64,000 bases of DNA, taken from assembly GCA_028753945.1 (NCBI GenBank), contig JAPNXP010000008.1:4588001-4652000 (forward strand), read 5' to 3'. The notes beneath the pieces were generated by a model. It had not been told where the DNA came from and searched no databases. It saw only the letters and a list, made by a program, of their open reading frames with translations. The DNA comes from Hexactinellida sp. DTS-2022 (Eukaryota > Porifera > Hexactinellida). Position 1 is the first letter of the stretch. Each line of letters starts with the position of its first letter. Shown here piece by piece: positions 1 to 64,000 of the stretch. Position numbers and translations under genes: made by a program.

Positions 1-1851
1 TTCGATTGGATTCGCAATTTATTATATTCATCAATAACTAATTGAAAGCATTTGTCCTTTCTATTTATAGCACATTCTACTCAAGTAGAACCTCGTCAAA
101 CATATAATATTGTACGCATTTTGCGTACAATATATAGCACATTATACTATAGTTGACCTTCGTTTAGATTAGAAATTCATTATATCCACCAATAACTTAT
201 TGAAAGCATTTGTCCTTTCTATTTCTAGCACATTCTACTCAAGTAGAACCTCGTCACGCATATAATATTGTACGCATTTTGCGTATAATATATAGCACAT
301 TATACTATAGTTGACCTTCCTTTGGATCCGAAATTCATTATTTCCAACAATAACAGAATGAAAGCATTTATCCTTTCTATTTCTAGCACATTCTACTCAA
401 GTAGAACCTCGTCACGCATATAATATTGTACGCTTTTTGCGTACAATATATAGCACATTATATACTCAAGTCGAACCTCGTCAAGCATATAAAATTGTAC
501 TACGCATTTTGCGTACAATATATAGCACATTATACTATAGTTGACCTTCGTTTGGATCCAAAATTCATTATTTCCACCAATAACTTATTGAAAGCATTTG
601 TCCTTTCTATTTATAGCACATTCTACTAAAGTTGAACCTCGTCAAGCATATAATATTGTACGCATTTTGCGTACAATATATAGCACATTATACTATAGTT
701 GACCTTCGATTGGATTCGCAATTTATTATATTCATCAATACCTAATTGAAAGCATTTGTCCTTTCTATTTATAGCACATTCTACTCAAGTAGATCCTCGT
801 CAAACATATAATATTGTACGCATTTTGCGTACAATATATAGCACATTATACTATAGTTGACCTTCGTTTAGATTAGAAATTCATTATATCCACCAATAAC
901 TTATTGAAAGCATTTGTCTTTTCTATTTCTAGCACATTCTACTCAAGTAGAACCTCGTCACGCATATAATATTGTACGCATTTTGCGTACAATATATAGC
1001 ACATTATACTATAGTTGACCTTCGTTTAGATTAGAAATTCATTATATCCACCAATAACTTATTGAAAGCATTTGTCCTTTCTATTTCTAGCACATTCTAC
1101 TCAAGTAGAACCTCGTCACGCATATAATATTGTACGCATTTTGCGTACAATATATAGCACATTATACTATAGTTGACCTTCGTTTAGATTAGAAATTCAT
1201 TATATCCACCAATAACTTATTGAAAGCATTTGTCTTTTCTATTTATAGCACATTCTACTCAAGTAGAACCTCGTCACCCATATAATATTGTACGCATTTT
1301 GCGTATAATATATAGCACATTATACTATAGTTGACCTTCGTTTGGATTAGAAATTTATTATATTCACCAATAACTTATTGAAAGCATTTGTCCTTTCTAT
1401 TTCTAGCACATTCTACTCAATTAGAACCTCGTCACGCATATAATATTGTACGCATTTTGCGTATAATATATAGCACATTATACTATAGTTGACCTTCCTT
1501 TGGATCCGAAATTCATTATTTCCAACAATAACAGAATGAAAGCATTTATCCTTTCTATTTCTAGCACATTCTACTCAAGTAGAACCTCGTCACGCATATA
1601 ATATTGTACGCTTTTTGCGTACAATATATAGCACATTATACTATAGTTGACCTTCCTTTGGATCCGAAATTCATTATTTCCAACAATAACAGAATGAAAG
1701 CATTTATCCTTTCTATTTCTAGCACATTCTACTCAAGTAGAACCTCGTTACGCATATAATATTGTACGCATTTTGCGTACAATATATAGCACATTATACT
1801 ATAGTTGACCTTCGTTTGGATTAGAAATTTATTATATTCACCAATAACAGA

Positions 1852-2540
1852 TTGAAAGCATTTGTCCTTTCTATTTATAGCACATTCTACTCAAGTAGAA
1901 CCTCGTCACGCATAATATTGTACGCTTTTTGCGTACAATATATAGCACATTATACTATAGTTGACCTTCCTTTGGATCCGAAATTCATTATTTCCAACAA
2001 TAACAGAATGAAAGCATTTGTCCTTTCTATTTCTAGCACATTCTACTAAAGTAGAACCTCGTCACGCATATAATATTGTACGCTTTTTGCGTACAATATA
2101 TAGCACATTATACTATAGTTGACCTTCCTTTGGATCCGAAATTCATTATTTCCAACAATAACAGAATGAAAGCATTTATCCTTTCTATTTATAGCACATT
2201 CTACTCAAGTCGAACCTCGTCAAGCATATAAAATTGTACGCATTTTGCGTACAATATATAGCACATTATACTATAGTTGACCTTCGTTTGGATTAGAAAT
2301 TTATTATATTCACCAATAACAGATTGAAAGCATTTGTCCTTTCTATTTATAGCACATTCTACTCAAGTAGAACCTCGTCACGCATAATATTGTACGCTTT
2401 TTGCGTACAATATATAGCGCATTATACTATAGTTGACCTTCCTTTGGATCCGAAATTCATTATTTCCAACAATAACAGAATGAAAGCATTTGTCCTTTCT
2501 ATTTCTAGCACATTCTACTAAAGTAGAACCTCGTCACGCA
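1852..2540 (+). repeat. Three-monomer (472-bp) subunit of the satellite
   Basis: Identical blocks begin at 1,852 and 2,324, and again at 5,919 and 6,391, each pair 472 bp apart. That is three monomers minus two bases, because one monomer reads CACGCATAATATTG instead of CACGCATATAATATTG. This trimer is the smallest higher-order unit visible. Confidence 0.8.
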
Positions 2541-5500
2541 TATAATACTATAGTTGACCTTCCTTTGGATCCGAAATTCATTATTTCCACCAATAACAGA
2601 TTGAAAGCATTTGTCCTTTCTATTTATAGCACATTCTACTCAAGTAGAACCTCGTCACGCATATAATATTGTACGCATTTTGCGTATAATATATAGCACA
2701 TTATACTATAGTTGACCTTCGTTTGGATTAGAAATTTATTATATTCACCAATAACTTATTGAAAGCATTTGTCCTTTCTATTTATAGCACATTCTACTCA
2801 ATTAGAACCTCGTCACGCATATAATATTGTACGCATTTTGCGTATAATATATAGCACATTATACTATAGTTGACCTTCCTTTGGATCCGAAATTCATTAT
2901 TTCCAACAATAACTTATTGAAAGCATTTGTCCTTTCTATTTATAGCACATTCTACTAAAGTTGAACCTCGTCAAGCATATAATATTGTACGCATTTTGCG
3001 TACAATATATAGCACATTATACTGTAGTTGACCTTCGATTGGATTCGCAATTTATTATATTCATCAATAACTAATTGAAAGCATTTGTCCTTTCTATTTA
3101 TAGCACATTCTACTCAAGTAGAACCTCGTCAAACATATAATATTGTACGCATTTTGCGTACAATATATAGCACATTATACTATAGTTGACCTTCGTTTAG
3201 ATTAGAAATTCATTATATCCACCAATAACTTATTGAAAGCATTTGTCTTTTCTATTTCTAGCACATTCTACTCAAGTAGAACCTCGTCACGCATATAATA
3301 TTGTACGCATTTTGCGTACAATATATAGCACATTATACTATAGTTGACCTTCGTTTGGATTCGAAATTTATTATATCCACCAATAACTTATTGAAAGCAT
3401 TTGTCCTTTCTATTTCTAGCACATTCTACTCAAGTAGAACCTCGTTACGCATATAATATTGTACGCATTTTGCGTACAATATATAGCACATTATACTATA
3501 GTTGACCTTCGTTTGGATTCGAAATTTATTATATCCACCAATAACTTATTGAAAGCATTTGTCCTTTCTATTTATAGCACATTCTACTAAAGTAGAACCT
3601 CGTCACGCATATGATATTGTACGCATTTTGCGTACAATATATAGCACATTATACTATAGTTGACCTTCGTTTGGATCCAAAATTCATTATTTCCACCAAT
3701 AACTTATTGAAAGCATTTGTCCTTTCTATTTATAGCACATTCTACTAAAGTTGAACCTCGTCAAGCATATAATATTGTACGCATTTTGCGTACAATATAT
3801 AGCACATTATACTATAGTTGACCTTCGATTGGATTCGCAATTTATTATATTCATCAATAACTAATTGAAAGCATTTGTCCTTTCTATTTATAGCACATTC
3901 TACTCAAGTAGAACCTCGTCAAACATATAATATTGTACGCATTTTGCGTACAATATATAGCACATTATACTATAGTTGACCTTCGTTTAGATTAGAAATT
4001 CATTATATCCACCAATAACTTATTGAAAGCATTTGTCCTTTCTATTTATAGCACATTCTACTAAAGTAGAACCTCGTCACGCATATGATATTGTACGCAT
4101 TTTGCGTACAATATATAGCACATTATACTATAGTTGACCTTCGTTTGGATTCGAAATTTATTATATCCACCAATAACAGATTGAAAGCTTTTGTCCTTTC
4201 TATTTATAGCACATTCTACTCAAGTCGAACCTCGTCACGCATATAATATTGTACGCATTTTGCGTACAATATATAGCACATTATACTATAGTTGACCTTC
4301 GTTTGGATTCGAAATTTATTATATCCACCAATAACTTATTGAAAGCATTTGTCCTTTCTATTTCTAGCACATTCTACTCAAGTAGAACCTCGTTACGCAT
4401 ATAATATTCTACGCATTTTGCGTACAATATATAGCACATTATACTATAGTTGACCTTCGTTTGGATTCGAAATTTATTATATCCACCAATAACTTATTGA
4501 AAGCATTTGTCCTTTCTATTTATAGCACATTCTACTAAAGTAGAACCTCGTCACGCATATGATATTGTACGCATTTTGCGTACAATATATAGCACATTAT
4601 ACTATAGTTGACCTTCGTTTGGATCCAAAATTCATTATTTCCACCAATAACTTATTGAAAGCATTTGTCCTTTCTATTTATAGCACATTCTACTAAAGTT
4701 GAACCTCGTCAAGCATATAATATTGTACGCATTTTGCGTACAATATATAGCACATTATACTATAGTTGACCTTCGATTGGATTCGCAATTTATTATATTC
4801 ATCAATAACTAATTGAAAGCATTTGTCCTTTCTATTTATAGCACATTCTACTCAAGTAGAACCTCGTCAAACATATAATATTGTACGCATTTTGCGTACA
4901 ATATATAGCACATTATACTATAGTTGACCTTCGTTTAGATTAGAAATTCATTATATCCACCAATAACTTATTGAAAGCATTTGTCTTTTCTATTTCTAGC
5001 ACATTCTACTCAAGTAGAACCTCGTCACGCATATAATATTGTACGCATTTTGCGTACAATATATAGCACATTATACTATAGTTGACCTTCGTTTAGATTA
5101 GAAATTCATTATATCCACCAATAACTTATTGAAAGCATTTGTCCTTTCTATTTCTAGCACATTCTACTCAAGTAGAACCTCGTCACGCATATAATATTGT
5201 ACGCATTTTGCGTACAATATATAGCACATTATACTATAGTTGACCTTCGTTTAGATTAGAAATTCATTATATCCACCAATAACTTATTGAAAGCATTTGT
5301 CTTTTCTATTTATAGCACATTCTACTCAAGTAGAACCTCGTCACGCATATAATATTGTACGCATTTTGCGTATAATATATAGCACATTATACTATAGTTG
5401 ACCTTCGTTTGGATTAGAAATTTATTATATTCACCAATAACTTATTGAAAGCATTTGTCCTTTCTATTTCTAGCACATTCTACTCAAGTAGAACCTCGTC

Positions 5501-6889
5501 ACGCATATAATATTGTACGCTTTTTGCGTACAATATATAGCACATTATACTATAGTTGACCTTCCTTTGGATCCGAAATTCATTATTTCCAACAATAACA
5601 GAATGAAAGCATTTATCCTTTCTATTTCTAGCACATTCTACTCAATTAGAACCTCGTCACGCATATAATATTGTACGCATTTTGCGTATAATATATAGCA
5701 CATTATACTATAGTTGACCTTCCTTTGGATCCGAAATTCATTATTTCCAACAATAACAGAATGAAAGCATTTATCCTTTCTATTTCTAGCACATTCTACT
5801 CAAGTAGAACCTCGTCACGCATATAATATTGTACGCTTTTTGCGTACAATATATACCACATTATACTATAGTTGACCTTCGTTTGGATTAGAAATTTATT
5901 ATATTCACCAATAACAGATTGAAAGCATTTGTCCTTTCTATTTATAGCACATTCTACTCGAGTAGAACCTCGTCACGCATAATATTGTACGCTTTTTGCG
6001 TACAATATATAGCACATTATACTATAGTTGACCTTCCTTTGGATCCGAAATTCATTATTTCCAACAATAACAGAATGAAAGCATTTGTCCTTTCTATTTC
6101 TAGCACATTCTACTAAAGTAGAACCTCGTCACGCATATAATATTGTACGCTTTTTGCGTACATTATATAGCACATTATACTATAGTTGACCTTCCTTTGG
6201 ATCCGAAATTCATTATTTCCAACAATAACAGAATGAAAGCATTTATCCTTTCTATTTATAGCACATTCTACTCAAGTCGAACCTCGTCAAGCATATAAAA
6301 TTGTACGCATTTTGCGTACAATATATAGCACATTATACTATAGTTGACCTTCGTTTGGATTAGAAATTTATTATATTCACCAATAACAGATTGAAAGCAT
6401 TTGTCCTTTCTATTTATAGCATATTCTACTCAAGTAGAACCTCGTCACGCATAATATTGTACGCTTTTTGCGTACAATATATAGCGCATTATACTATAGT
6501 TGACCTTCCTTTGGATCCGAAATTCATTATTTCCAACAATAACAGAATGAAAGCATTTGTCCTTTCTATTTCTAGCACATTCTACTAAAGTAGAACCTCG
6601 TCACGCATATAATATTGTACGCTTTTTGCGTACAATATATAGCACATTATACTATAGTTGACCTTCCTTTGGATCCGAAATTCATTATTTCCACCAATAA
6701 CAGATTGAAAGCATTTGTCCTTTCTATTTATAGCACATTCTACTCAAGTAGAACCTCGTCACGCATATAATATTGTACGCATTTTGCGTATAATATATAG
6801 CACATTATACTATAGTTGACCTTCGTTTGGATTAGAAATTTATTATATTCACCAATAACTTATTGAAAGCATTTGTCCTTTCTATTTAT

Positions 6890-9800
6890 AGCACATTCTT
6901 CTCAATTAGAACCTCGTCACGCATATAATATTGTACGCATTTTGCGTATAATATATAGCACATTATACTATAGTTGACCTTCCTTTGGATCCGAAATTCA
7001 TTATTTCCAACAATAACAGAATGAAAGCATTTATCCTTTCTATTTCTAGCACATTCTACTCAAGTAGAACCTCGTCACGCATATAATATTGTACGCTTTT
7101 TGCGTACAATATATAGCACATTATACTATAGTTGACCTTCCTTTGGATCCGAAATTCATTATTTCCAACAATAACAGAATGAAAGCATTTATCCTTTCTA
7201 TTTCTAGCACATTCTACTCAAGTAGAACCTCGTTACGCATATAATATTGTACGCATTTTGCGTACAATATATAGCACATTATACTATAGTTGACCTTCGT
7301 TTGGATTCGAAATTTATTATATCCACCAATAACAGATTGAAAGCTTTTGTCCTTTATATTTATAGCACATTCTACTCAAGTCGAACCTCGTCACGCATAT
7401 AATATTGTACGCATTTTGCGTACAATATATAGCACATTATACTATAGTTGACCTTCGTTTGGATTCGAAATTTATTATATCCACCAATAACAGATTGAAA
7501 GCTTTTGTCCTTTCTATTTATAGCACATTCTACTCAAGTCGAACCTCGTCACGCATATAATATTGTACGCATTTTGCGTACAATATATAGCACATTATAC
7601 TATAGTTGACCTTCGTTTGGATTCGAAATTTATTATATCCACCAATAACTTATTGAAAGCATTTGTCCTTTCTATTTATAGCACATTCTATTCTAGTAGA
7701 ACCTCGTCAAACATATAATATTGTACGCATTTTGCGTACAATATATAGCACATTATACTATAGTTGACCTTCGTTTGGATCCAAAATTCATTATTTCCAC
7801 CAATAACTTATTGAAAGCATTTGTCCTTTCTATTTATAGCACATTCTACTAAAGTTGAACCTCGTCAAGCATATAATATTGTACGCATTTTGCGTACAAT
7901 ATATAGCACATTATACTATAGTTGACTTTCGTTTAGATTAGAAATTCATTATATCCACCAATAACTTATTGAAAGCATTTGTCTTTTCTATTTCTAGCAC
8001 ATTCTTCTCAATTAGAACCTCGTCACGCATATAATATTGTACGCATTTTGCGTATAATATATAGCACATTATACTATAGTTGACCTTCCTTTGGATCCGA
8101 AATTCATTATTTCCAACAATAACAGAATGAAAGCATTTATCCTTTCTATTTCTAGCACATTCTACTCAAGTAGAACCTCGTCACGCATATAATATTGTAC
8201 GCTTTTTGCGTACAATATATAGCACATTATACTATAGTTGACCTTCCTTTGGATCCGAAATTCATTATTTCCACCAAGAACAGATTGAAAGCATTTGTCC
8301 TTTCTATTTATAGCACATTCTACTCAAGTAGAACCTCGTCACGCATATAATATTGTACGCATTTTGCGTATAATATATAGCACATTATACTATAGTTGAC
8401 CTTCGTTTGGATTAGAAATTTATTATATTCACCAATAACTTATTGAAAGCATTTGTCCTTTCTATTTATAGCACATTCTTCTCAATTAGAACCTCGTCAC
8501 GCATATAATATTGTACGCATTTTGCGTATAATATATAGCACATTATACTATAGTTGACCTTCCTTTGGATCCGAAATTCATTATTTCCAACAATAACAGA
8601 ATGAAAGCATTTATCCTTTCTATTTATAGCACATTCTACTCAAGTAGAACCTCGTCACGCATATAATATTGTACGCTTTTTGCGTACAATATATAGCACA
8701 TTATACTATAGTTGACCTTCCTTTGGATCCGAAATTCATTATTTCCAACAATAACAGAATGAAAGCATTTATCCTTTCTATTTCTAGCACATTCTACTCA
8801 AGTAGAACCTCGTTACGCATATAATATTGTACGCATTTTGCGTACAATATATAGCACATTATACTATAGTTGACCTTCGTTTGGATTCGAAATTTATTAT
8901 ATCCACCAATAACAGATTGAAAGCTTTTGTCCTTTCTATTTATAGCACATTCTACTCAAGTCGAACCTCGTCACGCATATAATATTGTACGCATTTTGCG
9001 TACAATATATAGCACATTATACTATAGTTGACCTTCGTTTGGATTCGAAATTTATTATATCCACCAATAACAGATTGAAAGCTTTTGTCCTTTCTATTTA
9101 TAGCACATTCTACTCAAGTCGAACCTCGTCACGCATATAATATTGTACGCATTTTGCGTACAATATATAGCACATTATACTATAGTTGACCTTCGTTTGG
9201 ATTCGAAATTTATTATATCCACCAATAACTTATTGAAAGCATTTGTCCTTTCTATTTCTAGCACATTCTACTCAAGTAGAACCTCGTTACGCATATAATA
9301 TTGTACGCATTTTGCGTACAATATATAGCACATTATACTATAGTTGACCTTCGTTTGGATTCGAAATTTATTATATCCACCAATCACTTATTGAAAGCAT
9401 TTGTCCTTTCTATTTATAGCACATTCTACTAAAGTAGAACCTTGTCACGCATATGATATTGTACGCATTTTGCGTACAATATATAGCACATTATACTATA
9501 GTTGACCTTCGTTTGGATCCAAAATTCATTATTTCCACCAATAACTTATTGAAAGCATTTGTCCTTTCTATTTATAGCACATTCTACTAAAGTTGAACCT
9601 CGTCAAGCATATAATATTGTACGCATTTTGCGTACAATATATAGCACATTATACTATAGTTGACTTTCGTTTAGATTAGAAATTCATTATATCCACCAAT
9701 AACTTATTGAAAGCATTTGTCTTTTCTATTTCTAGCACATTCTACTCAAGTAGAACCTCGTCACGCATATAATATTGTACGCATTTTGCGTACAATATAT

Positions 9801-12800
9801 AGCACATTATACTATAGTTGACCTTCGTTTAGATTAGAAATTCATTATATCCACCAATAACTTATTGAAAGCATTTGTCCTTTCTATTTCTAGCACATTC
9901 TACTCAAGTAGAACCTCGTCACGCATATAATATTGTACGCATTTTGCGTATAATATATAGCACATTATACTATAGTTGACCTTCCTTTGGATCCGAAATT
10001 CATTATTTCCAACAATAACAGAATGAAAGCATTTATCCTTTCTATTTCTAGCACATTCTACTCAAGTAGAACCTCGTTACGCATATAATATTGTACGCAT
10101 TTTGCGTACAATATATAGCACATTATACTATAGTTGACCTTCGTTTGGATTAGAAATTCATTATATCCACCAATAACTTATTGAAAGCATTTGTCCTTTC
10201 TATTTCTAGCACATTCTACTCAAGTAGAACCTCGTCACGCATATAATATTGTACGCTTTTTGCGTACAATATATAGCACATTATACTATAGTTGACCTTC
10301 CTTTGGATCCGAAATTCATTATTTCCAACAATAACAGAATGAAAGCATTTATCCTTTCTATTTCTAGCACATTCTACTCAAGTAGAACCTCGTTACGCAT
10401 ATAATATTGTACGCATTTTGCGTACAATATATAGCACATTATACTATAGTTGACCTTCGTTTGGATTAGAAATTTATTATATTCACCAATAACAGATTGA
10501 AAGCATTTGTCCTTTCTATTTATAGCACATTCTACTCAAGTAGAACCTCGTCACGCATAATATTGTACGCTTTTTGCGTACAATATATAGCACATTATAC
10601 TATAGTTGACCTTCCTTTGGATCCGAAATTCATTATTTCCAACAATAACAGAATGAAAGCATTTGTCCTTTCTATTTCTAGCACATTCTACTAAAGTAGA
10701 ACCTGTTCACGCATATAATATTGTACGCTTTTTGCGTACAATATATAGCACATTATACTATAGTTGACCTTCCTTTGGATCCGAAATTCATTATTTCCAA
10801 CAATAACAGAATAAAGCATTTATCCTTTCTATTTATAGCACATTCTACTCAAGTCGAACCTCGTCAAGCATATAAAATTGTACGCATTTTGCGTACAATA
10901 TATAGCACATTATAATATAGTTGACCTTCGTTTGGATTAGAAATTTATTATATTCACCATTAACAGATTGAAAGCATTTGTCCTTTCTATTTATAGCACA
11001 TTCTACTCAAGTAGAACCTCGTCACGCATAATATTGTACGCTTTTTGCGTACAATATATAGCGCATTATACTATAGTTGACCTTCCTTTGGATCCGAAAT
11101 TCATTATTTCCAACAATAACAGAATGAAAGCATTTATCCTTTCTATTTATAGCACATTCTACTCAAGTCGAACCTCGTCAAGCATATAAAATTGTACGCA
11201 TTTTGCGTACAATATATAGCACATTATACTATAGTTGACCTTCGTTTGGATTAGAAATTTATTATATTCACCAATAACAGATTGAAAGCATTTGTCCTTT
11301 CTATTTATAGCACATTCTACTCAAGTAGAACCTCGTCACGCATAATATTGTACGCTTTTTGCGTACAATATATAGCGCATTATACTATAGTTGACCTTCC
11401 TTTGGATCCGAAATTCATTATTTCCAACAATAACAGAATGAAAGCATTTGTCCTTTCTATTTCTAGCACATTCTACTAAAGTAGAACCTCGTCACGCATA
11501 TAATACTATAGTTGACCTTCCTTTGGATCCGAAATTCATTATTTCCACCAATAACAGATTGAAAGCATTTGTCCTTTCTATTTATAGCACATTCTACTCA
11601 AGTAGAACCTCGTCACGCATATAATATTGTACGCATTTTGCGTATAATATATAGCACATTATACTATAGTTGACCTTCGTTTGGATTAGAAATTTATTAT
11701 ATTCACCAATAACTTATTGAAAGCATTTGTCCTTTCTATTTATAGCACATTCTACTCAATTAGAACCTCGTCACGCATATAATATTGTACGCATTTTGCG
11801 TATAATATATAGCACATTATACTATAGTTGACCTTCCTTTGGATCCGAAATTCATTATTTCCAACAATAACTTATTGAAAGCATTTGTCCTTTCTATTTA
11901 TAGCACATTCTACTAAAGTTGAACCTCGTCAAGCATATAATATTGTACGCATTTTGCCTACAATATATAGCACATTATACTGTAGTTGACCTTCGATTGG
12001 ATTCGCAATTTATTATATTCATCAATAACTAATTGAAAGCATTTGTCCTTTCTATTTATAGCACATTCTACTCAAGTAGAACCTCGTCAAACATATAATA
12101 TTGTACGCATTTTGCGTACAATATATAGCACATTATACTATAGTTGACCTTCGTTTAGATTAGAAATTCATTATATCCACCAATAACTTATTGAAAGCAT
12201 TTGTCCTTTATATTTATAGCACATTCTACTAAAGTAGAACCTCGTCACGCATATGATATTGTACGCATTTTGCGTACAATATATAGCACATTATACTATA
12301 GTTGACCTTCGTTTGGATTCGAAATTTATTATATCCACCAATAACAGATTGAAAGCTTTTGTCCTTTCTATTTATAGCACATTCTACTCAAGTAGAACCT
12401 CGTTACGCATATAATATTGTACGCATTTTGCGTACAATATATAGCACATTATACTATAGTTGACCTTCGTTTGGATTCGAAATTTATTATATCCACCAAT
12501 CACTTATTGAAAGCATTTGTCCTTTCTATTTATAGCACATTCTACTAAAGTAGAACCTTGTCACGCATATGATATTGTACGCATTTTGCGTACAATATAT
12601 AGCACATTATACTATAGTTGACCTTCGTTTGGATCCAAAATTCATTATTTCCACCAATAACTTATTGAAAGCATTTGTCCTTTCTATTTATAGCACATTC
12701 TACTAAAGTTGAAGCTCGTCAAGCATATAATATTGTACGCATTTTGCGTACAATATATAGCACATTATACTATAGTTGACTTTCGTTTAGATTAGAAATT

Positions 12801-15800
12801 CATTATATCCACCAATAACTTATTGAAAGCATTTGTCTTTTCTATTTCTAGCACATTCTTCTCAATTAGAACCTCGTCACGCATATAATATTGTACGCAT
12901 TTTGCGTATAATATATAGCACATTATACTATAGTTGACCTTCCTTTGGATCCGAAATTCATTATTTCCAACAATAACAGAATGAAAGCATTTATCCTTTC
13001 TATTTCTAGCACATTCTACTCAAGTAGAACCTCGTCACGCATATAATATTGTACGCTTTTTGCGTACAATATATAGCACATTATACTATAGTTGACCTTC
13101 CTTTGGATCCGAAATTCATTATTTCCAACAATAACAGAATGAAAGCATTTATCCTTTCTATTTCTAGCACATTCTACTCAAGTAGAACCTCGTTACGCAT
13201 ATAATATTGTACGCATTTTGCGTACAATATATAGCACATTATACTATAGTTGACCTTCGTTTGGATTCGAAATTTATTATATCCACCAATAACAGATTGA
13301 AAGCTTTTGTCCTTTATATTTATAGCACATTCTACTCAAGTCGAACCTCGTCACGCATATAATATTGTACGCATTTTGCGTACAATATATAGCACATTAT
13401 ACTATAGTTGACCTTCGTTTGGATTCGAAATTTATTATATCCACCAATAACAGATTGAAAGCTTTTGTCCTTTCTATTTATAGCACATTCTACTCAAGTC
13501 GAACCTCGTCACGCATATAATATTGTACGCATTTTGCGTACAATATATAGCACATTATACTATAGTTGACCTTCGTTTGGATTCGAAATTTATTATATCC
13601 ACCAATAACTTATTGAAAGCATTTGTCCTTTCTATTTATAGCACATTCTACTCAAGTAGAACCTCGTCAAACATATAATATTGTACGCATTTTGCGTACA
13701 ATATATAGCACATTATACTATAGTTGACCTTCGTTTGGATCCAAAATTCATTATTTCCACCAATAACTTATTGAAAGCATTTGTCCTTTCTATTTATAGC
13801 ACATTCTACTAAAGTTGAACCTCGTCAAGCATATAATATTGTACGCATTTTGCGTACAATATATAGCACATTATACTATAGTTGACTTTCGTTTAGATTA
13901 GAAATTCATTATATCCACCAATAACTTATTGAAAGCATTTGTCTTTTCTATTTCTAGCACATTCTTCTCAATTAGAACCTCGTCACGCATATAATATTGT
14001 ACGCATTTTGCGTATAATATATAGCACATTATACTATAGTTGACCTTCCTTTGGATCCGAAATTCATTATTTCCAACAATAACAGAATGAAAGCATTTAT
14101 CCTTTCTATTTCTAGCACATTCTACTCAAGTAGAACCTCGTCACGCATATAATATTGTACGCTTTTTGCGTACAATATATAGCACATTATACTATAGTTG
14201 ACCTTCCTTTGGATCCGAAATTCATTATTTCCACCAATAACAGATTGAAAGCATTTGTCCTTTCTATTTATAGCACATTCTACTCAAGTAGAACCTCGTC
14301 ACGCATATAATATTGTACGCATTTTGCGTATAATATATAGCACATTATACTATAGTTGACCTTCGTTTGGATTAGAAATTTATTATATTCACCAATAACT
14401 TATTGAAAGCATTTGTCCTTTCTATTTATAGCACATTCTTCTCAATTAGAACCTCGTCACGCATATAATATTGTACGCATTTTGCGTATAATATATAGCA
14501 CATTATACTATAGTTGACCTTCCTTTGGATCCGAAATTCATTATTTCCAACAATAACAGAATGAAAGCATTTATCCTTTCTATTTCTAGCACATTCTACT
14601 CAAGTAGAACCTCGTCACGCATATAATATTGTACGCTTTTTGCGTACAATATATAGCACATTATACTATAGTTGACCTTCCTTTGGATCCGAAATTCATT
14701 ATTTCCAACAATAACAGAATGAAAGCATTTATCCTTTCTATTTCTAGCACATTCTACTCAAGTAGAACCTCGTTACGCATATAATATTGTACGCATTTTG
14801 CGTACAATATATAGCACATTATACTATAGTTGACCTTCGTTTGGATTCGAAATTTATTATATCCACCAATAACAGATTGAAAGCTTTTGTCCTTTCTATT
14901 TATAGCACATTCTACTCAAGTCGAACCTCGTCACGCATATAATATTGTACGCATTTTGCGTACAATATATAGCACATTATACTATAGTTGACCTTCGTTT
15001 GGATTCGAAATTTATTATATCCACCAATAACAGATTGAAAGCTTTTGTCCTTTCTATTTATAGCACATTCTACTCAAGTCGAACCTCGTCACGCATATAA
15101 TATTGTACGCATTTTGCGTACAATATATAGCACATTATACTATAGTTGACCTTCGTTTGGATTCGAAATTTATTATATCCACCAATAACTTATTGAAAGC
15201 ATTTGTCCTTTCTATTTCTAGCACATTCTACTCAAGTAGAACCTCGTTACGCATATAATATTGTACGCATTTTGCGTACAATATATAGCACATTATACTA
15301 TAGTTGACCTTCGTTTGGATTCGAAATTTATTATATCCACCAATCACTTATTGAAAGCATTTGTCCTTTCTATTTATAGCACATTCTACTAAAGTAGAAC
15401 CTTGTCACGCATATGATATTGTACGCATTTTGCGTACAATATATAGCACATTATACTATAGTTGACCTTCGTTTGGATCCAAAATTCATTATTTCCACCA
15501 ATAACTTATTGAAAGCATTTGTCCTTTCTATTTATAGCACATTCTACTAAAGTTGAACCTCGTCAAGCATATAATATTGTACGCATTTTGCGTACAATAT
15601 ATAGCACATTATACTATAGTTGACTTTCGTTTAGATTAGAAATTCATTATATCCACCAATAACTTATTGAAAGCATTTGTCTTTTCTATTTCTAGCACAT
15701 TCTACTCAAGTAGAACCTCGTCACGCATATAATATTGTACGCATTTTGCGTACAATATATAGCACATTATACTATAGTTGACCTTCGTTTAGATTAGAAA

Positions 15801-18150
15801 TTCATTATATCCACCAATAACTTATTGAAAGCATTTGTCCTTTCTATTTCTAGCACATTCTACTCAAGTAGAACCTCGTCACGCATATAATATTGTACGC
15901 ATTTTGCGTATAATATATAGCACATTATACTATAGTTGACCTTCCTTTGGATCCGAAATTCATTATTTCCAACAATAACAGAATGAAAGCATTTATCCTT
16001 TCTATTTCTAGCACATTCTACTCAAGTAGAACCTCGTTACGCATATAATATTGTACGCATTTTGCGTACAATATATAGCACATTATACTATAGTTGACCT
16101 TCGTTTGGATTAGAAATTCATTATATCCACCAATAACTTATTGAAAGCATTTGTCCTTTCTATTTCTAGCACATTCTACTCAAGTAGAACCTCGTCACGC
16201 ATATAATATTGTACGCTTTTTGCGTACAATATATAGCACATTATACTATAGTTGACCTTCCTTTGGATCCGAAATTCATTATTTCCAACAATAACAGAAT
16301 GAAAGCATTTATCCTTTCTATTTCTAGCACATTCTACTCAAGTAGAACCTCGTTACGCATATAATATTGTACGCATTTTGCGTACAATATATAGCACATT
16401 ATACTATAGTTGACCTTCGTTTGGATTAGAAATTTATTATATTCACCAATAACAGATTGAAAGCATTTGTCCTTTCTATTTATAGCACATTCTACTCAAG
16501 TAGAACCTCGTCACGCATAATATTGTACGCTTTTTGCGTACAATATATAGCACATTATACTATAGTTGACCTTCCTTTGGATCCGAAATTCATTATTTCC
16601 AACAATAACAGAATGAAAGCATTTGTCCTTTCTATTTCTAGCACATTCTACTAAAGTAGAACCTGTTCACGCATATAATATTGTACGCTTTTTGCGTACA
16701 ATATATAGCACATTATACTATAGTTGACCTTCCTTTGGATCCGAAATTCATTATTTCCAACAATAACAGAATGAAAGCATTTATCCTTTCTATTTATAGC
16801 ACATTCTACTCAAGTCGAACCTCGTCAAGCATATAAAATTGTACGCATTTTGCGTACAATATATAGCACATTATAATATAGTTGACCTTCGTTTGGATTA
16901 GAAATTTATTATATTCACCATTAACAGATTGAAAGCATTTGTCCTTTCTATTTATAGCACATTCTACTCAAGTAGAACCTCGTCACGCATAATATTGTAC
17001 GCTTTTTGCGTACAATATATAGCGCATTATACTATAGTTGACCTTCCTTTGGATCCGAAATTCATTATTTCCAACAATAACAGAATGAAAGCATTTATCC
17101 TTTCTATTTATAGCACATTCTACTCAAGTCGAACCTCGTCAAGCATATAAAATTGTACGCATTTTGCGTACAATATATAGCACATTATACTATAGTTGAC
17201 CTTCGTTTGGATTAGAAATTTATTATATTCACCAATAACAGATTGAAAGCATTTGTCCTTTCTATTTATAGCACATTCTACTCAAGTAGAACCTCGTCAC
17301 GCATAATATTGTACGCTTTTTGCGTACAATATATAGCGCATTATACTATAGTTGACCTTCCTTTGGATCCGAAATTCATTATTTCCAACAATAACAGAAT
17401 GAAAGCATTTGTCCTTTCTATTTCTAGCACATTCTACTAAAGTAGAACCTCGTCACGCATATAATACTATAGTTGACCTTCCTTTGGATCCGAAATTCAT
17501 TATTTCCACCAATAACAGATTGAAAGCATTTGTCCTTTCTATTTATAGCACATTCTACTCAAGTAGAACCTCGTCACGCATATAATATTGTACGCATTTT
17601 GCGTATAATATATAGCACATTATACTATAGTTGACCTTCGTTTGGATTAGAAATTTATTATATTCACCAATAACTTATTGAAAGCATTTGTCCTTTCTAT
17701 TTATAGCACATTCTACTCAATTAGAACCTCGTCACGCATATAATATTGTACGCATTTTGCGTATAATATATAGCACATTATACTATAGTTGACCTTCCTT
17801 TGGATCCGAAATTCATTATTTCCAACAATAACTTATTGAAAGCATTTGTCCTTTCTATTTATAGCACATTCTACTAAAGTTGAACCTCGTCAAGCATATA
17901 ATATTGTACGCATTTTGCCTACAATATATAGCACATTATACTGTAGTTGACCTTCGATTGGATTCGCAATTTATTATATTCATCAATAACTAATTGAAAG
18001 CATTTGTCCTTTCTATTTATAGCACATTCTACTCAAGTAGAACCTCGTCAAACATATAATATTGTACGCATTTTGCGTACAATATATAACACATTATACT
18101 ATAGTTGACCTTCGTTTAGATTAGAAATTCATTATATCCACCAATAACTT
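6890..18150 (+). repeat. Higher-order repeat with 5,960-bp offset
   Basis: Rare variants recur at an offset of 5,960 bp: CACATTCTTCTCAATTAG near 6,897/12,857, 8,000/13,960 and 8,476/14,436; GTTGACTTTCG near 7,920/13,880 and 9,662/15,622; the hairpin deletion near 11,508/17,467; and TTTTGCCTAC near 11,957/17,917. Match is lost left of about 6,890/12,850 and right of about 12,190/18,150. About 5.3 kb is therefore duplicated with this offset. A one-base deletion near 10,810, relative to its partner near 16,770, shifts the offset to 5,959 downstream for part of the copy. Confidence 0.88.
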
Positions 18151-21100
18151 ATTGAAAGCATTTGTCTTTTCTATTTCTAGCACATTCTACTCAAGTAGAA
18201 CCTCGTCACGCATATAATATTGTACGCATTTTGCGTACAATATATAGCACATTATACTATAGTTGACCTTCGTTTGGATTCGAAATTTATTATATCCACC
18301 AATAACTTATTGAAAGCATTTGTCCTTTCTATTTATAGCACATTCTACTAAAGTAGAACCTCGTCACGCATATGATATTGTACGCATTTTGCGTACAATA
18401 TATAGCACATTATACTATAGTTGACCTTCGTTTGGATCCAAAATTCATTATTTCCACCAATAACTTATTGAAAGCATTTGTCCTTTCTATTTATAGCACA
18501 TTCTACTAAAGTTGAACCTCGTCAAGCATATAATATTGTACGCATTTTGCGTACAATATATAGCACATTATACTATAGTTGACCTTCGATTGGATTCGCA
18601 ATTTATTATATTCATCAATAACTAATTGAAAGCATTTGTCCTTTCTATTTATAGCACATTCTACTCAAGTAGAACCTCGTCAAACATATAATATTGTACG
18701 CATTTTGCGTACAATATATAGCACATTATACTATAGTTGACCTTCGTTTAGATTAGAAATTCATTATATCCACCAATAACTTATTGAAAGCATTTGTCCT
18801 TTCTATTTATAGCACATTCTACTAAAGTTGAACCTCGTCAAGCATATAATATTGTACGCATTTTGCGTACAATATATAGCACATTATACTATAGTTGACC
18901 TTCGATTGGATTCGCAATTTATTATATTCATCAATAACTAATTGAAAGCATTTGTCCTTTCTATTTATAGCACATTCTACTCAAGTAGAACCTCGTCAAA
19001 CATATAATATTGTACGCATTTTGCGTACAATATATAACACATTATACTATAGTTGACCTTCGTTTAGATTAGAAATTCATTATATCCACCAATAACTTAT
19101 TGAAAGCATTTGTCTTTTCTATTTCTAGCACATTCTACTCAAGTAGAACCTCGTCACGCATATAATATTGTACGCATTTTGCGTACAATATATAGCACAT
19201 TATACTATAGTTGACCTTCGTTTGGATTCGAAATTTATTATATCCACCAATAACTTATTGAAAGCATTTGTCCTTTCTATTTATAGCACATTCTACTAAA
19301 GTAGAACCTCGTCACGCATATGATATTGTACGCATTTTGCGTACAATATATAGCACATTATACTATAGTTGACCTTCGTTTGGATCCAAAATTCATTATT
19401 TCCACCAATAACTTATTGAAAGCATTTGTCCTTTCTATTTATAGCACATTCTACTAAAGTTGAACCTCGTCAAGCATATAATATTGTACGCATTTTGCGT
19501 ACAATATATAGCACATTATACTATAGTTGACCTTCGATTGGATTCGCAATTTATTATATTCATCAATAACTAATTGAAAGCATTTGTCCTTTCTATTTAT
19601 AGCACATTCTACTCAAGTAGAACCTCGTCAAACATATAATATTGTACGCATTTTGCGTACAATATATAGCACATTATAATATAGTTGACCTTCGTTTGGA
19701 TTAGAAATTTATTATATTCACCATTAACAGATTGAAAGCATTTGTCCTTTCTATTTATAGCACATTCTACTCAAGTAGAACCTCGTCACGCATAATATTG
19801 TACGCTTTTTGCGTACAATATATAGCGCATTATACTATAGTTGACCTTCCTTTGGATCCGAAATTCATTATTTCCAACAATAACAGAATGAAAGCATTTA
19901 TCCTTTCTATTTATAGCACATTCTACTCAAGTCGAACCTCGTCAAGCATATAAAATTGTACGCATTTTGCGTACAATATATAGCACATTATACTATAGTT
20001 GACCTTCGTTTGGATTAGAAATTTATTATATTCACCAATAACAGATTGAAAGCATTTGTCCTTTCTATTTATAGCACATTCTACTCAAGTAGAACCTCGT
20101 CACGCATAATATTGTACGCTTTTTGCGTACAATATATAGCGCATTATACTATAGTTGACCTTCCTTTGGATCCGAAATTCATTATTTCCAACAATAACAG
20201 AATGAAAGCATTTGTCCTTTCTATTTCTAGCACATTCTACTAAAGTAGAACCTCGTCACGCATATAATACTATAGTTGACCTTCCTTTGGATCCGAAATT
20301 CATTATTTCCACCAATAACAGATTGAAAGCATTTGTCCTTTCTATTTATAGCACATTCTACTCAAGTAGAACCTCGTCACGCATATAATATTGTACGCAT
20401 TTTGCGTATAATATATAGCACATTATACTATAGTTGACCTTCGTTTGGATTAGAAATTTATTATATTCACCAATAACTTATTGAAAGCATTTGTCCTTTC
20501 TATTTATAGCACATTCTACTCAATTAGAACCTCGTCACGCATATAATATTGTACGCATTTTGCGTATAATATATAGCACATTATACTATAGTTGACCTTC
20601 CTTTGGATCCGAAATTCATTATTTCCAACAATAACTTATTGAAAGCATTTGTCCTTTCTATTTATAGCACATTCTACTAAAGTTGAACCTCGTCAAGCAT
20701 ATAATATTGTACGCATTTTGCCTACAATATATAGCACATTATACTGTAGTTGACCTTCGATTGGATTCGCAATTTATTATATTCATCAATAACTAATTGA
20801 AAGCATTTGTCCTTTCTATTTATAGCACATTCTACTCAAGTAGAACCTCGTCAAACATATAATATTGTACGCATTTTGCGTACAATATATAACACATTAT
20901 ACTATAGTTGACCTTCGTTTAGATTAGAAATTCATTATATCCACCAATAACTTATTGAAAGCATTTGTCTTTTCTATTTCTAGCACATTCTACTCAAGTA
21001 GAACCTCGTCACGCATATAATATTGTACGCATTTTGCGTACAATATATAGCACATTATACTATAGTTGACCTTCGTTTGGATTCGAAATTTATTATATCC

Positions 21101-21630
21101 ACCAATAACTTATTGAAAGCATTTGTCCTTTCTATTTATAGCACATTCTACTAAAGTAGAACCTCGTCACGCATATGATATTGTACGCATTTTGCGTACA
21201 ATATATAGCACATTATACTATAGTTGACCTTCGTTTGGATCCAAAATTCATTATTTCCACCAATAACTTATTGAAAGCATTTGTCCTTTCTATTTATAGC
21301 ACATTCTACTAAAGTTGAACCTCGTCAAGCATATAATATTGTACGCATTTTGCGTACAATATATAGCACATTATACTATAGTTGACCTTCGATTGGATTC
21401 GCAATTTATTATATTCATCAATAACTAATTGAAAGCATTTGTCCTTTCTATTTATAGCACATTCTACTCAAGTAGAACCTCGTCAAACATATAATATTGT
21501 ACGCATTTTGCGTACAATATATAGCACATTATACTATAGTTGACCTTCGTTTAGATTAGAAATTCATTATATCCACCAATAACTTATTGAAAGCATTTGT
21601 CCTTTCTATTTATAGCACATTCTACTAAAG
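16850..21630 (+). repeat. Higher-order repeat with 2,803-bp offset
   Basis: Shared rare variants include CATTATAATATAG (about 16,872/19,675), the hairpin deletion (17,467/20,270), TTTTGCCTAC (17,917/20,720) and TATATAACACATT (about 18,086/20,889). The copies part at about 16,850/19,650 on the left and 18,828/21,631 on the right. This is a second, younger exchange superimposed on the 5,960-bp one. Confidence 0.82.
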
Positions 21631-22999
21631 TAGAACCTCGTCACGCATATGATATTGTACGCATTTTGCGTACAATATATAGCACATTATACTATAGTTG
21701 ACCTTCGTTTGGATTCGAAATTTATTATATCCACCAATAACAGATTGAAAGCTTTTGTCCTTTCTATTTATAGCACATTCTACTCAAGTAGAACCTCGTT
21801 ACGCATATAATATTGTACGCATTTTGCGTACAATATATAGCACATTATACTATAGTTGACCTTCGTTTGGATTCGAAATTTATTATATCCACCAATCACT
21901 TATTGAAAGCATTTGTCCTTTCTATTTATAGCACATTCTACTAAAGTAGAACCTTGTCACGCATATGATATTGTACGCATTTTGCGTACAATATATAGCA
22001 CATTATACTATAGTTGACCTTCGTTTGGATCCAAAATTCATTATTTCCACCAATAACTTATTGAAAGCATTTGTCCTTTCTATTTATAGCACATTCTACT
22101 AAAGTTGAAGCTCGTCAAGCATATAATATTGTACGCATTTTGCGTACAATATATAGCACATTATACTATAGTTGACTTTCGTTTAGATTAGAAATTCATT
22201 ATATCCACCAATAACTTATTGAAAGCATTTGTCTTTTCTATTTCTAGCACATTCTACTCAAGTAGAACCTCGTCACGCATATAATATTGTACGCATTTTG
22301 CGTACAATATATAGCACATTATACTATAGTTGACCTTCGTTTAGATTAGAAATTCATTATATCCACCAATAACTTATTGAAAGCATTTGTCCTTTCTATT
22401 TCTAGCACATTCTACTCAAGTAGAACCTCGTCACGCATATAATATTGTACGCATTTTGCGTATAATATATAGCACATTATACTATAGTTGACCTTCCTTT
22501 GGATCCGAAATTCATTATTTCCAACAATAACAGAATGAAAGCATTTATCCTTTCTATTTCTAGCACATTCTACTCAAGTAGAACCTCGTTACGCATATAA
22601 TATTGTACGCATTTTGCGTACAATATATAGCACATTATACTATAGTTGACCTTCGTTTGGATTAGAAATTCATTATATCCACCAATAACTTATTGAAAGC
22701 ATTTGTCCTTTCTATTTCTAGCACATTCTACTCAAGTAGAACCTCGTCACGCATATAATATTGTACGCTTTTTGCGTACAATATATAGCACATTATACTA
22801 TAGTTGACCTTCCTTTGGATCCGAAATTCATTATTTCCAACAATAACAGAATGAAAGCATTTATCCTTTCTATTTCTAGCACATTCTACTCAAGTAGAAC
22901 CTCGTTACGCATATAATATTGTACGCATTTTGCGTACAATATATAGCACATTATACTATAGTTGACCTTCGTTTGGATTAGAAATTTATTATATTCACC

Positions 23000-25900
23000 A
23001 ATAACAGATTGAAAGCATTTGTCCTTTCTATTTATAGCACATTCTACTCAAGTAGAACCTCGTCACGCATAATATTGTACGCTTTTTGCGTACAATATAT
23101 AGCACATTATACTATAGTTGACCTTCCTTTGGATCCGAAATTCATTATTTCCAACAATAACAGAATGAAAGCATTTGTCCTTTCTATTTCTAGCACATTC
23201 TACTAAAGTAGAACCTGTTCACGCATATAATATTGTACGCTTTTTGCGTACAATATATAGCACATTATACTATAGTTGACCTTCCTTTGGATCCGAAATT
23301 CATTATTTCCAACAATAACAGAATGAAAGCATTTATCCTTTCTATTTATAGCACATTCTACTCAAGTCGAACCTCGTCAAGCATATAAAATTGTACGCAT
23401 TTTGCGTACAATATATAGCACATTATAATATAGTTGACCTTCGTTTGGATTAGAAATTTATTATATTCACCAATAACAGATTGAAAGCATTTGTCCTTTC
23501 TATTTATAGCACATTCTACTCAAGTAGAACCTCGTCACGCATAATATTGTACGCTTTTTGCGTACAATATATAGCGCATTATACTATAGTTGACCTTCCT
23601 TTGGATCCGAAATTCATTATTTCCAACAATAACAGAATGAAAGCATTTATCCTTTCTATTTATAGCACATTCTACTCAAGTCGAACCTCGTCAAGCATAT
23701 AAAATTGTACGCATTTTGCGTACAATATATAGCACATTATACTATAGTTGACCTTCGTTTGGATTAGAAATTTATTATATTCACCAATAACAGATTGAAA
23801 GCATTTGTCCTTTCTATTTATAGCACATTCTACTCAAGTAGAACCTCGTCACGCATAATATTGTACGCTTTTTGCGTACAATATATAGCGCATTATACTA
23901 TAGTTGACCTTCCTTTGGATCCGAAATTCATTATTTCCAACAATAACAGAATGAAAGCATTTGTCCTTTCTATTTCTAGCACATTCTACTAAAGTAGAAC
24001 CTCGTCACGCATATAATACTATAGTTGACCTTCCTTTGGATCCGAAATTCATTATTTCCACCAATAACAGATTGAAAGCATTTGTCCTTTCTATTTATAG
24101 CACATTCTACTCAAGTAGAACCTCGTCACGCATATAATATTGTACGCATTTTGCGTATAATATATAGCACATTATACTATAGTTGACCTTCGTTTGGATT
24201 AGAAATTTATTATATTCACCAATAACTTATTGAAAGCATTTGTCCTTTCTATTTATAGCACATTCTACTCAATTAGAACCTCGTCACGCATATAATATTG
24301 TACGCATTTTGCGTATAATATATAGCACATTATACTATAGTTGACCTTCCTTTGGATCCGAAATTCATTATTTCCAACAATAACTTATTGAAAGCATTTG
24401 TCCTTTCTATTTATAGCACATTCTACTAAAGTTGAACCTCGTCAAGCATATAATATTGTACGCATTTTGCCTACAATATATAGCACATTATACTGTAGTT
24501 GACCTTCGATTGGATTCGCAATTTATTATATTCATCAATAACTAATTGAAAGCATTTGTCCTTTCTATTTATAGCACATTCTACTCAAGTAGAACCTCGT
24601 CAAACATATAATATTGTACGCATTTTGCGTACAATATATAGCACATTATACTATAGTTGACCTTCGTTTAGATTAGAAATTCATTATATCCACCAATAAC
24701 TTATTGAAAGCATTTGTCTTTTCTATTTCTAGCACATTCTACTCAAGTAGAACCTCGTCACGCATATAATATTGTACGCATTTTGCGTACAATATATAGC
24801 ACATTATACTATAGTTGACCTTCGTTTGGATTCGAAATTTATTATATCCACCAATAACTTATTGAAAGCATTTGTCCTTTCTATTTATAGCACATTCTAC
24901 TAAAGTAGAACCTCGTCACGCATATGATATTGTACGCATTTTGCGTACAATATATAGCACATTATACTATAGTTGACCTTCGTTTGGATCCAAAATTCAT
25001 TATTTCCACCAATAACTTATTGAAAGCATTTGTCCTTTCTATTTATAGCACATTCTACTAAAGTTGAACCTCGTCAAGCATATAATATTGTACGCATTTT
25101 GCGTACAATATATAGCACATTATACTATAGTTGACCTTCGATTGGATTCGCAATTTATTATATTCATCAATAACTAATTGAAAGCATTTGTCCTTTCTAT
25201 TTATAGCACATTCTACTCAAGTAGAACCTCGTCAAACATATAATATTGTACGCATTTTGCGTACAATATATAGCACATTATACTATAGTTGACCTTCGTT
25301 TAGATTAGAAATTCATTATATCCACCAATAACTTATTGAAAGCATTTGTCCTTTCTATTTATAGCACATTCTACTAAAGTTGAACCTCGTCACGCATATG
25401 ATATTGTACGCATTTTGCGTACAATATATAGCACATTATACTATAGTTGACCTTCGTTTGGATTCGAAATTTATTATATCCACCAATAACAGATTGAAAG
25501 CTTTTGTCCTTTCTATTTATAGCACATTCTACTCAAGTCGAACCTCGTCACGCATATAATATTGTACGCATTTTGCGTACAATATATAGCACATTATACT
25601 ATAGTTGACCTTCGTTTGGATTCGAAATTTATTATATCCACCAATAACTTATTGAAAGCATTTGTCCTTTCTATTTCTAGCACATTCTACTCAAGTAGAA
25701 CCTCGTTACGCATATAATATTGTACGCATTTTGCGTACAATATATAGCACATTATACTATAGTTGACCTTCGTTTGGATTCGAAATTTATTATATCCACC
25801 AATAACTTATTGAAAGCATTTATCCTTTCTATTTATAGCACATTCTACTAAAGTAGAACCTCGTCACGCATATGATATTGTACGCATTTTGCGTACAATA

Positions 25901-28900
25901 TATAGCACATTATACTATAGTTGACCTTCGTTTGGATCCAAAATTCATTATTTCCACCAATAACTTATTGAAAGCATTTGTCCTTTCTATTTCTAGCACA
26001 TTCTACTCAAGTAGAACCTCGTCACGCATATAATATTGTACGCATTTTGCGTACAATATATAGCACATTATACTATAGTTGACCTTCGTTTAGATTAGAA
26101 ATTCATTATATCCACCAATAACTTATTGAAAGCATTTGTCTTTTCTATTTATAGCACATTCTACTCAAGTAGAACCTCGTCACGCATATAATATTGTACG
26201 CATTTTGCGTATAATATATAGCACATTATACTATAGTTGACCTTCGTTTGGATTAGAAATTTATTATATTCACCAATAACTTATTGAAAGCATTTGTCCT
26301 TTCTATTTATAGCACATTCTACTCAATTAGAACCTCGTCACGCATATAATATTGTACGCATTTTGCGTATAATATATAGCACATTATACTATAGTTGACC
26401 TTCCTTTGGATCCGAAATTCATTATTTCCAACAATAACAGAATGAAAGCATTTATCCTTTCTATTTCTAGCACATTCTACTCAAGTAGAACCTCGTCACG
26501 CATATAATATTGTACGCTTTTTGCGTACAATATATAGCACATTATACTATAGTTGACCTTCCTTTGGATCCGAAATTCATTATTTCCAACAATAACAGAA
26601 TGAAAGCATTTATCCTTTCTATTTCTAGCACATTCTACTCAAGTAGAACCTCGTTACCAGAGGCGTAGCTAGGCCTGCATGAAGGTGCGGCACTGGTAGA
26701 TTATGGTTGCGGCATTTTCGCACTATAGTATTTTACTAATGGGCATTTTTGTGGGCACAAATTTTTAGGGTGCGGCCTGTGCCCCAAGTGCCGCACCCTT
26801 GCTACGCCTCTGCTCGTTACGCATATAATATTGTACGCATTTTGCGTACAATATATAGCACATTATACTATAGTTGACCTTCGTTTGGATTAGAAATTTA
26901 TTATATTCACCAATAACAGATTGAAAGCATTTGTCCTTTCTATTTATAGCACATTCTACTCAAGTAGAACCTCGTCACGCATAATATTGTACGCTTTTTG
27001 CGTACAATATATAGCACATTATACTATAGTTGACCTTCCTTTGGATCCGAAATTCATTATTTCCAACAATAACAGAATGAAAGCATTTGTCCTTTCTATT
27101 TATAGCACATTCTACTAAAGTAGAACCTCGTCACGCATATAATATTGTACGCTTTTTGCGTACAATATATAGCACATTATACTATAGTTGACCTTCCTTT
27201 GGATCCGAAATTCATTATTTCCAACAATAACAGAATGAAAGCATTTATCCTTTCTATTTATAGCACATTCTACTCAAGTCGAACCTCGTCAAGCATATAA
27301 AATTGTACGCATTTTGCGTACAATATATAGCACATTATACTATAGTTGACCTTCGTTTGGATTTGAAATTTATTATATTCACCAATAACAGATTGAAAGC
27401 ATTTGTCCTTTCTATTTATAGCACATTCTACTCAAGTAGAACCTCGTCACGCATAATATTGTACGCTTTTTGCGTACAATATATAGCGCATTATACTATA
27501 GTTGACCTTCCTTTGGATCCGAAATTCATTATTTCCAACAATAACAGAATGAAAGCATTTGTCCTTTCTATTTCTAGCACATTCTACTAAAGTAGAACCT
27601 CGTCACGCATATAATACTATAGTTGACCTTCCTTTGGATCCGAAATTCATTATTTCCACCAATAACTTATTGAAAGCATTTATCCTTTCTATTTATAGCA
27701 CATTCTACTCAAGTCGAACCTCGTCAAGCATATAAAATTGTACGCATTTTGCGTACAATATATAGCACATTATACTATAGTTGACCTTCGTTTGGATTAG
27801 AAATTTATTATATTCACCAATAACAGATTGAAAGCATTTGTCCTTTCTATTTATAGCACATTCTACTCAAGTAGAACCTCGTCACGCATAATATTGTACG
27901 CTTTTTGCGTACAATATATAGCGCATTATACTATAGTTGACCTTCCTTTGGATCCGAAATTCATTATTTCCAACAATAACAGAATGAAAGCATTTGTCCT
28001 TTCTATTTCTAGCACATTCTACTAAAGTAGAACCTCGTCACGCATATAATACTATAGTTGACCTTCCTTTGGATCCGAAATTCATTATTTCCACCAATAA
28101 CAGATTGAAAGCATTTGTCCTTTCTATTTATAGCACATTCTACTCAAGTAGAACCTCGTCACGCATATAATATTGTACGCATTTTGCGTATAATATATAG
28201 CACATTATACTATAGTTGACCTTCGTTTGGATTAGAAATTTATTATATTCACCAATAACTTATTGAAAGCATTTGTCCTTTCTATTTATAGCACATTCTA
28301 CTCAATTAGAACCTCGTCACGCATATAATATTGTACGCATTTTGCGTATAATATATAGCACATTATACTATAGTTGACCTTCCTTTGGATCCGAAATTCA
28401 TTATTTCCAACAATAACTTATTGAAAGCATTTGTCCTTTCTATTTATAGCACATTCTACTAAAGTTGAACCTCGTCAAGCATATAATATTGTACGCATTT
28501 TGCCTACAATATATAGCACATTATACTGTAGTTGACCTTCGATTGGATTCGCAATTTATTATATTCATCAATAACTAATTGAAAGCATTTGTCCTTTCTA
28601 TTTATAGCACATTCTACTCAAGTAGAACCTCGTCAAACATATAATATTGTACGCATTTTGCGTACAATATATAGCACATTATACTATAGTTGACCTTCGT
28701 TTAGATTAGAAATTCATTATATCCACCAATAACTTATTGAAAGCATTTGTCTTTTCTATTTCTAGCACATTCTACTCAAGTAGAACCTCGTCACGCATAT
28801 AATATTGTACGCATTTTGCGTACAATATATAGCACATTATACTATAGTTGACCTTCGTTTGGATTCGAAATTTATTATATCCACCAATAACTTATTGAAA

Positions 28901-31500
28901 GCATTTGTCCTTTCTATTTATAGCACATTCTACTAAAGTAGAACCTCGTCACGCATATGATATTGTACGCATTTTGCGTACAATATATAGCACATTATAC
29001 TATAGTTGACCTTCGTTTGGATCCAAAATTCATTATTTCCACCAATAACTTATTGAAAGCATTTGTCCTTTCTATTTATAGCACATTCTACTAAAGTTGA
29101 ACCTCGTCAAGCATATAATATTGTACGCATTTTGCGTACAATATATAGCACATTATACTATAGTTGACCTTCGATTGGATTCGCAATTTATTATATTCAT
29201 CAATAACTAATTGAAAGCATTTGTCCTTTCTATTTATAGCACATTCTACTCAAGTAGAACCTCGTCAAACATATAATATTGTACGCATTTTGCGTACAAT
29301 ATATAGCACATTATACTATAGTTGACCTTCGTTTAGATTAGAAATTCATTATATCCACCAATAACTTATTGAAAGCATTTGTCCTTTCTATTTATAGCAC
29401 ATTCTACTAAAGTAGAACCTCGTCACGCATATGATATTGTACGCATTTTGCGTACAATATATAGCACATTATACTATAGTTGACCTTCGTTTGGATTCGA
29501 AATTTATTATATCCACCAATAACAGATTGAAAGCTTTTGTCCTTTCTATTTATAGCACATTCTACTCAAGTCGAACCTCGTCACGCATATAATATTGTAC
29601 GCATTTTGCGTACAATATATAGCACATTATACTATAGTTGACCTTCGTTTGGATTCGAAATTTATTATATCCACCAATAACTTATTGAAAGCATTTGTCC
29701 TTTCTATTTCTAGCACATTCTACTCAAGTAGAACCTCGTTACGCATATAATATTGTACGCATTTTGCGTACAATATATAGCACATTATACTATAGTTGAC
29801 CTTCGTTTGGATTCGAAATTTATTATATCCACCAATAACTTATTGAAAGCATTTATCCTTTCTATTTATAGCACATTCTACTAAAGTAGAACCTCGTCAC
29901 GCATATGATATTGTACGCATTTTGCGTACAATATATAGCACATTATACTATAGTTGACCTTCGTTTGGATCCAAAATTCATTATTTCCACCAATAACTTA
30001 TTGAAAGCATTTGTCCTTTCTATTTCTAGCACATTCTACTCAAGTAGAACCTCGTCACGCATATAATATTGTACGCATTTTGCGTACAATATATAGCACA
30101 TTATACTATAGTTGACCTTCGTTTAGATTAGAAATTCATTATATCCACCAATAACTTATTGAAAGCATTTGTCTTTTCTATTTATAGCACATTCTACTCA
30201 AGTAGAACCTCGTCACGCATATAATATTGTACGCATTTTGCGTATAATATATAGCACATTATACTATAGTTGACCTTCGTTTGGATTAGAAATTTATTAT
30301 ATTCACCAATAACTTATTGAAAGCATTTGTCCTTTCTATTTATAGCACATTCTACTCAATTAGAACCTCGTCACGCATATAATATTGTACGCATTTTGCG
30401 TATAATATATAGCACATTATACTATAGTTGACCTTCCTTTGGATCCGAAATTCATTATTTCCAACAATAACAGAATGAAAGCATTTATCCTTTCTATTTA
30501 TAGCACATTCTACTCAAGTAGAACCTCGTCACGCATATAATATTGTACGCTTTTTGCGTACAATATATAGCACATTATACTATAGTTGACCTTCCTTTGG
30601 ATCCGAAATTCATTATTTCCAACAATAACAGAATGAAAGCATTTATCCTTTCTATTTCTAGCACATTCTACTCAAGTAGAACCTCGTTACGCATATAATA
30701 TTGTACGCATTTTGCGTACAATATATAGCACATTATACTATAGTTGACCTTCGTTTGGATTAGAAATTTATTATATTCACCAATAACAGATTGAAAGCAT
30801 TTGTCCTTTCTATTTATAGCACATTCTACTCAAGTAGAACCTCGTCACGCATAATATTGTACGCTTTTTGCGTACAATATATAGCACATTATACTATAGT
30901 TGACCTTCCTTTGGATCCGAAATTCATTATTTCCAACAATAACAGAATGAAAGCATTTGTCCTTTCTATTTATAGCACATTCTACTAAAGTAGAACCTCG
31001 TCACGCATATAATATTGTACGCTTTTTGCGTACAATATATAGCACATTATACTATAGTTGACCTTCCTTTGGATCCGAAATTCATTATTTCCAACAATAA
31101 CAGAATGAAAGCATTTATCCTTTCTATTTATAGCACATTCTACTCAAGTCGAACCTCGTCAAGCATATAAAATTGTACGCATTTTGCGTACAATATATAG
31201 CACATTATACTATAGTTGACCTTCGTTTGGATTTGAAATTTATTATATTCACCAATAACAGATTGAAAGCATTTGTCCTTTCTATTTATAGCACATTCTA
31301 CTCAAGTAGAACCTCGTCACGCATAATATTGTACGCTTTTTGCGTACAATATATAGCGCATTATACTATAGTTGACCTTCCTTTGGATCCGAAATTCATT
31401 ATTTCCAACAATAACAGAATGAAAGCATTTGTCCTTTCTATTTCTAGCACATTCTACTAAAGTAGAACCTCGTCACGCATATAATACTATAGTTGACCTT
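23000..31500 (+). repeat. Higher-order repeat with 3,870-bp unit
   Basis: Blocks at 26,921-27,590 and 30,791-31,460 repeat at exactly 3,870 bp. Left of the hAT insertion the same pair is 4,033 bp apart (26,657 against 30,690), which equals 3,870 plus the 155-bp element and its 8-bp duplication. The copy containing the MITE and the copy without it are otherwise colinear. A local extra duplication of about 434 bp (27,616/28,050) is present only in the left copy. Confidence 0.85.
26658..26812. mobile_element. hAT-type MITE inserted in the satellite
   Basis: A 155-bp non-satellite sequence is bounded by inverted ends CAGAGGCGTAGC and GCTACGCCTCTG. It is flanked by an exact 8-bp duplication, CTCGTTAC (26,650-26,657 and 26,813-26,820). 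TIRs starting CAG with 8-bp target duplications are the hAT pattern. The matching place in the next higher-order copy (about 30,683-30,690) reads straight through, which is a natural empty site. It has no coding capacity. Confidence 0.92.
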
Positions 31501-34500
31501 CCTTTGGATCCGAAATTCATTATTTCCACCAATAACAGATTGAAAGCATTTGTCCTTTCTATTTATAGCACATTCTACTCAAGTAGAACCTCGTCACGCA
31601 TATAATATTGTACGCATTTTGCGTATAATATATAGCACATTATACTATAGTTGACCTTCGTTTGGATTAGAAATTTATTATATTCACCAATAACTTATTG
31701 AAAGCATTTGTCCTTTCTATTTATAGCACACTCTACTCAATTAGAACCTCGTCACGCATATAATATTGTACGCATTTTGCGTATAATATATAGCACATTA
31801 TACTATAGTTGACCTTCCTTTGGATCCGAAATTCATTATTTCCAACAATAACAGAATGAATGCATTTATCCTTTCTATTTCTAGCACATTCTACTCAAGT
31901 AGAACCTCGTCACGCATATAATATTGTACGCTTTTTGCGTACAATATATAGCACATTATACTATAGTTGACCTTCCTTTGGATCCGAAATTCATTATTTC
32001 CAACAATAACAGAATGAAAGCATTTATCCTTTCTATTTCTAGCACATTCTACTCAAGTAGAACCTCGTTACGCATATAATATTGTACGCATTTTGCGTAC
32101 AATATATAGCACATTATACTATAGTTGACCTTCGTTTGGATTCGAAATTTATTATATCCACCAATAACAGATTGAAAGCTTTTGTCCTTTCTATTTATAG
32201 CACATTCTACTCAAGTCGAACCTCGTCACGCATATAATATTGTACGCATTTTGCGTACAATATATAGCACATTATACTATAGTTGACCTTCGTTTGGATT
32301 CGAAATTTATTATATCCACCAATAACTTATTGAAAGCATTTGTCCTTTCTATTTCTAGCACATTCTACTCAAGTAGAACCTCGTTACGCATATAATATTG
32401 TACGCATTTTGCGTACAATATATAGCACATTATACTATAGTTGACCTTCGTTTGGATTCGAAATTTATTATATCCACCAATAACTTATTGAAAGCATTTG
32501 TCCTTTCTATTTATAGCACATTCTACTAAAGTAGAACCTCGTCACGCATATGATATTGTACGCATTTTGCGTACAATATATAGCACATTATACTATAGTT
32601 GACCTTCCTTTGGATCCGAAATTCATTATTTCCAACAATAACAGAATGAAAGCATTTATCCTTTCTATTTCTAGCACATTCTACTCAAGTAGAACCTCGT
32701 TACGCATATAATATTGTACGCATTTTGCGTACAATATATAGCACATTATACTATAGTTGACCTTCGTTTGGATTCGAAATTTATTATATCCACCAATAAC
32801 AGATTGAAAGCTTTTGTCCTTTCTATTTATAGCACATTCTACTCAAGTCGAACCTCGTCACGCATATAATATTGTACGCATTTTGCGTACAATATATAGC
32901 ACATTATACTATAGTTGACCTTCGTTTGGATTCGAAATTTATTATATCCACCAATAACTTATTGAAAGCATTTGTCCTTTCTATTTCTAGCACATTCTAC
33001 TCAAGTAGAACCTCGTTACGCATATAATATTGTACGCATTTTGCGTACAATATATAGCACATTATACTATAGTTGACCTTCGTTTGGATTCGAAATTTAT
33101 TATATCCACCAATAACTTATTGAAAGCATTTGTCCTTTCTATTTATAGCACATTCTACTAAAGTAGAACCTCGTCACGCATATGATATTGTACGCATTTT
33201 GCGTACAATATATAGCACATTATACTATAGTTGACCTTCGTTTGGATCCAAAATTCATTATTTCCACCAATAACTTATTGAAAGCATTTGTCCTTTCTAT
33301 TTATAGCACATTCTACTAAAGTTGAACCTCGTCAAGCATATAATATTGTACGCATTTTGCGTACAATATATAGCACATTATACTATAGTTGACCTTCGAT
33401 TGGATTCGCAATTTATTATATCCACCAATAACTTATTGAAAGCATTTGTCTTTTCTATTTCTAGCACATTCTACTCAAGTAGAACCTCGTCACGCATATA
33501 ATATTGTACGCATTTTGCGTACAATATATAGCACATTATACTATAGTTGACCTTCGTTTGGATTCGAAATTTATTATATCCACCAATAACTTATTGAAAG
33601 CATTTGTCCTTTCTATTTCTAGCACATTCTACTCAAGTAGAACCTCGTTACGCATATAATATTGTACGCATTTTGCGTACAATATATAGCACATTATACT
33701 ATAGTTGACCTTCGTTTGGATTCGAAATTTATTATATCCACCAATAACTTATTGAAAGCATTTGTCCTTTCTATTTATAGCACATTCTACTAAAGTAGAA
33801 CCTCGTCACGCATATGATATTGTACGCATTTTGCGTACAATATATAGCACATTATACTATAGTTGACCTTCGTTTGGATCCAAAATTCATTATTTCCACC
33901 AATAACTTATTGAAAGCATTTGTCCTTTCTATTTATAGCACATTCTACTAAAGTTGAACCTCGTCAAGCATATAATATTGTACGCATTTTGCGTACAATA
34001 TATAGCACATTATACTATAGTTGACCTTCGATTGGATTCGCAATTTATTATATTCATCAATAACTAATTGAAAGCATTTGTCCTTTCTATTTATAGCACA
34101 TTCTACTCAAGTAGAACCTCGTCAAACATATAATATTGTACGCATTTTGCGTACAATATATAGCACATTATACTATAGTTGACCTTCGTTTAGATTAGAA
34201 ATTCATTATATCCACCAATAACTTATTGAAAGCATTTGTCCTTTCTATTTATAGCACATTCTACTAAAGTAGAACCTCGTCACGCATATAATATTGTACG
34301 CATTTTGCGTACAATATATAGCACATTATACTATAGTTGACCTTCGTTTAGATTAGAAATTCATTATATCCACCAATAACTTATTGAAAGCATTTGTCCT
34401 TTCTATTTCTAGCACATTCTACTCAAGTAGAACCTCGTCACGCATATAATATTGTACGCATTTTGCGTACAATATATAGCACATTATACTATAGTTGACC

Positions 34501-34544
34501 TTCGTTTGGATTTGAAATTCATTATATCTACCAATAACAGATTG
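26813..34544 (+). repeat. 158-bp tandem satellite array, right segment
   Basis: Continuation of the same array in the same orientation to its right edge. The last clear monomer stops in CAATAACAGATTG at 34,544. A degraded match (ATTTGCCTTTACTAT against the usual ATTTGTCCTTTCTATT) trails to about 34,565, where a fragment of a pogo-like MITE begins. The first recognisable MTRR exon starts about 120 bp further on. Confidence 0.96.
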
Positions 34545-34560
34545 TACTCTATTTGCCTTT

Positions 34561-34626
34561 ACTATCGGATTTTCTTACTTTATTTCTATACAAAGAATTG
34601 ATTTGAAAAAACCGGTTTCGACTGTA
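34561..34626 (-). mobile_element. Pogo-like MITE end at the satellite border
   Basis: Read on the minus strand this starts TACAGTCGAAACCGG and matches, with a few differences, the sequence at 35,652-35,717 on the plus strand, through to AATCCGATAGT. Only one end is seen; the satellite replaces the other. The ACAGT...terminus with an adjoining TA fits the pogo/Tigger class. Confidence 0.6.
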
Positions 34627-34661
34627 TTTGTTCCCTCTTAAATAATATTAATTATTCCTAG

Positions 34662-37276
34662 GATCCCTTCGGGTTTCGGGCGGGAGACGCAGTTGGCATT
34701 CTCTGTCCTAACGACGAGTCGGAAGTAGAATATTTGATAAACAGACTCAATCTTAGAGAATCAGCTGATCGCATTATTAAACTAAATATTCTTCCTTTCA
34801 ACACTAAAAGTGGTTTGTTTCTAATTATAATATAGTCCTTAGTTAGGATATAAGGATAAATATACCTGCAGTAAACTCACGTTATAACCAAGTCGGATAT
34901 AACGAATTACCTGCTTATAACGAAATTATATACACAGTCAACTTCCGTTAATTTTTGAAATTTAAAATGAAAAATAATTTGGTCGATCGAATTAACGAGT
35001 ATTCGAATTTAGGAATTCCCCAGACGGATAAAGTATTTGATTTTACTCCGCTTATAACGAAATATACAAAGTGTCCCTTATACTTCGTTATAACAGTAGT
35101 TCACTGTATATTAATTCTATATTTCTGCATTCCATTGGTTACTATCTGTTGCTATAGGAGCAGTTATCCCGCCTTACATTCCAGAGAATTGCACCGTGAG
35201 AGAACTTCTGTCGCATCATCTCGATATTAGAGGGGCGCCTAAAAAGGTGCGTTCCTTTCTACCACATTAGTTGCTATGTTACAAGCGATTTTAGGTTCCA
35301 ATATTTGGTTATATAATAGCTAACTAGCTTACTGTTTAAACAGCATTTTAATATCTTTGGAAAAATGTTTTATTGATGCATTAAATTTATTTATTTAATA
35401 TCTTTTGAAAAATGTTTATTATGCATGAAACTCATTTATTTATTAACTTTGGAAAAAAATTCGATAATGCATTAAACTCATTTATTTATAACTTTGGAAA
35501 AAATGTTTGATTATGCATTAATCTCATTAATTCATTAAGTTATTTATTTCTATTTACAGTCATTACTTTGGGTGCTAGCCCAATACACAACTGATAGAGA
35601 AGAGAGGTTTAGATTAGCAAAGTTAGCAAGCAAGCAAGGTAAATATATATATACAGTTGAAACCGGTATTTTCTAACCAATTCTTTGCATGAAATAAAGT
35701 AAGAAATATCCGATAGTTAGAATAAACCGATTGAAAATATAACAAAATTGGAAATTCCTATACATTTAGAATTTTCATGCACAGCAAATTAATATTTAAC
35801 ATCCAAATTCACCTTTGCGAAGCCGGGTTTTTATATTGAAAAGGTGTTTTTGTAGTTGTTGTTGTTTATTTAAGGGGACCGAAACAATGCATGTATTAAC
35901 CGGAATTTCTTATTATCCATTGTTTACTAAGGAGATTATATTTGACATTATAGATATCATATCCATAGTATGTAATGTTTTATATTACAGTCGACTCCGC
36001 TTAATAGAGTCACCTCGGGACCAGGTTGCTTTGACCCCATTAAGCGGAGAAATCTATTAACCGAAAAAAGCCAAAATGTAATTCCGACCTATATAAATCC
36101 CTGTAAAATTTGACCCCATTAAGCGGAGAAATCTATTAACCGATGGCTCTATTAAGCGGAGTCGACTGTAATTACAGTAAAACCTTCAAAAGTGAACAGT
36201 AATGTATTATAATGCTTCTATAATATTGTCCCTATAGGGTCTGTTGAATACAGTCAGCTTATTAGAGAGCAATCTGCTACACTTATGGATATTCTATATT
36301 TGTTCCCTTCGTGTAATCCTCCCTTATCGAGACTAATTGGTGAGATTGTATAGAACTACAGTAGAACCTGCATAATCCGATTAATCCGACCCTCTATAAT
36401 CCGGAATTCAGCAGAACCGACACTTTTCCTTATCCAAATGAGCGTCGGATTATATGCATTAGAGCCTGCATAATCCGACATTTGGCAATCCGATATTTTA
36501 ACTTATCCCAACGTGTGTCGGATTAGACAGGTTCTACTGTACTCTGTTAATGTTAGTTCTGAAGGGACTCGATTTGATAAATGTATTGGTGACCGAATTA
36601 TTTAATTTTATATAATTGTGCTGGAAAAAAATGAGTGTGAAATTATATAATTCAAAAATTATTGGTGGGCGAATTTATTATTTTCTGTGAAAAAATTTAT
36701 TTAATATTAATTCTTAAACACTTCTTTGTATATGTATATTTGTTGTATATTTGTTGTTGTATATTTGGTTGAACATTGAACAAAATATTAGCAAAGAGCA
36801 ATAAGTTACCTTTATATACATAGTATTCTAATTAAGAATTTCTTTATATTTATATTTGTAAAAACCTGCTGAAACTTGAACTTTTCTGCTAACGAGTATA
36901 CTGTCTACTCTCCATATAATAATTATGTCATTTCAATAAAATGCTTAGAAAACTGCTTATTTATTTATACAAGAATCTATCTGGAATGTGCTTTTAAAGA
37001 CACAATAATATTTAATTAATTATTATAAATTTAGAAATTCTACTGCCCTTGAGTCCGAGATATTATTCAATTTGCAGGTAAGCACTTTCTGTTTGAGAGA
37101 ATTAATTGCTGATTATACGTATTGTACGTTGTGATTAATCTTTGGTTGTATGTTGTTTGTTTAGTTGTTTGTTTGTTTGTTTGGTTGGTTGGTTGGTTGG
37201 TTGGTTGTTTGTTTGTTTGTGTGTATGTTTGTTTATTTGTTTATTTGTTTATTTGTTTATTTGTTTGTTTATTTGT

Positions 37277-37337
<61 letters not shown>

Positions 37338-39688
37338 GTATCTGTTTCAGATTTGTGAGAGGGCCAAGGGGTTCAAATTCAGCCCCATTATGAATTCTCC
37401 CTTTATATTTTGTTATTATTTGTTTGTGTTTATTCCCTAGTTCACCTTTGAAGTCTGAAAATAGAATAAAGATAGCTTTCAGTTTAATTAAACTCAACAA
37501 CAGAGATTGGCATCCTACTAACAGGTAACACAGCTAGCTTAAATGCTGTAATTATAATGTCACCTATTGTACAGTCAGTCTGATTAATACGGACAACTTT
37601 CGTCTGTTTAATATGAAAACTTTTATTATGAACAAGCCCTATGGTCCCAATTTAACAACTTACATAGGGTTTGTATTAAGTTGAGTTCGCTTATTATGAA
37701 GTCTCTCTATTATACACACAATTATTGTCCCTTGAATGTTCATAATAAAAGACTTGACTGTATAAATTACATATTTAATAAGCTAATAAATTGTTGTATG
37801 TATTTAAATATGTAAATATTTGTATTTCTAAATTTAAATGATTAGATTTGGTCTGTGTACAAGCTGGCTGAATAAATTAGCAAATAAATTCATTGAAGGA
37901 CATGAACAGAAAGTAAGTTTGTTGTTATTTACTATACTTCAAAGCTAACACCTATTATACTGTTTAGATCCAGCTGTCTATATTGGCTCGGATGGTTAAT
38001 CCCTTTCACTTGCCAGACGATCCGTCTCGACCTATTATTATGGTCGGACCAGGAACTGGAGTGGCTCCCTACCTAGGATTCCTAGAACACAGGTATTAGC
38101 TCTAGACTATTCTTATAAGTAAACACACTTTATAAGTAAATACTGTAGCACGTACACTTATAAGTAAATACAGTAAAACCTCCAAATTATAGACAAAAAT
38201 TAGAAAATTAACTTACAGTCTACTCCGCTTATTAAAGTCACCTCGGGACCAGGTTACTTTGACCCCATTAAGCGGAGAAATCTATTAACCGGTGGCTCTA
38301 TTAAGTGGAGTCGACTGTAATTATGTACACTTTATAATTACATTAGTAATACGTTCACATTTCTGTTCCTCCAGTACCTTTTTAATACAAATTATGCAAT
38401 GGTATCGATAATATTATTGTTTGTTGTAGACAGATACTCAAATCTGAGCAGGGAAAGAAATTAGGAAAATCTGTTTTATTTTTCGGATGCAAACATGAGG
38501 ATGGAGATTTCTTATTCAAGTAAGAATTATTTATTTATTAAATCTGATATTTTATAAAGGAATTACTTATATATTGGCCAGCACCTTTTCTAATGCAATT
38601 TTCAGGTACGCAAGGTTATTTTTTTAATAAAAATTTACCATTGCGAAATTGTGTTAGTATATTGAAAGGTGTTGACCAATATATAAGTACAGTGGTGTTT
38701 ACCTAATAGCAATTGCTTTAATAGCAATAATAATAATAATATTGCTCTATTAGTAAGTTATTTCAGTCCCCAAGCGAGCATATAATATTAACTATGTTCC
38801 TCTAATAGCAAGTTCGCCTATTAGCAATCAAATTCCATGCAAAATGCGACTTTCTATTACTATTGTATTACTATACAGTATACACCATTAGTTATATTGT
38901 GAATCTACAATGTATTTGGTTACGAATACTATTGTATTACTATACACTTTTATCACTGTACCCCCCCACAGGGACGAGATTATCTCCTATACAACTAACG
39001 GCACACTGACAGAACTACATTTATCTTTCTCTCGAGATAAGGAGTGCCCTTATCGGTACGTACAGGATCGAATGCGGGAGAATGGAAAGGAGTTAGTTAG
39101 ACTGATTACAGAGGAGAGAGCTGTGGTGTATTTGTGTGGAGATTCTGATAATATGGCTCCTGATGTTAAAGCCGCGTGGATTGGAATATTCGAGAAGTTT
39201 GGAGGTGAATTCCAGACTGGTATCATAGTAACGCTTTTAAGAGCGTATGTACAGTAGAACCTCGTTAGTACGAACACGGTTAATACGAACTCCGGATAAA
39301 GCGAACAAACAGTTCCACAAAATCAGGTCCCTACAATGGCTATTCAATGGGTATTACTCCGGTTAATACGAACTCCGGATAAAGCGAACACATTTTTACC
39401 GTCCGTTGGTGTTCGTATCAACGAGGTTCTACTGTACTTATAAATCGGATAAACCTTTTAATATAAAAACCCGGCTTCGCAAAAGTGAATTTGATGCTTT
39501 CAAGGGACAAAAATTGTGTTCATAATAGAGAGACTTCATAATAAGCGAACTCACCTTAATACAAACCCTATTTATGCACTAATGTAATAACAAACTTATT
39601 CTATATAGGAATGACTACAGAAGAAGCCACTGCTTTTATAAAAGAACTTCAGAAGTCCAAACAGTATTTGCAGGATATTTGGGCCTAA
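34662..39688 (+). CDS. MTRR: Methionine synthase reductase, C-terminal 379 residues (5'-incomplete)
   Basis: MTRR is a diflavin enzyme that uses NADPH, FAD and FMN to reactivate cob(II)alamin on methionine synthase. Eleven GT-AG exons join in frame: 34,662-34,809; 35,158-35,246; 35,560-35,638; 36,238-36,339; 37,035-37,077; 37,441-37,524; 37,846-37,912; 37,968-38,092; 38,430-38,519; 38,972-39,204; 39,609-39,688. Seen in order: [12 protein letters not shown] (connecting/FAD region), [46 protein letters not shown], the FAD motif [22 protein letters not shown] (NADPH phosphate loop), [38 protein letters not shown] and the family's terminal YLQDIW. HLPDDPS and the terminal YLQDIW are features of MTRR rather than of cytochrome P450 reductase or nitric oxide synthase. 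The FMN (flavodoxin) domain and the start of the FAD domain are absent; nothing in the satellite encodes them. The first exon opens at a splice acceptor (TTCCTAG), not a start codon. TAA ends at 39,688. Confidence 0.93.
34869..35106. mobile_element. Pogo-like MITE (TATAACG family) in MTRR intron
   Basis: Ends read CAGTAAACTCACGTTATAAC and, inverted, CAGTGAACTACTGTTATAAC. A second end-like start (CAGTCAACTTCCGTT) at 34,935 suggests a composite of two copies. Other members lie at 39,807 and 39,878. An open frame across this stretch is the element read through into the MTRR exon and is not a gene. Confidence 0.7.
35652..35717 (+). mobile_element. Pogo-like MITE end, partner of the satellite-border fragment
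   Basis: Starts TACAGTTGAAACCGG and carries TTCTTTGCATGAAATAAAG and ATCCGATAGT, in the opposite orientation to 34,561-34,626. The far end is unclear. Confidence 0.55.
35986..36170. mobile_element. Pogo-like MITE, TCGACTCCGCTTAATAGAG family
   Basis: Inverted ends CAGTCGACTCCGCTTAATAG and CTATTAAGCGGAGTCGACTG are near perfect and flanked by TA. The inside holds two copies of CCCCATTAAGCGGAGAAATC. Related copies are at 38,214-38,319 and 42,829-42,979. Confidence 0.85.
36357..36541. mobile_element. Pogo/Tigger-like MITE, GAACCTGCATAATCCGA family
   Basis: Ends CAGTAGAACCTGCATAATCC and GGATTAGACAGGTTCTACTG are flanked by TA. TAATCCGAC-type half sites repeat internally. No coding capacity. Confidence 0.82.
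37144..37336 (+). repeat. GTTT/GGTT and (GTT)n microsatellite in MTRR intron
   Basis: A run of GTTTGTTT and GGTTGGTT (37,144-37,278) passes into more than 18 GTT repeats to 37,336. Open frames over it (poly-Cys, poly-Leu, poly-Val, poly-Asn on the other strand) are artefacts of the repeat. Confidence 0.95.
37570..37762. mobile_element. Pogo-like MITE, TTATTATGAAC family
   Basis: Starts TACAGTCAGTCTGATTAATA and ends CATAATAAAAGACTTGACTG-TA. Internal marks are ATAGGGTTTGTATTAAGTTG and TCCCTTGAATGTTCATAATA. Fragments or copies recur at 39,497-39,569, 46,956-47,138 and 50,816-51,015. Confidence 0.78.
38214..38319. mobile_element. Pogo-like MITE, short copy of the GACTCCGCTTAAT family
   Basis: Begins TACAGTCTACTCCGCTTATT and ends TAAGTGGAGTCGACTGTA. 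It keeps the GTCACCTCGGGACCAGG and GACCCCATTAAGCGG blocks of the copy at 35,986 but lacks about 80 bp of its middle. Confidence 0.8.
38688..38961. mobile_element. Pogo-like MITE, TAATAGCAA family, ending at an MTRR splice acceptor
   Basis: Starts TACAGTGGTGTTTACCTAAT and holds several TAATAGCAA/TTAGCAA half sites. The right end is degraded and finishes TTTATCACTGTA, directly before the C-run and CAG acceptor of the exon at 38,972. Relatives are at 43,452, 44,210, 46,665, 56,253 and 63,853. Confidence 0.65.
39250..39436. mobile_element. Pogo/Tigger-like MITE, AGAACCTCGTTAGTACGAAC family
   Basis: Near-perfect inverted ends CAGTAGAACCTCGTTAGTAC and GTATCAACGAGGTTCTACTG are bounded by TA. It lies in the last MTRR intron. 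Its terminal AGTAGAACCTCGT is identical to a 13-mer in most satellite monomers. Confidence 0.88.
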
Positions 39689-39877
39689 TGGAATGAATGC
39701 ATATTTATTGTTTGTATTGAGTCTTGCATGTTACTTGCTCTCTGATATTCAACTTTTGATTTAATTCTTTTTGTAAGACAATCAGTTATATTACAATTAG
39801 TATACAGTTAACTCTCGTTATAACACGAATTATGGGTTATTATTGAATCTGATAATTCTAAAATTACCCTGTAACTA

Positions 39878-40032
39878 CAGTTAACTCTCGTTATAACGAA
39901 GTGCTTGGGACCTGTAAATTCCTTCGTTATATACGGACATTCGTTATAAGCGGTAATAATTAATGCATTTAGTGCTCTGGGGGGAAATCTCCATTTCGTT
40001 ATATCCGACTTCGTTATAACGGGAGTTTACTG
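39878..40032. mobile_element. Pogo-like MITE, CTCTCGTTATAACGAAG family
   Basis: Ends CAGTTAACTCTCGTTATAAC and CGTTATAACGGGAGTTTACTG. TA flanks the left end only. Internal CGTTATA half sites repeat. An incomplete sister copy begins at 39,807. Confidence 0.82.
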
Positions 40033-40690
40033 TCAAGATAATAAATAGGAAATTACTAATGTAAAGTCAAGATTTCTCTATTTGTAATTGAATTACAAAT
40101 AGATAAATCTTGCTATTATAATTTATATTTAACTTGGTAAATGGTTTGTTATCAATTAATCAGCTCTTTATCTATGGACATATGTAGGAAGTTAATTTAT
40201 CTAATTTGTTTTTCAGAACATTTTCTTATCTTAATTATTAGAATTGATAAAACTAATTAATTGAAATCTTTGTTAATCAATGTAGCAACTATTTTCTAAA
40301 TAGATTTGTATAAATTCAATTCAAATTAATTTAAATTCATCTGTTAACTGAATACTTATACAATTACAAAGTGTAATTGTTATGCTACAATCTGTTCAAT
40401 GGTTTGATAAGATTACTACTGAGTAATTTACGGATATTTGGTAGGATTCTAATCTCGATATGATCACCGTAAAATAGGTATTCATTAGCTTAGTTAAACT
40501 TTATAACTTTGACAGGTAATTTGTATAAATTCGTTGTGGTTCATCACTTATTCCTGTTTTCTGCATTTCTAGTTAGAATATTCATTTTGTAGCTGGATTT
40601 TACATTTTTTATTAGAAATTAATCTGTGGCATTGTCATAGATGGTAGTTTGTTGTTCAAAATGAATAAATACATATTTATTGTTTTAGAA

Positions 40691-40880
40691 CAGGCACGTA
40701 GCTACGGGGGGGCGACTGCCCCCCAAAAGTACTTCTCGCCCCCCCTCCCAAGAGAATTTAGGAAGTGTTCGTTATAGTAAATAGAGTGATTCGTCCCCCC
40801 CTTGCCCCCCCGACTCCCTGCACTTGCCCCCCCAACATAAAACTTGTCCCCCTGAATTACATACTCTAGCTACGTGCCTG
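40691..40880. mobile_element. hAT-type MITE with C-run interior
   Basis: Exact inverted ends CAGGCACGTAGCTA and TAGCTACGTGCCTG are flanked by an exact 8-bp duplication TTTTAGAA (40,683-40,690 and 40,881-40,888). The interior has several runs of six to eight C or G, unlike the surrounding AT-rich DNA. The TIR is related to that of the element in the satellite (shared GTAGCTA). Confidence 0.92.
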
Positions 40881-41250
40881 TTTTAGAATATGAAATGTAA
40901 AGTTTTCAATGTTTTGAAAAACTTGTCTTACTATTGTATCATATTTTCTCGAAAAAAACTCCATTTATTGTATTTTGAAAGTCGATTTATTTCATTTCAA
41001 CTTATATTCAATTTGTTTTTTAGTTTCTACAATAACTTCTACAATAATTTCTATACAAATAACACAACACTTGACATATACACCTTAAAATCATATTATA
41101 CTTGAAAAAGTAGGTTTATTTCATTTCAACTTATATTCAATTTGTTTTTTAGTTTCTACAAAGTTTCCACAATAATTCTTATACAACTAACACCCTAGAT
41201 AACAACACTACATATACACCTTATAATAACGCTAATATTATTGTCCTTGC

Positions 41251-44200
41251 ATGGACCTGGATCGAATAAGGAGATTGGAAGAGAGCGTATTAGCTCTGCA
41301 ATTGGAGAACTCTCCTAAACAGGATTTGGATTCTGACGTTATAGCCAGACTGACGAGCTTAGAGACTTCTGTGCTACAGGAGAAAGCAATGAAGGGAGAG
41401 TTCAAAAGAAAACTCAAATTCGCGAACAATCAAAATAGCCGTCTCATCCTTAGACTCAAAAAGGAAAAGGTAAATATTTTGAAAATTAATTTATTTTCCT
41501 TTTGTATAACTCGGTTTTATTATTCATACATACTGAAATCAAGAAATCGGCATTACTTGTCATAACTGACATAAATTTTCTGAAATTTTCGTACCAAATT
41601 TAGTGATTTAGAGCATATATATTGCCATAACTCCAGATTTACCTGAAAAATTATGGCCCAATATTTTCATGGGAAATTAGAGCATTTATATTCGCTTTGA
41701 AATCGAGTTATTTTATGATAAATTGATTTTTTGAGCCCAAGACATATTAATCTTTTTAAGCACCCATAAAGTTAGCTTTCACCAAAAGGAGGGTTGCATA
41801 AATCACTGGGGTTTTCTTTCCAGGGATCGAACCAGGTTTTACAAGTGTAATTTGTTTGTTTTCCAATAAACTAAAAGAGCGAAGTAGTGATCTACAGAGC
41901 CTCCTAATAATGCACTCAATTCTGATTTATTTATAGAACAGATAGAGTAAGAATATTATCTTGTGGGCGAATATTAATAGATTTTATATTATCTATGGTA
42001 CATATATGCTATTGCAATAATTTAAGAATATTCGTATTAATATTGTAATCTCAGACAAATTAAACTTAAAATTGTCGATTTAAATCGACTATTTATTGTA
42101 TTTTTATTTCCACATTAATTTATTTGTATTTTCTATATATTTAAAGTTTTTATATTTTGTATTATAATACATAATATTCGCGTATTATATTATAAGAATT
42201 TCAATAAGATATCAATTCCTATTGTACATTTCCGTAACTAGGCTCGCAATGCCCTGTTTAACTACAGAATGAAAGGAACAAAACTGCCCATAACTCCCGA
42301 AAATAAAGTAGATACAAACTCCATACTTTCTGAAGATAACAGAATGTCTAAGAGTATGAATGACATATCTATGTCCACGTATGGTAACCAGGGTAGACAT
42401 GTCTCGGATTGGTCAGATTCCCAGAGTTTTACAGATGAAGATTCTAATCCTGCAATTAATTCTAATGTTTCTACTGACAAACTACACAATAATAAGGTGA
42501 TTATCTTATAAAACACTATTCTACAGTAGAACCTCGTTAGTAGGAACACCAGGGGACCGTAAATATGCATTGGCCTTATCCGAAATACGTATTAACTGGT
42601 GTCATTTGTATTGAAAAGGCTTTGAAGGGGACTTGAATAGTGTTCGTATTAACCGTGTTCTTACTAACGAGGTTCTACTGTATTTAGTTTATATTTAACA
42701 TTCCCAATTTCACTTAGTAAATATTTCGTTATTATCCAAGGTATTGTTTTTCGTGGGTCAAATTTATCCACGAATTCTTTGAATAATCCAGAAAAAAATA
42801 TTTAGATGGATTCTAATTGTTCTCAGCGACAGTAAACAGTTTGACCCGATTAAGCGGAGAAATCTATTAACCGAAAATATATTCAGTCAAACTGTAAAAT
42901 CCCACCTATAAATCCTGTGAATTTTCACCCGATTAAGCGGAGAAATCTATTAACCGTTGGCTCTATTAAGCGGAGTATACAGTAGAACCTCGTTAATCCT
43001 GATTTTGTGGAACTGTTTGTTCGTCTTATCCAGAAATTCGTACTAACCATTTTAACCGTGTTCGTACTAAAGAGATTCTACTGTATTATTTCCATTAGTA
43101 TTGTGTCTATATGAATGTACCTATCATATACCTGCCAGCATTATGTATAATGTCATATATAGTCCTGTATAATACCCTAGTGTCATATTGTCTGTCTGTT
43201 TGTTAGAACGGAGACAGGCGCCACAGCTCCACAGAGCTTAAAACAACGGAGCCTATCTCCGTACAGAGGATGGGAGTTAGGATGAACGGAGAGCAGGCAT
43301 TGCAGCTGTTACCCAGCTATCAGCGAACCTTAAAGCAACAGCAACAAGAGATTAGGGTAGGGGTGTAAATCCGGAATTCGTAAAAACCGGAGTTTGTATT
43401 AACCGTGTTCCTAGTACTTCCTACTAACGAAGTTCTATTATACATAGGTATTTAAACAGTGGTGTTCGTGTAATAACAAGTCGCTTTTACATGAAAATAA
43501 TAGGCAAATTTGCTACTAGAGGAACAGAATTAACATTAATAAATATTTGCTCGCTTGGCCTTTACACTAAGCTAAACTCCGTTAATAGGAACACGGATAA
43601 GGGAAATATCGGTTAAGGAGTACAAGGTTTAATTCCCCTAGCCTATACAAATGCATACAAGTGACTCCGATTAATACTAATTCCGGATAATACGAACATA
43701 TTAAGAAGTTAACAAGAGTCTACTTTGTTTGATATATTGTAGGAACTCTGCTTAAAGGTCAAAGCAATTGAAAGCAACTATTCAATATTAATTCAATCGA
43801 CGAAGGTATTATTTATAAAGCAATTTCATTGATTATCTTCTAGACGCTAATTGAACATAATTGTGGCAATTATTTAACTTTTATCGTATACATATTATGT
43901 CTGGACATTAATTAATAACTAACTTTTGTTTAATATTACAGAGCATATGTATATCCACCTTATAAACTTAAAACATTCAATTCAATTCTTATTAATTCTT
44001 CACCTGATAACTTAATTAACACAATTCTTATTAATTCTTCACCTGATAACTTAATTAACACAATTCTTATTTATTCACCTGATAAACTTAAAACATTCAA
44101 TTCAATTCTTATTAAACTATGGCAAATCAGTTATTAATTAAAACACCAATTTACTCAGCTGAATAGTGATATCCGATTATACATTTATGTGTAGAATAAA

Positions 44201-46379
44201 TAATATAATTACAGTGGAATTGCTTTATTAGCAACTCGCATTTTGCATGAAATTTAGTTGCTAATAGGCGAAGTTGCTATTAGAGGAACAGAAATAGCAT
44301 TAATTAATTTAAAAGCTCGCTTGGGAACTTAAAATAAGTTGCTAATAGAGCAATTCCACTGTATTATTTGGTGAAATATTCTGTGAAATTTCCTTTTATG
44401 TCTGCTTCCGACATTTTAAGCTCAGTAATATTATAAACAGAATTACTTTGCAATTTGTAAGTAGAATTATATTAGCCTTCATTGTTTACATGTGTATTAC
44501 AATCGAATTAAGCGTTATTTCTACTATATAGAATGGTAAGGAACTACACGAATATTTGAGTGTAATTTCCGAAAAGGAATTTCAAGTCGATTCACTCAAA
44601 CTGAGAGTCAGGTATGTCTTATTTCAGTTTCAGTTTCAGTTCCAGTTCCATTATTTAACTGCGGATTACTCACATAACTGCCAACCAATAGTACGGTTGG
44701 CATTTTCATTTCGTTTAAATTTTATATTTAATTAACTTTCAGTTTAACTTTTAAATTCGATTACTTTCAGTTTATTTTAAATTCAATTAACTTTCGTTTT
44801 AATTTTAAATTTAATTAACTTTCAGTTTAACTTTCACATTTCTGGGAATCCGCGGTTATTAAGAACATGTGTGTTAATTAAGTTTAGTGTTTTATCCTTG
44901 TTTGTTATTGTTCTTCTATTTAGAGATTTACAAATTGGTATAATCGAGTTAGAAAATGAGAAAAATGATGCAATTGATCTAGCTAAGTAAGTATTCCAGT
45001 TTATATACAATATCAGTAACAACAACAACAACAACAACTAACTTCATCCTACTATAGAGATCTCTCTTTACAACTCACGAGAGCTAAGTTAGCTAAAGAC
45101 ACAGCTCTTCGGACCTCAAGGTTAGAATAATTGTTTTATTTAATTATTTATAAATTCCTTTATCATTAGAGTAGAATTGTAGTTCTTTTATTTAAGATTT
45201 ACTTATCCACCGATCATCGGCGTTTGTATTAAAAAACCTCGCTACTTATAACCGAATGTGTTTTTTTATGTTTATAAAAAACATCATCGGTAGAAACTAG
45301 CCAGGTTATTTAATACAAACGCCGATGATCGGTGGATAAGTAATTCTTTATATTTAATTATATTTGTTATTATTGATATATTCCTGTGGACAGAATTGGA
45401 ATTACATTGTGGTTTACTTTTCAGACATCAGAGTCACTGTATCTCCATTTAACATTTGGTGTAATTTCATTGTATTTATTTTATGATTCACTAATGTTAA
45501 CTAAAGCACATGGTTTATTTATTAATAATCAAATGGATAGTTAGAATTAAATCAATTAGAGTTCATATTAATAATTAAGAGTTATAGTTCAATATTAATA
45601 TTTATACTTTCATATTAACAATTAGAGTTCATAGTAAGAATTATACTTTCATATTAACAATCATAGTTCCATATTAAGAACTATAGTTCCATATTAAGAA
45701 TTGGTTTAATCCGTAGACAGCTGATGGAGCAGTTCCCAACCCGACCCCCTCGAGACCGAGACCGTACCCCAGAGAGCTCTATTCCCTCTACCCCTATTCA
45801 GACAGACCCCCTTATGCCTATGCCCTCTTATCCTGTTACTCCTGTTACAACAGGTAGGCATTATATAATCCTTATATGCACTCTTTATACTATACAGTGG
45901 ATGCCGGTTATAAGCACATCATCGGGAACTGCATATAATGTTCTTATAACCGGCATAAATTATATAGGGTATATGGTAACCGTTTTCCAGTAGAATGTTC
46001 TTATAACCGGCTTGTACTGTACTTAATTTAAGAATACAGGCAACAACAGTTAATTCGAACATTGAAGGGAAAACAAATTTTTTCGAATTTTCGAATTATC
46101 GAATTATCGAACGGATATTGTATGAGAGGGGCTTCCAAGGGAAAAATAAATTTGTTCGAATTAGTTAAAGTTCGAATTAACTGTTGTCTACTGTATTCCT
46201 GTATTATTGCATATGATATATACCATAGATAATATATTAGCTCTCTTGTTATATAAATCTATTTATTATACACCCACATAGGAGCCCCTGTTACTCCCGA
46301 TCAGTCGCGGTACCTGCCTCTCCCGCCTGGGAAGTATAGCAGACATAACACACCTAGGATAAGTGTAGGTTGTTGTTGT

Positions 46380-46421
<42 letters not shown>

Positions 46422-49400
46422 GTTTGTTTGGTTGTTTGTTTGGTTGTTTGTTTGTTTGTTTGTTTGTAGGTTGTTGTTTGTTTGTTTGTTTGGTAGGTTG
46501 ATTTGTTTGTTGTTTGTTTAGGAATATAAGGGCTTTCGGCTTATGTAAGTATTTACATTGGCTAACACAATTTCAATATAAAAACTCGAATTCGTAAAGG
46601 TTACTTTTGATTCCAGGAAATTAGACATTTTTACTAGATTATCTTTTTTGACTAGTTTTGTAAAGTGGTGTTCGCGTAATTTCAAGTCGCATTTTGCACG
46701 GTATTCATGCAGGGTCGGATTATGAGTTTCTACTGTATTTAGAGCGGATCCCTAGAGAGCCCCACTTCTGTTACGTCATCGCAGCCGTACGAAACAGGTA
46801 GTTTGCCGAGAAGCGTGCAATTCTTCAAAAAATCCGTAAAAGAGCAAAACCAGACAGATACTCTCCCTTCTAAGATAACAATTATGAACAGCATTTCTAA
46901 TAAACCCATCAAGTTGAATAACAATGAAAGGTAGAACATATTTATTTATTAGAAATACAGTTAACTTTCTTTATTATGAACATTCAAGGGACCAAAAATT
47001 GTGTTCATATAAGACTTTATAATAAGGAACTTAATACAAACCCTATGTAAGATGTTAAATTGGGACCATAGGGCTTGTTCATAATAATAAATTCATAATA
47101 AGTTGACGAAATCTTGTGCACAATAAGACCTGACTGTATTATTGTCCAATTATACAAATTTATAAAACGCATTTAATATTTATTCGAATACAGATGCTAA
47201 AAAGGACATTATTTATTCATTTGACTCAAAATAGAATTAGTACTTAGTTGTTTACCATTATCACTTAAATTTTTTGAAATTGAAACATTTTGACCAAAAG
47301 TTTGCTATATAATATTGTAGTCCATTTATTTCACTTTCTTGTGGTCCATTAACAGTTCAAATTAATTATTCTATGAATTTGACTGACAAATATTTTGATT
47401 TATCAATAATTTTATTACGTCAGAAGAATACAATACAAGCTGTAAATTCTCATTAATTATTACTTTTCTACCGCTTACTTTTACAGATGTTTTTATGTTG
47501 TTTTAACCTCGGCGCATACGAGTCATTTAGTAAATACGTATATTCAATAGTGAATTTCTACAAATAATGATTCGATAAATCTAATTAAGATATGCCGGAC
47601 ATTTTTATTGGAAAGTCTTTGCTAATACACATATTCCAGCAATCTTAGTTTGCATTTAATTACACTACTGTTACAATCAAGGAATTATCCAGGAGCTCGA
47701 GACGCTCCTTTTGGAGCATGATTTTTTGGAAAATTTAATTAGGAGCGCGAAAATTTGGAATCTTCACCTATACTTTAACATTAATTTGTGATTTAGGCGT
47801 ATGTAAATTGTATCAGACCAGGATTAGGAGTGTATTTACAAATGGTTGTATAATACACTACTGTTACAATACAATACGAGTATTTATTTAGATTAGCTAC
47901 GAATCATTTTCATAGCAGAGAATCACCTGGCATAGAAAGCAGACTTTCTCCGTTGCAGGAAACTTCTCCAACTCCAACCGATGCGTTCAGACTGCGTTCT
48001 GACAGCTCCCCCGAGCTAGCCATCGAGAGAGCATTGCACTTACATACTACAGGTAATTAGGGGGCTGACTGAATAGTTTTTAATAGTTTTTATAGTTTAA
48101 ATTTAGTAATTCCATTAGATTCCACTAGATTCCATTAGATTCCACTAGATTCCATTAGATTCCACTATTCAGTCAGCCCCGGTAATTAGTATATATAGTT
48201 TTAGTTTCAGTTTGTGGAGAATACATTACAGTTTAGCGAGGTCGACTGTATAATTATAATAAATATAATATAATATTTACTACAATGACTCTTGCACAAC
48301 GAGTCTGTAATTGACGTATACATTAAACTGATAAATAAGGAACTAGAAGTTCAAATTAAAAGTCTACCTCAAAAGGAACTATATTATTTTACAGATAAAG
48401 TACTTTTTTAGTTAATTTTAATTTGACCTTTTACTAATTCTAATAAAGAAAATTAATTATGTGGTCAGATTATTGGAAATTTTTCTGGCCATCGATATGA
48501 GTTTAATAGAAATGGTTAAACCCCAATACGTACTAATAAGATTATTGTTTAGAAAAACTAATTTCAGAATCGAAGCATAAAGAGAGAGAATCGAATACAA
48601 ACGAAGACTCGATGGGAAAGCGAACTATCTCCATGTCTCTACTGGCAACCGGATTTGGACTGAAAAGCAAGAATAAAGAAAAAGAAAAAGTTGTTAAATT
48701 AAAAAAAGTTAAAACAGTTGAAGACCCAATCAAACCAAATTCTACTAAAATTCACAAAAGATTCTCTTCGCTAAATTCGTTACCAAACGCATTTAAGCGC
48801 TCTTCGAAATCAGAAGAGAAAGACAAGCGAAAGCACGAATACATTGTTCCTATTAACTCCGATAATCAGGTATCATAATACTTAATAGATACCCTATGTA
48901 ATTGTATTGCATTCAAGTTGAGTCAAAATCAGTTTATTCGAACTCTCAAGGGAAAATATATTTTGTTGGAATTAGCAAATATTCAAATTAACAGATGTTG
49001 ACTGTAATTACATTAGATATTTCACAGTATACGGCGAAATATCGGTTAAGGAGTACAAGGTTAATTCCCCTAGCCTATACAAATGCATGCAAGTGACTGG
49101 TTAATACGAATTCCGGATAATACGAACATATTAAGACGGTCCCCTGGTGTTTCTATTAACAGAGTTTACTGTATAATATAATAACTTTCGTTAACAAATT
49201 TTATTATTTAGGGAAAAGGCGCCAGGGTAAGTGAGGGAAATTTGGAAATAGAATTCAAACATTTGAGTGGAAACTCAACTCTATCAAACAACAGCCTCAC
49301 ATCTCCAGATATCTCGATATACAGACCTTCCGATAAGTTTAAAATTCCATCCTCAGATTTAGAAGAGACAGGCCAACTTATGAGAACCAAAAAACTTAGA

Positions 49401-49469
49401 GAAATGAATAACGTACCTAATAACTCTGAAGTTATTATTAACAGATCTACTCTTCAATTAGAGCATTAA
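41251..49469 (+). CDS. 12-exon coiled-coil protein with Ser/Pro/Lys-rich tail, unidentified
   Basis: Twelve exons with GT-AG borders join in frame to 643 codons plus stop: 41,251-41,469; 42,242-42,496; 43,207-43,356; 44,532-44,611; 44,924-44,986; 45,058-45,120; 45,717-45,853; 46,282-46,364; 46,743-46,930; 47,919-48,052; 48,568-48,869; 49,212-49,469. Residues 1-80 (MDLDRIRRLEESVLALQLEN onwards) and about 195-285 (RTLKQQQQEIR, ISEKEFQVDSLKLRVRDLQ, ELENEKNDAIDLAK) are heptad-like and charged. The middle is Ser/Thr-rich. After QLMEQFPTRPPRDRDRTP the chain is Pro/Ser-rich, then strongly basic (KSKNKEKEKVVKLKKVK, HKRFSSLNSLPNAFKRSSK) and ends with a Ser-rich acidic tail. It is likely a cytoskeletal or scaffold protein, but I recognise no family. 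The exon 8/9 junction is the least sure: an alternative donor two bases upstream would break the frame. Confidence 0.8.
42522..42682. mobile_element. Pogo/Tigger-like MITE in intron 2
   Basis: Ends CAGTAGAACCTCGTTAGTAG and CTTACTAACGAGGTTCTACTG flanked by TA; same family as 39,250-39,436. Confidence 0.85.
42829..43085. mobile_element. Two abutting pogo-like MITEs
   Basis: 42,829-42,979 belongs to the ATTAAGCGGAG family (CTCTATTAAGCGGAGTATAC at its right end). It touches a second element, 42,978-43,085, whose ends are CAGTAGAACCTCGTTAATCC and TAAAGAGATTCTACTG. The two may share the central TACAG. Confidence 0.75.
43367..43730. mobile_element. Degraded pogo-like MITE fragments in intron 3
   Basis: A right half (to about 43,440, ACTAACGAAGTTCTATTATA), a solo ACAGTGGTGTTCGTGTAATA end at about 43,452, and a fuller copy at 43,568-43,728 (CTCCGTTAATAGGAACACGG, AAATATCGGTTAAGGAGTAC, TAAGAAGTTAACAAGAGTCT). 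The last type recurs at 49,024, 52,325, 53,058 and 61,613. Confidence 0.65.
43960..44120 (+). repeat. Short direct repeats in intron 3
   Basis: TTCACCTGATAACTTAATTA and the neighbouring ACACAATTCTTATTAATTC repeat two to three times, with ACATTCAATTCAATTCTTAT at both edges. Simple local duplication. Confidence 0.75.
44210..44363. mobile_element. Pogo-like MITE, TTATTAGCAA family
   Basis: Ends CAGTGGAATTGCTTTATTAG and GCTAATAGAGCAATTCCACTG flanked by TA; internal GCTAATAGGCGAAGTTGC. Confidence 0.85.
45199..45343. mobile_element. Fold-back MITE with long inverted arms
   Basis: TTACTTATCCACCGATCATC at the left and its exact complement at the right continue through GGCGTTTGTATTAA on both arms, so almost the whole 145 bp can fold into one hairpin. 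TA flanks CTTATCC. A second copy lies at 57,331. Confidence 0.87.
45893..46021. mobile_element. Pogo-like MITE, GCCGGTTATAAG family
   Basis: Starts TACAGTGGATGCCGGTTATA and ends CTTATAACCGGCTTGTACTG-TA, with a third internal CTTATAACCGGC. It sits in the intron after exon 7. Confidence 0.8.
46035..46195. mobile_element. Pogo-like MITE, ACAACAGTTAATTCGAAC family
   Basis: Left end CAGGCAACAACAGTTAATTC and inverted right end CAGTAGACAACAGTTAATTC, bounded by TA. A diverged copy is at 48,916-49,002. Confidence 0.87.
46369..46520 (+). repeat. (GTT)n / (GTTT)n microsatellite in intron 8
   Basis: GTT units followed by GTTT and GGTT units begin a few bases after the exon 8 donor. The same repeat type occurs in an MTRR intron at 37,144. 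Confidence 0.93.
46665..46740. mobile_element. MITE ends supplying the exon 9 acceptor region
   Basis: A partial AGTGGTGTTCGCGTAATTTC end (46,663) is followed by a pogo-like right end, GAGTTTCTACTGTATTT, that runs into the AG used as acceptor at 46,741-46,742. Confidence 0.5.
46956..47138. mobile_element. Pogo-like MITE, TTATTATGAAC family
   Basis: Starts TACAGTTAACTTTCTTTATT and ends CACAATAAGACCTGACTGTA. Shares GAACATTCAAGGGACC and AACCCTATGTAAG with 37,570-37,762. Confidence 0.8.
48061..48180. mobile_element. MITE inserted at a splice donor, 9-bp target duplication
   Basis: Inverted ends GGGGCTGACTGAATAGT and ACTATTCAGTCAGCCCC enclose tandem ATTCCATTAG/ATTCCACTAG units. It is flanked by an exact 9-bp repeat GGTAATTAG (48,052-48,060 and 48,181-48,189). 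The left copy is the 5' splice site of exon 10, so the insertion duplicated the donor. A 9-bp duplication suggests a Mutator-like element, but an 8-bp hAT-type duplication with a chance match is possible. Confidence 0.88.
49024..49173. mobile_element. Degraded pogo-like MITE in the last intron
   Basis: AAATATCGGTTAAGGAGTAC, CCTAGCCTATACAAATGCAT and the right end TATTAACAGAGTTTACTGTA match copies at 43,568, 52,325, 53,058 and 61,613. Confidence 0.7.
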
Positions 49470-50109
49470 CTAATCCCTTATTTATTGATTATTAATTTAC
49501 TTATCAATGTTTATTCTGTAAACATGCATTGGTGATCACTTAATTAAACTGACTGTTTAGAACTATTGAGGAAATACGGTAGAACCTCGTTAGACTATAG
49601 GCTATACAGGATTATTATAATTATATAACTTCTGCTATTCTGTCTTGATACATATAGCAACACCTGCAACAGTAGCACGAAAAGTATAAATACAGTCAAG
49701 TTGTGAGCAGAATAGATCGGATGCTCTTATAGGAGCGACAGTGGCTCCTATACGAGCATCAGAGCTCTTATTCTGTCAACAACTATAAAGCTCTGGCCAG
49801 GGCACCTTATACGGAGAAATAATTATATAATAACTAATAATTTAATAAAGGCAGTGATTTCAAGTACGTAGTAGTCGGCACAATAAATGTTAGGAAACTA
49901 TTTAAGAGTTTGCTATTATAAATGATGGTTTATCTCTAACTAAGATTCATTAATATACTCACACACAAAAATCACACATGAATGAAATTATTCAATAAAC
50001 AATAAATTCTAAAAAGTTCTTAATTACAAATCACTTGCAATACTCGACAATTGTAGACAACTAGGTTCACTTATCAATTTCATTTCAGTTTGAAATGAGT
50101 ACCGTGATT
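49470..50109. other. Intergenic spacer left of the small-gene cluster
   Basis: No gene seen. A solo GGTAGAACCTCGTTAG end lies at 49,570. An inverted pair (CAGTCAAGTTGTGAGCAGAA at 49,692, TTATTCTGTCAACAACT at 49,769) may be a degraded MITE containing GGCTCCTATACGAGC. This spacer separates the convergent ends of the coiled-coil gene and the first cluster gene. Confidence 0.6.
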
Positions 50110-50550
50110 TCAGCTTGTCTTGAGTATCCTATTACGATTTATTCTGCACCTTTCATTGTACTTCTTGCAGTTGGTTCTTTTGCAAATTTTCTTCTTGTAT
50201 CTGTTTCGAATTCTTTGCAAATAATTTCCATCAATTAAGAATAATCTCTGGCATTCCTTCTTGAAGTGCATCCAATTTTTTATTGAAAGTTTTTCAGATT
50301 CTTTAAAATCAATATAAATTGAGTTACCCTGATAATCAAGATTAATGCTTCCTACATTTTCACGTTCAAATATAAAATGATCATTTTGTGTTTGAAACTG
50401 AATGCGAAAACGTTTTGTATCTTTTGCAGCAAAGTTGAAATAAGATTTTTTAAATTCAAAGTTGTCTTCATCGATGTTTTCAAGAAATTTATTAAAATCC
50501 ATAAATTCATTTATGGACACATTATGTTGATACAGTATAGGAGAGTTCAT
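50110..50550 (-). CDS. Cluster gene 1: 146-aa protein with shared basic C-terminal module
   Basis: A single-exon gene with no match I recognise. The N-terminal half is rich in Asn, Asp and Phe. The C-terminal part fits the family module: strand-like GNSIYIDF (about 76-82), helix NWMHFKKECQRLFL (92-105), then basic helix YLQRIRNRYKKKICKRTNC (110-128), compared with RLRYQKRHCK in gene 7. The tail (RCRINRNRILKTS) is basic, consistent with a nuclear or nucleic-acid-binding protein, which is inference. A TATAAATA box lies 47 bp before the ATG, and the start context is AAACAAAATG. This is the shortest member: the module with only a short leader. Confidence 0.82.
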   Translation of the reverse strand: MNSPILYQHNVSINEFMDFNKFLENIDEDNFEFKKSYFNFAAKDTKRFRIQFQTQNDHFIFERENVGSINLDYQGNSIYIDFKESEKLSIKNWMHFKKECQRLFLIDGNYLQRIRNRYKKKICKRTNCKKYNERCRINRNRILKTS

Positions 50551-51489
50551 TTTGTTTAGAATTTATTTATTTCGCATTTCTATTGATAATCGCCCATATT
50601 TATAACCTTGTTACTATTTAGTTTTTCAATTTCGTTTTAGAAAGTAGAAATCACAATTATAGACTCAAATACTTTCTGAGTCAAAATTTAATTATTATCG
50701 CTTATTACCACACACAACTCAATTTTCATTATATAATATTTTGGGTAATTGTATAATTTTTTTATTAGGAATTATGTCATTGCAATAAGTCTAAATTAAA
50801 TGAAAATTTCTGAATTACAGTCCGGTTATTTTATTATGAACATTCAATTGACCAAAATTCAAAAATTATGTTCATAATAGAGACTTCATAATAAGCGAAC
50901 TCAACTTAATACAAACCTTATGTAAGTTGTTAATTTGGGACCATAGGGCTTGTTCATAATAAAAAGTTTTTCATATTAAGCACAAGAAAAATATTCACAA
51001 TAAGCAGACCTGACTATTTGCTGAAAGATTGTTAGAATTTCTATTTTAATGGACAAATATTAACCTCCTTTGAGGCTAAAAATTATTAATACCCCGAGCT
51101 ATTATTCGAGTAAATACGGTATATACATTAGAGCACCTTTGTATACTGATTGTAACAATTATTTTAATCAACTAATACCATCAACTTCAAATAATAATAC
51201 ATCACAACTTAGAATATCAATATACTAACAAGTATTATTTATTTTCAAAAAATGATCAAAAATTCTAACTAATTTAAACATTAAAAACTAAAAAATCTAG
51301 CACTAAAAAAAGGAAAGAATACTTTTATAAAACTCATTATTTCTAAACTGAAAGAGCCAGGCTTACTTTCGAAGGTCAATTTTATAATTAAACTGAAATT
51401 TCTGACCTTTATCAATGCTGAATTTAGTATTCGAAGAAATGAGCTCAATGGTTGTTCACTATTTAGTGACAAGTTGTTGATGACAAGAT
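50551..51489. other. Spacer with a pogo-like MITE
   Basis: Holds the gene 1 promoter, an AAAGTAGAAAT motif (GTAGAA at 50,644-50,649) and a TTATTATGAAC-family MITE (50,816-51,015; starts TACAGTCCGGTTATTTTATT, ends AAGCAGACCTGACTA). The rest is AT-rich with no gene recognised. Confidence 0.65.
50597..50604 (-). promoter_or_regulatory. TATA box of cluster gene 1
   Basis: Minus-strand GGTTATAAATATGGGCG places TATAAATA 47 bp upstream of the start codon. Confidence 0.7.
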
Positions 51490-52116
51490 TTAGGAAATCC
51501 CTAAGGGTGTGTCAATATTTTCCGTTTTTGTTTTCTTATTTGAGTTGTTGTTGAAACTAGTTGCCTGTCTTTTCATTCCTGATTTTCTTGAGCTCTTAAT
51601 TTTATTTATTTCTTCAAAGTGTCCAGTTAGAGGTGTGTCGTCAACGAAATTCAATTTCAACCAATTTCCAATGTTTTTAATGAAATATTCCTTTTTATCT
51701 TCATCTCTTTTCCAGCAACGCTTGCTAAAACGATTAATTTCAGATTTAATATCGATTATAGAACTGTTATTTTCTTTATCATCTAATACTCGAAACGATT
51801 CATTGAATTTTTGTGTGAATTTTCTTGAATCTTTGCTAATTTCACGCACTTTAGTTAGATTAATTGAAATATATCCGGTGCTATTTGATTCAAAATTAAT
51901 CACTTGTTTGTACTGCTTAATAAATTCCTGATGCTTTTTAGGATCTTTTATTTCGACTTTGAACGTTCGAATATCATCTAATTCTTGCAGATACTTTGCT
52001 CGGGTAGATTGGAAAATAGTTTTATTAATAATATGGTTTTCTTGCTGGAGTTGTTCTACCATTATTGCCATTTCTGTTTCCTCTTTGAAAACTGGCATTT
52101 CTACTGAATGTGACAT
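51490..52116 (-). CDS. Cluster gene 2: 208-aa protein, most divergent family member
   Basis: Single exon, Lys/Asn/Ser-rich. The N-terminus (ETEMAIMVEQLQQENHIINK) is predicted helical and perhaps coiled coil. The module is recognisable but weak: GYISINLTKV (about 81-90), DSRKFTQKFNESFRVL (96-111) and SEINRFSKRCWKRDEDKKEY (125-144), where F and W stand in place of the family's Y and K. About 65 residues follow, with a basic cluster KSSRKSGMKRQ and a nuclear-signal-like NKKTKTE. I see no TATAAATA box. Membership in the family rests on the order and spacing of the three blocks and on position in the cluster, so it is less certain than for the others. Confidence 0.75.
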   Translation of the reverse strand: MSHSVEMPVFKEETEMAIMVEQLQQENHIINKTIFQSTRAKYLQELDDIRTFKVEIKDPKKHQEFIKQYKQVINFESNSTGYISINLTKVREISKDSRKFTQKFNESFRVLDDKENNSSIIDIKSEINRFSKRCWKRDEDKKEYFIKNIGNWLKLNFVDDTPLTGHFEEINKIKSSRKSGMKRQATSFNNNSNKKTKTENIDTPLGIS

Positions 52117-53789
52117 TCCTATGTTTATTTCAATCTCGAAATTTTTTCTTTTGCTTTCAAAAATTATCCTTTTATTGTTTTCAATATGTACTTATTTGTC
52201 ATTTTTTGTACTATGGTGGGAGTTCTCGTAATTTTATAATCAAATTTTCTACCAAATTAACGACTTTCTAAGCTTGCGGTATAAACTATATCTAATGCCA
52301 ATGCAAATTCATTTTTAACAATAAAGTAGACTCTGGCGTCAATAGAAACACGGTTAAGGTGAAATATCGGTTAAGGAGTTACAAAGTTTAATTCCCCTAG
52401 CCTACACAAATGCATGCAAGTGACCAGTTAATACGAATTAATTTCAACGATCCCCTGGTGTTCCTATTAAAAAGAGTTTACTGTATTCTAGAAAATTAAA
52501 ATTAAAAAGTAGTAACTAATAAGAAATTATTTGCATTTGATTAAATTAAATTGGAGATATTTATAATCTTATTCAGAATAAAATTGTAAATTCATTCGTA
52601 AGATTGTTACAAAGCTAATGAAATAAAATTCCCTAAAATCCTTCAAATCTGCTTCTTTTTATTATACATGCAAAATATTAAAATTTTAGAATCCAATTGT
52701 GCAACACATACTGATGCAGTTAATTTAATTTTCAACTGTTACTAAGTGATTTGTCTTAGAAATTCAATACATTAACTTTTGGGTGAATTTGAGCTCTACT
52801 TGACCCGAACTAATTCCATATTAATAATAATAATAATATTAATATTAATAATAATAAATATAGTATCGTTGCATAATAATCATAAACTTCTTTTTGAAGA
52901 ATGATTACCAATTAATAGGCATTTAACAACGCCCCTAATGTGGTCCAAATCATTGATACTTTTATTATATAAATGGCAATAATAACTTCGTTAAAGTTAA
53001 AGCATTTTAATGTATCAGAAATGTAAATTATTTGCGATATTCTAGATAAACAGTTGTGTTATAGTAAACTCTTGTTAATAGGAACACGGATAAGGGAAAT
53101 ATCGGTTAAGGAGTACAAAATTTAATTCCCCTAGCCTATACAAATGCATGTGACTCCGGTTAATACTAATTCCCGGAGAAACGAACATATTTCGACGGTC
53201 CCCTGGTGTCCTATTAACGAGATTCTAAAGTAACTATTCGCGACTTGATTAATTGAATTTTATGAATCAAAATGTCCAGCTAACAGCTGATAAGAGATTA
53301 TTAGAAAAGTAATATTTATTTTGTGGGTTATACAATATTCTACCAATCTGTGATGACGGAATAGACATTATTATTATTAAAGGTAATGTATTATTATTTC
53401 GGTAGAATTTTTATTGAAGCAATTAACCGAACTCTACTTAGTATTTACTTATTAAGTATCAATCGTTTCAATTTGTGTGGTTTATACTATCTTTTTTTGC
53501 TCTATATCATAAGAATATTAATTTTTATTGTTAAGACTACTATGTTATGGCTTTTAAGAACTAAACTAGAACTTTAATGAAAGATCCACAAAATACAAAT
53601 ATTTACAAATACGTACAGTAAAAAATAAAAATAAAAAAAAATACCAAAACTGGGCCACTATAGTATAGTATAGTCGGCAACCGTAATAACTAAGCTAAAC
53701 AAATTATAATAATCAGTGACTGAGATTCTTAGTTTGAAACAACAGTGTAATCTCAAATATAGGGAATTACTAATTTCAGTTTTTATATA
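52117..53789. other. MITE-rich spacer between genes 2 and 3
   Basis: No gene seen. Degraded pogo-like MITEs lie at 52,325-52,485 (AATAGAAACACGGTTAAGG to AAAGAGTTTACTGTA) and 53,058-53,233 (AAACTCTTGTTAATAGGAAC to TATTAACGAGATTCTAAAGTA). An (AAT)n-like stretch is at about 52,822-52,858. A 63-codon open frame at 53,386 is AT-rich and unsupported. Confidence 0.65.
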
Positions 53790-54320
53790 TTATTCTGTAC
53801 GTCTCTTTTTGTGATGAGCGGTTTGACTACAAGTTATGTTGTATTCAGGATGATTCCTTTTATTTATTTTCTTCTTGTACATGTTCCTAAATTCCTGGAG
53901 ATGGTGACCTTCAATTGGGGAAAACATAATTTCAAATAGAAATTTGAAGTTTTTCCAGTCTTTCCCTTCGAGCTGTTCAGTTTTTTCAAAATTCACAAAC
54001 ACTAAATTATCGTGAAAGTATATAATTACATACCATTCATAGGCTTCTAAAAACTCATTATAATTTCTCTGGGTAATTTTATGTCGATTAAAAGGAAATC
54101 CGACCCATTCAGTATTTTTATCTTTGATAACTTCAAGTTTAATTGTTGGTGCCTTTGCTTGTTGTGGGTAGTTATACGTATTAGTAGAGCTATTTGCATT
54201 ATAGCCTAGATTAATAGCGTTATGTGAATTGTTGGGATAATTGTTTGTAGGTGTTTGTACATCGATATTTTGTGAATAGCCGTCATTGTAGAAGGTGTCA
54301 AAAGATCCAATTGAGCTCAT
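53790..54320 (-). CDS. Cluster gene 3: 176-aa protein with family C-terminal module
   Basis: Single exon. Residues 1-55 are Asn/Ser/Tyr/Pro-rich and probably disordered. A segment APTIKLEVIKDKN follows. The module covers about 100-165: strand DNLVFVNF, helix LEGKDWKNFKFLFEIMF, basic helix HHLQEFRNMYKKKINKRNHPEY. The family Cys in the basic helix is Asn here, and the W...N/Y ending is kept as HPEY. The C-terminus AHHKKRRTE looks like a nuclear signal. It is closest to gene 1 in the basic helix (RN-x-YKKKI). A TATATAAATA box lies 43 bp before the ATG. It is transcribed divergently from gene 4 across a 727-bp spacer. Confidence 0.85.
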   Translation of the reverse strand: MSSIGSFDTFYNDGYSQNIDVQTPTNNYPNNSHNAINLGYNANSSTNTYNYPQQAKAPTIKLEVIKDKNTEWVGFPFNRHKITQRNYNEFLEAYEWYVIIYFHDNLVFVNFEKTEQLEGKDWKNFKFLFEIMFSPIEGHHLQEFRNMYKKKINKRNHPEYNITCSQTAHHKKRRTE

Positions 54321-54362
54321 CTTCGTATTTTGTTTGTTTATTTAAATTATATTATTCCACAG

Positions 54363-54372
54363 TATTTATATA
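54363..54372 (-). promoter_or_regulatory. TATA box of cluster gene 3
   Basis: TATATAAATA on the minus strand, within AGTTATATATAAATACT, 43 bp upstream of the ATG. Confidence 0.75.
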
Positions 54373-54992
54373 TAACTGTGTGAATATTATTATTGATTTA
54401 CATCATTACTTGTTTTGTTCCTTAGTAGAAACATTAATTATTTGGTGGCATGTTTCGCTATTTATAAATGTCTAATTGCTTAATATAATCATTGTTTGCG
54501 AAAATCAAGTCGTATTTTCATGAATTTTCTTTGCTAAAAGGCGAATCGAAACTATTCTAGATAAAATGAACAAAATAAGTGGAATCGACTGTCCATTGAT
54601 AACCACAATAAACAGTATTTCATAAAACCACACGGCATATGTTGAATGCGCATAAGTGGTCCAAAACACTTTCAATTGAATAAGGTATATGTGCAGCTGA
54701 TTCTACTTAAATGCTTAATATTCAAATTAATAATGTGTTAGTAGAATTTGTTGGCTTTTCTTCTTTTAACGTCATCACATGGCAAAATAATTCTAGACAG
54801 ATTTAATGTAAATTCTACTTACATATTTGCAAGATTTGTTAAATATGGTTAGTTTATCTTTGAGTACGAGTCAATAATTGCCGTTTTTGAAAATTAACAA
54901 TGAACCACTTTTTCTACTTTGAAAAATAGTTATACCCTTATCAGAGTGCAATAAACTTCAGAGCTAAACATTATAAGCAGGATTTATATCAG

Positions 54993-55000
54993 TATAAATA
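54993..55000 (+). promoter_or_regulatory. TATA box of cluster gene 4
   Basis: TATAAATA within AGTATAAATACTAC, 48 bp before the ATG at 55,048. A three-codon open frame (ATG at 55,033) lies between the box and the start. Confidence 0.75.
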
Positions 55001-55047
55001 CTACATATGTAGTTATTAATTAATTAATTAAAATGCTTAATTAACAC

Positions 55048-55767
55048 ATGTGTCAATTAACAAATACACACAAAATGCAAACAACAACAACAAACAACTT
55101 ACCTTTTAAAATAAAATCCATTAAATTGGTCGATTCATCGATTGTTATTCAGCTAAAACCGGCATTTTCAGAAGAGTATATCCAAATGACTTTGATACTA
55201 AATTACAAGTGTCTGAAATTAAATACGAACATTCCGGAAATAATTATTGATTTAATTGCATTTATGGAATTAAAAGGAGTTTCTTTTAATGAATTTAAGA
55301 GAGATTGGTGCGCTTATTTTATAAATTTTCCGAATGAAATAAAAGAAATTAGAAATAAATATTCCAAAAAGGTTTGCAGAGTTAAAAACCGTCCAGAATG
55401 GGATAAGACTTTTAGAGAAAAGGGAAAACAGAAAAAATTAAATGAAACACGAGTTATGAAAGTGAAGAGTCCTCAAAGGAAAATATACTACACCAATTTG
55501 TCAGAAATTAAATCTAGAAAATATAGTATAGCACTATTAGAGGTTCCTTACAACATCAAATTCAATCATAAGATTATTCTAAATAAAAAATTTCCGCAAG
55601 GGAAAATTCCTAACTCACCTATATCGTTGCCAGGAGATTATACAATGGAATGTGTGTTCGATTTTGATCGGAGTACAAGGCAGTTATCTGCAGAAGAACA
55701 GTATTATGCATTTCTTATCGATTCTTGTTTATACGAGGTCGCTTTACACTTTGAGAATCTAACATGA
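55048..55767 (+). CDS. Cluster gene 4: 239-aa family member with extra C-terminal region
   Basis: Single exon. An N-terminal FKIKSIKLVDSSIVIQLKP looks like beta strands. The module lies at about 50-118: NYKCLKLN, helix VSFNEFKRDWCAYFINF, basic helix NEIKEIRNKYSKKVCRVKNRPEW, which keeps R-N-x-Y-x-K-K-x-C-R and the terminal W. Unlike its relatives it goes on for about 115 residues with no low complexity (VPYNIKFNHKIILNKKFPQG, YTMECVFDFDRSTRQLS), so it may carry a second folded domain. An in-frame ATG at 55,075 in a better context (CACAAAATGC) is an alternative start. AATAAA at 55,802, just inside a MITE end, could serve as polyadenylation signal. Confidence 0.85.
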   Translation: MCQLTNTHKMQTTTTNNLPFKIKSIKLVDSSIVIQLKPAFSEEYIQMTLILNYKCLKLNTNIPEIIIDLIAFMELKGVSFNEFKRDWCAYFINFPNEIKEIRNKYSKKVCRVKNRPEWDKTFREKGKQKKLNETRVMKVKSPQRKIYYTNLSEIKSRKYSIALLEVPYNIKFNHKIILNKKFPQGKIPNSPISLPGDYTMECVFDFDRSTRQLSAEEQYYAFLIDSCLYEVALHFENLT

Positions 55768-55798
55768 TTCCTATTTTACTTCAATTTACTAAAGAAAC

Positions 55799-55988
55799 TA
55801 CAATAAAACCTTCAGAAAGTGAACACCCTGGGGACCAGCCAAAACGTTCACTTTTGAGGTGTTCACTTATCATGATTTATCATAACGTGTATATAAAGCA
55901 ATGAGGAAAATTTGGGACCTAGAAAAAGTCTTCATATTTTGGAGTTTTTCATTTCTTGAAGGTGTTCACTTTTGGAGGTTTTACTATA
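55799..55988. mobile_element. Pogo-like MITE, AAAACCTTCAGAAAGTGAAC family
   Basis: Starts TACAATAAAACCTTCAGAAA and ends GTTCACTTTTGGAGGTTTTACTATA (split: GTTCACTTTTGG, AGGTTTTACTATA). Internal GTGTTCACTT half sites. Solo ends of this family lie at about 36,174 and 38,170. Confidence 0.78.
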
Positions 55989-56252
55989 TATTGAAAGATA
56001 CAGCTAACTCAATAATGGCATGGGTCATTACGATTTTTCTTAATTTCTGAGATTAAATATTCTATTTTGCTGATTTTAAATTTTGTATTTTGTAAATAAT
56101 TTATGTAAAATATATTATGTTAAACTTTCATTTCTAACTGCAGTGAGCTTCTATAATTATACAATTAGGAACAGTAATAAGTATACTGTATATAATTGGG
56201 ATAGGGAAAAATATTCCTTAATTATTACATGTGTTTTACTGTATATAATATG

Positions 56253-56518
56253 TACAGTGGTGTTCGCTTAATAGCAAGTCGCATTTGGACGAAATTGCTT
56301 GAAATATATTAACATTATATTCTGGATGAAAACTAACTTGTTAATACAGCGATTCCCAATATTTTTCAACCGTGGATTTCATATAACAAAGATCAAACAT
56401 TATGTGGACCCCCTCCCATTAACCGTAATACAATTTTTTTGTTGGGAACCACTGTGTTAATAGAAGAACAAAAAGCAGAAAAAAGCAGAACAATTGCTTT
56501 TAGGCGAACGCTACTGTA
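56253..56518. mobile_element. Pogo-like MITE interrupted by a hAT-like MITE
   Basis: Outer ends TACAGTGGTGTTCGCTTAAT and TTTAGGCGAACGCTACTGTA belong to the TAATAGCAA family. The element is split by the insertion at 56,347-56,454. Confidence 0.82.
56347..56454. mobile_element. hAT-like MITE nested in a pogo-like MITE
   Basis: 108 bp with ends CAGCGATTCCCAA and TTGGGAACCACTG and an exact 8-bp duplication TGTTAATA on both sides (56,339-56,346; 56,455-56,462). CAGTGGTTCCCAA-type ends are typical of hAT elements. Confidence 0.9.
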
Positions 56519-57330
56519 CGTATATATATATTCCTATTTGCCTATTGTAACTCCTAAGTTTGTTACTTATATTAAATTTATTGCTGTGTATTAGAATCTT
56601 ACTCTGTGATTAGTAATTTTATACTCAATAGTTTGGTTTGTAATCTATAAAACAAACTGTTACAGATCGAAATTATTGTTGATTCATATTTCAAAGCTAA
56701 AATATCATAGAATAATATTGAAAGTAACTTAGAAGTGCCTGAATTAAAATTACCTAAATATTGTAGAGCAAGCTTGCACGTAGGTATGTTACAATGAAAT
56801 CATAAACTTATTCACTATAAAAACTATCTAAGCACAATATTCTCACAGAAATTTAACCATGGATTTACTATAATTTATGAAATATGATTATGGGCTGGAT
56901 TTATATTAATAATTATGGACAAAATGAATTTAAATCACACAAAAACAATGGACTTGATTTGGATTGTAATCCAATGGATATATAATACCAAATATAATTA
57001 TACGTCATATAATAATTCCTTCCATATAGCACTACATATTATAGCTTTTAAATTAATTTATTCTGAAATAGTGTTGTGTTATCATGTTACAATTAATATT
57101 CACACTCTGTATGAAGAGATTAAATATTATAGATTTCTACTGTTACTTTTACTGACATTCAAGGAAGTTACATTAGTAATAATTAATTAATAATATATAT
57201 TATATGAATTTACTTATACAGCGAATGTTATTCTAAGATGTTAGTTGTTGAAGATTTATCCCGATTAATTAAAACGCAGTAGATTCTATTAAACATACTT
57301 ATATAATTACATATATATAATATAAGAATT

Positions 57331-57460
57331 TACTTATCCACCGATCATCGGCGTTTGTATTAAATAACCTGGCTATTTTCTACCGATGGTGTTTTTTATA
57401 AACATAAAAAAACAATCGGTAGAAAGTAGCGAGGTTTTTTAATACAAACGCCGATGATAT
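57331..57460. mobile_element. Second copy of the fold-back MITE, right arm decayed
   Basis: Left arm TACTTATCCACCGATCATCG matches 45,199-45,343. The right arm keeps AATACAAACGCCGATGAT, then is lost. Confidence 0.8.
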
Positions 57461-57820
57461 TTGGTTTATCGGGTTGTCTTAATTAAACAGAATATACTTA
57501 TGTATAGAGGTATTTTTATCTATAAACATTTTGTATATATGTATACTAAAAGTAATATGAATTGTTTAATTAATTAAGAAATACATATATAATATGTTAT
57601 AAAATGGCAAAAATATATAATATATAGAATAATACATAGTACATACTAGTAAATTAATATTATCTACGTACTTTTTTTCATATACAAGTACTTAACCATT
57701 TGAGTCGCTTTGGACTTGGACTTGGATTTTATTCTGTTTATAAATATCTAAATCATACAATCATACCCTATCCTGCATTCTAACTAATTTGGAGATTCCT
57801 ATATTAGAGTATACTTCCTA

Positions 57821-58495
57821 TTAATCACCTGTTACTAACTTTATTCTCTTTGGTGAGTTTTCATCATCGTTCTTGTGAACGTATTTCCTTTTGGTTCGCT
57901 TATTTTTACTGTACCTCTTTTGGTAACGCCCCCTTTCTTTTTCCATCGTTGTTTCCTCTTTCTTATATGTTAAAATGAAATTATTCTCGCACGTTTTATT
58001 AAACTCTTTCGCTTCTTTGAAATATATTTTGCTATAGTAAATATCAAAATTTATCTTTAATAACTTCTTTTCTTTGTCAAGGAGAATATAATCACTTTGT
58101 TTGTATTTATCTTCGAATTCGTCTAATTTATTTGCCACTTTTTCTTCTATAGTGAATGTCCGATCATATTTCCCTTCAATGAATTTTGACATTTGTTTAC
58201 TATTTGTTTCATGAACTTTCTTAAATGTAGGATTTTCTACTGAGCGCTTATAAGTTATATTTCCTTGTCCTATTTCTTGCTCTATTGCATGATTTGGAGT
58301 GGCATTATTATTGCTGTTGTTGTTGTTGTTGTTACAATATTCAAACTTTTGTAGATCAAATGGATTTGGATGCTTTACTAATACATAATTAGCATACTTT
58401 ATAAACTGACATACAGTATCATGATCATCGTTGTTTAATAGATAAAATAGAAACTTTTTCAATTCTGAATAGTTCGGGATATGATGATGAAACAT
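57821..58495 (-). CDS. Cluster gene 5: 224-aa family member with Asn tract
   Basis: Single exon; start set at the first ATG (58,495), not an upstream in-frame TTG. The N-terminus MFHHHIPNYSELKKFLFYLL is helical. An Asn tract (about 55-64) is coded by a GTT-type run on the plus strand. The module lies near 143-205: KLLKINFDIYY, helix YFKEAKEFNKTCENNFIL, then a basic helix EKERGRYQKRYSKNKRTKRKY, very close to genes 6 and 7 (RYQKR). The tail SPKRIKLVTGD resembles a nuclear localisation signal. A TATATAAT box sits 64 bp before the ATG. AATAAA on the minus strand (57,728-57,733) lies 88 bp past the stop. It is transcribed divergently from gene 6. Confidence 0.85.
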   Translation of the reverse strand: MFHHHIPNYSELKKFLFYLLNNDDHDTVCQFIKYANYVLVKHPNPFDLQKFEYCNNNNNNSNNNATPNHAIEQEIGQGNITYKRSVENPTFKKVHETNSKQMSKFIEGKYDRTFTIEEKVANKLDEFEDKYKQSDYILLDKEKKLLKINFDIYYSKIYFKEAKEFNKTCENNFILTYKKEETTMEKERGRYQKRYSKNKRTKRKYVHKNDDENSPKRIKLVTGD

Positions 58496-58558
58496 TAATC
58501 CTGTCAAAATTGTGTTGTGTTAATATTACAACCGGTTAATTCAATGGAAAGTTCCACA

Positions 58559-58566
58559 ATTATATA
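58559..58566 (-). promoter_or_regulatory. TATA-like box of cluster gene 5
   Basis: Minus-strand GGTATATAATTG, 64 bp upstream of the ATG. Confidence 0.55.
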
Positions 58567-59664
58567 CCGATTGAAGATTTTATGTATTAAATTAATTATC
58601 TTTTATTTATACTATACGTATAAGAATAGTAGTAGAATTTTCTCATTAAAATCACAAATATTATTTTGATACTAATGGATGCAATTCCACTTTAGGGGTC
58701 ACAATACATGTTTTGGTAGATAGAGAAATTGATTTATATATTGTGGCCTGTTCGTTAATATTCGTTAATAATAACTGATTGGTAATATCTCTATTACAAA
58801 TAGATTTCTCTTTTTGGTAGAAATGTTAAAAGGTCCTTGGCACTAAATGTATTCATTTCTACTATAGAAAGTCCAAAATAAATCTACTTTGACTACATTT
58901 CTATTTTACTGACTGCTTATTCCATTTTATTGTGGTTGGACAGTTTTAATCCATAACTTATTTGTAAAATTTTCAAGAAATACTATTATGTAATAAAATA
59001 TCTACTTTCCAAACCTCAATGGTAGTTAAATAATCTGTAGAAAATAGTATAATTCTTTGTATTATATAATTTTTATAGTATTACTCTTGCAATAAATATT
59101 GGAATAATATTAATCAGCAATTCAATAACTATCTTCATTCTTGTATTTTAATTAATGTTACTTTAAGTTGAGCAGCTCCTATATAAGTATAACTATTTTT
59201 GCTTTATAATATTTGCTATTAGCTTCTAGCTATAAATTAGGTAATTTTATAACAAAGCGGGAAATTTAGTATAATGTATTGAAATTTTATTTTAGAATTA
59301 AATATTATTAATCAACGCTCGAAATAAATTACAGGTAATTTCTTAGCTTGCAACAAAAACTACCTATTAACCTATAGTAATAGTATGTACTGATTGTAGC
59401 AAACTTAGTATTTAGTAGAAAACTAAAATCTTCAAGGGAACAGTAATTTACTGAGCAAAAAGAAATTTATTATTTTAATTTTGTTCATTTCGTAACTATA
59501 TACATTTTAATTTCAATATAAATATCAATTCCTGTATTATAATTTATATGGCATAGTCTTTACCTTAATTCAGGTAGTTTTAGTCAAAGGGAATTGTTGC
59601 GAACTGTTATTTACCTTAAGTACCAACAAAGTAAATTACCTTCAAACAAACTTAAAATGTATAG

Positions 59665-59672
59665 TATATAAT
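59665..59672 (+). promoter_or_regulatory. TATA-like box of cluster gene 6
   Basis: TATATAAT within AGTATATAATATAATAT, 55 bp before the ATG at 59,727. Confidence 0.5.
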
Positions 59673-59726
59673 ATAATATTTTGAATTTTCTTTAATTATT
59701 CAATTATCTGTGTTATATTGAACAAA

Positions 59727-60635
59727 ATGGATGATAAAAATATATCGTGTCAACAAATTAATAATTTACAAGCTGAAATTCAGCCTAAAAAGTATCAAAT
59801 TGTAAATATACAAATATTATTGGAAGAGGGGTCTCCCATTAAAATTAGTTGTAATAAAAATTCAACAGAATTGCCTGCTAATTTGAATGTCTTCAAATTT
59901 AACTTTGAACAGACTTTCAACAATAAAGATGATCAAATGACCAGGGACACCCAACAACAACAACAACAACAACAGCAACAACAACCATTTGATTCAAGTC
60001 TGTTGGAAAATGCTAATATTACACCAATAATTCATAGTTCCAATTTAACAAGTATGCCTAAAGAGAATATATGTACCAAGGATTATTCACAAGATTGCCA
60101 ATTTTTCAAAAATGAATTTCCTGAGCCTATAATTCCATCAGCCCCTGTTTTGTATAGCAATCCAATTGAAATCCCTATTTACAAACAAGGGATAATGCAA
60201 AACCAAGCAAACATATTTTATCCAGGAATGTATCAAAATATGGTAATAAACCCTCAGTTTGGAGGAATAAAACACAAAACTAACCATCCAACAATTCGAG
60301 CAAATAAGATTGAAAGCGCTAGCAGTAAAAAAGATGTCAGAAAATTCAAAATCAATTCAATAAACCGAGAAAAGAAGGGATTCTTGAATATGTATCAATT
60401 TGCTAACGTAGAAAACATAAATAATGAATTGTATTTAGCCATTAATATCGCTGAATACTGCCAGTTGAGGGGAGAAGAGCTTAGCTCTTTCAATCAACAA
60501 GTTGAAGATATTTTCTCTATAGACTTTAATAGCAAATATTCATTAATAAAACATGAACGACTTAAGTACCAAAAGAGGGCGTGTAAGAACAAAAACAAAT
60601 ATAGATGGGCTTCTTGTACAAGGAATTATAAATAG
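59727..60635 (+). CDS. Cluster gene 6: 302-aa family member with Gln tract
   Basis: Single exon; start at the ATG in GAACAAAATGG. Residues 1-65 include a beta-like segment YQIVNIQILLEEGSPIKI. A Gln tract (about 76-86) comes from a CAA run near 59,953-59,985. The middle is Pro/Asn-rich and probably disordered. The module fills the C-terminus (about 204-297): KFKINSINREKKGFLNMYQF, ELYLAINIAEYCQLRG, SFNQQVEDIFSIDF, HERLKYQKRACKNKNKYRW, then SC. It is the closest relative of gene 7, sharing FLN-x-Y-x-F, the LRG turn, ERL-x-YQKR-x-CK and W-x-SC. The Cys at the end and in the basic helix might matter for metal binding, but this is only a guess. Confidence 0.88.
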   Translation: MDDKNISCQQINNLQAEIQPKKYQIVNIQILLEEGSPIKISCNKNSTELPANLNVFKFNFEQTFNNKDDQMTRDTQQQQQQQQQQQPFDSSLLENANITPIIHSSNLTSMPKENICTKDYSQDCQFFKNEFPEPIIPSAPVLYSNPIEIPIYKQGIMQNQANIFYPGMYQNMVINPQFGGIKHKTNHPTIRANKIESASSKKDVRKFKINSINREKKGFLNMYQFANVENINNELYLAINIAEYCQLRGEELSSFNQQVEDIFSIDFNSKYSLIKHERLKYQKRACKNKNKYRWASCTRNYK

Positions 60636-61227
60636 GTAAACTCTCTTAAACCTCATAAAAAATATTCATATAAAACTACTCTAAATTAAATTGTTTTATA
60701 CACTATATTTCTCTAATATTTATTTCCTTTCTCTTTGATTAATATATTTAAACAATAATATTTTACTGTTGCAATTACTGTATTTAAATAAACAAGTTAT
60801 TATCAAGTACACTTTACTTTTCTGTTGTAATTACTGTATTAAAATAAACAAGTTATTATAAAGGACACTTTAAGAGAGAGAGAGTTTCCGATTAACTAAT
60901 GATACCTGGATATTTAGGCTCTCATTTATCTATAAATACATGAGGAATTATTTAGATTTTAAGTATTTTATTCAAAGCTGAAAGCTAATGAACATTTATT
61001 GTAGACTACTAGGCATTGAAAGTATGTGGAAATTAACTTCAATTAAATATATTGATTATTTAATTTATTTTATATCTCATATGCTTAAATGCTTGTAATA
61101 ACTGGAATTAACTATTTTATTTAGGGCTTGAAACTTATTGAATTCTGACTAATTTGGATTGTAATTTTTGGCCAATCAAATATTGCCTTATACAAATAGC
61201 AGGTGAGTTGTAGGCATAGCATACGGT

Positions 61228-61237
61228 TATATAAATA
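61228..61237 (+). promoter_or_regulatory. Orphan TATATAAATA box
   Basis: GGTTATATAAATAGGG resembles the gene 1 box (GGTTATAAATATGGG), but the first ATG downstream (61,322) opens only 11 codons. A possible relic of a lost family member or a non-coding transcript. Confidence 0.35.
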
Positions 61238-61612
61238 GGGTCTGGAATTGATTGTTGATCAGTTTGTTTGCTTAATCTTCATTTTTGACATATCGGAGCA
61301 GTTGGTATTGGAGAACTATTAATGTTATTTCTCAGGAGAGACATTGTAAGTTATTGAAATTAATAAATATATATTACATAGATTATTATATCCTTGTCTT
61401 TAACTTAAGTCTTTAAAACAATTTGTTTATAGTATACAAATAAAATTAAATCATTTTCTCCATTTTCTAGAATACACATTTCTACCTTATTATTCATTGT
61501 TGTATTGTATATTATTATTAACATTCTACTTTACTGTATCATGACCACTAATATACTTCCAATTCTTATGATTCCAATATTATTAGTTAATATTACTATA
61601 TATATTACTTAT

Positions 61613-61790
61613 AAGTAGACACTTTTAATACACTCGTTAATAGGACACGGATAAAGGAAATATAGGTTAAGGAGTAGAAAGTTTAATTCCCCTAGCCTAT
61701 ACAAATGCATGCAATTGACTCTAGTTAATACGAATTCCGGATAATAAACATATTAATTTTGATGGTTCGTATTAACGAGAGTCTACTGTA
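61613..61790. mobile_element. Degraded pogo-like MITE
   Basis: CTCGTTAATAGGACACGG, CCTAGCCTATACAAATGCAT and the right end ATTAACGAGAGTCTACTGTA match the family at 43,568, 49,024, 52,325 and 53,058. Confidence 0.75.
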
Positions 61791-62171
61791 CTTTGAAGAA
61801 AGAAGAAATTAGTTCATTTGAATCTTAAGTAGTATCCGCTTACTTGAGGCACTGTTTAGTTGACTCAAATTTGTTACTAATTTTATTGTTTTTTTAGAAC
61901 TACATAAATAGATTATTATCAGTTAAAAAATATAAGGGATATTCAAACTTCAAATATCGCAAAATTTCAAAAAGATTGGGCACTTCATCCCTATATTATA
62001 CCCTATTTTATTGTATAATTATGTAAGACATAATGATGGTATGTTTGTATATTGACTTATATTAACTAATTATAGCGATTCACTTTTATTTAATGCACGG
62101 TTAGTAATTCCAACAAAATATCAAATTATAATAGCAAAACATTATGTACAATTAAGAAAATTAACTAATAA

Positions 62172-63128
62172 TTACGGAGAGTATATTCCAAAATATTGCA
62201 AATCACTACTACTAGAGTCAGTATCTGGATTTATAAAATCGCAATACCTGTCCTGATCTGAGAGTGGTGTGGAGGAAGGAATGGGAGATGGAAACTCTGG
62301 TGATGTGCTATGTGATGGGCTTTGTAATGGGATATGTGATGGGCTCTGTAATGGGCTCTTTAATGTGCTTTGTGATGGGCTTTGTAATGGGCTCTGTGAT
62401 GGGCTTTGTAATGGGCTCTTTAATGGGCTTTGTAATGTGCTTTGTGATGGGCTTTGTGATGGGCTATGTGATGGGCTTTGTGATGGGCTCTTTAATGGGG
62501 TTTGTGCTAATGGAGCAGGGATCTCGCATGTTGATTTCGATGCTGTTTTCTTTGATTTATTATTATTCTTTTTGCAGGAATTCCATTTGTGTTTGTTTAC
62601 ATATTTGCAATGTCTCTTCTGATACCTTAATCGCTCCGCTTTCACAGAACATATGTTTATGTTAAGGAAAGTATTTACACACTTTGTGTTGAATTTTGTA
62701 AGTGTGTGTCCTCTCAAAGAATCGTACTTAGCGATATCAATATCTAAATATGATTTCCCATCCTTATTCGCTATTTGTGTGAATTTGTATATGTTGAGGA
62801 ATCTCTGCACTCTTCCGTTTGTTTTACTAAACTTGAATGGTCTGATATTATTCTTAACACACCTTTTGTGTGTATTATACCCTCCATGCTTGTTAGTGTA
62901 TTCGCGTGGATAATTTGTTAAACTCCCAACAGGGGAATGAGGATATAAATCTGTTATTGATGGCTCTAAGGAATTGAGTTCAATTCGGTTATAATAATCA
63001 TGATTTCCTGTAACTCTATTAATAGGATAAATTGTAATGAATGGTTGTTGTTGTTGTTGTTGTCGCTGTTGGTGTTGATTTGGGCTGGGAAAGTAAGCTT
63101 GATGAGTTCGTTGTTGTTGTTGATCCAT
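62172..63128 (-). CDS. Cluster gene 7: 318-aa family member with Gln tract and Ser-Pro repeat tail
   Basis: Single exon. The N-terminus is Gln-rich (MDQQQQ...; QRQQQQQQPF at about 21-30). The module covers about 97-185: RPFKFSKTNGRVQRFLNIYK, KSYLDIDIAKYDSLRG, TLTKFNTKCVNTFLNINI, SVKAERLRYQKRHCKYVNKH, then KWNSC. After it comes a basic KKNNNKSKKTASK and, at about 211-285, tandem Ser-Pro units (SPSQ, SPLQ, SPLK) from a 12-bp DNA repeat. The C-terminus is acidic and Ser-rich. Ser-Pro and Gln tracts flanking a basic module would fit a transcriptional regulator, but this is inference. A TATAAATA box lies 45 bp before the ATG. Confidence 0.88.
   Translation of the reverse strand: MDQQQQRTHQAYFPSPNQHQQRQQQQQQPFITIYPINRVTGNHDYYNRIELNSLEPSITDLYPHSPVGSLTNYPREYTNKHGGYNTHKRCVKNNIRPFKFSKTNGRVQRFLNIYKFTQIANKDGKSYLDIDIAKYDSLRGHTLTKFNTKCVNTFLNINICSVKAERLRYQKRHCKYVNKHKWNSCKKNNNKSKKTASKSTCEIPAPLAQTPLKSPSQSPSHSPSQSPSQSTLQSPLKSPLQSPSQSPLQSPSQSTLKSPLQSPSHIPLQSPSHSTSPEFPSPIPSSTPLSDQDRYCDFINPDTDSSSSDLQYFGIYSP
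62310..62500 (-). repeat. 12-bp minisatellite coding Ser-Pro repeats
   Basis: Units such as GATGGGCTTTGT and AATGGGCTCTGT (plus strand) repeat about 15 times inside gene 7 and encode S-P-(S/L)-(Q/K) units. The repeat stays in frame, and open frames on the opposite strand are its shadows. Confidence 0.9.
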
Positions 63129-63172
63129 CGGTTGGTTGGTAGGGTAATTTTCTTAAAATTTTTATCCTCTAG

Positions 63173-63180
63173 TATTTATA
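63173..63180 (-). promoter_or_regulatory. TATA box of cluster gene 7
   Basis: Minus-strand GGCTATAAATACTAG; TATAAATA is 45 bp before the ATG. Confidence 0.75.
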
Positions 63181-63220
63181 GCCATGGTTAAAATATTTAT
63201 TTGAACCTCAGAAAAATAGA

Positions 63221-63472
63221 GTAGAAATTTAGAAACAGCATCTTTTTCTACTATCAATTGCAAAATATGTTTTATTGTTATTTAGTTAAGAGTTGGCTAG
63301 TTTTACTCATTTCTACTTGTGGTACTGATGTCCGAAATACTTCCCACAATTAATAAGTATGTCCACCAGATTATTTCTACACCAAACTTCTTTAAATTCT
63401 ACTTTGTTGCTTTACATTTTCTACGTTCTGTCTAACTTTTTCTTTAAACTAATTTCTTTGAATATAGTAGAA
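63221..63472. promoter_or_regulatory. Dense TTCTAC/GTAGAA motif cluster upstream of gene 7
   Basis: Seven exact copies in 252 bp: GTAGAA at 63,221 and 63,467; TTCTAC at 63,246, 63,311, 63,375, 63,397 and 63,419. A one-mismatch AAAAAGTAGATTTTT lies near 63,516. About 0.2 are expected by composition. They begin about 95 bp before the start codon, beyond the TATA box. Confidence 0.55.
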
Positions 63473-63852
63473 AGTCTTGCAAATATAGCTACATCATTCC
63501 AAATATACTTACTAGAAAAAGTAGATTTTTAGCTTTGTATTAGGATCTATTGCAAATAGGAAAATTATTGACACAACTTGCTTCATTAATAATGTACTGT
63601 TTTAAGTTATGAAGAATGAGGTATTATTCATAATTCATTAAAATTAGATTAATTATCCCATTGAATAGCATGGGTATCATATTAAGCTGAAATATTGATT
63701 ACTCTTAATTAATTAATCATTATAGGATCATTTTCCATAAAGTATTTGCATAGGTTTAATGTTGATGTACTGTTGAGGAATATTTGACTCAGAAAAAGCA
63801 TTCCCTATCACAAGATGGTGCATTCGAGTTATGCATCATAAGAATTACTCTA
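63473..63852. other. AT-rich intergenic stretch
   Basis: No gene, MITE or repeat recognised between the motif cluster and the terminal MITE. Confidence 0.5.
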
Positions 63853-64000
63853 CAGTTAAGTTTTCATGATAAGAGTCGCATTTTTCACTAAATTTGCTTT
63901 CTAATAGGCGAATTTGCCATTAGAGGAATATAGTTAACATTAAATGCTCGCTTAAGGATGAAAAGGAACCTGTTAATAAAGCAATGCATTGCTATTAAGC
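63853..64000. mobile_element. Pogo-like MITE cut by the window end
   Basis: Starts TACAGTTAAGTTTTCATGAT, then GTCGCATTTTTCACTAAATT, TTTCTAATAGGCGAATTTGC and GCTATTAAGC at the edge; TAATAGCAA family as at 44,210 and 56,253. Confidence 0.65.

Follow-up and report, generated by a model that had tools for sequence, protein, structure and literature searches.

Seven single-exon open reading frames on both strands at positions 50,110-63,128 of the analyzed window (the whole 64-kb stretch, C17:4588001-4652000) and two further genes beyond its end are, as judged from their sequences, homologous beyond chance and belong to a real protein family that is so far undescribed. This family is probably lineage-restricted. 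Its members share one module of approximately 105-110 residues, combined with a low-complexity arm or tail that is probably disordered; we consider it about evenly balanced whether they act as small nuclear regulators.

Gene Array and Genomic Context

The genome comprises 112.4 Mb in 18 contigs, and the G+C content of the window is 26-35%. TGF-beta domains at four places identify the host as an animal, and it is probably a glass sponge, with which genome size and G+C content are compatible. A Wnt search gave no hit, in line with the published account of Oopsacas minuta (PMC10280926), although it gave no signal in any of 14 control genomes either and is thus no proof of absence. A first-pass annotation of the window had described a cluster of seven paralogues. 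All seven open reading frames were confirmed at their positions; however, the array continues with g8 and g9 beyond the window and thus contains at least nine genes over approximately 17.3 kb. The family members are as follows.

g1: 50110..50550, minus strand, single-exon ORF of 146 aa; module at approximately residues 44-146 (window 50113-50421)
g2: 51490..52116, minus strand, single-exon ORF of 208 aa; module at approximately residues 38-150
g3: 53790..54320, minus strand, single-exon ORF of 176 aa; module at approximately residues 66-176
g4: 55048..55767, plus strand, single-exon ORF of 239 aa; module at approximately residues 20-135, then a tail of approximately 100 residues
g5: 57821..58495, minus strand, single-exon ORF of 224 aa; Asn tract, then module at approximately residues 108-217
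g6: 59727..60635, plus strand, single-exon ORF of 302 aa; Gln tract; module at residues 196-302 (window 60312-60632)
g7: 62172..63128, minus strand, single-exon ORF of 318 aa; N-terminal Gln tract; module at approximately residues 88-205
g8: C17:4652334-4653098, outside the window, continuing the array; 254 aa
g9: C17:4654810-4655430, outside the window, continuing the array; 206 aa
g10: C17:4476410-4476985 (L070:1489-2064), approximately 160 kb from the array; 191 aa
C1 copy of g8: C1:14034262-14034798; 178 aa, 85% identical to g8

Family loci are found at no fewer than 11 places in the 112-Mb genome, which is a lower bound. The C1 copy is 5′-truncated, with its homology starting within the coding part of g8. 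The intronless state, which the annotation had treated as notable, is a weak argument if the host is a glass sponge, since single-exon genes are common there: a published study lists 19,578 genes and 12,409 single-exon transcripts for Aphrocallistes vastus, and 16,340 genes and 9,872 such transcripts for Oopsacas minuta (PMC10282587).

Upstream of the array, window positions 1-34538 are occupied by a 158-bp satellite array (approximately 218 units by length); the contig is 4.9 Mb long, and its end is about 0.3 Mb away. A recurring 121-bp variant of the satellite (rows at 2424, 11382, 17343, 20146, 23895, 27493, 27928, and 31363) suggests a higher-order repeat. The region from 34 to 50 kb contains only short open frames, and a tRNA-Val (tac) gene is found at 41810-41880. 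Within the array, a dispersed element of approximately 200 bp (50816-51015), with at least 41 other matches that are 77-89% identical and lie on at least 16 of the 18 contigs, is MITE-like. Just past the array, single-frame NHL-repeat proteins are encoded (L039:7088-9154 and L041:8052-8942), the frame at L044:9085-9633 is NHL-repeat-like by eye, and a true single-frame Maf-type bZIP gene (L043:4782-5333; PF03131, E 3.1e-7) lies approximately 36 kb past g9. Furthermore, an 859-residue frame (L047:214-2793) carries a long run of near-identical RHIPKGDTLDTTDA-like repeats, which sit inside what resembles a formylglycine-generating-enzyme domain.

Evidence for Homology

The common ancestry proposed for the seven reading frames stood up to leave-one-out profile analysis, which also covered g8 and g9. 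Scores for g1-g9 ranged from 20.0 to 115.1 bits, none of 2000 shuffles reached any of them, and each gene ranked first among 341 frames, i.e., the gene itself and 340 other stop-to-stop frames of at least 60 aa from the window and nine further stretches after removal of ten family frames. The weakest score was that of g3 (20.0 bits, with its orthologue P0003 also left out), followed by g2 and g4 (22.0 each); those of g1, g5, g7, and g6 were 32.2, 38.8, 101.2, and 115.1 bits.

Genome-wide searches with single proteins linked g7 to g6 (E 1.3e-15), g1 to g3 (E 3.5e-7), and g5 to the C1 copy (E 0.0026). For g4, g7 was found at E 0.28, ranked behind a stop-ridden match on C6 (E 0.02). Against the whole 112-Mb genome, g2 retrieved no window gene except itself and only g10 (E 0.81), which was first met in this way; the family profile gave it 28.5 bits vs. 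5.9 bits for the next frame at its locus. Weak genome matches of g1 (C11), g4 (C6 and C15), g6 (C16), and g7 (C5 and C18:944348) were rejected as chance similarities, as rescoring with the family profile at each locus (frames of at least 50 aa) yielded 4.7 bits or less; the remaining weak matches of g7 fell mostly on its Ser-Pro tail.

Identities between paralogues were mostly 22-42% in local alignments within a set of 16 proteins, to which alone the pairwise E-values of this comparison refer. In a tree of 17 modules, the groupings of g3 with P0003 and of g8 and its C1 copy with P0001 and P0002 were firm, and those of g1, g3, and g4 with P0003 (82/90) and of g2 with g10 (94/94) were weaker. 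Deeper groupings were not firm, with g2, g4, g5, and g9 forming long branches.

Relatives in a Second Species and Evolutionary Rate

A search of 5.8 billion proteins, which requires shared five-residue words and similar length and could thus miss distant relatives, yielded six relatives at E ≤ 10 (P0001-P0006), all from ENA and each a single member sequence. They contain the same module as the array proteins. For g3, the likely orthologue is P0003, with 61% identity along the entire protein; for g6, it is P0004 (68% over 218 columns), and P0001 and P0002 are likely orthologues of g8 (52-53%). In the reverse direction, P0003 matched only g3 (6.9e-61), g1 (1.4e-8), and g4 (9.2e-5) in the whole genome at E ≤ 10. 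The contigs that carry P0001, P0003, and P0004 are all 490,128 bp long, and this equal size suggests that they are one and the same. The array thus seems to be present in a second, related species too. If so, it would predate the split of the two species. The paralogues, too, seem to have diverged in large part before this split, considering that likely orthologues retain 52-68% identity vs. mostly 22-42% between paralogues.

Identity within the module and outside of it was of the same order (gapped columns left out): for g3 and P0003, it was 62/109 within and 48/65 ahead of the module, and the corresponding values inside and outside were 84/106 and 65/98 for g6 and P0004, 71/134 and 63/116 for g8 and P0002, and 74/135 and 25/58 for g8 and P0001. 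P0006, which stems from another genome, carries the module behind an N-terminal part unrelated to those of the family, an architecture that suggests domain shuffling unless it reflects a gene-prediction error.

The rapid evolution suggested in the annotation was not borne out by the identities of 61% (g3), 68% (g6), and 52% (g8) that the likely orthologues keep, values that by themselves speak for neither fast nor slow evolution. For the one recent duplicate pair, dN/dS was 0.58 (NG86) or 0.41 (YN00), which says little because one of the two copies has no promoter-like TATA box. These data also bear on the earlier suggestion of a fast-evolving cluster of reproductive or immune effectors. The low identity between paralogues would fit such a cluster, and A. 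vastus possesses a tandem, largely single-exon AIG1 cluster thought to be immune (PMC10282587). On the other hand, likely orthologues are conserved to the extent given above, no hydrophobic leader is seen by eye, and no effector domain was recognised by Pfam in 12 members, so that we regard an effector function as quite improbable. The AIG1-domain cluster of A. vastus (PMC10282587) resembles the present array in that this glass sponge, too, has tandem paralogues of which most (38 of 50) are single-exon; however, its domain is a different one, and the published account treats its expansion as peculiar to a single species, whereas this array probably occurs in two.

Promoter-Like Elements

Candidate TATA boxes were found at the following positions relative to the start codons.

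50598..50604, minus strand, TATA box TATAAAT at -54 of g1
54364..54370, minus strand, TATA box TATAAAT at -50 of g3
54993..54999, plus strand, TATA box TATAAAT at -55 of g4
58560..58566, minus strand, TATA-like box TATATAA at -71 of g5
59665..59671, plus strand, TATA-like box TATATAA at -62 of g6
63174..63180, minus strand, TATA box TATAAAT at -52 of g7

Including g8, a TATAWAW motif is present at -75 to -35 in seven of the nine array genes (mean of 1.2 expected; none of 2000 first-order resamplings reached seven), although this interval was picked after the upstream sequences had been seen and the true strength is lower. Only g2 and g9 have no such motif in this interval. The sequence TATAAATA occurs in four of the nine genes (0.12 expected; 0/2000 resamplings reached four). 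g10 carries TATAAAT at -62, and no TATA match was found within 120 bp of the start of the C1 copy. The placement of these putative boxes argues for short leaders and for real genes.

The latter observation is relevant to the idea that the genes descend from a mobile element, as remnants or domesticated copies, after its single-exon DNA-binding protein had spread and been retained. The occurrence of single-exon genes on both strands, the 5′-truncated copy on C1, and the joining of the module to an unrelated part in P0006 are compatible with this scenario, and in A. vastus novel single-exon genes have been attributed tentatively to retrotransposition (PMC10282587). Nevertheless, the copies are few (at least 11 places in 112 Mb), no second domain was recognised, and ordinary genes are indicated by the TATA boxes as well as by the probable presence of the array in another species. 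A retrocopy origin of the C1 copy, which would have attested transcription, is unsupported, since no clear poly(A) tail was seen at its 3′ end. We therefore judge a mobile origin to be unlikely.

The Shared Module and Its Predicted Fold

The annotation was right in assigning to the proteins a common module with a basic helix. This module is longer than had been outlined, as it begins approximately 60 residues further upstream at an 'RKFKI' strand, and it is not strictly C-terminal, as g4, g7, g2, and g10 possess tails beyond it. In g4, alignments place EIIIDL, and not CLKLN as had been proposed, as the strand ahead of the helix with the central Phe. Several members have low-complexity parts enriched in Gln, Asn, Ser-Pro, or Tyr: the tail of g7 is rich in Ser-Pro and encoded by 12-base repeats, and the module of g10 is followed by a Gln- and Tyr-rich C-terminal tail.

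The predicted structure of g8 contains a confident module at residues 121-253 (ten-residue means of 77-95, with three blocks at 64-69), preceded by a mostly disordered arm. Helices 196-211, 213-232, and 237-253 are separate in this one model. For g8, the predicted fold would comprise a long basic amphipathic helix and a small alpha/beta half, in which a strand and a helix are followed by a beta-hairpin, a second helix, and a short strand.

Comparison With Known Families

That no named domain fits the module is in agreement with the database searches, none of which yielded a match at E < 0.001, nor did members fall into different known families. The best Pfam match of 12 members had an E-value of 0.0042 (CotZ, one of 12), with all matches of the seven window proteins below the cut-off; the best NCBIfam match was 0.017 (one of 16 members) and the best PHROGs match 0.0043 (one of 12), with phrog_650 matched by two of 12 at 0.0066. 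Among PDB sequences, g8 alone gave one row (E 1.6) and the family profile one row (E 0.51), and nothing was found in phage records with g8 as single query. Matches to PefR, Hop2-Mnd1, and MscS mainly cover the C-terminal helices and were regarded as background. In titles and abstract openings, no account of the family was found among the matches listed.

By eye, the module recalls the CNC/Maf bZIP proteins (PF03131), since ERLKYQKRACKNKNKYRWASCTR of the family resembles the Maf basic region and 'NK..WASCTR' is likewise Maf-like. This candidate was rejected, as hhalign gave a probability of 0.1, compared with 0.0-0.2 for 30 column-shuffled controls, in a test with a small three-row Maf profile and one aligned column. 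In Pfam, none of 12 members matched PF03131 at E ≤ 1, in a search in which HMMER filters drop weak matches. No zipper is evident in the single g8 model. The MADF/Myb-like DNA-binding domains (PF10545) resemble the module in their helix order and basic last helix. However, the g8 model contains a beta-hairpin, and PF10545 was matched by none of the 12 members at E ≤ 1; elsewhere in the genome it is matched twice, on C4 and C14. ETS and winged-helix domains, considered for their helix orders, gave no Pfam match among the 12 members either. Ferredoxin-like folds (ribosomal protein S6 permutants, Lrp/AsnC regulators), with their beta-alpha-beta-beta-alpha-beta core, are a further candidate for comparison.

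Putative Function

The basic helix, which reads LQRIRNRYKKKICK in g1 and IKSEINRFSKRCWK in g2, follows an approximate consensus IKxERxxYxKRxxK, in which hydrophobic residues at positions 1, 4/5, 8, and 12 form, as seen by eye, a stripe opposite a Lys/Arg face. We give about even chances to the reading that the proteins are small nuclear regulators of a family restricted to one lineage; that they enter the nucleus, bind nucleic acids, and regulate is inferred. The alpha/beta half of the module would present the long basic amphipathic helix, which might contact RNA or the major groove of DNA, the disordered tails could recruit partners, and the basic stretch may double as nuclear signal. Alternatively, the module might be a protein-interaction domain serving dimerisation or as scaffold, with the basic helix acting mainly as nuclear or ribonucleoprotein localisation signal without specific sequence binding. 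This possibility appears less likely, as the helix is more regular than a bare signal needs: among 17 aligned modules, counted by eye, Tyr/Phe is found at position 8 and Lys/Arg at positions 11 and 14 in all 17, and Lys/Arg at position 10 in 16.

If the interpretation as nuclear regulators is true, such home-grown proteins would represent a case of an early animal lineage building regulators from new domains. The family constitutes a defined target for this question, with a single module encoded at no fewer than 11 genomic places, a cluster that two species probably have in common, and constructs of a size suited to binding assays and structure determination.
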